The position numbers and the translations under genes were made by a program. Below, piece after piece: positions 1-37,797 of a DNA stretch of 37,797 nucleotides. How positions within the stretch are numbered: the first letter of the stretch is position 1; each line of letters opens with the position of its first letter. The stretch comes from Candidatus Saccharimonadota bacterium. Its GTDB lineage: Bacteria; Patescibacteriota; Saccharimonadia; Saccharimonadales; Saccharimonadaceae. The notes under the pieces are model-generated. The model did no database searches. It saw only the letters and a program-made list of their open reading frames with translations, and was not told the origin of the DNA. The stretch is taken from positions 1 through 37,797 of the forward strand of contig JAFWIQ010000013.1 in assembly GCA_017511865.1 (NCBI GenBank), read 5' to 3'.

Positions 1-1
1 C

Positions 2-952
2 GAGAAGATTAATAATGCCACCGAAACCGGTAAAGGTAAAACTGAAATCGTAGCTCTTGCAAAAGAAGCTGAAGAGGAAACTGATGCGGTTCTGGAACAA
101 TACTTAGATGATTTCTTTGAGAAAAATCCACAATTACTTTCTGTAAAGCTAAGCGAACATTGTATTGAAGGGTTTAGGGATGACAGAGGTCGTGCAACTA
201 CTATCAATGCCATCTCCCCTCTTCCTAATGGCAATATGCTAATTGGAGGACACAAAGACGCTCTTTATGAATACCAAAAACAACCAGATGGTTCTTACAA
301 GCTAAGTAAACATCGTATTGAAGGGTTTAAGGATAAAGACGGCGATGAAACTACTATCCGTGCCATCTCTCCTCTTTCTAATGGTGATATGCTAATTGGA
401 GGACATTACGGCGCTCTTTATGAGTACCAGAAACAACCAGATGGCTCTTATAAACTAAGTGAACACCGTATTGAAGGATTTGAGGATAAAGATGGCGATG
501 AAACTCACGTCTTTGCCATCTCTCCTCTTCCTAATGGCAATATGCTAATTGGAGGACACAAAGGCGCTCTTTATGAATATCAAAAACAACCAGATGGCTC
601 TTACAGACTAAGTAAACACCGTATTGAAGGATTTAAGGATAAATACGGCGATGAAGCTACTATCAATGCCATCTTCCCTCTTTCTAATGGCAATATGCTA
701 ATTGGAGGACATTACGGCGCTCTTTATGAGTACCAGAAACAACCAGATGGCTCTTATAAACTAAGTGAACATCGTATTGAAGGATTTAAGGAAAAAGACG
801 GCGATGAAACAGACATCTATGCCATCTCCCCTCTTCCTGATGGTAATATGCTAATTGGAGGACATTACGGCGCTCTTCATGAAGCTCAGGTACCTCCAAA
901 ATCACTAGAAACCTTAAAACAATCGCTCGATCAGATTGTTGAGCAAGAGTAG
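2..952 (+). CDS. Tandem-repeat beta-propeller-like protein (5' end outside the window)
   Basis: The reading frame is open from base 2, so the gene starts upstream of the window; the ATG at 236 is only an internal Met of a repeat. About 48 non-repeat residues, rich in Glu and Lys, come first. Five copies of a 51-residue unit follow, with a core like ISPLPNGNMLIGGHYGALYEY and then QPDGSYKLSEHRIEGF. The pattern of a hydrophobic strand, Asn-Gly turn, GG and aromatic strand resembles WD40-type or two-component-regulator propeller blades, so a beta-propeller binding or scaffold domain is inferred. Codons are richer in C than in the neighbours (many ATC, CTC). No catalytic motif is visible and the function is unknown. 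It ends with a short helical tail after the last blade. Confidence 0.7.
   Translation, partial: EKINNATETGKGKTEIVALAKEAEEETDAVLEQYLDDFFEKNPQLLSVKLSEHCIEGFRDDRGRATTINAISPLPNGNMLIGGHKDALYEYQKQPDGSYKLSKHRIEGFKDKDGDETTIRAISPLSNGDMLIGGHYGALYEYQKQPDGSYKLSEHRIEGFEDKDGDETHVFAISPLPNGNMLIGGHKGALYEYQKQPDGSYRLSKHRIEGFKDKYGDEATINAIFPLSNGNMLIGGHYGALYEYQKQPDGSYKLSEHRIEGFKEKDGDETDIYAISPLPDGNMLIGGHYGALHEAQVPPKSLETLKQSLDQIVEQE
146..886 (+). repeat. 153-bp tandem coding repeats, about 4.8 copies
   Basis: The unit is 153 bp (51 codons), marked by MLIGGH codons at 236, 389, 542, 695 and 848. Units are nearly identical at the nucleotide level. Units at 236 and 542 share the variant GGACACAAAG, while units at 389, 695 and 848 share GGACATTACGG, which suggests duplication of a two-repeat (306-bp) block. 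Confidence 0.9.
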
Positions 953-995
953 AACGTAAGCTTGCTTAGCAAAAAAAGTAATCCACACTATTTTG

Positions 996-1082
996 TGGTG
1001 CCCTGGACAGGGGTTGAACCTGCACGTCCCGAGGGACACTAGCACCTGAAGCTAGCGCGTCTGCCAATTCCGCCACCGGGGC
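996..1082 (-). tRNA. tRNA-Leu (anticodon CAG)
   Basis: The reverse strand reads GCCCCGGTGGCGGAATTGG at the 5' end and folds into a class II tRNA of 87 nt. The anticodon loop is TTCAGGT (anticodon CAG), the variable arm is GTCCCTCGGGAC, the T loop is TTCAACC, and CCA is encoded at the 3' end (996-998). It closely resembles E. coli tRNA-Leu(CAG). The acceptor stem has one C-A mismatch at pair 5:68. Confidence 0.95.
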
Positions 1083-1100
1083 ACGGGTTAATTATATCAT

Positions 1101-1132
1101 AAAAAAGTTCCCCGGCAGATAAACTGCCGGGG
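1101..1132 (-). terminator. Rho-independent terminator
   Basis: CCCCGGCAG / CTGCCGGGG is a perfect 9-bp stem with a 5-nt loop (1110-1132). On the minus strand it is followed by AAC and then a run of T. It would end transcription of the small gene at 1228-1521 before the tRNA. Confidence 0.85.
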
Positions 1133-1227
1133 TCAATTAAACAGGATGGCATGGTATAGGGCATCAAATTGTCTTGGGAAAAAATTTGATAAATTTAATA
1201 AAAGGGGAAGAAGGAGAATGTGGAGGT

Positions 1228-1521
1228 CTAGTTTTCATCCTCCTCTAGTATTATCTCGATATCGACTTCATTCGCCATCCTGAGTAATTTGTTAAAGAGC
1301 TTAGACGCGGCTTCCGCTGGGAAATCTGCCTGATTTATGATGCACTTTAGTTGTGCATCTTTTTTGTTGATTGCGATTGTTCCGGAGTTGATATTTTGTA
1401 TATCTCCGGTTAGCCCGTCTATTATGTAGACGGTTCCGAATTTTTGTAATTCGGAGAAGATTGCGAACTTCTTTGCAGTTAAGAATTCGCAATTTGCCAT
1501 GACTACCATATTAAACCTCAT
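1228..1521 (-). CDS. Hypothetical protein, 97 aa
   Basis: I do not recognise this family. I chose the ATG at 1521 because AAGGGGG lies 8 nt upstream on the minus strand; an upstream extension to 1587 has no such site. The protein is small and mixed alpha/beta with an acidic C-terminus (IILEEDEN), no signal peptide and no membrane segment. A probable -10 (TACAAT, 1560-1565, minus strand) lies about 40 nt upstream of the start and a strong terminator lies about 100 bp downstream, so it appears to be a single-gene transcript. Those signals favour a real gene over a shadow ORF. Confidence 0.65.
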   Translation of the reverse strand: MRFNMVVMANCEFLTAKKFAIFSELQKFGTVYIIDGLTGDIQNINSGTIAINKKDAQLKCIINQADFPAEAASKLFNKLLRMANEVDIEIILEEDEN

Positions 1522-1610
1522 TATTCTAACCCCCTTGTTTTTTGATATGGCGTGTTTATATTGTATCATACTTTTAAAAAAATGCAACCATTTTCTTGAA
1601 AGAATGTATT

Positions 1611-1619
1611 TGGTATAAT
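1611..1619 (+). promoter_or_regulatory. Extended -10 promoter of pgi-arcC
   Basis: TGGTATAAT ends 25 nt before the pgi ATG. No good -35 is visible. The predicted leader is about 18 nt and carries the Shine-Dalgarno site GGAGG. Confidence 0.6.
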
Positions 1620-1644
1620 ATAATCTGAGATTTGGAGGCTAAAA

Positions 1645-2778
1645 ATGATAAAAATTAATTTCAATATTGAAATAGATGAAAAGAAGACGACGGAGATTCT
1701 GAAAGATATTGCTCGAGATAAAATGGGGGGTTGGATGGAGTTGCCAAAAAAATATGATATGGGTGAGTTTGCCAGAATAAAAGAGGCGGCGAAGAAGATC
1801 AATGAAGAGAGCGAGTATCTAGTTTGTATTGGGATTGGTGGGTCGTATTTGGGGCATCGAGCGATAATTGAAGCACTAAGGCCGCAGTCTGGTACCAAGA
1901 TTGTATATGCTGGGAATTCTCTATCTAAAAGAGAGTTGGATTATGCGCTGGAGGAGGTTGGAGATCATGATTTTTCAATTAATGTGATTTCTAAGTCGGG
2001 GACTACTTTGGAGCCGGCGATAGCATTTGGGGCTTTTAAAGAGAAATTGATTGAAAAGTACGGAAGCAAAGAAGCGGCAAGTAGAATTTATGCGACAACT
2101 GATGCAAAGAAGGGCGCATTGCATGATGAAGCTGTGGCGGAAGGGTATACGATGTTTGTGGTGCCAGAAAATATCGGTGGAAGATATTCGGTGCTTACGG
2201 CGGTAGGACTCTTACCTTTGGCGGTTGCCGGGGTGGATATTGATAAGTTGCTAGAGGGGGCAGCGGGAGCAGTAGAAGGTGTGGTGGAGCCTGCGGTTAA
2301 ATATGCTTGGATGAGATATAAACTTGGCAAAAAAGGGTATGATACGGAGGTTTTTGCTAGTTTTGAGCCTTCCACGATGTATTTTAATGAATGGCTGAAG
2401 CAATTGTTTGGTGAATCAGAGGGGAAAAACAAGCAAGGAATTTTTCCAGCCTCGGTGGTTTATTCGACCGATTTACATTCTTTGGGGCAGTTTATGCAAG
2501 ATGGAAGGCGTAATTTATTTGAGACAATTATTGATTTTCCAACCGATGAATTGAATGCGAAGGCAGTACAAGCGGTAAGATTGGCCCATACTGAGGGGGG
2601 GATTCCTGTACTTAATATGGGAGTTCCTTCGTTTGATGAAAAAGGATTTGGTGAATTAATCTACTTTTTTGAGTTGGCTTGTGCGGTTTCGGCGAAATTG
2701 TTTGGGGTAAATCCTTTTGATCAGCCAGGGGTGGAAAATTATAAAAATGAATTGAAAAAAATAATGGCGGAGGAGTGA
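1645..2778 (+). CDS. pgi: Glucose-6-phosphate isomerase
   Basis: Interconverts glucose 6-phosphate and fructose 6-phosphate in the cytoplasm. Family signatures are clear: IGGSYLGHRA near residue 70, the sugar-phosphate loop SKSGTTLEPA at residues 116-125, ENIGGRYS, and the C-terminal NPFDQPGVENYKN. At 377 aa it is shorter than the roughly 450 aa of Bacillus-type enzymes, mostly because of a trimmed N-terminus. The start is supported by GGAGG 6 nt upstream. The TGA stop overlaps the arcC start (TGATG), so sugar isomerisation and carbamate kinase are co-transcribed, linking glycolysis to the arginine deiminase pathway. Confidence 0.96.
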   Translation: MIKINFNIEIDEKKTTEILKDIARDKMGGWMELPKKYDMGEFARIKEAAKKINEESEYLVCIGIGGSYLGHRAIIEALRPQSGTKIVYAGNSLSKRELDYALEEVGDHDFSINVISKSGTTLEPAIAFGAFKEKLIEKYGSKEAASRIYATTDAKKGALHDEAVAEGYTMFVVPENIGGRYSVLTAVGLLPLAVAGVDIDKLLEGAAGAVEGVVEPAVKYAWMRYKLGKKGYDTEVFASFEPSTMYFNEWLKQLFGESEGKNKQGIFPASVVYSTDLHSLGQFMQDGRRNLFETIIDFPTDELNAKAVQAVRLAHTEGGIPVLNMGVPSFDEKGFGELIYFFELACAVSAKLFGVNPFDQPGVENYKNELKKIMAEE

Positions 2779-3719
2779 TGAAGAAACGGGTGGTACTAGC
2801 ACTGGGCGGAAATGCTTTACAAAAAAACGGGGAAACGACAGCGGAGGCGCAAAAAGTGGTGGCGGCAGAGGTCGGTGAAGTTGTGGTAAGCTTGGCGGAT
2901 AAATATGAAATCGTGATAGCGCATGGAAATGGTCCACAGGTGGGAAGTATTTTGATTCATGAAGAGGCAGCTGGTACCGAGAAAGCACCAGCAATGCCGC
3001 TTGAGACGGCGGTGGCGATGAGTCAGGGGCAAATTGGTTATTGGTTGACGCAGGCTATTAATAACGCTTTTTTGAAGAGGGGTAAAAATCCAAAAGTGGC
3101 AACAGTGGTGTCTCAGGTTGTGGTAGATAAAAAGGATTCGGCCTTTATGGACCCGACTAAGCCGATTGGGCAGTTTTATACACAGAAAGAGGCTAAGAAG
3201 TTGGCTAAAGAGAAGGGCTGGGTGGTAAAAGAAGACGCTGGGAGAGGGTGGCGACGGGTGGTGGCGTCACCGAGGCCGGTAGATATTGTGGAGAAAAAGT
3301 CGATTTTGGAGTTGGTGAAAGATGGGGTAATTGTGATTGCGGCTGGAGGTGGAGGCATACCGGTGTATCGGACGAGAGCGCTGAAAAGATTAAAAGGCGT
3401 AGATGCGGTGATTGACAAGGATTTTGCGGCAGAGAAATTGGCGGAATTGGTAAAGGCTGATATTTTTGTGTCGGTAACTGCGGTGCCGAACGTGTATATT
3501 AATTTTGGGTTGCCAAGCCAGGAGGCTTTGACGAATGTTACGGCGGATGAAATATTGAAGTTGAAGAAATATGGCTATTTTAAGGCTGGATCGATGCTGC
3601 CAAAGGTGGAAGCGGCGGCTACGTTTGCGAAAAAAGGCGGCACGGGGATAATTACGGACATTGAGAGCCTAAAAGCTGCGTTAGCGGGAAAGGCTGGAAC
3701 GATAGTACAAAAAGGGTAG
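2778..3719 (+). CDS. arcC: Carbamate kinase
   Basis: Last step of the arginine deiminase pathway: carbamoyl phosphate + ADP gives ATP + CO2 + NH3. The amino acid kinase fold is evident from the N-terminal VVLALGGNALQ, HGNGPQVG, then VVASPRP and IAAGGGGIPV, with GSMLPKVEAA near the C-terminus. Length (about 313 aa) is normal. The ATG at 2778 overlaps the pgi stop; a GTG at 2775 is an alternative start one codon earlier, and GGAGG serves either. arcC is separated from arcB by about 125 bp with a new promoter, so the pathway is split over two transcripts. Confidence 0.95.
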   Translation: MKKRVVLALGGNALQKNGETTAEAQKVVAAEVGEVVVSLADKYEIVIAHGNGPQVGSILIHEEAAGTEKAPAMPLETAVAMSQGQIGYWLTQAINNAFLKRGKNPKVATVVSQVVVDKKDSAFMDPTKPIGQFYTQKEAKKLAKEKGWVVKEDAGRGWRRVVASPRPVDIVEKKSILELVKDGVIVIAAGGGGIPVYRTRALKRLKGVDAVIDKDFAAEKLAELVKADIFVSVTAVPNVYINFGLPSQEALTNVTADEILKLKKYGYFKAGSMLPKVEAAATFAKKGGTGIITDIESLKAALAGKAGTIVQKG

Positions 3720-3793
3720 TCGGCGCTATTTGGTTGTGGAAAACTTGTGGAAAAATGAATAAAAATTTTGTTCATTTTTGATTGGCAAAGTGC

Positions 3794-3821
3794 TTGTGTT
3801 TTTGAAATTTTAAGATATAAT
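3794..3821 (+). promoter_or_regulatory. Promoter of arcB-arcA-antiporter operon
   Basis: TTGTGT (3794-3799), a 16-bp spacer and TATAAT (3816-3821). The predicted leader is about 18 nt and includes a GAAGGG Shine-Dalgarno site before the ATG at 3846. Confidence 0.6.
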
Positions 3822-3845
3822 AAAGAGGTAAAAGAAGGGCATCAA

Positions 3846-4847
3846 ATGAATTTTTATGGTCGTGATTTTCTTAGAATTTTAGATTTTAGTGAAGACGAAC
3901 TTCGCTGTTTCTTGGATATAGCAAAAAAATTTAAAGAAATGAAGCGTGAAGGGCGGAGCCATAAATATTTTCCAAATAAAAATATTGCGATTTTGTTTGA
4001 AAAGACTTCGACTAGGACGAGGTGCAGTTTTGAGGTGGCGGGATATGATCTTGGGATGGGGGTGACGTTTTTGGATCCTTCTGGTTCGCAAATGGGGCAC
4101 AAAGAGTCGATTGCGGATACTGCTAGAGTGTTGGCGCGACTATATGATGGTATAGAATATCGTGGTTTTGATCAGAAAATTGTGGATGATTTGGCGAAAT
4201 ATGCAGAGGTGCCAGTGTGGAATGGACTAACGGATGAATGTCATCCAACTCAAGCGTTGGGTGATTTTTTGACAATACAAGAGCATTTCGGTGAATTGAA
4301 AGGGTTAACTTTGGCGTTTGTGGGGGATACCAGAAACAATGTGGCAAATTCTTTGATGGCGATGAGCGCCAAAATGGGAGTGAATTTTATTGCTTGTGGT
4401 CCTGCGGAGTTAAGGCCTTCTGATGAAATCGTAGCGGCATGTAGGCCGATTGCGGAGAAAAATGGCTGTACGATTACAATAACGGATGATATTGCAGAAT
4501 TAGAATCGCGGGCGGATGTGATTTATACTGACGTATGGTTGTCTTTGGGTGAGCCACAGGAGAAATGGGGTGAGAGAATTGAGCTTCTGAAATCATATCA
4601 GGTGAATGCGGAGATGATGAATAAAGCAAAGGATTCGGCTATTTTCTTGCATTGTTTGCCATCGTTTCATGATTTGAATACTTCAATTGCGCGGGATGTG
4701 AATAAAGTTTTTGGAATTTCGGAGATGGAAGTGACAAATGAGGTGTTTGAGTCGGATAAATCGTTGGTGTTTGAACAGGCGGAGAACCGAATGCACACTA
4801 TAAAAGCAGTGATGTTTTTGACATTATATAAAAAGGAGGAAAAATAA
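3846..4847 (+). CDS. arcB: Ornithine carbamoyltransferase, catabolic
   Basis: Converts citrulline + phosphate to ornithine + carbamoyl phosphate in the arginine deiminase pathway. Carbamoyl-phosphate binding motif STRTR at residues 55-59, then HPTQALGDF, and the ornithine-side HCLPSFHD at residues 269-276. I chose the ATG at 3846 (AGAAGGG upstream) giving 333 aa, the usual length of catabolic OTCs; the frame is open to a TTG at 3768, but that lies before the promoter's start point. The stop overlaps the arcA start (TAATG). A catabolic role is inferred from its position between arcC and arcA. Confidence 0.95.
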   Translation: MNFYGRDFLRILDFSEDELRCFLDIAKKFKEMKREGRSHKYFPNKNIAILFEKTSTRTRCSFEVAGYDLGMGVTFLDPSGSQMGHKESIADTARVLARLYDGIEYRGFDQKIVDDLAKYAEVPVWNGLTDECHPTQALGDFLTIQEHFGELKGLTLAFVGDTRNNVANSLMAMSAKMGVNFIACGPAELRPSDEIVAACRPIAEKNGCTITITDDIAELESRADVIYTDVWLSLGEPQEKWGERIELLKSYQVNAEMMNKAKDSAIFLHCLPSFHDLNTSIARDVNKVFGISEMEVTNEVFESDKSLVFEQAENRMHTIKAVMFLTLYKKEEK

Positions 4848-6076
4848 TGAAAAATTCAATTTGTAATTTTAGTGAGATTAAGCCTTTGAAGAAGGTTTTG
4901 ATGCATAGGCCGGGAGATGAGTTTTTGAATTTGACTCCTAATACTTTGGAAAGACTACTGTTTGATGATATACCTTACCTTAAAATTGCTCAACAAGAGC
5001 ATGATGCTTATGCAAATGCTTTGAGGGCTGAGGGCGTGGAAGTGGTTTATTTGGTTGATTTGGCAGCGGAAGCTTTGGAGGCTGGCGGCAGGACGGTGCG
5101 GCGAAAATTTTTGGAGCAATTTATTGCAGAGGCTGGGGTGACTTCGCCAAAAGTAGCTAAACACTGTTTTGATTTTTTAAATGCAATAAAGGATACTCGA
5201 GATATGGTAAAAAAGTGCATCGCTGGGATAGATATTTCGGAACTGAAGAAATTAGGTGAGGTTTCGGGATTTTATGCGACGCGTGATACTGGAAGAATGA
5301 TATTAGATCCCATTCCGAACGTTTTGTTTCAGCGTGACCCCATGGCGACCGTGGGGCGAGGGGCGACACTGCACCGGATGTGGTCAGTGACTAGGACGAG
5401 GGAATCGATTTTTGCAGAATATATATTTAAATATCATCCGTTTTATGATGATACTAAATTGTATTATGATCGTATGGAGCCATATTGCATTGAGGGTGGC
5501 GACATTCAGGTGTTGTCTGATGAGGTGGTGGCGATTGGGGTCTCGCAGAGGACGGAGCCGGATGCGATTGCTGATTTTGCAAGGCGATTATTTAAGGATA
5601 AAAACAATAAGTTTAAATATGTGCTAGCGATTGATATTCCGGACGAGCGGTCTTTTATGCATCTTGATACGGTGATGACACAGGTGGATGTAGATAAATT
5701 TGCTGTGCAGGATGCAATTATGGATATTTCAACGATTTATGAAATTACTGCGGGGCGAGGTGGAGGAATTGAGATTGTAGAAATTCATCAGAGTTTGTCT
5801 AAAGTTTTGGAGAAATATTTGCACCTAAACCATGTTGAGTTAATAAAGTGTGGTAATGGCAAGAGGATTGATGCAGAGAGAGAGCAATGGAGTGACGGGG
5901 TAAATCTTTTATGTATCCGTCCTGGCGTGGTAGTGGCTTATGATAGAAATTTTGTAACTAATCAGGCTTTGAAGAAGCATGGGATTAAGGTGATAGAAAT
6001 ACCGAGCTCGGAGTTGTCGCGTGGCCGAGGCGGCTCGCACTGCATGACTATGGCGTTAGCCAGAGAGGAGGCGTAG
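4847..6076 (+). CDS. arcA: Arginine deiminase
   Basis: Hydrolyses arginine to citrulline and ammonia. Motifs in order: VLMHRPGDEF near the N-terminus, FQRDPMATVG (substrate-binding Asp), EGGDIQVL, FMHLDTVMTQVD (catalytic His) and GRGGSHCMTMAL, which carries the nucleophilic Cys at about residue 399. The 409-aa length fits the bacterial family. It is preceded by AAGGAGG and overlaps arcB by one base. With arcB, arcC and the downstream antiporter it makes a complete ATP-yielding pathway that also releases ammonia, as reported for host-associated Saccharibacteria. Confidence 0.97.
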   Translation: MKNSICNFSEIKPLKKVLMHRPGDEFLNLTPNTLERLLFDDIPYLKIAQQEHDAYANALRAEGVEVVYLVDLAAEALEAGGRTVRRKFLEQFIAEAGVTSPKVAKHCFDFLNAIKDTRDMVKKCIAGIDISELKKLGEVSGFYATRDTGRMILDPIPNVLFQRDPMATVGRGATLHRMWSVTRTRESIFAEYIFKYHPFYDDTKLYYDRMEPYCIEGGDIQVLSDEVVAIGVSQRTEPDAIADFARRLFKDKNNKFKYVLAIDIPDERSFMHLDTVMTQVDVDKFAVQDAIMDISTIYEITAGRGGGIEIVEIHQSLSKVLEKYLHLNHVELIKCGNGKRIDAEREQWSDGVNLLCIRPGVVVAYDRNFVTNQALKKHGIKVIEIPSSELSRGRGGSHCMTMALAREEA

Positions 6077-6129
6077 AAGTAGGTGTGATTTTGGGCGGGG
6101 GATAAATATTAAAGATAAAGGGATGAAAA

Positions 6130-7956
6130 ATGTTTAAGAAGAAAAATCGTAGTAAAAAACGTAGTCGAGCGATGCTTTCGGCGTACTCGATTATTATGAT
6201 TTTGATTATTCTGCTTGGTATTTTGTCGCACGTTTTGCCAAAAGCAGAATATGCACCAATTGCTTCTGATACTGCAGAAGCGCCAAGTGTTGAAGTTGGT
6301 CCAGGTGAGTGGGAAGGCGAGGCGCCTAGTGATGAGGCTTCTGGCGAGCTACTGGAGGATGAGTCATTTACCCCGGTAGTGGGCGATGAAGTGACCGGTG
6401 AGAATTTGTCAGAAAGTAGAATGATAACTGAAGCTCCGGTTAGCGATGATGAGATGTCGAACCGAAGTAGTGATGACTTGATGTTGATTGCGGAGGATGA
6501 ACAGGTCAGCGCTGATGGTGTGGTTTCTGGTAGTGAGGAAATGGTGATTGCGCCAGCTCCGGAGACAACAGGAACGGAGACGTATGATTCGCTTGAGGCT
6601 TGTGAAGAAGTTTACGGCGAGGAAGGTTGTGCGATCGTGGATGGTTCTGGTGTGGTTGGGGCAGAACTTTATCAGATTTTGATGGCACCAGTACTCGGAT
6701 TTGCTGACGCAATTGACGTCTGTATCTTTATCATGATGCTAGGTGGTCTTTTGGCGGTAGTGTCTAGAACTAAGGCTTTAGAAACTGGGATTAAGCTTTT
6801 GGTACAAAAGTTGCATGGTAAAGAATATCTTTTGATCGTGCTTTTGATGTTTATTTTCTCGATTTTGGGTACTACTTATGGATTCTTGGAGGAAAGCGTA
6901 GGGTTTTATGTGCTAATTGCGGCAACGATGTTTGCGGCTGGACTTGATCCATTGGTGGGCGTAGCGACGATTCTCTTGGGTGCTGGTTCTGGTGTACTTG
7001 GTTCGACGATAAACCCATTTGCGACTGGCGTAGCGTTGTCTGCAATGAAGGACGCGGGAATTGAGTTTAATCAGGGTACGGTGATTTTGATTGCTACGGT
7101 TTTGTGGATTACAACGCTTGCAATTTCGGCATTCTTTGTGATTCGTTATGCAAAAAAGGTGCAGCGTGATAAAGGTTCAACTTTCTTGTCGTTACGTGAG
7201 CAGGCGGCGGCGGAAAAAACTTACGGTAGATTTTTGAAGGCACAAGGTGACGAAGCGAAACTATCTGGCAAGCAGATTGCGACTTTGATTGTGTTTTCGA
7301 TTACTTTCTTGGTGATGATTGTTGGGTTTATCCCGTGGGGTGAATTTGGAATTACATTCTTTGACTCGTGGACAGGATGGTTGACTGGTGCATCACTGGG
7401 TAATTGGTGGTTCTATGAAGCGGCTCTGTGGTTCTTGATTTGTGCAATTATCATTGCAATTATCAATCGTCAAGGTGAGCACGGGTTTGTGGATGCGTTT
7501 GTGGATGGTGCGGATGATATGATTGGTGTAATCTTGGTGATTGCGGTGGCACGTGGTGCGTCGGTCTTGATGGCTGAAACTAGCCTCGACAACTTCCTCG
7601 TGGTAAATGCTGCGGCTGGATTGGCCTCATTGCCAGAGATGTTGTTCGTGCCACTAAATTATTTGCTCCATGTAGTATTGTCTGTATTGGTGCCGTCATC
7701 TTCTGGTCTTGCAACGCTTTCTACGCCGATTATTGCCCCTGTAGCATCAGCTTTAGGATATAGTACCAACGTAGCTGCGATGACGATTGTGTCGGCCAAT
7801 GGTTTGGTGAACTTGATTACGCCGACTTGTGGTGCAATTATGGGTGGTCTTGCTCTTGCTAAGGTTGATTATTCGACTTGGTTTAAATGGGGAATTAGAG
7901 TTGTAGCGTGTATTGCGGTGGTAAATATCGTAGTACTTTGTCTATTCTCGCTATAG
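6130..7956 (+). CDS. YfcC-family permease, probable arginine/ornithine antiporter
   Basis: A multi-spanning membrane protein of the YfcC/C4-dicarboxylate-like family. After a Lys/Arg-rich N-terminus comes TM1 (about residues 17-36), ending in HVLPKAEY. Later features are the TYGFLEESVGFY segment, VGVATILLGAGSGVLGSTINPFATG, and the C-terminal VPSSSGLATLSTPIIAPVA and NGLVNLITPT, all typical of the family. It follows arcA directly, so arginine/ornithine exchange is inferred from context. Residues about 41-175 form an unusually long acidic, Ser/Thr-rich segment that follows TM1 and is therefore probably outside the membrane, with Cys158 and Cys167 able to form a disulfide. ATG 6130 has AAAGGG upstream; the ATG at 6123 hits a stop at once. 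Confidence 0.85.
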   Translation: MFKKKNRSKKRSRAMLSAYSIIMILIILLGILSHVLPKAEYAPIASDTAEAPSVEVGPGEWEGEAPSDEASGELLEDESFTPVVGDEVTGENLSESRMITEAPVSDDEMSNRSSDDLMLIAEDEQVSADGVVSGSEEMVIAPAPETTGTETYDSLEACEEVYGEEGCAIVDGSGVVGAELYQILMAPVLGFADAIDVCIFIMMLGGLLAVVSRTKALETGIKLLVQKLHGKEYLLIVLLMFIFSILGTTYGFLEESVGFYVLIAATMFAAGLDPLVGVATILLGAGSGVLGSTINPFATGVALSAMKDAGIEFNQGTVILIATVLWITTLAISAFFVIRYAKKVQRDKGSTFLSLREQAAAEKTYGRFLKAQGDEAKLSGKQIATLIVFSITFLVMIVGFIPWGEFGITFFDSWTGWLTGASLGNWWFYEAALWFLICAIIIAIINRQGEHGFVDAFVDGADDMIGVILVIAVARGASVLMAETSLDNFLVVNAAAGLASLPEMLFVPLNYLLHVVLSVLVPSSSGLATLSTPIIAPVASALGYSTNVAAMTIVSANGLVNLITPTCGAIMGGLALAKVDYSTWFKWGIRVVACIAVVNIVVLCLFSL

Positions 7957-7962
7957 ATTTAG

Positions 7963-8149
7963 AATAATAAAAATAGCCATTACGAAGCTTGGACTTCTAA
8001 ATTGTAAGACCTGTTACATAAGTCAAGAAAAAATCTCCTTATTCGCTCTTCGGGCTGAGGGAGATTTTTTCATTGTTAAGTAGCAGAGCTTACAATTTAG
8101 AAATCTGGTCTAAATCTCAGTATGCTTTGCAATGGCTATTTTTATTATT
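7963..8149. repeat. 187-bp nested palindrome between the arginine deiminase operon and gpmI
   Basis: The outer arms AATAATAAAAATAGCCATT (7963-7981) and its exact complement (8131-8149) match 19 of 19. The middle arms CTAAATTGTAAG (7997-8008) and CTTACAATTTAG (8089-8100) match 12 of 12. The inner arms are AAAAAATCTCC and GGGAGATTTTTT. The arms are nested in order, so the whole gap could fold into one long hairpin. Confidence 0.9.
8028..8070 (+). terminator. Terminator hairpin at the core of the nested palindrome
   Basis: AAAAAATCTCC pairs with GGGAGATTTTTT around a 20-nt loop, and the T run closes the hairpin on the plus strand. It would end the arcB-arcA-antiporter transcript and can act in both directions. 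Confidence 0.75.
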
Positions 8150-8150
8150 T

Positions 8151-8161
8151 TATGATACAAT
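8151..8161 (+). promoter_or_regulatory. -10 region of gpmI (leaderless type)
   Basis: TATGATACAAT; the hexamer TACAAT ends 6 nt before the ATG at 8168 and no Shine-Dalgarno site exists. The same string occurs on the minus strand before the gene at 1228-1521. Confidence 0.55.
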
Positions 8162-8167
8162 AAGCTT

Positions 8168-9811
8168 ATGGATAAACTACAGTTTGATGGGCCGGTAGTT
8201 TTGGCGATTCTTGATGGGGTCGGGTTGGCGCCGGATTCGGCTGGGAATGCGGTTTCAAAAGCGCGAACGTCGTTTTTGGGGCAAGCAGCGAGAGAATATC
8301 TGCATGTTTCTTTGAACGCTTCGGGTGAGGCGGTGGGGCTTTTGCCTGGTCAGATGGGTAATTCTGAGGTGGGACACAATACGATGGGGGCTGGGCAGAC
8401 GATGAAGCAAGGCATTGCGAGGATAGAAGAAGCTTTTAATACGGGTGAGGTTTTTAATTCTGATGCTTGGAAGGGGGCGATGACCAGGATTCTATCAGAG
8501 AACAGGGGTAGATTTGACAATTTTGGTAATTCGTGGTATAATGAGGAGATAGGACCTGCGACTTTGCATTTTGCAGGTATTTTTTCTGACGGAGGGGTAC
8601 ATAGCCATATTTCGCATTTGGAGCAGATGGTTGAGAAAGCTTACAGCGAGGGGGTGCGAAGAATGAGGGTGCATGCGATTTTTGACGGACGTGATGTGCC
8701 GCCACAATCTGAGCCGAGATTTATTCGGAGATTTGAAGAGTTTGTGCGAAGGTTTCCTGATGCAGATATTCGGATTGCGTCGGGTGGGGGGAGGATGACG
8801 ACAGTGGCGGATCGTTACGAAAATGATTGGTCGGTGGTGGCGCGTGGTTTTGATATGATGGTGAATGCCGAGGCGGATTACTATTTTAAGTCGGCCGAAG
8901 AAGCGATTATGATGCTGCGGCGAATAGAGCCAAATGTACAGGATCAGTATTTACCGGCGTTTGTGATTGTAGATGAGAAGGAGCGTCCGGTGGGTAAGAT
9001 TGAAAAGGGTGACGCGCTGATTTATTTTGACTTTAGGGCTGATCGGGCGATTGAGATTGCGATGGCGTTTACGTATTATGATTTTCCGTATTTTAATCGG
9101 GGTAATTATAGTCCGGATGATGTGTATTTTGTGGGAATGACAGAATATAATTCTGATACTCATGTACCGGAGCATCGTTTGGTGGAATCAACGCAGATTT
9201 CTCAAACTTTGAATCAATTTTTGAGCAAAAAAGGAGTGAGTGAACTGGCGGTTTCGGAGACGGTGAAATTTGGACATATAACTTATTATTTTAACGGTAA
9301 TAGTTATGATAGGGCTTTTGGTGAGGATTTTATTCAGGTTGATTCGTATACAGAACCATTTGAAACGCGTCCATGGATGAAATCGGCAGAGATTACGGAC
9401 AAAGTTTTGGAAAATTTGTCAAAGTATAAATTTATCCGGATTAATTATCCGGGTGGTGACATGGTGGGGCATACTGCCGATATGGAGGCGACGATTGTGG
9501 CGATAGAGGCAATTGATATTTGTCTAGCGAGGATTGCGGCGGAGGTGGATAAATTGGGTGGGGTATTGGTAATTGTGGCGGATCATGGCAATGCGGAAGA
9601 ACTTTTGGATCAGAATGGAGCGAAGAAAACTTCTCATACGACAAATAGGGTACCTTGTATTATTTATGATAATACAAAGAACCGATGGAAGTATAAAATA
9701 TCTGACATTGAAGATCCGGGGTTGGCTAATTTGGCCGCTACGATGGCGGTGCTTTTGGGACAGAATGATTATCCAGAATCCTGGGAGCAGCCTTTGATTA
9801 CTGTGCTATAA
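8168..9811 (+). CDS. gpmI: 2,3-bisphosphoglycerate-independent phosphoglycerate mutase
   Basis: Interconverts 3- and 2-phosphoglycerate in lower glycolysis. Alkaline-phosphatase fold motifs: AILDGVGL with metal ligand Asp16, the phosphoserine loop MGNSEVGH with Ser66, FSDGGVHSH, AIFDGRDVPP, and the C-terminal metal site VADHGNAEE with TSHTTNRVP. At 547 aa it is about 30-40 aa longer than usual; one visible extra stretch lies before the FSDGGVHSH motif (about residues 111-138). The predicted mRNA is leaderless. Its stop codon TAA lies inside the -10 box of galU. Confidence 0.95.
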   Translation: MDKLQFDGPVVLAILDGVGLAPDSAGNAVSKARTSFLGQAAREYLHVSLNASGEAVGLLPGQMGNSEVGHNTMGAGQTMKQGIARIEEAFNTGEVFNSDAWKGAMTRILSENRGRFDNFGNSWYNEEIGPATLHFAGIFSDGGVHSHISHLEQMVEKAYSEGVRRMRVHAIFDGRDVPPQSEPRFIRRFEEFVRRFPDADIRIASGGGRMTTVADRYENDWSVVARGFDMMVNAEADYYFKSAEEAIMMLRRIEPNVQDQYLPAFVIVDEKERPVGKIEKGDALIYFDFRADRAIEIAMAFTYYDFPYFNRGNYSPDDVYFVGMTEYNSDTHVPEHRLVESTQISQTLNQFLSKKGVSELAVSETVKFGHITYYFNGNSYDRAFGEDFIQVDSYTEPFETRPWMKSAEITDKVLENLSKYKFIRINYPGGDMVGHTADMEATIVAIEAIDICLARIAAEVDKLGGVLVIVADHGNAEELLDQNGAKKTSHTTNRVPCIIYDNTKNRWKYKISDIEDPGLANLAATMAVLLGQNDYPESWEQPLITVL

Positions 9812-9812
9812 T
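9804..9812 (+). promoter_or_regulatory. Extended -10 of galU (leaderless), overlapping the gpmI stop
   Basis: TGCTATAAT ends 7 nt before the galU ATG. The TAA stop of gpmI (9809-9811) is part of the TATAAT hexamer. Confidence 0.7.
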
Positions 9813-9819
9813 ATGGGGT

Positions 9820-10653
9820 ATGAAGATATCTAAAGCAATAATTCCGGTCGCTGGTTGGGGTACGAGGCGGCTTCCGATTACAAAAATTATCGAAAAATCA
9901 ATGCTTCCAGTGGGGAATCGGCCCTTGGTGGATTATTCTGTGCAAGAATTGATTAAGGCTGGAGTGAAGGATATTTATATGGTGGTATCCAATGTAGAGC
10001 CTTGTCAGGTGCGGGAGTTTTATAAGGATAATTTGGCCCTCAATCAGTATTTGATTGAACGTGGTAAAGAAGATAGATTGGCGTTGGCTAAAACTTTGCC
10101 AGATGATGTGACGATTCATTATACGGTACAGGATCCTTCGGGTAAGTACGGAACAGCAGTGCCGATTGCGATGGCGGTGAAAGAATTTAAAATTGACGAG
10201 CCAGTGTTGGTGTTTATGGGCGATGATTTTGTTTGGAATCCGGATGGAGAGTCGGCGGCGGAAGCTTTGATTAAGGTAGTGAAGGATGGTGAATCTGCTA
10301 TACTTGGCGTGGAAATTGAAAAAGACAAAGTTGAAAAATATGGCGTATTGTCAGAAAAAGATGGAAAACTGGTGGGGGTGGTAGAAAAACCAACTCCGGA
10401 GGAAGCTCCGTCTAATTTGATTAATGTCTCTAAATATATTATGGCGCCAGATTTGTTAGAGCGGATTGTAAAGTATGTAGAAGAAAATGATTTTGGGCCG
10501 AAAAATCAAGAGTATATGGTGACGGATCCAATTGATGATTACATCAAGGATGGTGGGGTAGTGAGAGTGGCGCCTGCGAGTGGTGAATATCTTGATGGGG
10601 GTTCGGTTGAAGGCTGGCTGCATGCAAATAATGTAGTTTGTGGTAAAATATAA
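9820..10653 (+). CDS. galU: UTP-glucose-1-phosphate uridylyltransferase
   Basis: Makes UDP-glucose from UTP and glucose 1-phosphate for cell-surface glycans. The nucleotidyltransferase signature is N-terminal: KAIIPVAGWGTRRLPITK, then EKSMLPVGNRPLVDY. Further motifs are FMGDDFVW (metal-binding Asp), GVVEKPTPEEAPSN and the C-terminal DGGSVEGWLHAN. The 277-aa length is at the short end of the family. No Shine-Dalgarno site; the -10 box lies directly before the ATG. Its stop TAA again lies inside the TATAAT of the following promoter. A dTDP-glucose synthase is less likely because of the EKPTPEEAPSN loop typical of GalU. Confidence 0.93.
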   Translation: MKISKAIIPVAGWGTRRLPITKIIEKSMLPVGNRPLVDYSVQELIKAGVKDIYMVVSNVEPCQVREFYKDNLALNQYLIERGKEDRLALAKTLPDDVTIHYTVQDPSGKYGTAVPIAMAVKEFKIDEPVLVFMGDDFVWNPDGESAAEALIKVVKDGESAILGVEIEKDKVEKYGVLSEKDGKLVGVVEKPTPEEAPSNLINVSKYIMAPDLLERIVKYVEENDFGPKNQEYMVTDPIDDYIKDGGVVRVAPASGEYLDGGSVEGWLHANNVVCGKI

Positions 10654-10654
10654 T
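10649..10654 (+). promoter_or_regulatory. -10 box for the gene at 10685, overlapping the galU stop
   Basis: TATAAT (10649-10654) contains the galU stop TAA (10651-10653). The predicted leader is about 24 nt with the Shine-Dalgarno site AAAGGA. Confidence 0.55.
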
Positions 10655-10684
10655 CATAAGTAGTTTTATATAGAAAGGATGACA

Positions 10685-11455
10685 ATGGATCAGGATATGA
10701 AGGCTGAAAATATAGAACCTAGTACTCCGGTAGTGGAGGGGGATAAGATGTCTAAGAAATCTATTATTGGAATGACGATTTTGACGGTAGTGGCTTTGGC
10801 GGGTGTAGCATTTGGTATTTGGGGAATTAGCGAGAAAAACCGAGCAGAAAATGATTTAGCTGTAAAAATTACAGAGGCAACCGGCAAGGTGACGGATTTT
10901 GTGACTGATAAAATCACCAGTGTGAGTGAAGACGGGACTGTAACTGAGATTATGGATGCGGTTGCAGGTAAAAGCTATAGAAACCCCATTATAGAATCTA
11001 ATGATTCGAAATATGGGTATTCTGAGAATTTGACGTCTACGAATGTCTATGTGGGTCATACTGATCCATATACGCTACGGATACGTATCAAGGATGGGAT
11101 TGTTTCTCGTTGTGTTGTGACCGCTGCTGATGGCAGTAATTCTGAAGATTGTCAGATTACTGGTCTTACGGACTCTGTTTACAAAGTGATTGAATTTGGT
11201 AAAGGTCAAGACAATGGGAATAATTACATTGGTTTTATTTTGACAGATGGAACGGTGGCATATATTCCGTTGTATGAGGCTGTGGAGAATAAAGATTTTG
11301 CCATTCGTGGTACATTGGATATTGATGGATATGTGACGGATGCAGTTGAGGTTTCTGTTAGTCCAGAGGATGGTGCGATTGGAGGACATGGTTCGACGGT
11401 CTTTGTTTTAAGTGATGGTACGTATGTAGAATTTGACGAGTCGATGCTAAATTAG
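10685..11455 (+). CDS. Membrane-anchored protein of unknown function, about 256 aa
   Basis: The N-terminus is cytoplasmic and acidic, one transmembrane helix spans about residues 22-42 (IIGMTILTVVALAGVAFGIW), and the remaining 210 residues should lie outside the membrane. The exterior part is rich in beta strands with many Asp, Gly and Thr, and repeated phrases such as DGTVTEIMD, DGTVAYIPLY and DGTYVEFDE. I do not recognise the family. The start ATG at 10685 fits AAAGGA 5-6 nt upstream better than the ATG at 10679. Its plan (short cytoplasmic tail, one helix, exterior domain) is shared with the unknown proteins at 22598 and 25823. Confidence 0.8.
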   Translation: MDQDMKAENIEPSTPVVEGDKMSKKSIIGMTILTVVALAGVAFGIWGISEKNRAENDLAVKITEATGKVTDFVTDKITSVSEDGTVTEIMDAVAGKSYRNPIIESNDSKYGYSENLTSTNVYVGHTDPYTLRIRIKDGIVSRCVVTAADGSNSEDCQITGLTDSVYKVIEFGKGQDNGNNYIGFILTDGTVAYIPLYEAVENKDFAIRGTLDIDGYVTDAVEVSVSPEDGAIGGHGSTVFVLSDGTYVEFDESMLN

Positions 11456-11476
11456 AACAGAATAAAAATGATGAAA

Positions 11477-11503
11477 TTAGCACTCTTGACACGTGAGTGC
11501 TAA
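11477..11503 (+). promoter_or_regulatory. CIRCE element (HrcA operator)
   Basis: TTAGCACTC, a 9-nt spacer and GAGTGCTAA: a perfect match to the CIRCE consensus. The -35 hexamer TTGACA lies in the spacer, so bound HrcA would block RNA polymerase directly. Confidence 0.97.
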
Positions 11504-11514
11504 TTTTATATAAT
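11486..11514 (+). promoter_or_regulatory. Sigma-70 promoter of clpC-clpP
   Basis: A perfect TTGACA (11486-11491), a 17-bp spacer and a perfect TATAAT (11509-11514). The predicted start is near 11521, giving a leader of about 50 nt. The hexamer sits within CIRCE. Confidence 0.93.
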
Positions 11515-11569
11515 GGACGTATGGACAATTGGTGCTAGGGGAATAGAACTTGTCTAAAGAGAGGAATAT

Positions 11570-14038
11570 ATGCAAGCAGAATTTAGTGAAATTATGAATA
11601 AATTATCCGAGAATGCAAGGTTTGCTTTGCAGAAGGCGGATTTTTATAGTAAGAGATATAACAATGGTTATATGGGGACTGAACATTTGCTACTTGGAAT
11701 TATGTCGATAGATATTTCTACTGGTGCAAAGATGATTCGTGAAGAGGGTGCGACTTTGGAAGAAGTTGAGAAAGCACTCAATAAGGTGGCCGTGGAAGTA
11801 CCCGGTAGTGATATGGCGATGATGTCTTTGTCTGAGGCGGTGATTTTGACACTTCGGATGGCGCAGGGCTATACGAAGGAGCAGGGTTTGACAGTGATTG
11901 GAACTGAGCATATATTATATGCTCTGCTTTCTCAGCCAAATTCGAGAGCGTCTTTGATTTTACGAGGGCTTAAGGTTGATAATGAAAAAATTTTGGACGA
12001 AATTGAAGCTTTGGTGGAAGAGCAGACAAAAGATGAAAAATTGAAAGCCGAGAAGGCGAAATATTTGAAGAAGACGCCTTTAAAGTTTTTAAATCGTTAT
12101 GGTAAGGACTTGACCGAAGAAGCTAGAGCGGGGAAGCTTGATACGGTGATTGGTCGTGAGAATGAAATTGAACGTGTGGTGACGGTTTTGTCGCGGCGGA
12201 CAAAATCCAACCCAGTGCTTATAGGTGAGGCTGGAGTAGGCAAAACGGCAATTGTGGAAGGTTTGGCAACGCGTATTGTTAAAAATGAAGTACCCGGAAA
12301 TTTGATTGGTAAACATATTTATCAGGTAGATTTGTCTAGCGTGGTGGCGGGAACAAAATTCCGAGGAGAATTTGAGGAGAGGATAAAAGGAATTGTGGAT
12401 GAAGCCACTGGCGACGATAGTATATTGCTATTTATAGATGAGATTCATTTGCTTTCTGGTGCAGGCTCTAGTGAGGGGAGCATGGATGCAGCGAATATTC
12501 TAAAGCCAGCATTGGCACGTAATTCTATTAATTTGATTGGCGCGACGACGCTTGACGAATATCGTAAGTCGATTGAGAAGGATAAAGCTTTGTCTCGACG
12601 GTTTCAGACTGTGATGGTGGAAGAGCCTAGCGCAGCGGTGACTCTTCGAATTCTAAAAGGAATCAAAAGTCATTACGAAAAACATCATGGTGTGATAATT
12701 CCAGATTCTATTTTGGAAACAGCAATTACAATGGGGCAAAGATACATCAACGATCGTTTTATGCCCGACAAGGTGATTGATATTATTGATGAGGCTAGTG
12801 CGATTGCTAAGGTTGCGGCAGACAAAAAAGGTGGTGGTAAATATAAGAAATTAAAGATTGAAAAATCTACACTTGAGAATAAAATTGCTGAAGCGGCGGA
12901 GAATGAGGATTACGAAAAAGCGGCTGGCTACAAAACCGAGCTTGCTAAATTGGAACAAGAAATTAAAAAGTTAGAAAAAGCTGGCGTGAAGAAAACCGAG
13001 AATCCAAAATTGACGGAAGAAAATTTAGCTACAGCGGTTTCTTTGAAGACCGGAATTCCTGTATCCAAGGTGCATGGGTCCGAGATGAAAATGTTGATGA
13101 ATTTGGAAGATGAGCTTAAGAAGTCGATTATTGGGCAAGATGAAGCGATTAAGGCTGTAGCTAAGGCGATTAGGAGAGGGCGAAGTGGCATTGCGGATGC
13201 GAGAAGGCCGATTGGTTCGTTCTTATTTATGGGCCCAACTGGCGTGGGCAAGACAGAATTGGCAAGGGTGATTGCAAGAGAGGTATTTGGTGGCGAGAAT
13301 GCCCTGATTAAAATCGATATGAGTGAATTTGGCGAAAAACATAATGTATCGCGCTTAGTGGGTGCGCCGGCTGGCTACATTGGCTATGATGATGGGGGAA
13401 AATTAACTGAGGCGGTGCGTCGCAAACCTTACTCGGTAATTCTATTTGACGAAATTGAAAAAGCACATCCGGATGTATTTAATTTATTGCTTCAGATTTT
13501 GGAAGATGGCGTATTAACGGACGGACAAGGTAATAAAATTAAGTTCAATAATACGATTGTAATTTTGACTTCGAATTTGGGTTCGGCGGATATGTATCGC
13601 GAAAGCGAACTTGGTTTTACGGCAAAAACTGCTAAGGATAAAAAAGCGTTAGAAGAAGAGTATGAAGAGAATAAGGCCTATGCGATGAAGGCACTCAAAA
13701 AAGTGATGCGACCAGAACTTATTAATCGTTTGGATAATATTTTGGTGTTTCATGCGTTAACAAGAAAAAATGTGGAGAAAATTTTTGATAATTTGATTGA
13801 CGATTTGAGGAAGCGTCTTGCGACAAAGGGGGTTGGAATTAAGATTGATGAAAAAGCAAAGGATTATTTGATTCGTGAAGGTTATGACCCGAAGAATGGA
13901 GCGAGGCCATTGAGGAGAAAAATTGAAGACGAAGTGGAATCATTGATTTCCGAAGAAATAATTGCTGGGAATTTGAAGAAGGGTGACATTCCGGTTTTGA
14001 AATACGTAAACAAGAAATTGAAATTAGTAAAGGAGTAA
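11570..14038 (+). CDS. clpC: ATP-dependent Clp protease ATPase subunit ClpC
   Basis: AAA+ unfoldase that feeds proteins to ClpP. Order: the Clp-N double repeat ([10 protein letters not shown]... [12 protein letters not shown], then [10 protein letters not shown]), AAA domain 1 with Walker A GEAGVGKT at about 219-226, a UVR-type coiled middle segment (about 425-470, [18 protein letters not shown]), and AAA domain 2 with Walker A GPTGVGKT at about 555-562 and the D2-small domain [15 protein letters not shown]. The 822 aa and UVR segment mark ClpC rather than ClpB or ClpA. The start follows AGAGG. Heat-shock control by HrcA is shown by the CIRCE operator; clpP follows 2 bp after the stop. Confidence 0.96.
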
Positions 14039-14040
14039 AT

Positions 14041-14625
14041 ATGGCAAAAAATTATTTAGTACCTACGGTGATAGATGAAACCAATAAAGGTGAGAGAGCA
14101 TATGATATTTATTCGCGACTCTTGAATGATCGGATTGTGTTTCTTGGCGAAGATGTAAATCCGCATACGGCGAATCTTGTAATTGCGCAGTTGCTTTATC
14201 TTGCGCATGAGGATAGCAAAAAATCTATCAAATTGTACATTAATTCGCCTGGTGGCTCGGTGTATGATGGATTGGCGATTATTGATACGATGAATTATAT
14301 TGAGCCGGATGTGGAAACGATTGGGATTGGGCTGCAAGCGAGCATGGGGGCGATGCTTTTGTCTTCTGGTGCAAAGGGGAAGCGCTATTGTTTGCCTAAT
14401 TCTAGGATTATGATTCACCAGCCGTCATCTGGTACGGAAGGTAAGATTACCGATCAGGAAATTATGCTTAGGGAGGGTGTGTTTTTGAAAAAGCGATTAG
14501 CAGAGATTTTTGCAAAGAATACTGGTAAAGATTTGAAACAAGTAGAGAAAGATATGGATCGAGATAACTGGATGAGCGCGGAAGAAGCCTTGAAATACGG
14601 AATTATTGACAAAATTATAAAATAA
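14041..14625 (+). CDS. clpP: ATP-dependent Clp protease proteolytic subunit
   Basis: Serine peptidase that forms the degradation chamber for ClpC. The catalytic triad is visible: Ser101 in QASMGAMLL, His126 in RIMIHQPS and Asp171 in EKDMDRDNW. INSPGGSVYDGLAI forms the substrate-binding strand. At 194 aa without a propeptide it is of normal length. AAGGAG precedes the ATG, two bases after clpC, so both are made from the CIRCE-controlled transcript. Confidence 0.97.
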   Translation: MAKNYLVPTVIDETNKGERAYDIYSRLLNDRIVFLGEDVNPHTANLVIAQLLYLAHEDSKKSIKLYINSPGGSVYDGLAIIDTMNYIEPDVETIGIGLQASMGAMLLSSGAKGKRYCLPNSRIMIHQPSSGTEGKITDQEIMLREGVFLKKRLAEIFAKNTGKDLKQVEKDMDRDNWMSAEEALKYGIIDKIIK

Positions 14626-14631
14626 AAAGAC

Positions 14632-14660
14632 TTGCATTTTTTTAGAATAAGCGTTATTAT
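14632..14660 (+). promoter_or_regulatory. Putative promoter of the surface protein gene
   Basis: TTGCAT (14632-14637), 17 bp, TATTAT (14655-14660). The predicted leader is about 32 nt, A-rich, without a well-spaced Shine-Dalgarno site. Confidence 0.45.
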
Positions 14661-14698
14661 ATTTTTGTAAAGGTCAAACACATTAAAATAAAAACAAA

Positions 14699-16777
14699 AT
14701 GTCTCCACACTATAAAACAAACATTATTTTTGTGTATAAAACGATTTTTAGCTTATTAGCTGTTTTTGCTGGTGGCTTAGTTTTTGGTGATAACCTGGTT
14801 TTTGCTTATTCTACTTCTATTTCTACTTCTGGGACAGTAGAGATAGAAGTTTCGGCGTCTGGCAATAACGCTGGTTTGGGTACCGATTCTGTAGTGGTGG
14901 ATTCTCCTTGCCCACTTGGATATACGTTATCCATTAGTGGTGGCGCTGACAATAATTTATATAAAGATGGGGACGACAATAGTGATAGCAAGATTATTAC
15001 TTCGGCTGGGACTTCAGAGAATCCGCTTCCGGTTGTTGGCGATGGCTATTTGAACACTTGGGGATATACTACTACTAATGACGCCACGATAAATTCTGGT
15101 TTTATTGGTTTAACTGGTTCTATGACTCCGATATTTACCAAGGATACTGGTTCGGCTAGTGGAGGTGATACTATACCGGTCTACTATGGTGTGTCTGTGG
15201 GCGATTTATTGGAGTCTGGTATTTATAAGATGGTGGAAGGTAATGCTATTACATATTATTTGACGGCTGACCCCAATTGTTCTAGTTACGTTGTAGAATA
15301 TGATGGCAATAATGCTGATGCTGGTACGACGATGAGTGTACAGCATACCAATGTGCAGGAAGATGATGAGATTGATCTTTATGCTTCGAATTACAAAAGG
15401 GCGGGATATGGGTTTGCTGGGTGGAGTACGACACAAATAGATCCAGACGCAAGCAATGCCGCTTCTCTTGTTAGTGCGGCGGCTTCAAATGGTGAGATTT
15501 ATGGTCCGATGGCTACTATTACTGCAGATGCAGATTTCTTGAACCATGCTGTAGTATCTAATAATAAATTGATTGTTACTCTGTATGCTGTGTGGATAAA
15601 ACCCGTCAATGATGCTACTTTGCAGGGTTGGACTGGATGTGGTGCAATGAGTCAGGGAGAGGTGATAGCGTTGAAAGACCAGAGAGACAATGATGTGTAT
15701 GCCGTAGCAAAGTTGGCTGATGATAATTGTTGGATGATAGAAAACTTAAGATTAGATTATGATGCAGAGCACAATGCAGATGGTCTGCTAGCACAAGGTT
15801 ATGGTACTTCTGCTACTTATGGCAACTTTATTGGACTAGCGGAGCCTGAGACGAATAATTTTATAGCTACCAATGGAGCTAACGATGCTACTACTGCTAA
15901 TAGTCTATACTACGCCGGAACTCAGTCGGGTACAGCTTCTGTCAATATTAGTCAAACTAGCTATGCTGGTTATCGTATGCCACGCTATAACAACAATAAC
16001 ACTAATGCTACTGCCACTACTGCTAATCCTAACACTACCACAGACAATATGACTGGAACAGATCAAAACATCTACAGCTATGGTAATTACTATACTTGGG
16101 CGGCCGCTATGGCTAATACTAGTTATTATGATGCTACTACGGTAGACGCAAATGGATATACTCCATCAGAAGCTGCCGGTACTTCTATATGTCCTAAGGG
16201 TTGGAAATTACCGTATGGTAGAGGTACCGGTAAAGGTGCCACAAGTGGAGGATTCTCTTACTTAGATATACAACTGGGTGATACTGGGATTGAATTAACA
16301 CCAAGTACTACTCCTACTGATACAGAAATGTCTAAGGCTTGGCGAAGCTTTCCCAATAATTTCCTCTATTCCGGCGGAACCTATTATATGCAGGGTACTA
16401 CGTTGATGCATGGTAGGGGCAGCAGCGGGCACTATTGGTCGTCTACTGTTTTCGGTCGCAGCAGTTCGTACTATCTGTCTTTGAATAGCATATCTGTCAA
16501 TTCGGGTTCTAATGGCTACGACAAATATAACGGCATCTCTGTTAGGTGTTTGGTTGACGCTAATAGTGGCGCGATGAGCACAATGAGCAGTCAGAGTGCC
16601 CCTGTGGACACGACGATGAGTTTGCCTACTGGCGTTGATAATGTTGAGCCTGATAATCTTGATGTTGCTCAGGGTTTAAATAGTGATATGGATAGTGGAG
16701 ATATAGAGGAGCAACCCAAGGATAGCGATGTGGATGATGGTGGCGTGGACGATGATACCAGTATGACTATGCCGTAG
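14699..16777 (+). CDS. Secreted FISUMP-domain surface protein, 692 aa
   Basis: An N-terminal signal peptide (basic start, hydrophobic core to about residue 38, then VFAYS) sends it out of the cell. Next is a Ser/Thr/Asn-rich domain with SPCPLGYTLSISG, then a segment like the bacterial InlB/Listeria-type repeat (VEYDGNNADAGT ... GYGFAGWSTT). From about residue 300 the Fibrobacter major paralogous (FISUMP) domain is clear: DNCWMIENLRLDYD, NYYTWAAAMA, SICPKGWKLPYG, GHYWSST, and GISVRCLVD. The last 50 residues are acidic with no LPXTG motif or final membrane helix, so how it is held is unclear. Codons are biased to TCT, ACT and GCT, unlike the neighbouring housekeeping genes. A host-contact or adhesin role is inferred only. 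Confidence 0.85.
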   Translation: MSPHYKTNIIFVYKTIFSLLAVFAGGLVFGDNLVFAYSTSISTSGTVEIEVSASGNNAGLGTDSVVVDSPCPLGYTLSISGGADNNLYKDGDDNSDSKIITSAGTSENPLPVVGDGYLNTWGYTTTNDATINSGFIGLTGSMTPIFTKDTGSASGGDTIPVYYGVSVGDLLESGIYKMVEGNAITYYLTADPNCSSYVVEYDGNNADAGTTMSVQHTNVQEDDEIDLYASNYKRAGYGFAGWSTTQIDPDASNAASLVSAAASNGEIYGPMATITADADFLNHAVVSNNKLIVTLYAVWIKPVNDATLQGWTGCGAMSQGEVIALKDQRDNDVYAVAKLADDNCWMIENLRLDYDAEHNADGLLAQGYGTSATYGNFIGLAEPETNNFIATNGANDATTANSLYYAGTQSGTASVNISQTSYAGYRMPRYNNNNTNATATTANPNTTTDNMTGTDQNIYSYGNYYTWAAAMANTSYYDATTVDANGYTPSEAAGTSICPKGWKLPYGRGTGKGATSGGFSYLDIQLGDTGIELTPSTTPTDTEMSKAWRSFPNNFLYSGGTYYMQGTTLMHGRGSSGHYWSSTVFGRSSSYYLSLNSISVNSGSNGYDKYNGISVRCLVDANSGAMSTMSSQSAPVDTTMSLPTGVDNVEPDNLDVAQGLNSDMDSGDIEEQPKDSDVDDGGVDDDTSMTMP

Positions 16778-16798
16778 CCGATATTGGGATTTAATATA

Positions 16799-16807
16799 TG
16801 ATATAAT
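16799..16807 (+). promoter_or_regulatory. Extended -10 of rnhA (leaderless)
   Basis: TGATATAAT ends 6 nt before the ATG at 16814; no Shine-Dalgarno site. Confidence 0.7.
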
Positions 16808-16813
16808 TTTGAT

Positions 16814-17242
16814 ATGAAGATTTTGTGGACTGATGGGAGTGCAAGTCCGAATCCGGGACCGGGAGGATTTGCGGTAATTGAAGTTGATGGTGGTGGGGCT
16901 CGTCCGGTGGTTTTGGGACGAGAGAAGGATACCACTAATATTCGGATGGAAGGTTCGGCGATGATTGCGGCGATAAAATATGCTGGTGATGAAGGTTGCG
17001 AAATTCATTCGGATTCGGAATTTTGGATAAATGTTTTGACGAAATGGGCTGGTGGTTGGGTGGCAAATGGCTGGAAGAAAAAAACTGGTGCAATCAAGAA
17101 TTTGGATTTGGTGAAAGAATTATATGAATTATATAATAAGTATTCGGTGAAATTGGTTTGGGAAAAAGGGCATGATGGGATAGAGCTTAATGAGATGGCG
17201 GATGAGTGGGCCAACAAAGCTAGGCAGGGGGAGGAGTTGTGA
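16814..17242 (+). CDS. rnhA: Ribonuclease H, type I
   Basis: Cuts the RNA strand of RNA-DNA hybrids. The fold begins with WTDGSASPNPGPGGFAVI (metal ligand Asp7), followed by MEGSAMIAAI (Glu46), HSDSEF (Asp67) and NEMADEWANKA (Asp130): all four acidic catalytic residues are in place. The length of 142 aa is normal. The -10 box lies just before the ATG. The TGA stop forms the TG of the extended -10 of tyrS. Confidence 0.94.
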   Translation: MKILWTDGSASPNPGPGGFAVIEVDGGGARPVVLGREKDTTNIRMEGSAMIAAIKYAGDEGCEIHSDSEFWINVLTKWAGGWVANGWKKKTGAIKNLDLVKELYELYNKYSVKLVWEKGHDGIELNEMADEWANKARQGEEL

Positions 17243-17248
17243 TATAAT
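17240..17248 (+). promoter_or_regulatory. Extended -10 of tyrS (leaderless), overlapping the rnhA stop
   Basis: TGATATAAT ends 6 nt before the tyrS ATG; its first three bases are the rnhA stop TGA. Confidence 0.7.
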
Positions 17249-17254
17249 TATCAC

Positions 17255-18559
17255 ATGAAACTATCAGAGGAACTTATTTATCGTGGTTTTGCCGCGGAAA
17301 CAACTATTGAAAATCCTGCGGATTTGGATACTAGGGAGTCAAAGAAGTTTTATTGGGGGGCGGATCCTTCGGCGGATTCTTTGACGATTGGCAATTTGGC
17401 GGCAATCATGATGTGTGCTTGTTTTGTGCGGCATGGATATCAACCATATTTATTAGTGGGTGGAGCGACAGGACAAATTGGTGATCCGAAAGAAAATGGC
17501 GAGCGAGATTTGAAATCGCTTGATGAAATTGAACATAATAAAGAATGTATTAGAAAACAAATATCAAACATTTTTTCGATGGGTCCTGCCACCACAGTTT
17601 CCTCCACATCGGCTAAAGCCTCTGTGGGGGTCCCCCCAGTGGTGTCACCCGTCGATGTAACAATGGTTGATAATTATGACTGGTTCCGTGACATGAAATA
17701 TCTCGATTTCTTGCGGGAAGTGGGGAAGGTGTTTTCGATGACGCAGCTGCTTGATCGGCAATTTGTGCAAAATCGGATTGGTGAGGGTGGATCTGGGATA
17801 AGTTATGCGGAGTTTTCTTATACTTTAATTCAGGGTTATGATTTTTTGCATCTTTATCGTGAGTATGGAGTAGATTTGCAACTTTGTGGGGCAGATCAGT
17901 ATGGAAATTGTACATCTGGGATTCATTTGATTAAAAGATTGGAAGATGGAGTGGCGGATGTATGGTCCACACCATTAGTGGTTGATCCGGTAACGGGGCG
18001 AAAGTTTGGCAAGTCTGAGGGGAATGCTATTTGGTTGGCCGCATCTGATAATGGGTCAGGGAATTACACTTCGATTTTTGATTTTTATCAATTTTGGTTG
18101 AATCAATCGGATGAGGCGGTGGAAAATTTGATTAAGATTTATACGCTTTATGACAAAGATAAGATTGAGGATATTTTAAAACAACACTCAGAGGCGCCGG
18201 AAAAACGAATTGCGCAGCGGGCTTTGGCGCGTGGCGTGACGGAAGTGGTGCATGGACGCGAGGCCGCTGAGGCGGTGGAGAATTTGACGGCGATGCTATT
18301 TGACCGTGAGACGAATTTTGCAGAATTTACGGAAGATGAAATTTTAGAATTTGGTGAATATTTGCCAACGGAGAAAAAAGGTGTGATGTTGGTGGACGCT
18401 TTAGTAAATAATGGTTTAGCTGATTCAAAAAAGAAAGCGCGCGAATTTATTGCACAGGGGGCGATTACGGTTAATGGCGAAAAAATAAAAAATGATATAG
18501 AGCTAAATCAAGTAGCAATTATTAAAAAGGGCAAAAATAAGTTTTTGATTGTAAAATGA
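17255..18559 (+). CDS. tyrS: Tyrosyl-tRNA synthetase
   Basis: Charges tRNA-Tyr. Class I motifs: a HIGH variant in DSLTIGNLAA, the KMSKS variant KFGKSEGNA, plus NYDWF, YTLIQGYDF and LQLCGADQYGNCTSG from the tyrosine pocket. The C-terminal S4 RNA-binding domain is present (LVDALVNNGLADSKKKAREFI ending near residue 434). Between KQISNIF and VDNYDWF lie about 20 residues more than in E. coli TyrRS (MGPATTVSSTSAKASVGV...), encoded by a palindrome at 17568-17658. The site faces away from the known active-site motifs, so activity is probably kept. The stop overlaps the next start (ATGA). Confidence 0.96.
   Translation: MKLSEELIYRGFAAETTIENPADLDTRESKKFYWGADPSADSLTIGNLAAIMMCACFVRHGYQPYLLVGGATGQIGDPKENGERDLKSLDEIEHNKECIRKQISNIFSMGPATTVSSTSAKASVGVPPVVSPVDVTMVDNYDWFRDMKYLDFLREVGKVFSMTQLLDRQFVQNRIGEGGSGISYAEFSYTLIQGYDFLHLYREYGVDLQLCGADQYGNCTSGIHLIKRLEDGVADVWSTPLVVDPVTGRKFGKSEGNAIWLAASDNGSGNYTSIFDFYQFWLNQSDEAVENLIKIYTLYDKDKIEDILKQHSEAPEKRIAQRALARGVTEVVHGREAAEAVENLTAMLFDRETNFAEFTEDEILEFGEYLPTEKKGVMLVDALVNNGLADSKKKAREFIAQGAITVNGEKIKNDIELNQVAIIKKGKNKFLIVK
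17568..17658 (+). repeat. In-frame palindromic insertion in tyrS (copy A)
   Basis: The arms TCGATGGGT + CCACCAC (17576-17595) and GTGGTG + ACCCGTCGA (17639-17655) pair, extended by ACAT / ATGT. Inside, CCTCCACA pairs with TGTGGGGG around GGC-TAAA-GCC. The stretch is GC-rich against an AT-rich gene and accounts for about 20 extra residues in the protein. Confidence 0.8.
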
Positions 18560-19812
18560 AATATTTAGCGGTTTTAGGTCGTCAGCCAGAGATTTCAATC
18601 GCAGAACTCGAGTCCATAAGTGGTGTTGAGTGGCGTCAAATACCTTTTACAGGTCGTGTCGCTCGCGCCCGTCGCCACGGGGCTCGCGCACTAAACCTCG
18701 CGCTGCCGCGCTCCGGAATACCCGTAAAAGGTATTTCGACACCACTCGATATCAGTCGTTTGGGTGGAGTTCAGAAACTTGCGGTTGAATTGGGGCAAAA
18801 ACCGTTGGAATATTTGCAAGCTTTGCCAGAGGGGAAGATTACGATAGGAGTGAGTGATTATTCGGATAAAGCGACAAAAAGAACGGCACAGGGTGAGGCG
18901 TTAAAATTAAAGAAGATTTTGGTAAGGCATGGAAGGAGTGTGAGGATGGTAGAAAACAGAGAAGCCGTGCTTTCTACGGCGACTTCGCTTCATAATGGGC
19001 TTAGTGGCAAGAATGAGCGTAAGGTAGAATTAATTAAGCTAAATGATGAATGGTATAGGGTTGTGGGCGTGCAGGATATTGAAGCCTATGCTAGGCGAGA
19101 TCAAAAACGACCGGCACGAGACGCTAAGGTTGGAATGTTGCCGCCAAAATTGGCACAGATTTTGATCAATCTTTGTGGGGCTTTACCAGAGGATGCGACG
19201 ATTTTGGATCCATTTTGTGGAACTGGTGTGGTTTTGCAAGAGGCGCTTCTCATGGGATACCGAGCGTATGGCACTGATGTTAGCGAACGGATGGTTGAGT
19301 ATAGTAGGAAGAACTTGGAATGGCTGATTGCCAATTCAGAAAGGCTGTTTTCGGGGCATTTCGGAGGCTGCTGCCGAGAATTAGGGCCCGAGCCCCGTGA
19401 AGACGGGCGCGAGGGACCCGGCCCCGAAAATACGCCTTTTGAATTGGCTGAGGGCGATGCGACTTCTTTTAAATGGAGTCAGCCGATAGATGCGGTGGCG
19501 TGTGAAGGATATCTCGGAAAGCCGTTTTCGCATATTCCTACCGAAATGGAATTAAAAGAGCAAAAGCAGGAATGTGGGGCAATAATTTTAGGGTTTTTGA
19601 AGAATCTGAATAAACAAATTAAGTCTGGAACTCCAGTAGTGATTGCGGCTCCGGCGTGGTTACGTAATGATGGAACGTATGAGAGGCTAAATATCATTGA
19701 CGAAATTCAAGATATGGGGTATAATGTTGATAATAAGTCGCGCGAGGGGCTTCTTTATTGTCGAGAGGGCCAGATTGTAGCGAGAGATATATTAATTTTA
19801 AGGAATAAATAA
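18556..19812 (+). CDS. Trm11/Trm-G10-like N2-guanine methyltransferase (RNA, possibly DNA)
   Basis: An N-terminal domain (YLAVLGRQPEISIAELESI, then DISRLGGVQKLAVELG) resembles the THUMP-side region of Trm11/Trm-G10 tRNA methyltransferases. A Rossmann-type SAM-binding domain follows, with motif I LDPFCGTGVVLQEA at residues 217-230, AYGTDVSERMVEYS as motif II, and EGDATSFKW as motif III. The usual catalytic D/NPPY is replaced by ACEGYLGKP, as in Trm-G10-like proteins (E.YLG). The substrate is most likely a tRNA guanine, but this is inferred. Two palindromic inserts disturb the protein: residues about 25-64 (Arg-rich) and about 258-298 (Gly/Pro/Arg-rich). The ATGA overlap couples it to tyrS; rpmA follows without a gap. 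Confidence 0.75.
   Translation: MKYLAVLGRQPEISIAELESISGVEWRQIPFTGRVARARRHGARALNLALPRSGIPVKGISTPLDISRLGGVQKLAVELGQKPLEYLQALPEGKITIGVSDYSDKATKRTAQGEALKLKKILVRHGRSVRMVENREAVLSTATSLHNGLSGKNERKVELIKLNDEWYRVVGVQDIEAYARRDQKRPARDAKVGMLPPKLAQILINLCGALPEDATILDPFCGTGVVLQEALLMGYRAYGTDVSERMVEYSRKNLEWLIANSERLFSGHFGGCCRELGPEPREDGREGPGPENTPFELAEGDATSFKWSQPIDAVACEGYLGKPFSHIPTEMELKEQKQECGAIILGFLKNLNKQIKSGTPVVIAAPAWLRNDGTYERLNIIDEIQDMGYNVDNKSREGLLYCREGQIVARDILILRNK
18628..18747 (+). repeat. In-frame palindromic insertion in the methyltransferase gene (copy B)
   Basis: The left arm (18628-18653) starts GAGTGGCGTCAAATACC; the right arm (18721-18747) ends GGTATTTCGACACCACTC. They match at about 24 of 26 positions. 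The 67-bp core is GC-rich, with the hairpin CCCGT-CGCC-ACGGG. The core aligns with copy C in reverse orientation (shared CTCGCGCCCGTC and CACGGGGCTCG, then CTAA and CTCCG). Confidence 0.88.
19330..19448 (-). repeat. In-frame palindromic insertion in the methyltransferase gene (copy C, inverted core)
   Basis: The left arm starts GCCAATTCAGAAAGGC and ends TTTTCGGGGC (19357); the right arm starts GCCCCGAAAA and ends GAATTGGC (19448). Arms pair over about 28 bp with few mismatches. The core between them, read on the minus strand, matches the core of copy B, while the arms are unrelated to those of copy B. Confidence 0.88.
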
Positions 19813-20085
19813 ATGTCACACGTAAAAGCTGGCGGTACCGCCAAGAATGTTCATAATAATGCTGGTCAGCGCCTTGGCGTGAAGCGTTTTGGTGGTCAGA
19901 AAGTTAAAAATGGTGAAGTATTGGTACGCCAGACTGGTGCCACTAAGATTGCTGGTCCAGGCACTTATATGTCACGTAATTTTACGATTCATGCCGCTAA
20001 AGATGGGGTGGTAACTTTTGTAAAGACCAAGAAGACTCATTTTTCTGGTAAGTCATTGCCTAGGGTTCGCGTAGAAGTTCGCTAA
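19813..20085 (+). CDS. rpmA: 50S ribosomal protein L27
   Basis: A component of the large ribosomal subunit near the peptidyl transferase centre. The core is recognisable: AGQRLGVKRFGGQKVKNGEVLVRQTGA, then GPGTYMSRNFTIHAAKDGVVTFVK. The N-terminal tail, SHVKAGGTAKNVHNN, differs from the usual AHKKGGGSTRNGRDS and is not of the Staphylococcus cleaved type. At 90 aa it is normal in size. L21 (rplU), its common partner, is not next to it. AAGGAA precedes the ATG and it follows the methyltransferase gene directly. Confidence 0.95.
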   Translation: MSHVKAGGTAKNVHNNAGQRLGVKRFGGQKVKNGEVLVRQTGATKIAGPGTYMSRNFTIHAAKDGVVTFVKTKKTHFSGKSLPRVRVEVR

Positions 20086-20087
20086 TA

Positions 20088-20096
20088 TGATATAAT
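20088..20096 (+). promoter_or_regulatory. Extended -10 of the gene at 20104 (leaderless)
   Basis: TGATATAAT ends 7 nt before the ATG and begins 3 nt after the rpmA stop. Confidence 0.7.
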
Positions 20097-20103
20097 GTAG
20101 CTT

Positions 20104-21144
20104 ATGGCTAAGAAAAAACGAATCGGATTTTCTTTTCGGTCGATTTTGATAGTTTTGACGGTGGTTCTGGTGGGCTATGTAGTCTATTTGAATTGGACAG
20201 ACATTTTGGAAACCCTGAATCATCTGCAAGACACAAATGTGTTTGTGTTGCTGTTGTTGATTCCTGAGCAACTTTTTATGTATTACGCTTGTGGCCAAGT
20301 GTTTTTTTCTTATCTTAAAAATCGGCAAAATGTAAAAAAGTTTTCCAAAGGTGAGATTTTAAGTATTTCTACGGAATTAAATTTTGTTAATCATGCCGTG
20401 CCGGCTGGAGGGTTGGGTGGATTGGCTTTTTTGACATATAGATTATATCCGTTTAATGTGTCTGTAGGGCAGGCGAGTTTTTTATATATTTTTAGGTATG
20501 CAATTACTACCGTCATAAATTATTTGCAAGCATTGATTGCGATTTTGGTTTTGTTGGCGTTAAATTTAATTCCAGAAAATGCGATGTGGATTATTCCGGT
20601 AGCCTTGATAATGAATTTGGGTGTGTTTTTTGTTTTGTGGATAGTGGTATACATCGCTAGCAGCAAAAAGCGGACGGAATTTTTTTCGAGGGCTGTAGAA
20701 AAAATATCTAGTACTTTGATAAAAATCGTGACTTTTGGTCGCAGGAAACACTTAATAAAAAGTGAAAAAATTAAAGATTATTTTGCGGACATTCACGAAA
20801 GCGTGAAGATAGCCAAGGATAATAAAAGGTATCTCAAGAAGCCCGCAATGTGGGGGCTTGTTTATAGTTTTTGTGAAATTGCAACGTATTGGATTGTGGC
20901 GATTTCGTTGGGGCGCCCGGAACTTTTGCCGTTTATTATGGTGGGGGAGGCGATTGGGTCGGTGTTTGATGGGATTGTGCCTTATGGATTATATGAATTA
21001 GGTATGGCTGGCGTAATGATTGCGCTTGGAGTGGACTTTCCGACTGCGACGATTGTGACGGTAATGACGCGCGTGATTACGCTCATGTTTACGATAATTT
21101 CTGGTTCATGGCCATATTATAAGGCGATAAGGAATAATAAATGA
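20104..21144 (+). CDS. LPG synthase TM-like (UPF0104/AglD-type) membrane protein
   Basis: A 346-aa integral membrane protein with about 7-8 helices. Features of the lysylphosphatidylglycerol synthase transmembrane/UPF0104 family are visible: the N-terminal helix then NWTDILETLN, the LNFVNHAVPAGGLGGLAF segment (the P-x-G-G-x-G loop of the family), and the C-terminal VGEAIGSVFDGIVPYGLYELGMAGVM. Members act in flipping or handling lipid-linked molecules; there is no lysyltransferase domain here, so only the membrane part is present. Substrate unknown. The predicted mRNA is leaderless; the stop overlaps the xseA start (ATGA). Confidence 0.8.
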   Translation: MAKKKRIGFSFRSILIVLTVVLVGYVVYLNWTDILETLNHLQDTNVFVLLLLIPEQLFMYYACGQVFFSYLKNRQNVKKFSKGEILSISTELNFVNHAVPAGGLGGLAFLTYRLYPFNVSVGQASFLYIFRYAITTVINYLQALIAILVLLALNLIPENAMWIIPVALIMNLGVFFVLWIVVYIASSKKRTEFFSRAVEKISSTLIKIVTFGRRKHLIKSEKIKDYFADIHESVKIAKDNKRYLKKPAMWGLVYSFCEIATYWIVAISLGRPELLPFIMVGEAIGSVFDGIVPYGLYELGMAGVMIALGVDFPTATIVTVMTRVITLMFTIISGSWPYYKAIRNNK

Positions 21145-22379
21145 GCAAGCAGCTAAACTCATCTTCTTCGGACACGCTCAAGGGCGCTCGCCCAAGCTTA
21201 TGGTCCTCAGAAGATGAGCTTACGTTGCTTGCTCGGTTTACTCCTACCGAATTTATTAATGTCGTGAATCAGACTTTGGATTACGCATATCATGAGGCCA
21301 CGATTGTGGGTGAAGTGGCGAGTTTTAAAATAAATCAAGGAAAGTGGGTGTTTTTTGATATAAAAGATGAGGAATCTTCGATCTCTTGTTTCATGACTCT
21401 TTACCAGTTGAGAATTCCAATTGAAGATGGAATGAAGGTGATGGTAAAGGGTGTGCCAAAAGTTACTAAGTGGGGAAAGTTTTCTTTTACCGTGCAAGCG
21501 GTGAAGCCAGTGGGTGAGGGGAGTTTAAAAAAGGCATATGAGATTTTGAAAAAGAAATTGAGCAGTGAGGGATTGTTTGACGCGACAAAGAAGAGAACGT
21601 TGCCGAAGGATTTGACTAAAATTGGAGTAATTTCTAGTACAGCAGCGGCTGGGTATGCAGATTTTGTAAAAATTATTAATGCGAGATGGGGTGGCTTGAG
21701 GGTGCAGGTGGCGCATACGCAAGTACAAGGCCTTGACGCACCAGATCAGATTATTAGGGCGCTTAATTATTTTAATGAAAAGAGCGAAATGCAGGTAATT
21801 GCGATTTTGCGAGGCGGTGGTTCGGCTGATGATTTGTCTTGTTTTAATGATGAGAAACTGGTGCGAATAATTGCTGCAAGTAAAATACCAGTGATTACGG
21901 GAATTGGGCATGAAGTGGACGAAAGTTTGGCGGATCTTGCGGCGGATGTGAGGGCTTCTACTCCTTCTAATGCGGCAGAAATATTGACGAGAGACAAAAA
22001 AGAGGAAAGAATAAAGCTTGAAAAAAACATTAATCGTGTAACTCAAGTGGTGTTGCAGGAAGTTGGGCGGGCAAAAATGGTGAATGCGGAAAAAGTTGAA
22101 AAAATTTCTAGTGGGATAATTTCTAAATACATTGAGCCGATGGTAGAGCAATGTAGGAAAAAGATTCAAGAATGTGTTGATAAGATTAAGGTTGAATTTA
22201 GGGAAATGGAGAAAAATTTGCAACACAAAATAAAATTATTGGAAACACTAAATCCAGAAAGGATTTTGGCGCAGGGTTATGCAATTTTGAGTGGTAAAAT
22301 TTCACCAGGTAATGTTGTAAAAATTACAACAATTAAGCAAGAAATTGAAGCGGAGATTAAAAAAATTAAAGAAAGGTAA
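21141..22379 (+). CDS. xseA: Exodeoxyribonuclease VII large subunit
   Basis: Single-strand DNA exonuclease used in repair, in complex with XseB. The N-terminal OB fold spans about residues 33-130 (ATIVGEVASFKINQGKWVFFDIKDE). The catalytic domain has GVISSTAAAGYADF, ILRGGGSADDLSCFND and GIGHEVDESLADLAADVRASTPSNAAE, all standard. A long coiled-coil follows (about 290-370) and then the ARGYA-like AQGYAILSG. The first 31 codons are made of the palindrome at 21143-21234 and have no counterpart in other XseA proteins. ATG 21141 overlaps the upstream stop. Confidence 0.94.
   Translation: MSKQLNSSSSDTLKGARPSLWSSEDELTLLARFTPTEFINVVNQTLDYAYHEATIVGEVASFKINQGKWVFFDIKDEESSISCFMTLYQLRIPIEDGMKVMVKGVPKVTKWGKFSFTVQAVKPVGEGSLKKAYEILKKKLSSEGLFDATKKRTLPKDLTKIGVISSTAAAGYADFVKIINARWGGLRVQVAHTQVQGLDAPDQIIRALNYFNEKSEMQVIAILRGGGSADDLSCFNDEKLVRIIAASKIPVITGIGHEVDESLADLAADVRASTPSNAAEILTRDKKEERIKLEKNINRVTQVVLQEVGRAKMVNAEKVEKISSGIISKYIEPMVEQCRKKIQECVDKIKVEFREMEKNLQHKIKLLETLNPERILAQGYAILSGKISPGNVVKITTIKQEIEAEIKKIKER
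21143..21234 (+). repeat. Palindrome forming the first codons of xseA (copy D)
   Basis: Left arm GAGCAAGCA then CTCATCTTCT, ending GGAC (21143-21173). Right arm GTCC then AGAAGATGAG, ending TGCTTGCTC (21203-21234). Arms match at about 26 of 31 positions. The core holds GGGCG-CT-CGCCC. In the mRNA the hairpin would start two bases after the A of the ATG and tie up the initiation region. Confidence 0.88.
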
Positions 22380-22382
22380 AAG

Positions 22383-22580
22383 ATGACCGAAAAAAGTAAT
22401 TTAAATCAAAAGATTGAGAAATTAGATGCTGAAGTGGAGTGGTTTTATTCGGATGATTTTAAGTTGGAGGAGGCGGTGAAGCGATACCGGGAGGCTATTG
22501 AGATGGCAAAAGAAATCGAAAATGATTTGGATAATTTAAAAAATGAGATAGAGATTTTGGCGGAAGACTTTAGCAAATAA
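22383..22580 (+). CDS. xseB: Exodeoxyribonuclease VII small subunit
   Basis: A 65-aa partner of XseA. The family's helical hairpin is visible: KIEKLDAEVEWFYSDDFKLEEAVKRYREAIEMAKEIENDL, corresponding to the usual L-E-IV..LE-G-L-LEE...YE.G. It starts 3 bp after xseA, with GAAAGG suitably spaced before the ATG, so both subunits come from one transcript. Confidence 0.92.
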   Translation: MTEKSNLNQKIEKLDAEVEWFYSDDFKLEEAVKRYREAIEMAKEIENDLDNLKNEIEILAEDFSK

Positions 22581-22582
22581 TG

Positions 22583-22591
22583 TGATATAAT
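22583..22591 (+). promoter_or_regulatory. Extended -10 of the gene at 22598 (leaderless)
   Basis: TGATATAAT ends 6 nt before the ATG and begins 2 nt after the xseB stop. Confidence 0.7.
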
Positions 22592-22597
22592 AAACTT

Positions 22598-23368
22598 ATG
22601 GATAGTTCTCAAATGCCACCAGTACAACCAGTTCAGTCTTTTTCGCAGCCTGAATATTCGCCGGTTTCTGGGGCTACTCCGGGTCAAGCTATGGTACAGC
22701 TTAAAACACTTCCTAGTCAGAAAAACGATACGGCTGGGCTTATAAAAACTATCGCTATAATTGTGGTTTCATTAATTGCGGTGACTTTTGTTGGGCTTTT
22801 TGTTTGGATGTTTATGCAATATAATGAGGTAAAGACTGACGTAGATGGACAGATTGCGGTGGCAGTAGCGGCAGCAAAGGATGAGCAAGCGAATAAAGAT
22901 GAGGCGGAATTTTTGGAACGAGAAAAATATCCGTATAAAACTTTTTCTGGTCCTGCGGATTACGGACAATTGACTTTTGAATATCCAAAGACTTGGAGCG
23001 TTTACGTTGCGGCCGATGCATCAACTGGAGGAGATTTTAGTGCTTATTTCAATCCGATTCAGGTAAATACTGTATCTGCGGGCACGATTAATGCATTAAG
23101 GGTAACTATTAGAGATAAAAGTTTTGATGAAGTGGTGGCGGAATATCAAAGATATATGGATAGAGAGGATTCTGGTTTGACGGTGGAGTCGATCACAGTA
23201 AATGGAACTGCGGCGAATCGTTATTCTGGTAATATTCCGAATACAGAATTAAATGGTTTGATTGTGATTTTTAAGATTCGAGACAAAACTGCGGTTTTGC
23301 AAACTGATTCGGTGTTGTTTAAAGATGATTTTGATAAATTAGTAGAGACGGTTACTTTCAACGCGTAG
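22598..23368 (+). CDS. Membrane-anchored protein with PsbP-like exterior domain, 256 aa
   Basis: A Pro/Gln/Ser-rich cytoplasmic N-terminus (about 1-45) is followed by one strong helix (about 50-72, TIAIIVVSLIAVTFVGLFVW), a short charged coiled linker (EQANKDEAEFLERE), and an exterior alpha/beta domain with YGQLTFEYPKTWSVYV and TVESITVNGTAANRYSG. That layout resembles PsbP/MOG1-like lipoprotein domains often found in CPR and Firmicutes, but the family call is tentative and no function can be stated. Its mRNA is predicted to be leaderless. Confidence 0.75.
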   Translation: MDSSQMPPVQPVQSFSQPEYSPVSGATPGQAMVQLKTLPSQKNDTAGLIKTIAIIVVSLIAVTFVGLFVWMFMQYNEVKTDVDGQIAVAVAAAKDEQANKDEAEFLEREKYPYKTFSGPADYGQLTFEYPKTWSVYVAADASTGGDFSAYFNPIQVNTVSAGTINALRVTIRDKSFDEVVAEYQRYMDREDSGLTVESITVNGTAANRYSGNIPNTELNGLIVIFKIRDKTAVLQTDSVLFKDDFDKLVETVTFNA

Positions 23369-23376
23369 TGAAATAG

Positions 23377-23385
23377 TGTTATAAT
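23377..23385 (+). promoter_or_regulatory. Extended -10 of the histidine kinase gene (leaderless)
   Basis: TGTTATAAT ends 6 nt before the ATG at 23392; the upstream stop lies about 10 nt before it. Confidence 0.7.
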
Positions 23386-23391
23386 GGGGGC

Positions 23392-24075
23392 ATGGATTTG
23401 GAGGTAGATGGAATTTTGGTGGCTGCGCACGAGTTAAAGACTCCGTTGGCAGTATTGAGGCAGCTCGCCTTGTCGTTTGAGGGCGCAAATGATGGCGATG
23501 AGTATATTCGTTCAGAAATGGTTAAAGTGTCAGAGAGGGCAATAAGGCAAGTGAACGATTTGACGAAGATTAGAAGGCTTGAAGATGGGTTGTTTGTGAT
23601 GGAGCCGGTATCGGTAAGGTCTGTGTGTGATGAAGTCTCTATGGAACTTAAACATTTATTTGGATATAACAATCGAAATTTATCTATTAAGTATTCAAAT
23701 CGAGCGCCTTTGGTGACGGCAAATCGAGATTTGCTTATAAGTGTGATTTATAATTTTTTGTCAAATGCAATAAGATATTCTGGGGAGGGAACTCGGGCGG
23801 AACTAACAGTAAGGGATAGTCATGACAAGGTAAGGGTGGCGGTTAGAGATTATGGTCCGGCTTTACCGTTTAATTTATGGAAAGAGATAAAAAGTGGTAG
23901 CATAGAAAAACCTACTTCTGTTGCTATGCGACCGGGTTCTTCTGGATTAGGATTATATATCGCCTCAAAATTTTCTAGATATATGAATGCCGATGTGGGG
24001 GCAATTAGACATCGGGATGGAACGAGTTTTTATGTTGAGCTGCCAATTTCTAGGCAGGCGAGTTTGTTTGTATGA
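23392..24075 (+). CDS. Sensor-less soluble histidine kinase, 227 aa
   Basis: The phosphoacceptor H box is almost at the N-terminus: AAHELKTPLAVLRQ with His13. It is followed by the dimerisation helix and the HATPase domain: N box VIYNFLSNAIRYS, G1-like VRDYGPALPF and G2 GSSGLGLYIASKFS. There is no membrane helix, PAS or GAF domain before the H box, and the leaderless -10 directly before the ATG argues against a missed upstream start. It therefore needs a partner protein to receive a signal. The ATGA overlap with the response regulator shows the pair acts together. Confidence 0.88.
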   Translation: MDLEVDGILVAAHELKTPLAVLRQLALSFEGANDGDEYIRSEMVKVSERAIRQVNDLTKIRRLEDGLFVMEPVSVRSVCDEVSMELKHLFGYNNRNLSIKYSNRAPLVTANRDLLISVIYNFLSNAIRYSGEGTRAELTVRDSHDKVRVAVRDYGPALPFNLWKEIKSGSIEKPTSVAMRPGSSGLGLYIASKFSRYMNADVGAIRHRDGTSFYVELPISRQASLFV

Positions 24076-24419
24076 TTTTTGTAATCGATGACGATAGGGT
24101 AATGGCCGAATGCATGGTGCGAGCTTGTGGTGGTGAAGTGAAAGTTTTTTCGGATGCGATTTCGGCAATTGGGGCTATTTCTGATGGTTTACTGCCGGAT
24201 TTAATTTTTTTGGATATACTACTGGATGGGCCAGATGGCTTTACTTTTCTGAACGAACTAGCGTCGTATGTTGATACGGCAAAAATTCCCGTGGTAATAG
24301 TTTCTTCATTGGATTATGCAAAAATGGATTTATCTGAGTATGGAGTGGTGGGATTTTTGAGTAAAGAAAAAATGATACCAAAGGAAATTCGGGATTATGC
24401 CAAGAAATACGCCGGATAA
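24072..24419 (+). CDS. Single-domain response regulator
   Basis: A lone receiver domain of 115 aa: acidic pocket Asp6-Asp7-Asp8 (FVIDDDRV), phosphoacceptor Asp48 (LIFLDILLDGPDG), switch Ser78 (VIVSSL) and Lys98 (GFLSKEK). No DNA-binding or enzyme output domain follows, so it acts through protein contact, as CheY or Spo0F does. It overlaps the kinase gene by 4 bp at its start and recO by 23 bp at its end. What it controls is not visible here. Confidence 0.9.
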   Translation: MIFVIDDDRVMAECMVRACGGEVKVFSDAISAIGAISDGLLPDLIFLDILLDGPDGFTFLNELASYVDTAKIPVVIVSSLDYAKMDLSEYGVVGFLSKEKMIPKEIRDYAKKYAG

Positions 24420-25089
24420 GGATTTTAGGACACTTGGATATGTGCTTCGGCGAACAAATTACGGTGAGGCTGACCGAATTTTGAACATTATCACACCAAA
24501 AGGTAAAATTGCTGCGATAGCTAAGGGTGTGCGACGGGAAAAATCAAAACTGGCGGGTGGAGTAGAAATGTTTTCGTTGGTTGACTTAAATATTCATCGT
24601 GGGCGCAGCGAGCTCATGGTGGTGACTAGTGCAAAAATGATAAAGTATTATAGTAATATTCTGAAAGATTTTGCAAGAATGGAGCTAGCTGCTTTGATTT
24701 TGAAAAAGATAAATATTGCAGCGGAGAGCTCGGATAATTCTGAATTTTTTGATATAGTTGATCAAGGATTGGCGGGACTGGATTTGGGATTAAACCTTGA
24801 ACTAGTGGAGGCTTGGTTTTGGTTGAGATTGTTAAAGGGGTATGGTGAGGAGATAAATTTGTATTGGGATATAACAGGACAAAAGTTGAGTTCGGAGAAA
24901 AGGTATAATTATGATGTAATGGAAAAGGCTTTTGTGGAAGATGTATGTGGAGAGTTTGGTGTGAATGAAATTAAGATGTTGCGATTAATGTTGACTACAA
25001 AATTGGTCGTAGTGGCGCGTGTTAAAGATGCGGAAATAGTAATACCGAAGGTCTTGCGTCTTGCAAGAATAGTTAGTGGTGCGATATAA
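24397..25089 (+). CDS. recO: DNA repair protein RecO
   Basis: Helps load RecA at gaps. The N-terminal OB fold is clear: TLGYVLRRTNYGEADRIL, ITPKGKIAAIAKGVRREKSKLAGGVEMFSLVDL. The C-terminal helical domain is shorter and lacks the four-Cys zinc site seen in Bacillus and Deinococcus RecO. The 230-aa length is normal. The ATG lies inside the response regulator gene, so it is probably translationally coupled. Its stop TAA lies inside the TATAAT of the ppa promoter. Confidence 0.88.
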   Translation: MPRNTPDKDFRTLGYVLRRTNYGEADRILNIITPKGKIAAIAKGVRREKSKLAGGVEMFSLVDLNIHRGRSELMVVTSAKMIKYYSNILKDFARMELAALILKKINIAAESSDNSEFFDIVDQGLAGLDLGLNLELVEAWFWLRLLKGYGEEINLYWDITGQKLSSEKRYNYDVMEKAFVEDVCGEFGVNEIKMLRLMLTTKLVVVARVKDAEIVIPKVLRLARIVSGAI

Positions 25090-25090
25090 T
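25085..25090 (+). promoter_or_regulatory. -10 box of ppa, overlapping the recO stop
   Basis: TATAAT with the recO TAA at 25087-25089. The predicted leader is about 18 nt and contains the strong Shine-Dalgarno site AAAGGAG. Confidence 0.6.
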
Positions 25091-25114
25091 ATACTGTACA
25101 GAAAGGAGAAATAA

Positions 25115-25756
25115 ATGGCAGATTTTAATAAAGTTTTAACGCCTGGGGATTATGAAAATGGTGAGCTGAACGTGGTGATTGAAATTCCAACTGGCTCTAA
25201 TCATAAGATAGAATGGGACAGGAAACACGCGTGTTTTATGTTGGATCGCGTGGAGCCGATTGCTTTTGCAAAGCCTTGCAACTATGGTTTTATCCCGCAA
25301 ACATTAGATGAGGATGGTGATGAGCTCGATGTTTTGATGATTACGGATCAACCATTGACGACTGGTATTTGGATGAAGGCAAGGATACTCGGAGTGATGA
25401 AATTTGTGGATGGTGGGGAAGTTGACGATAAAATTATTTGTGTGCCAGCAGATGATCGTAATAATGGCGATTTGTATCAAACTTTGGAAGATTTACCAAA
25501 GCAAATTTTGAAACAAATTGAATATCATTTTAATCACTATAAGGATTTGAAAAAGCCTGGCAGTACTGAAGTAAAAGCCTTTGAAGATTTGAAGTCTGCG
25601 AAGAAGGTGATCGAGGCATCAATTAAGCGGTATGTTGAGGCTCACCCTGAACTAAAGGTGAAGAAAAACATTGAGAGTGCGGTCAATGATGCAAAAGATG
25701 CGATTTCTGATACCATTGAAGGCGTTAAGAAAGCTGTAAAAAACGCAACTAAGTAA
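25115..25756 (+). CDS. ppa: Inorganic pyrophosphatase, family I
   Basis: Splits pyrophosphate to phosphate, pulling biosynthetic reactions forward. Motifs: VVIEIPTGSNHKIEWDRK, the YGFIPQT loop, and the signature DEDGDELDVLMIT with the metal-binding Asp residues, then GEVDDKIICVPADD. The catalytic core ends near residue 175. A lysine/alanine-rich amphipathic extension of about 35 residues follows (SAVNDAKDAISDTIEGVKKA), making 213 aa against the usual 170-180. The role of the tail is unknown. A strong Shine-Dalgarno site supports the start. Confidence 0.95.
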   Translation: MADFNKVLTPGDYENGELNVVIEIPTGSNHKIEWDRKHACFMLDRVEPIAFAKPCNYGFIPQTLDEDGDELDVLMITDQPLTTGIWMKARILGVMKFVDGGEVDDKIICVPADDRNNGDLYQTLEDLPKQILKQIEYHFNHYKDLKKPGSTEVKAFEDLKSAKKVIEASIKRYVEAHPELKVKKNIESAVNDAKDAISDTIEGVKKAVKNATK

Positions 25757-25768
25757 ATAGTTGGGATA

Positions 25769-25805
25769 AAAATATGACATATATATTATATATATGTCAT
25801 ATTTT
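25769..25805. terminator. Bidirectional terminator between convergent genes
   Basis: A near-perfect palindrome AAAATATGACATATATA / TATATATGTCATATTTT lies between ppa (plus) and the unknown gene on the minus strand; it ends in A and T runs on both sides. Confidence 0.8.
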
Positions 25806-25822
25806 GTGCCTTAAAGAATTAT

Positions 25823-26359
25823 TTATTCTTCGGCATCTTCGGTTGTTTCGGTGTCTTCAGTTTCTTCGACTTCGTAATCATCGCCTTGTCCCATATTCCT
25901 GATCATTTCCATAAACTCAATTTGTTCTTTGACGTCGTTGGTGGTGAGTTCTTCGTATTGGGAATCTGCAGCGGTAAGGACAACGTATTTTCCGTTGACG
26001 GAAATATCTTTGTAGTTATCATCCTCTTCATCGATGTGTTCTTTGAAATAGTCGTAAGCGGCTTTGGCGGCTGAGTTGTCGGCGTATTCGTAGTAGGCTT
26101 TAAGATCGGTAATATTGTCGCCAGAATAAAGGTAAACTAAGTGGGCTTTGATAGGATCATATTGTTCGTCTTCCATGGAGATGTCATTGGATTCTAATGT
26201 GAGTACGTATTTGGTGCCATCGGAAACAAAGTAGGAATCATTGATGCCGGTATTGCGGGTAGCGAAGATTATTGCGACAATGATAACGATAACTGCTGCT
26301 AAGGCTGCACACGTCCAGATGATTATATTTTTTTTATTATCTTTTGCTTCTTCAGCCAT
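25823..26359 (-). CDS. Membrane-anchored protein of unknown function, 178 aa
   Basis: A short charged cytoplasmic tail, one helix (about residues 12-33, IIIWTCAALAAVIVIIVAII) and an exterior domain with many Asp, Glu and Tyr that ends in a very acidic Glu/Thr tail. A conserved-looking stretch (AYYEYADNSAAKAAYDYFKEH) suggests a small alpha/beta fold. I do not recognise the family. The start is supported by AAAGGAG on the minus strand and an extended -10 box about 24 nt upstream. It shares its design with the unknown proteins at 10685 and 22598. Confidence 0.75.
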   Translation of the reverse strand: MAEEAKDNKKNIIIWTCAALAAVIVIIVAIIFATRNTGINDSYFVSDGTKYVLTLESNDISMEDEQYDPIKAHLVYLYSGDNITDLKAYYEYADNSAAKAAYDYFKEHIDEEDDNYKDISVNGKYVVLTAADSQYEELTTNDVKEQIEFMEMIRNMGQGDDYEVEETEDTETTEDAEE

Positions 26360-26382
26360 AATATTCTCCTTTTATGCTTATG

Positions 26383-26391
26383 ATTTTAGCA
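26383..26391 (-). promoter_or_regulatory. Extended -10 promoter of the gene at 25823-26359
   Basis: The minus strand reads TGCTAAAAT. The same nine bases serve as -10 for the genes at 32717 (minus) and the small RNA at 35419. Confidence 0.55.
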
Positions 26392-26415
26392 TATAAAATG
26401 TTTTTTTGAAATAAA

Positions 26416-27759
26416 TTACAGATTATCGATTTTGATTCTGGTTTGTTTGGTAGTGTCTCGATCGCGAACGGTGACGGTGTTATCTTCCAGGGTATCGAAA
26501 TCGATAACGATGCATTTGGGAGTACCAATTTCGTCTTGTTTGCGATAACGCTTGCCGATGTTGCCGGAATCATCCCAGGTGATACTGCTGTATTTTTGGC
26601 GAAGGATATCGTAAACTTCTTTGGCTTTGGTAACTAGTTCTGGTTTATTTTTGAGCAGTGGGGAAACACAGAATTTGTATGGTGCGAGATTTTCGGGAAG
26701 TTTGAGGACGATACGTTTCTCATTGTTGATTTCGTCTTCGGTGTAGGCTGTGGCTAGTATTGCCAAAAATAGACGTTCGACGCCAATGGATGGTTCGATG
26801 ACGTGGGGGATTAGGGTTTCGCCGGTAATTTTGTCGCGGTATTCCATAGACTTGCCGGATTCGCGGGCAATGTTTTGGAGATCAAAGTCAGTACGGTAAG
26901 CAAGCCCCATGAGCTCTTCTTCGCCGTTTGGGTAATCAAACATAAAATCGATAGTGCGTTTGGAGTAGTGTGCGCGGTCTTCGGCGGGGACTTCGAACTC
27001 GTGAATTTTTTCTTTTGGAAGTTTTACTATTTCTTCCAAAAATTCATGTTGGGCTTTTCGCATTTTTTCGAAATTTTCTTCCCAGGCATTGGGATGGACA
27101 AAGTATTCGATTTCCATTTGTGAACATTCACGATCGCGCAAAATGAAGTCGCGAGGGCTGATTTCGTTTCTAAAAGCTTTGCCTTGTTGGGCAAGACCAA
27201 AAGGAAGATTTGGGTAAAAAGTGTCAACGACGTTTTTGTAGTTAGTGAAAATACCTTGGGCAGTTTCCGGGCGAAGGTAAGCGATGTTTTTTGCGGCTAG
27301 TTCTTGGTCGTCATCTGGGAGCACTGCGCCGACGTGAGTAGAGAACATCATATTGAATTTGCGGATTGGCCCCCAATTTTCTTTGCCGCAAACGGGGCAT
27401 TTGGTGTGGGTAGCGAGGAATTCTTCGGTAGTGACTGATTCATTGATATTGTTGGCGATTTTGTCGGCACGGAAGCGAGATTTGCATTCTTTGCATTCTA
27501 CGAGTGGGTCTGCAAAGGTGGCAGTATGCCCTGAGGCTACCCAGGTTTTGGGATTCATAAGAATGGCGGCATCGATGCCGTACATATCATCGCGGTCTTC
27601 AACGAAGAATTTCCACCAGGCGTCCATGATTTTTTTCTTTAATGTGACTCCGAGCGGACCGTAGTCCCAGGTGCCGGCGAAGCCACCGTATATTTCGGAA
27701 CCGGGGAAGATGAATCCGCGGCGTTTGCATAAGCTAACTATATCTTCTAATTTATTCAT
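26416..27759 (-). CDS. glyS: Glycyl-tRNA synthetase, alpha2 (eukaryote-like) type
   Basis: Charges tRNA-Gly as a single-chain class II enzyme, unlike the alpha2beta2 GlyQS of many bacteria. Motifs: GFIFPGSEIYGGFAGTWDYGP, a zinc ribbon with CKEC and CPVC, motif 2 RPETAQGIFTNY and FRNEISPRDFILRDRECSQ, and motif 3 EPSIGVERLFLAIL. The C-terminal anticodon-binding domain follows (APYKFCVSPLL). At 447 aa it has the normal bacterial length. It overlaps hisS by 8 bp and is co-transcribed with it. Confidence 0.95.
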   Translation of the reverse strand: MNKLEDIVSLCKRRGFIFPGSEIYGGFAGTWDYGPLGVTLKKKIMDAWWKFFVEDRDDMYGIDAAILMNPKTWVASGHTATFADPLVECKECKSRFRADKIANNINESVTTEEFLATHTKCPVCGKENWGPIRKFNMMFSTHVGAVLPDDDQELAAKNIAYLRPETAQGIFTNYKNVVDTFYPNLPFGLAQQGKAFRNEISPRDFILRDRECSQMEIEYFVHPNAWEENFEKMRKAQHEFLEEIVKLPKEKIHEFEVPAEDRAHYSKRTIDFMFDYPNGEEELMGLAYRTDFDLQNIARESGKSMEYRDKITGETLIPHVIEPSIGVERLFLAILATAYTEDEINNEKRIVLKLPENLAPYKFCVSPLLKNKPELVTKAKEVYDILRQKYSSITWDDSGNIGKRYRKQDEIGTPKCIVIDFDTLEDNTVTVRDRDTTKQTRIKIDNL

Positions 27760-29056
27760 ATTTGAGCTCCTTTTCTTCGCCGGTTTCGAAATTTTTGGCG
27801 TTTAGGATTTTTGTATTGACTTCTTCTTCGCCTATAACGATGCCGTTTTCGGCGATTTTGGAAGCATAGGCTATTTTGTCGCTAAGTTTTTTGTCTATTA
27901 GGACGATGGTTGAGCTGTGATTTTTTTCACGGAGCTTTTTTGCGACGTTGAAGGCTTCGTCAAATTCGTGTTCGGAAACTGGGATAACTGCGTAGTCGAT
28001 TTTTTCTTTTGTGGAGTCTGGAAGTAAATGTTTTTCGTTAAGAACGTAGAATAATCTTGTGAGGCCAATGGATCCACCAACGCCAGGGAAGGATTTTTCA
28101 GAGAAGTATCCGGTGAGGTTTTCGTAGCGTCCACCACCACAAACTGAACCGATACTTTTATATTCTGGTAAGATAAATTCGAAGACGGTCCCGGTGTAAT
28201 AATCAAGGCCGCGGACGATTTTCATGTCGGCGATGATATTTTCTGTGAGACCTAATGATTCAAGAAGATAGAGGACTTGGTCTAATTCGGCTACGCCGGC
28301 ACTGAATTTTTCATTTTTAATTTCTAAATTATTTAATTCCTTGATGACCTTGAAGCGATTGCCATTTAATTCTATGAAATTAAGAAGTTTTTGGATGTTA
28401 TCTGGTTTTAACTTCAACTCTTCAAAATTCATTTTAGTTTTTTCGGGGGTGACTTTTTCGGCGTGGTCGATGATGCTGTAGATATCTTTTGAAAGGGATT
28501 GGAGACCCAAGGCTTCTAATAGACCGGAAAGGATTTTTCGGTTGCTGATGCGAGCGAGGACTGGGGTGTTTAGATTAAAAGTGGAGAAAGTATCGAGTAG
28601 AGTTGAAATGACATCTGCGTCGTAAGCTATTGAAAGAGTATTGCGTCCAATGATATCGATGTCGCATTGGTAGAATTCGCGAAAACGACCTTTTTGGGCA
28701 CGTTCACCACGGAAATTGAGACCGACTTGGGAAACTTTAAAAGGGAAAGTGAGGTCGTTTTCGTGTTCGACGACATAGCGGGCGAGTGGAACGGTGTGGT
28801 CGAAACGAAGGGCCTGACTGGAATCGGTTTCGGTTTCGGCGGTTTTTATGACCTTGTAAATTTGTTTTTCGGTGTCGCCGCCAGCTTTGGCAAGGAGGAT
28901 TTCGGTGCGTTCGATGGAGGGGGTTTCGATATTAAAATAGCCGTGCTGGTTGTAAGAATTGTTGATTTTGAGTTTGAGGGCATCAAAAGTCTTTTGAATT
29001 TCTGGTAAAAGCTCTTGGGTGCCCGAGATTGGCGTAGTATTAATTTTCTTGCTCAT
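27752..29056 (-). CDS. hisS: Histidyl-tRNA synthetase
   Basis: Charges tRNA-His. Class II motifs: TQELLPEIQ, motif 2 RFDHTVPLARYV and FREFYQCDIDIIG, the histidine-specific GLDYYTGTVFEF, and motif 3 GVGGSIGLTRLFYVL, followed by an anticodon-binding domain. The length of 434 aa is normal. The -10 box (TATAAT, 29066-29071) ends 9 nt before the ATG, so the mRNA should have almost no leader. The gene is head of the hisS-glyS operon, diverging from tRNA-Phe. Confidence 0.96.
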   Translation of the reverse strand: MSKKINTTPISGTQELLPEIQKTFDALKLKINNSYNQHGYFNIETPSIERTEILLAKAGGDTEKQIYKVIKTAETETDSSQALRFDHTVPLARYVVEHENDLTFPFKVSQVGLNFRGERAQKGRFREFYQCDIDIIGRNTLSIAYDADVISTLLDTFSTFNLNTPVLARISNRKILSGLLEALGLQSLSKDIYSIIDHAEKVTPEKTKMNFEELKLKPDNIQKLLNFIELNGNRFKVIKELNNLEIKNEKFSAGVAELDQVLYLLESLGLTENIIADMKIVRGLDYYTGTVFEFILPEYKSIGSVCGGGRYENLTGYFSEKSFPGVGGSIGLTRLFYVLNEKHLLPDSTKEKIDYAVIPVSEHEFDEAFNVAKKLREKNHSSTIVLIDKKLSDKIAYASKIAENGIVIGEEEVNTKILNAKNFETGEEKELKYE

Positions 29057-29065
29057 ATACTTTAA

Positions 29066-29074
29066 ATTATACCA
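29066..29074 (-). promoter_or_regulatory. Extended -10 of hisS-glyS
   Basis: The minus strand reads TGGTATAAT, ending 9 nt before the hisS ATG. Only 9 bp separate it from the opposing -10 of tRNA-Phe. Confidence 0.65.
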
Positions 29075-29080
29075 CAGGTG

Positions 29081-29089
29081 TGATATAAT
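29081..29089 (+). promoter_or_regulatory. Extended -10 of tRNA-Phe
   Basis: TGATATAAT, 11 nt before the tRNA 5' end, so the primary transcript has a very short 5' extension. Confidence 0.65.
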
Positions 29090-29100
29090 GTGTGAGATGT

Positions 29101-29176
29101 GGCGCTGTAGCTCAGTTGGTAGAGCAGAGGCCTGAAGAGCCTTGTGTCACTGGTTCAAGTCCAGTCGGCGCCACCA
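29101..29176 (+). tRNA. tRNA-Phe (anticodon GAA)
   Basis: A 76-nt cloverleaf: acceptor GGCGCTG / CGGCGCC, D arm GCTCAGTTGGTAGAGC, anticodon loop CTGAAGA, T loop TTCAAGT, CCA encoded. Confidence 0.97.
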
Positions 29177-29189
29177 GATTATATATGAG

Positions 29190-29211
29190 TCGGCATTTTT
29201 GCCGATTTTTT
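29190..29211 (+). terminator. Terminator of tRNA-Phe
   Basis: TCGGCA / TGCCGA stem with a short loop, followed by six T residues. Confidence 0.85.
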
Positions 29212-29275
29212 AGTAGTAAGTTTCCGTTAAGTACTCTACAAGTTCTAGGGTGCTTTTTGTACCAATTTTACGCAA

Positions 29276-29299
29276 AAAATGCGTCTGAAAACGCATTTT
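29276..29299. terminator. Possible bidirectional terminator
   Basis: AAAATGCGT / ACGCATTTT, a perfect 9-bp stem with a 6-nt loop and A/T runs on both sides. No gene ends directly beside it. Confidence 0.5.
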
Positions 29300-29348
29300 A
29301 CCCTTATAAATCATCTGTTAATACCCTAAACAATTTGGTCTAAACTTT

Positions 29349-29404
29349 TTCCAAAAAGAGAGCCCCCGGCTCTATCCACACTGGATGCGTGGAAGCCGGG
29401 GGTT
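29349..29404 (-). terminator. Terminator of the gene at 29414-29971
   Basis: CCCCCGGC / GCCGGGGG stem with an inner CCAC / GTGG stem. On the minus strand it is followed by CTCTCTTTTTGG. Confidence 0.85.
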
Positions 29405-29413
29405 TTAGATGTG

Positions 29414-29971
29414 TTAGGCAGGGTCAATCTTCGAAAGAAATCCGATATCGTTGCCTTCCTCATCGCAGACGATGTAATCCTGGTAGGATTTCTCAGTCTT
29501 CGTGAGGATGTTAGCATCCGGGGTTCCGTCCTCTTTGGTGCCGTACTTCACCCAGTATGCCTGTCCGGGGAAACCGGTGCTTACGCCCCAGTCGGTCTTG
29601 ATAGACCAAGAGCCGTCGGGATCCTGGGTGATATTTGCACCCTCAAGAAACTTGGGGAACTCCTCTGTGACTGCCATAGCCGACATGACGGTGGCCTTCT
29701 TATAGAAGACGCCGTCGATCTCGACTAAGTTGGTTGCGGCATTTCCGATACACCAGCAGTTGTACCCGCTAGGAGTTTTATCGGAAGTTTCATAACCGAT
29801 TACCGACCCAAGTGGGCAGGTTTCATTGCCCTCGACGCACGTAAGATATAACTTACCGTGTGCGATATCGACGGAACTCCTGAGGAAATCCGGGATATCG
29901 CTGGCTTTGCTGATTCTTATTGCATCTTTCTTCTGGCCTGCCTGCTTATGAATTCTTATCATTTTTGCCAT
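29414..29971 (-). CDS. Hypothetical protein, 185 aa, compositionally foreign
   Basis: I do not recognise this family. I chose the ATG at 29971 because AAAGGAG lies 7 nt upstream; longer versions from a TTG at 30079 would translate a structured leader. The protein is soluble, without signal peptide or membrane helix, and has Cys clusters (LTCVEGNETCPLG, NCWCIGN) and a Gly/Trp-rich middle (DPDGSWSIKTDWG). Codons favour GCC, CTC, ATC and GAC, unlike the G/T-ending codons of the neighbours, which suggests recent transfer. It has a consensus promoter, a long leader and its own terminator, and lies next to tRNA-Phe. A phage or plasmid origin is possible but no integrase or att repeat is visible. 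Confidence 0.7.
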   Translation of the reverse strand: MAKMIRIHKQAGQKKDAIRISKASDIPDFLRSSVDIAHGKLYLTCVEGNETCPLGSVIGYETSDKTPSGYNCWCIGNAATNLVEIDGVFYKKATVMSAMAVTEEFPKFLEGANITQDPDGSWSIKTDWGVSTGFPGQAYWVKYGTKEDGTPDANILTKTEKSYQDYIVCDEEGNDIGFLSKIDPA

Positions 29972-29978
29972 AATTTTT

Positions 29979-30142
29979 CTCCTTTCGGCGTTGCCGCCTC
30001 TAAAAAAATTTTTTATTTTTTGAGCCGGCTTTTTGCGGCTCATTTTGATTACCATATAGATAAACAAAATGAGTCGCAAAATTTCCGTAAAGGAGAATTA
30101 AACGCATCTTCTTAATGTTCTATAAGCTCTCAACGAACTTAT
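29979..30142 (-). promoter_or_regulatory. Structured 5' leader, about 165 nt, candidate cis-regulator
   Basis: On the minus strand, GCGACTCATTTTG (30065-30077) can pair with CAAAATGAGCCGC (30035-30047), 12 of 13 positions. A competing hairpin GAGCCG / CGGCTC (30022-30041) overlaps the second arm, so the two exclude each other. A small GGCG-GCAA-CGCC hairpin (29987-29998) sits just before the Shine-Dalgarno site. The layout suggests an attenuator or thermosensor-like switch, but no known riboswitch class is recognised. Confidence 0.45.
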
Positions 30143-30148
30143 GTTTTC

Positions 30149-30177
30149 ATTATACCACACATGCTTATTTTTGTCAA
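30149..30177 (-). promoter_or_regulatory. Consensus sigma-70 promoter
   Basis: The minus strand carries TTGACA (30172-30177), 17 bp, and TATAAT (30149-30154), both perfect, with a TG one base before the -10. It is one of the two strongest-looking promoters in the window and drives the foreign gene. Between it and the AlkD-like gene (30178-30303) I see nothing else. Confidence 0.9.
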
Positions 30178-30303
30178 TATTTTTGTAATAATTCAACGCT
30201 TTTGCAATTTGCTGTAAATGCGTTAGGTGGATGCGGCGGTATTAATGGAATAAAAGAGGAGGCAACCCTGAACTATAGCGCTGACATTAGGTCGTTACTA
30301 TTT

Positions 30304-30999
30304 TTATTTCCTTATTTTCTTTAAGAGATTTTTTGTTTTTGTGTCTACGCGATACGAATCGCAAATTTTTGAGATGGTTTTGTTAAAAGTCCACGTTGGC
30401 ATCTTGTTTTTTGATAAATAATCCATTGTGCCCGAAGGAAATTTGATAAAACATTCCGAAACTAGCCATGCCAAGCCCATTCTTACATAATATTCTTCAC
30501 GGTTAGATAATTTATCTACTTTGGCAAAAATATATTTTAAATAGTCAGGTTCTATGTAGCAACATTTGAGAAGAACTAGGCCTACCCGTGTGGTAAATTC
30601 GTATTCATTGTCTAATAATTGTGTGATTTTTTTCTTGAAAAAGTCTTCTTTATTTTTTTGTATGGGTTTGCTTATTGCTGAGCAAAAAAGATCACAGGTG
30701 CTCCAATTATCGATATACTTTAAATGGGAATCGAAGCGCTTTAGTATATGTTCATAAGGTAATCTCGCAATCAGAAAGCCGCGTAGTAGAATTCCTTCAT
30801 GAGTGGTGGGATGGATTGCGATAAATTCTTCGATTTTTTCCGATGGAACTTGTTTGGCATATTTTCGTATTTGCGGTACTTTGACGCCCAGAATTGGGTA
30901 TTTGCTCGTGCAGATTTTTATTGTAAAATCACGGTATTTATTGTCGGCGCTTTGGGCTAATTTGGTTTTTAGCGTTGCGTAGTCGTTGATTGTGTCCAT
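30304..30999 (-). CDS. DNA alkylation repair protein, AlkD-like HEAT-repeat family
   Basis: The 231-aa all-helical protein matches the DNA alkylation repair enzyme family: ILGVKVPQIRKYAKQV near residues 36-51, then EGILLRGFLIARL, the active-site-like DNWSTCDLFCSAI (Asp and Trp in the W-x-x-D region) and RMGLAWLVSECFIKFP. Known AlkD enzymes remove alkylated purines without flipping the base. A catalytic Asp-Trp combination appears present, but many relatives are uncharacterised, so glycosylase activity is inferred. The -10 region (TGTGATAAT) lies just before the ATG, without a Shine-Dalgarno site. Confidence 0.85.
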   Translation of the reverse strand: MDTINDYATLKTKLAQSADNKYRDFTIKICTSKYPILGVKVPQIRKYAKQVPSEKIEEFIAIHPTTHEGILLRGFLIARLPYEHILKRFDSHLKYIDNWSTCDLFCSAISKPIQKNKEDFFKKKITQLLDNEYEFTTRVGLVLLKCCYIEPDYLKYIFAKVDKLSNREEYYVRMGLAWLVSECFIKFPSGTMDYLSKNKMPTWTFNKTISKICDSYRVDTKTKNLLKKIRK

Positions 31000-31056
31000 A
31001 CAATATATATTATCACAGTACGATGTCTGTATTTTTTGCGGAATTTTTGATTTTTG

Positions 31057-31065
31057 TGTTATAAT
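31057..31065 (+). promoter_or_regulatory. Extended -10 of the tRNA-Val/tRNA-Lys transcript
   Basis: TGTTATAAT, 18 nt before tRNA-Val. Confidence 0.65.
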
Positions 31066-31083
31066 AGTGGTAGATACTTGTGT

Positions 31084-31160
31084 GGGCGGTTAGCTCAGTT
31101 GGCTAGAGCGCGTCTTTGACGTAGACGAGGTCACAGGTTCGACTCCTGTATCGCCCACCA
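31084..31160 (+). tRNA. tRNA-Val (anticodon GAC)
   Basis: 77 nt: acceptor GGGCGGT / ATCGCCC, anticodon stem CGTCT / AGACG with loop TTGACGT, T loop TTCGACT, CCA encoded. Confidence 0.96.
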
Positions 31161-31209
31161 CGCGTTTAAGATGCGTGTTGATAGAGGAGTTTGTTCTCAT
31201 TAATAATTT

Positions 31210-31286
31210 GGGTCGGTAGCTCAGCTGGTTAGAGCACGGGCCTTTTAAGCCCGGTGTCGAGGGTTCGAGCCCCTCCCGACTCACCA
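31210..31286 (+). tRNA. tRNA-Lys (anticodon TTT)
   Basis: 77 nt: acceptor GGGTCGG / CCGACTC, anticodon stem CGGGC / GCCCG with loop CTTTTAA, T loop TTCGAGC, CCA encoded. It probably shares a transcript with tRNA-Val. Confidence 0.96.
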
Positions 31287-31308
31287 AGCATTCGAGAGAA
31301 ATGAAAAA

Positions 31309-31330
31309 AGAGAGCTTGCTCTCTATTTTT
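31309..31330 (+). terminator. Terminator of the tRNA-Val/tRNA-Lys transcript
   Basis: AGAGAGC-TT-GCTCTCT followed by ATTTTT. A second hairpin, GATTTTTGC / GCAAAAATC, follows near 31359-31379. Confidence 0.85.
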
Positions 31331-31394
31331 CTTTTCCGAGGATGCGCAGGTGAGGTAGATTTTTGCGAAGCAAAAATCATACTCACCACATTTG

Positions 31395-32150
31395 TTATTT
31401 TTTTAGATATGCTAGATAATATCCGATACCGACGATGCCGGCGCCACCGATGATGTTGCCTATGGTGACTGGTAGGAGATTGTTTGTGAGGAATAATTCA
31501 AAATTCAGGTTTTCTAGAATAATGCCGTTTTTTAGGGCGACGAAGATTCCGGCTGGACCATAAAACATATTAGCGATAGAGTGTTCAAAGCCACATAAAA
31601 CAAATAGCATGATTGGTCCGAAGATGGCAAGGATTTTGCCGGAGATGGTTTTGGCACCGAAGGCCATCCAGACCGCAATGCAAACTAAGAAGTTGCAAAA
31701 GATGCCGCGGATTAGGGCTTCTAAGAAACTCAAATTGGCTTTGGTGGTAGCGGTAGATATGACAGCGTCGGATATATTATCGAAAATGCCACTATAGACC
31801 GCTAGAAAAGTGACAAAAATAGCACCGATGAAATTCCCTAAGAAAACCAGGAGCCAATTTTTGAGGAGTTGCCACAGACTGATTTCGCCTTTAATCCAGG
31901 AAGTAACCATGAGATTGTTGCCGGTAAAAAGCTCGCTGCCAGCAATGACTACCATGATTAGGCCAACTGGGAAAATTAGGGCGCTTACGATTTTGCCGCC
32001 GTAAATGTTGCCAAAGGTAGCGCCGACTCCGGCGAGCGCAATAAACATGCCTGCGAAGATGCTGAGTAGTAGCATTTTGCCAATTGAGAGACTGGCCTTG
32101 GTTTTTCCCACCTCGACGGATTTTTTAGCGATTTCGTTTGGCGCTAACAC
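31395..32150 (-). CDS. Formate/nitrite transporter (FNT) family channel
   Basis: A 251-aa membrane protein with six helices. FNT signatures: AGVGATFG in TM1-2, GSELFTGNNLMV (omega-loop region), WLLVFLGNFIGA, GIFCNFLVCIAVWM, and GFEHSIANMFYGP with the conserved pore His. It would pass small monovalent anions such as formate, nitrite, lactate or acetate; the substrate cannot be told from sequence. For a fermenter, export of formate or lactate is plausible. It starts at GTG 32150, set by AGGAGGT directly upstream; no closer ATG exists. Confidence 0.92.
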   Translation of the reverse strand: MLAPNEIAKKSVEVGKTKASLSIGKMLLLSIFAGMFIALAGVGATFGNIYGGKIVSALIFPVGLIMVVIAGSELFTGNNLMVTSWIKGEISLWQLLKNWLLVFLGNFIGAIFVTFLAVYSGIFDNISDAVISTATTKANLSFLEALIRGIFCNFLVCIAVWMAFGAKTISGKILAIFGPIMLFVLCGFEHSIANMFYGPAGIFVALKNGIILENLNFELFLTNNLLPVTIGNIIGGAGIVGIGYYLAYLKK

Positions 32151-32199
32151 TTGACCTCCTGTATTGATTTGCTGCTATATATTATATACTATTTTAACA

Positions 32200-32232
32200 A
32201 AAATCCCCTCAGTTTTGGGCTGAGGGGATTTT
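32200..32232. terminator. Terminator between the DUF4282 gene and the FNT gene
   Basis: AAAATCCCCTCAG / CTGAGGGGATTTT, a perfect 13-bp stem with a 7-nt loop; T runs on both strands. It ends the minus-strand DUF4282 transcript. Confidence 0.9.
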
Positions 32233-32252
32233 GTGTTATTGGCGAAAGATTG

Positions 32253-32717
32253 CTATTTGGTAACTTTATCAGCGATATCCCTGGTGTTGCGCCAAATCAT
32301 GATGAACATCATGGTCATCTCGTAGGCCAAGCGGACACCGACTGGTCCGAGGATTAGACACATGAAGAATGCAAGGATACCAGGTCCACCTGCGGCTAGG
32401 AATGTGAATGAGAATAGTATGACAAAGATAGTGCCGATGTAGTAGAGGACCTTAAGAATTGGTTCGATCCACATGATTTTGAATGATAGGAAATCTTTGA
32501 GCCATTTTGCGAATTTGCCTTTTGGTTCGGTTTTGGATTTGACGAATAGGAAATAGGTCAGAATTCCACCGACGATAGCCAAAATAAAAGCAATGATGAC
32601 CCAAATGCCGGCACTTTCTAGACCTGACATTGATGAGCCCATCCCCATTACGTCTAAATCTGCTCCCCTGGTGGTATCTAGGTAGTAGGTACTACTCGTA
32701 GTCGCAAAGTTTATCAT
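32253..32717 (-). CDS. DUF4282-like membrane protein, 154 aa
   Basis: A Ser/Thr/Gly-rich N-terminus precedes TM1 (about residues 38-60, WVIIAFILAIVGGILTYFLF). A basic loop and a second module follow: DFLSFKIMWIEPILKVLYYIGTIFVILFSF and LILGPVGVRLAYEMTMMFI. This second part matches the layout of DUF4282 (SF...I.P.I...LY followed by two helices and R..YE). Function unknown. AAGGAGG precedes the ATG. It diverges from rarA and shares an 80-bp intergenic region with it. Confidence 0.78.
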   Translation of the reverse strand: MINFATTSSTYYLDTTRGADLDVMGMGSSMSGLESAGIWVIIAFILAIVGGILTYFLFVKSKTEPKGKFAKWLKDFLSFKIMWIEPILKVLYYIGTIFVILFSFTFLAAGGPGILAFFMCLILGPVGVRLAYEMTMMFIMIWRNTRDIADKVTK

Positions 32718-32748
32718 TTGATAACTCCTCCTTTATTATATTAACTTA

Positions 32749-32757
32749 ATTTTAGCA
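32749..32757 (-). promoter_or_regulatory. Extended -10 promoter of the DUF4282 gene
   Basis: The minus strand reads TGCTAAAAT, about 31 nt before the ATG. The leader holds the Shine-Dalgarno site AAGGAGG. Confidence 0.55.
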
Positions 32758-32787
32758 TAAAAAATTTAACTTTGTAAAGATTTTTAT

Positions 32788-32793
32788 TATAAT
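32788..32793 (+). promoter_or_regulatory. -10 box of rarA (leaderless)
   Basis: TATAAT ends 6 nt before the rarA ATG at 32800; no Shine-Dalgarno site and no TG extension. Confidence 0.6.
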
Positions 32794-32799
32794 ATACAC

Positions 32800-33984
32800 A
32801 TGAACAGGGTTCCATTGGCGGAGAGGATGAGGCCAACAAGATTGTCCGAGGTGCTGGGGCAGGATGAGATTATAGGCGAAGGAAAGATTTTGACGGAAAT
32901 CGTGAAAAAGGGCGAACCGGTGAACTTGATTTTTTGGGGGCCACCCGGAACCGGCAAAACAACTTTGGCGAGGATTTTGGCGAAAGAATTTGAGGCAGAT
33001 TTTGTGGAGATTTCAGCAGTGACGGCTGGCAAAAAGGACGTGGAAGAGGTGGTGGCGCGGGCAAAATTGAATTGGAATTTGAAAACGCGAACAATTTTGT
33101 TTGTGGATGAAATTCATCGTTTTAATAAAGCACAGCAAGATGCGTTTTTGCCACATGTGGAATCTGGTTTGATAACTTTGATTGGAGCGACGACAGAAAA
33201 CCCTTCGTTTGAGGTGATTTCGCCGCTTTTGTCACGCTCTAGAGTGGTTGTGGTTTCGGCGTTATCTAAGGATGCAATTTTGGAAGTACTGAAAAGGGCG
33301 ATAAAATCAGAGAAAGTTTCGAAAAGAGTTTCGAAAAAGGCTTTGGAGCTGATTGCGGAATTATCGGGCGGAGATGCGAGGTCTGCACTTGGGGATTTGG
33401 AGTTGGCGCTATCGCTTGCTGAGAAAGTGGATGAAAAAGTGGTCATTGAAGCGGCTGGTAAAAAAATGCCCGGATATGACAAAAAAGGTGACAAGCATTA
33501 CGATACGATCTCGGCTTTTATTAAGTCTTTGAGAGGATCGGATACCGATGCGGCGTTGTATTACTTGGCACGTATGGTGGAAGCCGGGGAAGATCCAAAA
33601 TTTATCGCTAGAAGGATGGTGATATTTGCCTCAGAAGATATTGGTTTGGCCGGAAACGGGGCTTTGTCGCTTGCGACGGCGTGTTTTCAGGCGGTGGAGA
33701 GAGTAGGGATGCCGGAGTCTGGATTGATTTTGGCGCATACTACAGTGGCTTTGTCTAAATCAAAAAAATCAAGAGCGACGACGGATGCATGGTACAAGGC
33801 CCTGGATCTCGCGAGAAAGGCACCAAATGAGCCGGTACCTGTGTGGTTAAGAAATGCGCCGACTAAATTGATGAAAGATTTGGGGTATGGTAAAGGACAA
33901 AAGTGGGAGGCGGGTTTTCACTTGGACAAAAATTATTTACCAGATAGCATTAAGGATGTAAAGATTTGGGGCGTTGATAAATAA
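32800..33984 (+). CDS. rarA: Replication-associated recombination protein A (MgsA/RarA AAA+ ATPase)
   Basis: AAA+ ATPase that acts at stalled replication forks. Features: RMRPTRLSEVLGQDEI near the N-terminus, Walker A FWGPPGTGKTTLARIL, Walker B FVDEIHRFNKAQQDAFLPHVE, sensor IGATTENPSFEVISPLLSR, and the family-specific C-terminal part (AFIKSLRGSDTDAALYYLARMVEAGEDPKFIARRMVIFASEDIG). The length of 394 aa is slightly short. It ends 5 bp before the convergent DsbA-like gene, with no terminator between them, so the two transcripts must overlap. Confidence 0.95.
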   Translation: MNRVPLAERMRPTRLSEVLGQDEIIGEGKILTEIVKKGEPVNLIFWGPPGTGKTTLARILAKEFEADFVEISAVTAGKKDVEEVVARAKLNWNLKTRTILFVDEIHRFNKAQQDAFLPHVESGLITLIGATTENPSFEVISPLLSRSRVVVVSALSKDAILEVLKRAIKSEKVSKRVSKKALELIAELSGGDARSALGDLELALSLAEKVDEKVVIEAAGKKMPGYDKKGDKHYDTISAFIKSLRGSDTDAALYYLARMVEAGEDPKFIARRMVIFASEDIGLAGNGALSLATACFQAVERVGMPESGLILAHTTVALSKSKKSRATTDAWYKALDLARKAPNEPVPVWLRNAPTKLMKDLGYGKGQKWEAGFHLDKNYLPDSIKDVKIWGVDK

Positions 33985-33989
33985 TCTTG

Positions 33990-34718
33990 TTAGCTTTCTA
34001 GGCCGGCCTTGAAATACATTTGGACATATTCCCAACCCCAGGAGAGGTCGAAGCCAGAATTGACGTAGTTGTTGAGTTTGAAATATGGCATGCCATTGGC
34101 GAGTTTGGCGGTTTTGGCGGCATTTTTTTGAATTTCTTCGAGCGGGTCTTGGTTTTTGACGCAATTTTCGAAATCTTCGCTCAGGCCGACTTTTTTGCCA
34201 ATTTGAACCCAGTAATCTTGACCGTCGCTATTTAGTTTGGCGAAGGCGGTTTTGCCAGAGTTTTTGAAATAATCATTCCAGACACTGGTGACGGCCTCAT
34301 TGTAATAATCCCAGAATTTGCCTTCGTTTTTGGCGCAGTAGGTGGCGAGGGCGGAATGAAGGGAACTAATAGGCCTAGATTCGCCATATTCGTAGAGGAA
34401 GTCGGATAGGCGAACTTCTACTAGGATGTCGTTTTCTGCGATGTATTTTTGGAATTCGTCTTCGTGTTCGACGATGGCGTTTTCGAAGGCGATACAGTAT
34501 GGGCAAACTAAATCTGAATAGATAATGAAATAATTTTTGGCTTCGAGATTACCGGTAGTCATGGCGGTATCCCAGACTTTTTCGGCATTGCTTGGTTTGC
34601 TGTTCATACTGGTGACAATGGCGGCGATAATTACTGCAACGACTGCGATGACACCAATAATTCTAAGAGCTTTTTTCACTGGCCTCCTTCTTGGCTTTTT
34701 TAGCGAGATATTTTTCAT
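33990..34718 (-). CDS. DsbA-family thiol-disulfide oxidoreductase, membrane-anchored
   Basis: A basic N-terminus (KKPRRRPVKK), one helix (about residues 18-36) and an exterior thioredoxin fold with YSDLVCPYCIAFEN: the redox site is Cys72-Pro-Tyr-Cys75. The helical insert and the cis-Pro loop (NGMPYFKLN) match the DsbA/DSBA-like family. It would form or rearrange disulfides in exported proteins. The ATG lies inside the upstream gene (56-bp overlap), with TGTTATAAT ending 5 nt before it, so it may have its own leaderless promoter as well as coupling. Its partner for re-oxidation may be the CPTC membrane protein upstream. Confidence 0.9.
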   Translation of the reverse strand: MKNISLKKPRRRPVKKALRIIGVIAVVAVIIAAIVTSMNSKPSNAEKVWDTAMTTGNLEAKNYFIIYSDLVCPYCIAFENAIVEHEDEFQKYIAENDILVEVRLSDFLYEYGESRPISSLHSALATYCAKNEGKFWDYYNEAVTSVWNDYFKNSGKTAFAKLNSDGQDYWVQIGKKVGLSEDFENCVKNQDPLEEIQKNAAKTAKLANGMPYFKLNNYVNSGFDLSWGWEYVQMYFKAGLES

Positions 34719-35277
34719 TAATGATTATAACATAGGTTTCTTCGCCGAGGCGCTTGAGAGATAGAAGTGCGATTATGATAGCGAGCCAAGTAACTATGGT
34801 TGATACTGCGCCAGCTATGGCGAGGCTACCGGTGGAGAAGATGGCTCCGATGAGCGGAGTGATTAGGGTGGCGCCACAGGTGGGGCAACCTGCTCCGAGT
34901 GCGATGAGCCCCGTGATGATACCAGCGCTGCTTAGATTGGCGGAATTTTGGTCGCGTTTTTTCTTCCATAGGAGTACAATTAGGCCGATTAAGATACCCT
35001 GCAAGATTGAAATGGCAAAAATCGGCAACCAATCTAGAAAAGGTTGGTTGACACCGAATACGGCAATGAAGCTGTTGCCTAATATTTTGAGATTGTCTGG
35101 GAAGCCTAGGGCGCCCATGAGCTCAAATTTGGAAGTGCCACCGGCTAGTAAATTCATGAGGACGCCGAAAAATAGAAAACTCGGTACAAAACCGTACCAA
35201 AAACGTTTTTCTTTGGTGGCAAGGAGTATGCCTTGTCCGGCAAGGATGCATTGATCTAACCACTTCCTCCAATTCAT
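34663..35277 (-). CDS. Integral membrane protein with CPTC motif, 204 aa
   Basis: About five hydrophobic segments: residues 28-45, 66-76, 84-104, 117-130 and 138-172. The motif GAGCPTCGATLITP (Cys131, Cys134) sits at the end or inside one of the last helices. I do not recognise it as DsbB, VKOR or CcdA, although the CxxC between glycines recalls redox membrane proteins. A charged Lys/Glu C-terminus is cytoplasmic. It overlaps the DsbA-like gene downstream, so a shared redox job is inferred from context only. The -35 TTGACA and -10 GATAAT lie directly before the ATG. Confidence 0.75.
   Translation of the reverse strand: MNWRKWLDQCILAGQGILLATKEKRFWYGFVPSFLFFGVLMNLLAGGTSKFELMGALGFPDNLKILGNSFIAVFGVNQPFLDWLPIFAISILQGILIGLIVLLWKKKRDQNSANLSSAGIITGLIALGAGCPTCGATLITPLIGAIFSTGSLAIAGAVSTIVTWLAIIIALLSLKRLGEETYVIIINEKYLAKKAKKEASEKSS
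34724..34732 (-). promoter_or_regulatory. Internal extended -10 before the DsbA-like gene
   Basis: The minus strand reads TGTTATAAT inside the coding sequence of the upstream gene, ending 5 nt before the ATG at 34718. Confidence 0.45.
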
Positions 35278-35286
35278 GATTATTAT

Positions 35287-35314
35287 ATTATCATAAGTTT
35301 TATGAAAATGTCAA
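35287..35314 (-). promoter_or_regulatory. Promoter of the CPTC protein/DsbA operon
   Basis: The minus strand has TTGACA (35309-35314), 16 bp, GATAAT (35287-35292), ending 9 nt before the ATG at 35277. No Shine-Dalgarno site. Confidence 0.6.
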
Positions 35315-35384
35315 CATATTTTTGTTCGGTTTTTCTCTGTTACGGTGATAAAAATTAAACCATAAAGATTTTTAAAAATCAAGG

Positions 35385-35412
35385 TTGACAAGCTTTTTGC
35401 CTATGCTAAAAT
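35385..35412 (+). promoter_or_regulatory. Promoter of the orphan small RNA
   Basis: TTGACA (35385-35390), 16 bp, TAAAAT (35407-35412) with TG one base before the -10. A strong match. Confidence 0.8.
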
Positions 35413-35418
35413 AGAATT

Positions 35419-35560
35419 AGGTTTGGACCTGTCCTAGACGTTGAGAGAGGCCTGAGCCGTGGGAGAGGGTGGAGAGTGTAGAGTTGTTTCTGGCTAGATT
35501 TTTATGCTATTCACCTAGAAATTATTGGGACTAAAAACTTGTGTATATCACAAGTTTTTT
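35419..35560 (+). ncRNA. Putative orphan small RNA, about 140 nt
   Basis: A strong promoter and a strong terminator enclose about 115 nt without an ORF or a Shine-Dalgarno site followed by ATG. The sequence is purine-rich in the middle (GAGAGAGGCCTGAGCCG, GGGAGAGGGTGGAGAG). Local stems are possible: GGAC-CT-GTCC, GGC-CTGA-GCC and CTAG pairs. It is not SRP RNA (no GGAAGGAAGCA-type loop), nor is it recognisable as tmRNA, RNase P RNA or a riboswitch I know. The following gene has its own promoter after the terminator, so a stand-alone RNA is more likely than a leader, although a terminator-type riboswitch for the G5 gene is possible. Confidence 0.6.
35533..35560 (+). terminator. Terminator of the small RNA
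   Basis: AAAAACTTGTG / CACAAGTTTTT, an 11-bp perfect stem with a 5-nt loop, ending in six T residues. Confidence 0.9.
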
Positions 35561-35569
35561 GTGTTTATG

Positions 35570-35578
35570 TGATATAAT
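35570..35578 (+). promoter_or_regulatory. Extended -10 of the G5-domain gene
   Basis: TGATATAAT ends 9 nt before the ATG at 35588. The nearer ATG at 35584 meets a stop after eight codons. Confidence 0.65.
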
Positions 35579-35587
35579 GTATTATGT

Positions 35588-36619
35588 ATGAAGCTTGCGA
35601 GAAGAATTGATCGAGCTTTAGCTTTGATAGTAATAATTACTTTGTTTTTGCTTTTTGGTTGTCTTTTGAAGATTTACTCAAATCTTACCTTTGCAGAGGG
35701 AGAGGACACCACATTTGATTCTGTAGGTGCGAAATATGTGAGTTTTTATGACAACAGTGATAAATTGACCATAAAAACGGAATCGAAAACAGTAAAAGAA
35801 GCGATAGATCGTGCAGGGATTATTATTAATGCGGGTGATAAGGTAGAGCCTGGGTTGGATGCTGAGATTAATGCGGACAACTTTTTTATAAATATTTATA
35901 GAGCGAGGCCAGTAATTATTAAGGATGGAACGGTTGAAAAGTATCTGATGACGGCTAGTTATGATGTAAAAACTATTGCCGGTGAGGCGGGGCTGTTGAT
36001 TTATGATGGTGATGAGATTGAAATGCTGCCAAATACGGATTTTTTGGAGGTAGGAGTGGCTAGTATGTATAAAGTAGTCAGAAACGGGGGGAGAACAGTG
36101 ACTGAAGATGTGGAAATTCCATTTGCTGAAGAAACCGTGAAAGATGCTAGTTTGGAAACAGGGAAGTCTGAAGTGCGACAGTTGGGGGAAGTGGGGTTGA
36201 AGAAGGTTACTTATAATGTATATTATATTGATAATAAGGAAGTTTCACGCGAGGTGATTGCCGAAGAGGTGGTACGAGAGCCGGTGGCGCGCGTGGTGGC
36301 TGTAGGGGTAAGGCGCTCTTTGCCTCCGGCGTCTGAGACTTGCGCGGAGTGGGTGAGGGCTGCTGGAGTGGCAGAGTCGGACGTGGCGGCAGCGATTGAT
36401 TTGATTTATCACGAGAGTGGTTGTAGGGTAGATGCTAGAAATGCTTCTTCTGGAGCATACGGAATTCCGCAAGCTTTGCCTGGCAACAAGATGGCTGCGG
36501 CTGGCGCAGATTGGGAGACGAATCCAATTACGCAGATTCGTTGGATGTCTGGTTATGTGAGCCGTTATGGTGGTTGGACGGGGGCGCTTAACTTTTGGTA
36601 CGAACATGGTTGGTACTAA
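35588..36619 (+). CDS. G5/DUF348 cell-wall protein with lysozyme-like domain (YabE/RpfB-like)
   Basis: One N-terminal helix (about residues 10-32) anchors or exports it. Two DUF348-like ubiquitin-fold units follow (about 50-95, LTIKTESKTVKEAIDRAGI; about 105-155, YLMTASYDVKTIAGEAGLL), then a G5 domain (about 165-240) and a lysozyme-like domain (about 253-343) with LIYHESGCRVDARNASSGAYGIPQ, where Glu276 is the likely catalytic residue, and WMSGYVSRYGGW. The plan equals that of YabE and resuscitation-promoting factors, which cut peptidoglycan. It could remodel its own wall or act on a host wall; the latter is only a guess. The stop lies inside rsmA (14-bp overlap). Confidence 0.9.
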   Translation: MKLARRIDRALALIVIITLFLLFGCLLKIYSNLTFAEGEDTTFDSVGAKYVSFYDNSDKLTIKTESKTVKEAIDRAGIIINAGDKVEPGLDAEINADNFFINIYRARPVIIKDGTVEKYLMTASYDVKTIAGEAGLLIYDGDEIEMLPNTDFLEVGVASMYKVVRNGGRTVTEDVEIPFAEETVKDASLETGKSEVRQLGEVGLKKVTYNVYYIDNKEVSREVIAEEVVREPVARVVAVGVRRSLPPASETCAEWVRAAGVAESDVAAAIDLIYHESGCRVDARNASSGAYGIPQALPGNKMAAAGADWETNPITQIRWMSGYVSRYGGWTGALNFWYEHGWY

Positions 36620-37391
36620 TAAGAACTTGGGGCAGCATTGGTTGAAGAATAGGGCGATTTTGGATGAAATTGCGGATTTGGCAGCTGAAGAAAGCGCGTA
36701 TGGTTTTTCCGATAGTAGGGGTGACGGGGCAAAGGTTTGCCTTGAAATTGGGCCAGGGCTTGGCACGCTGACTTCTAGTTTATTGAGGCGATTTGAAAAG
36801 GTGATTGCAGTAGAATATGATGAGAGATTGGCTGGGAATTTGCCAAAATCTTTTCCCGGGAAGAATCTTGAAGTATTAAACCAAGATATTTTGAAATTTG
36901 ATTTCTCGACAATTAAAGAAAAGTATGTCATAGCAGGAAATATTCCGTATTATATTACAAGTCCGATTATTGAAAGGATTTTGTTGGCGGAATGGCGTCC
37001 AGAGAGAGCGGTGCTACTAATACAGAAGGAAGTGGCGGAGCGAATCGTGGACAAAAAAGAAACTATGCTGTCGCTTTTTGTGAAAAATAGAGCCGAGATA
37101 AATCTTGGCCCGGTGGTGGTAAAAGGTGAATTTACGCCTCCACCAAAGGTGGATAGTCAGGTGATTATATTGAGACCAAGGGAGAAACCCGAAGTGGGTG
37201 ACGATGTTTTTGGAATTATCAAAATGGGGTTTTTGGCACCAAGGAAGAAATTGATTCATAATTTAAGTGGATTAAAATCAAAGGAAGAATTAACCAAAAT
37301 TTTTAGCGAAATTGGTTTGAGCATTGACGTTCGGCCGGGTGATTTGGGCTTGAGGGATTGGGAAAAATTATATTTGTCTTTGTCGGCTTGA
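36606..37391 (+). CDS. rsmA: 16S rRNA dimethyladenosine transferase
   Basis: Dimethylates two adjacent adenines in the 3' helix of 16S rRNA. Motifs: KNLGQHWLKN, SAM motif I LEIGPGLGTLTSSLL, motif II VEYDERLAG, QDILKFDF, and the catalytic NIPYYITSPII. PPPKVDSQVI and the C-terminal helical region complete it. I chose the ATG at 36606 because it directly precedes the family N-terminus (GTNKNLGQHWL); a GTG at 36567 is possible. About eight extra residues sit before motif I. It overlaps the G5 gene and is probably translationally coupled. Confidence 0.95.
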   Translation: MVGTNKNLGQHWLKNRAILDEIADLAAEESAYGFSDSRGDGAKVCLEIGPGLGTLTSSLLRRFEKVIAVEYDERLAGNLPKSFPGKNLEVLNQDILKFDFSTIKEKYVIAGNIPYYITSPIIERILLAEWRPERAVLLIQKEVAERIVDKKETMLSLFVKNRAEINLGPVVVKGEFTPPPKVDSQVIILRPREKPEVGDDVFGIIKMGFLAPRKKLIHNLSGLKSKEELTKIFSEIGLSIDVRPGDLGLRDWEKLYLSLSA

Positions 37392-37404
37392 TTTTTGAAT
37401 TGTA

Positions 37405-37413
37405 TGTTATAAT
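37405..37413 (+). promoter_or_regulatory. Extended -10 of the terminal surface protein gene (leaderless)
   Basis: TGTTATAAT ends 6 nt before the ATG at 37420. Confidence 0.7.
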
Positions 37414-37419
37414 GAACTT

Positions 37420-37797
37420 ATGGTTAAGGACGTGAGGTTTCGTGGTGGTGGTTTTAGCGTTTTTTCTTATGTTTCCTTAGGTCTAGTAGCTTTTACATCT
37501 CTTTCATTCTTTCTGTTATCTAGTCCAGCTTCTTTAGCAGATAATATCATTGGTCCTGATATGTCTGTGAATTCTGATGTAAATATAGTAGTACCAGTAT
37601 CCTGTATGCTAACTACTGCAGTAGATACACCACATACTGCTACGGTAAATAATGGTACATATATGGCAGATATCGGTACTACTACATTTAAAACTGTATG
37701 TAATGATAGTAATGGGTATTCTATATATGCCATAGGCTATTCTGATAATGAATATGGTAATACCAAGATGATAGCTAAGGTAGGAGGAGTACTTACA
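37420..37797 (+). CDS. Secreted surface protein, 3' end outside the window
   Basis: The open frame runs off the window end after 126 codons. A signal peptide is clear: basic start (VKDVRFRGG), a hydrophobic stretch (about 13-38) and a likely cut after SPASLA. The mature part is rich in Thr, Asn, Ser and Val, with a phrase (VCNDSNGYSIYAIGYSDNEYG) that recalls the PCPLGYTLSISGGADNNLY part of the FISUMP protein at 14699. Codon use (TCT, ACT, GTA) is also like that gene. A paralogous surface protein is inferred; the C-terminal part is unseen. Confidence 0.8.
   Translation, partial: MVKDVRFRGGGFSVFSYVSLGLVAFTSLSFFLLSSPASLADNIIGPDMSVNSDVNIVVPVSCMLTTAVDTPHTATVNNGTYMADIGTTTFKTVCNDSNGYSIYAIGYSDNEYGNTKMIAKVGGVLT

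Follow-up and report, generated by a model that had tools for sequence, protein, structure and literature searches.

How did two palindromes with homologous, oppositely oriented cores come to lie in frame within a single methyltransferase gene, and where do their arms come from? The question is raised by a stretch of 37,797 nucleotides (hereafter the window), which is contig 6 of a 600-kb genome in 18 contigs, from a member of the UBA2866 group of Ca. Saccharibacteria from the ruminant gut. A first-pass annotation, made from the sequence alone, had described an in-frame mobile palindrome resembling Rickettsia palindromic elements (RPEs), had read its arms as inverted copies of the target rather than as constant sequence, and had suggested snap-back copying around a mobile core. 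The first reading held, and so did the second, which is supported by swapped-arm controls and, at clean sites, by orthologues with empty sites. Snap-back copying is still an inference, though it accounts better than any other model for the traces seen. The earlier observation is confirmed and the phenomenon is larger than first described.

Palindromic elements in the methyltransferase and xseA genes

The host gene (18556-19812, plus strand) is an open ORF of 418 codons that carries both palindromes, B and C, in frame. It encodes a Trm11-like tRNA G10-type methyltransferase: the Pfam families UPF0020 and N6_N4_Mtase both score above cut-off, and tRNA (guanine-10-N2) methyltransferases are the closest solved relatives of its product. 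Element B has a left arm at 18628-18653 (plus strand; GAGTGGCGTCAAATACCTTTTACAGG) that pairs, with a 1-nt bulge, with a right arm at 18720-18747 (plus strand); its core at 18650-18721 (plus strand) matches our covariance model R1 of core family 1 in canonical orientation (65.9 bits, E 3.1e-15 for the window). Element C lies on the minus strand, its family-1 core at 19356-19425 (80.7 bits with R1, E 3.8e-19) being oriented opposite to that of B. Its gene-left arm at 19330-19357 (minus strand) comprises 28 nt that are 82% complementary to the gene-right arm at 19421-19448 (minus strand), which encodes FELA of the strand before GDAT. When one of them is inverted, the B and C cores are homologous over 56 nt with 79% complementarity. 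Folded as single-stranded DNA, B and C reach z-scores of -4.45 and -6.50, and 0/200 dinucleotide-preserving shuffles folded as well.

Many methyltransferase orthologues exist without either insert. The residues IANSERL of the gene-left arm of C have no counterpart in these empty orthologues, and FELAEGDAT aligns with FQLEVGDAT and FQVTHGDAT of insert-free orthologues. The gene-left arm is likely the inverted copy and the gene-right arm the native one, this single case being not significant in the test of 55 copies described below. For element B, comparison with orthologues gave no assignment of the native arm.

The extents first proposed for B (18628-18747) and C (19330-19448), both within the open ORF, held, as did the claim of homologous cores in opposite orientation, on the grounds of the complementarity and the covariance-model matches. 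A small correction is required to the proposed arms and core of about 65 bp, as the arms often carry a 1-nt bulge and the conserved unit, from about TTCGGG to CCCGAA, measures about 80 nt.

A third element, possibly the copy A that the first-pass annotation left unnamed, occupies 21143-21234, right after the start codon of xseA (exonuclease VII large subunit; 21141-22379, plus strand; Pfam Exonuc_VII_L, E 7.1e-65). Its left arm (21143-21169, plus strand) pairs with its right arm (21207-21234, plus strand) around a core at 21170-21206 (plus strand; GGACACGCTCAAGGGCGCTCGCCCAAGCTTATGGTCC, an exact pattern match), and the fold as single-stranded DNA has a z-score of -5.65. This core belongs to a second family, which at about 40 nt is shorter than family 1 and different from it. 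Family 2 was found in 13 of 25 congeneric genomes, with zero matches for the reversed-pattern control, and four times in this genome (XseA, PolA, MurB and one contig edge). The rule of locus-specific arms applies likewise, own arms pairing with a score of 18.1 against 6.7 for swapped arms (29 copies).

At 7959-8154, between genes, the window also contains a nested, AT-rich inverted repeat some 190 nt long with a terminator-like central hairpin, unlike either core family; its predicted RNA fold has an energy of -84.8 kcal/mol.

Distribution and anatomy of cores and arms

This genome yields 17 family-1 matches, every one in frame and stop-free within a conserved protein gene. Two copies each are found in the methyltransferase, IleRS and ArgRS genes, and single copies in those for ValRS, aminopeptidase N, UvrD, ObgE, GyrA, LigA, RecX, YchF, PriA, IscS and TruB; host genes other than the methyltransferase are named for what we take them to be from our own reading of the translations. 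A search of the genome with the core would have refuted a mobile element had it returned no more copies, which with 17 matches it did not. Nor do orthologues carry the same residues without the palindrome; many lack these residues entirely.

Among 60 congeneric genomes 59 contain family 1, with up to 34 copies per genome. Exact core matches among named genomes came exclusively from Candidatus Saccharibacteria, mostly with ruminant-gut sample names and with UBA2866 included. A family-level sample screened at E 1e-5 yielded the core in 18 genomes from 11 other genera, and a phylum-wide sample of 287 genomes screened at E 1e-7 yielded no match beyond the genus. Reversed-pattern controls for the core search gave zero matches. 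Copies from the genus were analysed first as a set of 114 and then as a set of 181 distinct copies, 155 of which lie inside ORFs of at least 110 codons. The genomes are metagenome-assembled. One YchF copy, L123 on a 4.3-kb contig, is identical to L160 on its right side and has an unrelated left flank; this likely reflects either chimeric assembly of the contig or a recombination event at the element.

Conservation extends from about TTCGGG to about CCCGAA, and outside these motifs the copies are unrelated. Between loci, core identity reaches 100%, and the arms, of 16-25 bp, are unrelated. Thus cores that are 96-100% identical carry unrelated arms, with the boundary at TTCGGG/CCCGAA, and within this genome the IleRS and ValRS cores are identical across 71 nt and flanked by unrelated arms. 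Each copy has arms that match each other: the mean pairing score was 17.9 for own arms against 6.7 when arms were swapped between copies (114 copies), and 14.6 against 6.6 for copies from other genera (20 copies). The GC content of the arms (39%) is close to that of the flanks (43%), that of the core being 71%. Intergenic copies have the same kind of arms as genic ones.

The core consists of two hairpins within the stem formed by the arms, and these hairpins are conserved. In an alignment of 99 distinct rows, 15 of the 19 core pairs have changed on both sides, giving 246 both-side change cells where shuffles give 72 and slid partners far fewer; the nine pairs of the first helix are 98.4% paired, with 78 both-side cells against 11. 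Because of these compensatory changes the fold of the strand, as DNA or as RNA, is apparently under selection. The translated peptide, unlike the folded strand, is apparently not selected, the coding copies occupying all six reading frames (17 to 42 copies per frame). Only 57% of core frames, on average, are open. No Rfam family matched the elements up to E = 1.

Of the 181 copies, 92 have the 1-nt bulge on the right arm strand, at 9-17 nt from the start of the core, and 22 have it on the left. The right-strand bulge is seen whichever way the gene is oriented, and also in some of the intergenic copies, and no clear rule was found that links the bulge to reading frame or core length. The cores of L116 (ValRS) and L218 (UvrD) are enlarged by additional hairpins in P2 or P3, which may reflect nesting or hairpin exchange of elements.

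The LigA site is occupied by family 1 in this genome and by family 2 in other species. Given different core families at the same site, tolerant sites may have been struck repeatedly, or cores may have been exchanged. As a separate observation, L169 (8853-8921) has a family-1 core where the orthologous intergenic site of the related L170 has one of family 2, and the arms at either site match each other.

Native and copied arms at filled and empty sites

The elements are mobile, and the origin of their arms can be followed at uvrD, for which we compared 33 orthologues, 28 empty and five filled, with the insert between the motifs TNKAA and GTFHG. On a maximum likelihood tree from which the insert region was left out, the filled genes are scattered, requiring five changes, and strongly supported branches force at least four of these. 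Empty sisters exist for two of the filled genes: L182 for L219 (support 99/96) and L184 for L252 (100/96). In L219 the order is GGAAACTTCTACATGGT, core, ACCATATAGAAGTTTCC, and the empty sister L182 has GGAAGCTTTTATATGGT running on into the gene. The empty allele of either pair contains a homologue of the left arm and nothing that corresponds to the right arm. The right arm of L219 shares the lineage's own changes (AAACTTCT) without the later T to C of the left arm. Because these lineage changes are shared and the later change is missing, the right arm appears to be an inverted copy of the left arm that was made after the species split and before the T to C change. L252 gives the same picture: its copied arm and the empty sister L184 share TTACAAGAT, and its left arm has TTACAAAAT. 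In each case the copy retains an ancestral base since lost from the native arm. Native sequence beside the insert is retained, with only a few nucleotides replaced, and no direct duplication was seen in the uvrD comparisons, in which clean sites are few. At clean sites, then, one arm is native and the other copied.

A broader test used 55 copies with some empty orthologue. One arm was clearly native in 24 copies, both were in 7 and neither was in the remaining 24; by chance about 5 copies with one native arm and none with both would be expected. The native arm of the 24 one-arm cases was the left in 16 and the right in 8. The idea, drawn from MT_C, ObgE and UvrD, that the canonical left arm is always native was dropped, since tests of 52 and of 55 copies showed either side. 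A version of the test based on protein alignment with free gap placement was too noisy for use.

Insertion mechanism and relation to known systems

We lean, by a modest margin, towards a family of small mobile palindromes in which a core is copied into a break, its ends snap back and the flank is copied as an arm. The data show that the elements are mobile, how their arms are built, which arm is native and which copied at clean sites, that the hairpins are conserved and that the frames are open. Snap-back synthesis, the source of core DNA, the absence of a dedicated transposase and the enzymology are all inferred, no insertion having been observed. The mobile unit would be the GC-rich core (about 80 nt in family 1, about 40 nt in family 2) with its self-complementary ends and internal hairpins. 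A 3' end of the target, broken or stalled, would copy or capture a core, the core 3' end CCCGAA would fold back onto its own 5' end TTCGGG, and a polymerase would then lengthen it by about 20 nt, copied from the flank of the target itself. The lengthened end would be joined to the far side of the break with loss of a few nucleotides of target. One arm would then be pre-existing target sequence and the other an inverted copy made at insertion, and insertions with a frame-keeping net length would survive in genes as about 30 extra residues.

It follows from this model that donor arms would be left behind, that arms would be locus-specific, that no direct duplication would be seen and that either flank could serve as template. 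We favour it because it jointly covers the uncarried donor arms, the inverted flank copies of about 20 nt and the inverted-repeat core ends, as well as entry in both orientations and into many genes. In yeast, templated inverted duplications of 5-34 bp arise via fold-back synthesis, with inverted microhomologies and a 41-nt spacer (PMC11724301). Against snap-back, the 55-copy test identified a native arm for no more than about half of its copies. The model also does not predict the excess of right-strand bulges or the high genic share of 155/181, which seems high if two thirds of genic insertions break the frame; biased insertion lengths or loss of intergenic copies may be responsible.

Our search for transposition machinery covered the Y1 transposase and reverse transcriptase families only. 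Y1/RAYT transposase (PF01797) was found in one of 40 genus genomes, as fragments only. Reverse transcriptase (RVT_1), typically of about 380-440 codons, was present in 25 of 40 genus genomes; none was found in this genome or in the 99%-complete G026 (15 copies) and G060 (28 copies). Neither is supported as the machinery, given the near absence of the former from the genus and the patchy presence of the latter. A dedicated enzyme of unknown family remains conceivable. SbcD belongs to a nuclease that cuts hairpins in other bacteria. It was not found above the family cut-off in any of 30 genus genomes by a search that matches 13 of 14 control genomes. Its absence might make hairpin intermediates and finished palindromes longer-lived.

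The rival explanation that survives best, itself unlikely, holds that the palindromes are old and locus-specific, their pairing kept by compensation or arm-arm correction, with only cores exchanged by gene conversion. In its favour, the TruB, LigA and ObgE sites differ between species in their core, or in arms that change in step, and the core at one intergenic site is of family 1 or family 2 depending on the species. Against it, the filled and empty uvrD sisters are strongly supported and a single arm is present in the empty allele, which means that elements do insert with a newly made arm; core exchange may act besides it.

Three further rivals are very unlikely. The first is an ordinary MITE, REP or Rickettsia-type element mobilised in trans by a fixed-end transposase, for which many copies, hairpins and in-frame insertion as in RPEs (PMC10969869) could be cited. 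Sequence beyond the core is, however, unrelated between copies, no direct target duplication was seen at the few clean sites, Y1/RAYT is almost missing from the genus and there is no constant peptide frame; the fixed-arm version is largely refuted. The second is a retro-mechanism in which core RNA is put into mRNA or DNA and then reverse-transcribed, for instance by the enzyme of a diversity-generating retroelement. It would suit the conserved folded strand and the reverse transcriptases of 25/40 genomes, but none was found in this genome, G026 or G060 despite their copies. The third is removal or skipping at the RNA level (mini-introns, bypass elements), with the arms as splicing or bypass stem, as the long arm stem and the location in conserved proteins might suggest. 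Against it, inserts are in frame and stop-free though a mere 57% of core frames, on average, are open, an argument that is partly circular as coding was defined by an open ORF; moreover, 17/17 copies of this genome lie in identified genes, and arms of the same kind also flank intergenic copies. Chance, ordinary protein sequence or assembly artefact, to which the use of metagenome-assembled genomes and the chimera-like L123 flank might point, is all but excluded by the same core in 59/60 genomes and in independently assembled named genomes, with reversed-pattern controls at zero.

Snap-back insertion of a mobile core thus remains our preferred reading, and it can be set against known systems. 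RPEs are small hairpin elements that lie in frame within unrelated conserved genes and add tens of residues (PMC10969869). Rickettsia and Wolbachia palindromic elements share with ours many copies in reduced genomes and in-frame inserts in conserved genes. RPE families, however, measure about 150 bp and have a conserved peptide frame, whereas the Saccharibacteria elements have target-derived arms and use six frames. RPE arms are constant, and a definition of RPEs by constant sequence including the arms is not met here. REP/REPIN sequences moved by RAYT are likewise numerous GC-rich hairpins, and our core even contains CGTC. REPs are mainly extragenic (PMC3733652) and Y1-dependent, whereas 155/181 of our copies lie in ORFs and Y1 is almost missing; REPs are also not known to make arms from target sequence. 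MITEs resemble our elements in being non-autonomous and numerous with inverted repeats at their ends. Their terminal inverted repeats are fixed, whereas ours have no more than about 6 bp in common at the ends of the core, the long arms not being shared, and MITEs make direct target-site duplications, of which none was seen in the uvrD comparisons with their few clean sites. By the features tested, the Saccharibacteria elements likely fall outside the RPE, REP/RAYT and MITE families.

Two yeast systems come closer in other respects. Mitochondrial GC clusters and double-hairpin elements are also GC-rich mobile hairpins of AT-rich genomes with presence/absence polymorphism. GC clusters have AG target duplications (PMC4478555), and target-derived inverted arms are not described for them in the relevant sections of that paper. 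Fold-back insertions in RPA and Rad27 mutants show inverted flank duplications of 5-34 bp across a looped hairpin (PMC11724301), and such insertions also arise with single-stranded donor DNA (PMC11724301). Their defining feature, an inserted arm that repeats the neighbouring native sequence in inverted orientation, is present at the uvrD sister pairs and is borne out by the 24 of 55 copies with exactly one clearly native arm. They are one-off repair products, whereas the Saccharibacteria elements have a conserved spreading core.

In the open-access literature we found no description of Saccharibacteria palindromes, target-derived inverted arms or variable-stem repeats. To our knowledge no transposon family builds flanking inverted-repeat arms from target gene sequence, and no mobile element family is known to lack both fixed enzyme-recognised ends and fixed RNA ends. 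A bolder reading, which we could as readily doubt as accept, is that of transposase-free mobile DNA whose self-priming core makes terminal repeats from each target in an apparently SbcCD-less lineage. If true, target-copied ends would be a different mode of DNA mobility, linking fold-back break repair with selfish DNA. The elements further offer a natural test of the question raised by RPEs, the entry of new protein segments into essential genes, with in-frame inserts numbering in the hundreds, each of about 30 residues, in six frames and across dozens of related species; the failure to find SbcD may suggest why some reduced bacteria tolerate many palindromes. In their effect the elements act like RPEs, and in their mechanism, as inferred here, like fold-back break repair.

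Follow-up and report, generated by a model that had tools for sequence, protein, structure and literature searches.

Interchangeable single-gene cassettes arrayed at the ends of tRNA genes in a genus of Saccharibacteria

Introduction

Integron cassette arrays consist of tandem short units, usually of one ORF each, that carry diverse cargo and are inserted at an anchor site, and in CALINs the arrays lack an integrase and are mobilized in trans (PMC11389934). The cassettes of these systems carry attC sites with R''..R' core pairs, and attI serves as the anchor. A different strategy is used by tycheposons and other tRNA-site genomic islands, which insert at the 3' ends of tRNA genes with regeneration of the tRNA and are described as elements of 4–200 kb with a tyrosine recombinase (PMC10872708; PMC4383910). 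The additive flexible island fGI-2 of Methylophilaceae contains repeats of a tRNA end (the last 20 nt of tRNA-Lys) and variable islands from 330 bp, which encode mostly unknown proteins (PMC10872708). IMEX-type elements have no recombinase of their own and exploit host Xer at dif. Saccharibacteria are genome-reduced epibionts whose gene acquisition is poorly understood. Our search of the PMC literature returned no listing that names cassette arrays at tRNA ends in Saccharibacteria or Patescibacteria, although absence from print is not claimed because most subscription journals and bioRxiv preprints were not covered.

Here, we analyzed a 37,797-nt stretch of a Candidatus Saccharimonadota bacterium genome (contig JAFWIQ010000013.1 of assembly GCA_017511865.1; hereafter the window). 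A first-pass annotation, made from the sequence alone, had described a foreign single-gene cassette with a perfect promoter, a switch-like leader, and a terminator beside tRNA-Phe. The 185-aa protein of this cassette was found to be the cargo of one of many one-gene units that are inserted, often in rows, at the ends of tRNA genes in many species of the genus. Compared with integrons and CALINs, these units carry their own promoter and are anchored at a tRNA 3' end rather than at attI. Compared with tycheposons and tRNA-site islands, they are approximately 1 kb long with no linked tyrosine recombinase, one set of ends is used at six tRNA types, and the apparent displaced fragment is only six bases. 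The fGI-2 island involves one tRNA gene, and we found no description of a conserved 169-nt arm or left end for it. With IMEX-type elements, the units share the absence of their own recombinase and host Xer as a candidate.

Results and Discussion

Features of the locus

The positions of the features are shown in Table 1. The observation made in the first-pass annotation was confirmed. The promoter matched the consensus at 12 of 12 positions, with a TG before the -10 element, and was the only perfect site in 29000–31300, where 12 promoter-like sites were found against 4.3 expected. The leader extends 177 nt to the ATG, and the 196-nt fold had a predicted stability of -63.3 kcal/mol (z -7.3), with 0 of 200 shuffled sequences as stable. 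The terminator hairpin was present at 29360–29403. The claim of foreign codon use was partly right. The GC3 of the ORF was an outlier (0.613 against a mean of 0.413 and a maximum of 0.529 for 34 other ORFs), but C-ending codons, which had been described as unlike those of the neighbors, were not (0.387 against 0.407 in hisS on the same strand). An Rfam search of the window returned only tRNAs, and self-comparison of the window yielded no useful att-type direct repeats.

Table 1. Positions of the cassette and its surroundings within the window.
Position	Strand	Feature	Remark
29101..29176	+	tRNA-Phe (gaa)	Anchor gene; its last six bases, CCACCA (29171-29176), are the shared core
29171..29338	-	Right-end arm of the unit	169-position HMM, E 2e-44
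29190..29211	+	Intrinsic-terminator-like hairpin inside the arm (TCGGC-loop-GCCGA-T6)	Reads from the tRNA gene; terminator role inferred
29226..29237	+	Repeat 1 in the arm (GTTAAGTACTCT)	Candidate recombinase arm-type site; role inferred
29315..29338	+	Repeat 2 in the arm (CTGTTAATACCCTAAACAATTTGG)	Related to repeat 1 and to the left-end ATTAACA; role inferred
29351..29404	-	Terminator of the cargo gene	Homologous to those of other units with the same leader
29414..29971	-	Cargo ORF, 185 aa
29972..30148	-	Structured leader	Shared with unrelated ORFs in other units
29987..29998	-	Short hairpin	Just upstream of the Shine-Dalgarno
30031..30081	-	Long hairpin of the leader	Conserved, covarying
30149..30177	-	Promoter TTGACA-17-TATAAT
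30304..30999	-	DNA-alkylation-repair-like gene (PF08713)	Outer part of the same insertion
31084..31286	+	tRNA-Val and tRNA-Lys	Far side of the insertion site

A modular leader

To determine the distribution of the leader, the promoter plus leader was compared by BLAST with 174 genomes of the genus. Matches were found in 152 of the 174 genomes, mostly at positions 2–34, which represent a very common promoter core close to TTGACAAAAATAAGCATATGTGGTATAAT, spacer included. Beyond this core, the same leader was found in genomes without the protein, before unrelated ORFs of 127 aa (locus L043), 101 aa (L044), 254 aa (L045), and 219 aa (L047) and at L046 and L049, and the terminator was also shared by several of them. 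In an alignment of 11 leaders, 97.9% of cells of the long hairpin paired and 10 of 22 pairs showed changes on both sides, against 2.8 in shuffles, and 0 of 500 shuffles reached either value. The short hairpin next to the Shine-Dalgarno was kept in most rows. These results indicate that an RNA structure is conserved while the ORF behind it changes. The mutually exclusive hairpins proposed in the first-pass annotation are plausible, as an anti-Shine-Dalgarno at 30089–30097 can pair with the Shine-Dalgarno at 29977–29985, but translational control by this pairing is an inference from the sequence.

The arm and its junctions

Comparison of the window with these loci showed that the approximately 175 nt between the terminator and tRNA-Phe recur beside other tRNA genes, twice in one array. 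When searched without any tRNA base, this stretch (the arm) was found in 91 of 174 genomes; at most four candidates were scored per genome, and copy numbers are thus lower bounds. From 142 typed rows of this search, 114 arm regions were listed, of which 60 (mostly strong hits) were retrieved, and 11 other loci and the window were added to give 72 regions of 810,241 bases. An HMM built in two rounds detected 111 arm copies in these regions, 84 of them with 100 bits or more. One arm was counted twice because L063 and L121 overlap, leaving 110 distinct copies. In the reversed regions, the same model gave 14 hits at E < 0.1 (best 4.2e-4, 19.3 bits), and the few arms below 25 bits are therefore unsafe. 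At the order level, 15 of 216 genomes, in 2 of 128 genera (g1 and g11), had an arm.

Of the 111 arms, 43 abutted the 3' end of a tRNA gene at the same base (Ile-gat, 12; Phe, 11; Met, 7; Val-cac, 6; Ile-tat, 6; and Leu-caa, 1), leaving the tRNA intact, and 38 abutted the left end of a next unit, forming tandem arrays. A further nine had an insert of up to 174 nt before the tRNA, 11 were truncated, and 10 fitted no class. None of the 111 had a tRNA on the same strand within 60 nt. More than one arm, and up to four, was held by 37 of 64 locus-strand sets. The intact arms mostly ended in ...TCTGGTGG, the complement of tRNA CCACCA, followed either by the tRNA or by GGGCGAATTG..CAGG.ATTAACA. Hairpin-rich inserts of about 50–170 nt were located between the tRNA 3' end and the arm, including just after tRNA-Phe at L171, L172, L174, L181, L191, L193, and L196, and several ended in another copy of the last bases of the tRNA (GGCGCCACCA), perhaps representing a second, tiny tRNA-end repeat element.

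A left-end HMM gave 86 hits and none in the reversed regions at E < 0.1. Some left ends (L113, L122, L129, L131, and L135) followed a different right end (...AATAGTTGAAAATTATTTTATAACC.. or similar before TGGTGG), which points to a second subtype of arm. At outer left ends, with no arm before them, TGGTGG was present in 31 of 41 (background 0.019 per 36 nt; L063 was left out of this count), and the 30 bases before it were unrelated to each other (mean identity 0.28). This is what recombination or insertion at a six-base core would leave. TGGTGG was the only candidate for a displaced tRNA fragment at the far ends, and neither it nor a left end was found for the unit in the window.

Empty sites were examined at 30 tRNA-Phe loci, out of 160 genomes with a match. 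In 7 of the 30, the next tRNA gene (Lys) began 9–89 nt after tRNA-Phe, whereas 1907 nt separate tRNA-Phe from tRNA-Val in the window. A gene of the PF08713 type present in this stretch, with no clear relation to the cassette, was found again (L146 and L109) in the outer part of the tRNA-Phe array of genome G152 and near arms in genome G085.

Units, cargo, and inferred movement

A left end was located upstream of 76 arms. These units had a median length of 1018 bp (range 547–3736) and usually contained one ORF running toward the tRNA and starting about 100 nt after the left end, although the choice of start codons was rough and some units gave short or no ORFs. Many units lacked the leader described above but kept the ends. 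Together with the window protein, the 69 cargo proteins of 80 aa or more formed 42 clusters, of which 35 were single. Among the 68 proteins retrieved, 38 Pfam families matched at 1e-4, including NUDIX (five members), methyltransferases, deformylase, Ham1, NMN transporter, LysE, LD-carboxypeptidase, PIF1 helicase, and HNH. Some PADLOC models matched single members, which is no proof of defense. The largest cluster (19 of 69) is a protein beginning with MEQN that has a probable membrane anchor, as judged by eye. One copy is in the genome of the window itself (L147, contig C16, reverse strand 5089–5958), in a second locus that also bears an arm and this promoter.

Near-identical units were found at different places. 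A NUDIX unit was 94.8% identical over 713 nt between L141 (genome G073, at tRNA-Val) and L113 (genome G030, inside an array), with the match running from the left-end core to the arm end, and L142 (genome G057, at tRNA-Met) was 93.8% identical to L113. The arms of different units were only 77–85% identical. A methyltransferase unit was 91.8% identical over 926 nt between genomes G095 (tRNA-Phe) and G029. The 85% orthologue of the window protein lies in a unit at tRNA-Ile that has a left end but no detectable arm. Neither copy of this cargo therefore lies in a complete unit, and the cassette reading of this particular gene rests on the shared leader, terminator, and arm. Other relatives (L022–L031) showed no arm at E < 1e-3.

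Search for a recombinase

PF00589 matched 164 of 174 genomes, often once, and is thus near-universal rather than specific to arrays. The genome of the window (86% complete) had a single match, a 319-aa Xer-like protein that falls below the curated cut-offs of the XerC, XerD, and integron-integrase models (126 bits against TIGR02249, cut-off 265). No Xer relative was found among the cargo proteins, and no integrase was among 25 of the 38 Pfam families. In a single case (contig C42 of G029; L155 and L199), the Xer-like gene lay about 4 kb from arms. Serine recombinases were found in 21 of 32 arm-bearing genomes and are thus not required. The attC signature was detected in only 4 of 86 full arms (shuffled mean 0.9, maximum 4), indicating that the arms are not attC sites.

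Interpretation

The interpretation given in the first-pass annotation was partly supported. An acquired single-gene unit beside a tRNA, with its own expression signals and absent from most sister genomes, is correct, and the search it suggested for att-type sequence was the right one. That sequence is the arm between the terminator and the tRNA, which was missed, as was the genus-wide family of units with different cargo. A defense, host-interaction, or phage role for this protein was not supported.

We consider it likely that the cassette belongs to a family of integrase-less, site-specifically inserted one-gene units. These tRNA-anchored arrays of single-gene cassettes are integron-like in what they do and are not integrons by the tests made here. 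In this view, a circular or linear unit would recombine through TGGTGG with the 3' end of a tRNA gene, the tRNA end would be regenerated, and the arm would supply a new terminator. Further units would enter at the same core, giving tandem arrays anchored at the tRNA. The recombinase would act in trans, and the leading candidate is the single Xer-like tyrosine recombinase of the genome. The ends, arrays, exact tRNA junctions, empty sites, cargo diversity, and near-identical whole units at different loci were demonstrated by the analysis, whereas the circular form, the recombinase and its activity, the terminator role, and the benefit of the cargo are inferred; no excision product or recombinase activity was seen.

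It is possible, though somewhat less likely than not, that this is a distinct gene-cassette recombination system of Saccharibacteria, in which a common pool of one-gene units with their own recombination ends is shared between species and captured in order at the CCACCA ends of several tRNA genes by the single Xer-like recombinase of the cell, the tRNA serving as the anchor that attI serves in integrons. Such a pool of interchangeable single genes, among them NUDIX, methyltransferase, deformylase, transporters, nucleases, and many unknowns, would be a concrete route of gene acquisition, testable in cultured relatives, and a second solution, with different parts, to the problem that integrons solve. 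It also provides ends by which unknown cargo genes, perhaps for host interaction or defense, can be collected.

Other explanations appear unlikely. The units could be MITE-like cargo elements moved by a transposase that prefers the tRNA 3' end and duplicates TGGTGG, as a six-base repeat at both ends and several different targets also fit a target-site duplication. However, no terminal inverted repeat was found, as the left end and the reverse-complemented right end share 5 of 19 bases, which is within chance, and the target is the same six bases in one orientation. Remnants of tRNA-integrating phages, left as attP-plus-cargo ends, are slightly less likely still. The 3' ends of tRNA genes are classic phage targets and the protein gives weak phage-like hints, but exact patterns of the left end and arm had no match in viral contigs, no relative of the protein was found there, and the units are uniformly about 1 kb with one ORF. 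Homologous recombination by RecA alone, through shared flanks of transformed DNA, is more doubtful. Arms and leaders are about 70–95% identical between units, which is enough for some homologous exchange and could explain swapping of the ORF under one leader, but it does not explain first entry at six different tRNA types at the same base, the core repeat at outer ends, or the empty sites. That the leader is simply the riboregulator of a regulon and the tRNA location incidental is very unlikely as a full account, given the units that keep the ends without this leader and the exact tRNA junctions of 43 of 111 arms, although its recurrence before unrelated ORFs and its covariation mean that it may still be true of the leader.

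The 185-aa protein and its relatives

The absence of a recognized family, stated in the first-pass annotation, was confirmed for Pfam (0 families at E ≤ 10) and NCBIfam. PHROGs gave one weak local match (E 8e-4, 45 residues). Searches of the PDB by sequence and by fold gave nothing convincing, and no relative was found in viral, phage, and plasmid collections, where six phage rows at E 0.2 were taken as chance. The AlphaFold2 model (mean pLDDT 87, pTM 0.57) predicted two beta-rich halves of uncertain arrangement. An internal duplication was suggested by the order of strands in the model but was not supported by BLASTP or by profile comparison of the halves (probability 9%). Foldseek gave no significant match; sub-threshold matches of about half the protein to small phage proteins included two named PGDYG protein (E 0.28 and 0.48, probability 0.93 and 0.66, 68–72 columns). 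A phage-derived two-domain protein is possible, but less likely than not.

The condition that would have overturned the first-pass reading, a syntenic orthologue showing the gene to be ancestral, did not hold. A match was found in 10 of 174 genomes of the genus and in 14 of 394 genomes of the family. The matches at L015 (weak, inside a 1641-aa frame) and L018 sit inside very long frames, are probably chance, and were left out of the protein family. In the genome collection, five loci encoded a relative, four from Saccharibacteria records, of which one (L006) is frameshifted, and one frameshifted copy on a 152-kb contig of a MAG labeled Clostridia (L005, 5001–5523; 74% in its best segment), which suggests cross-phylum transfer or misbinning. 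The nearest relative (85%) is in genome G032. The gene is thus sporadic, and its surroundings differ. In genus g11, a second hairpin-leader unit was located before another ORF at L029 (contig C29 of genome G393, 12475–13264), about 4 kb from the cargo relative.
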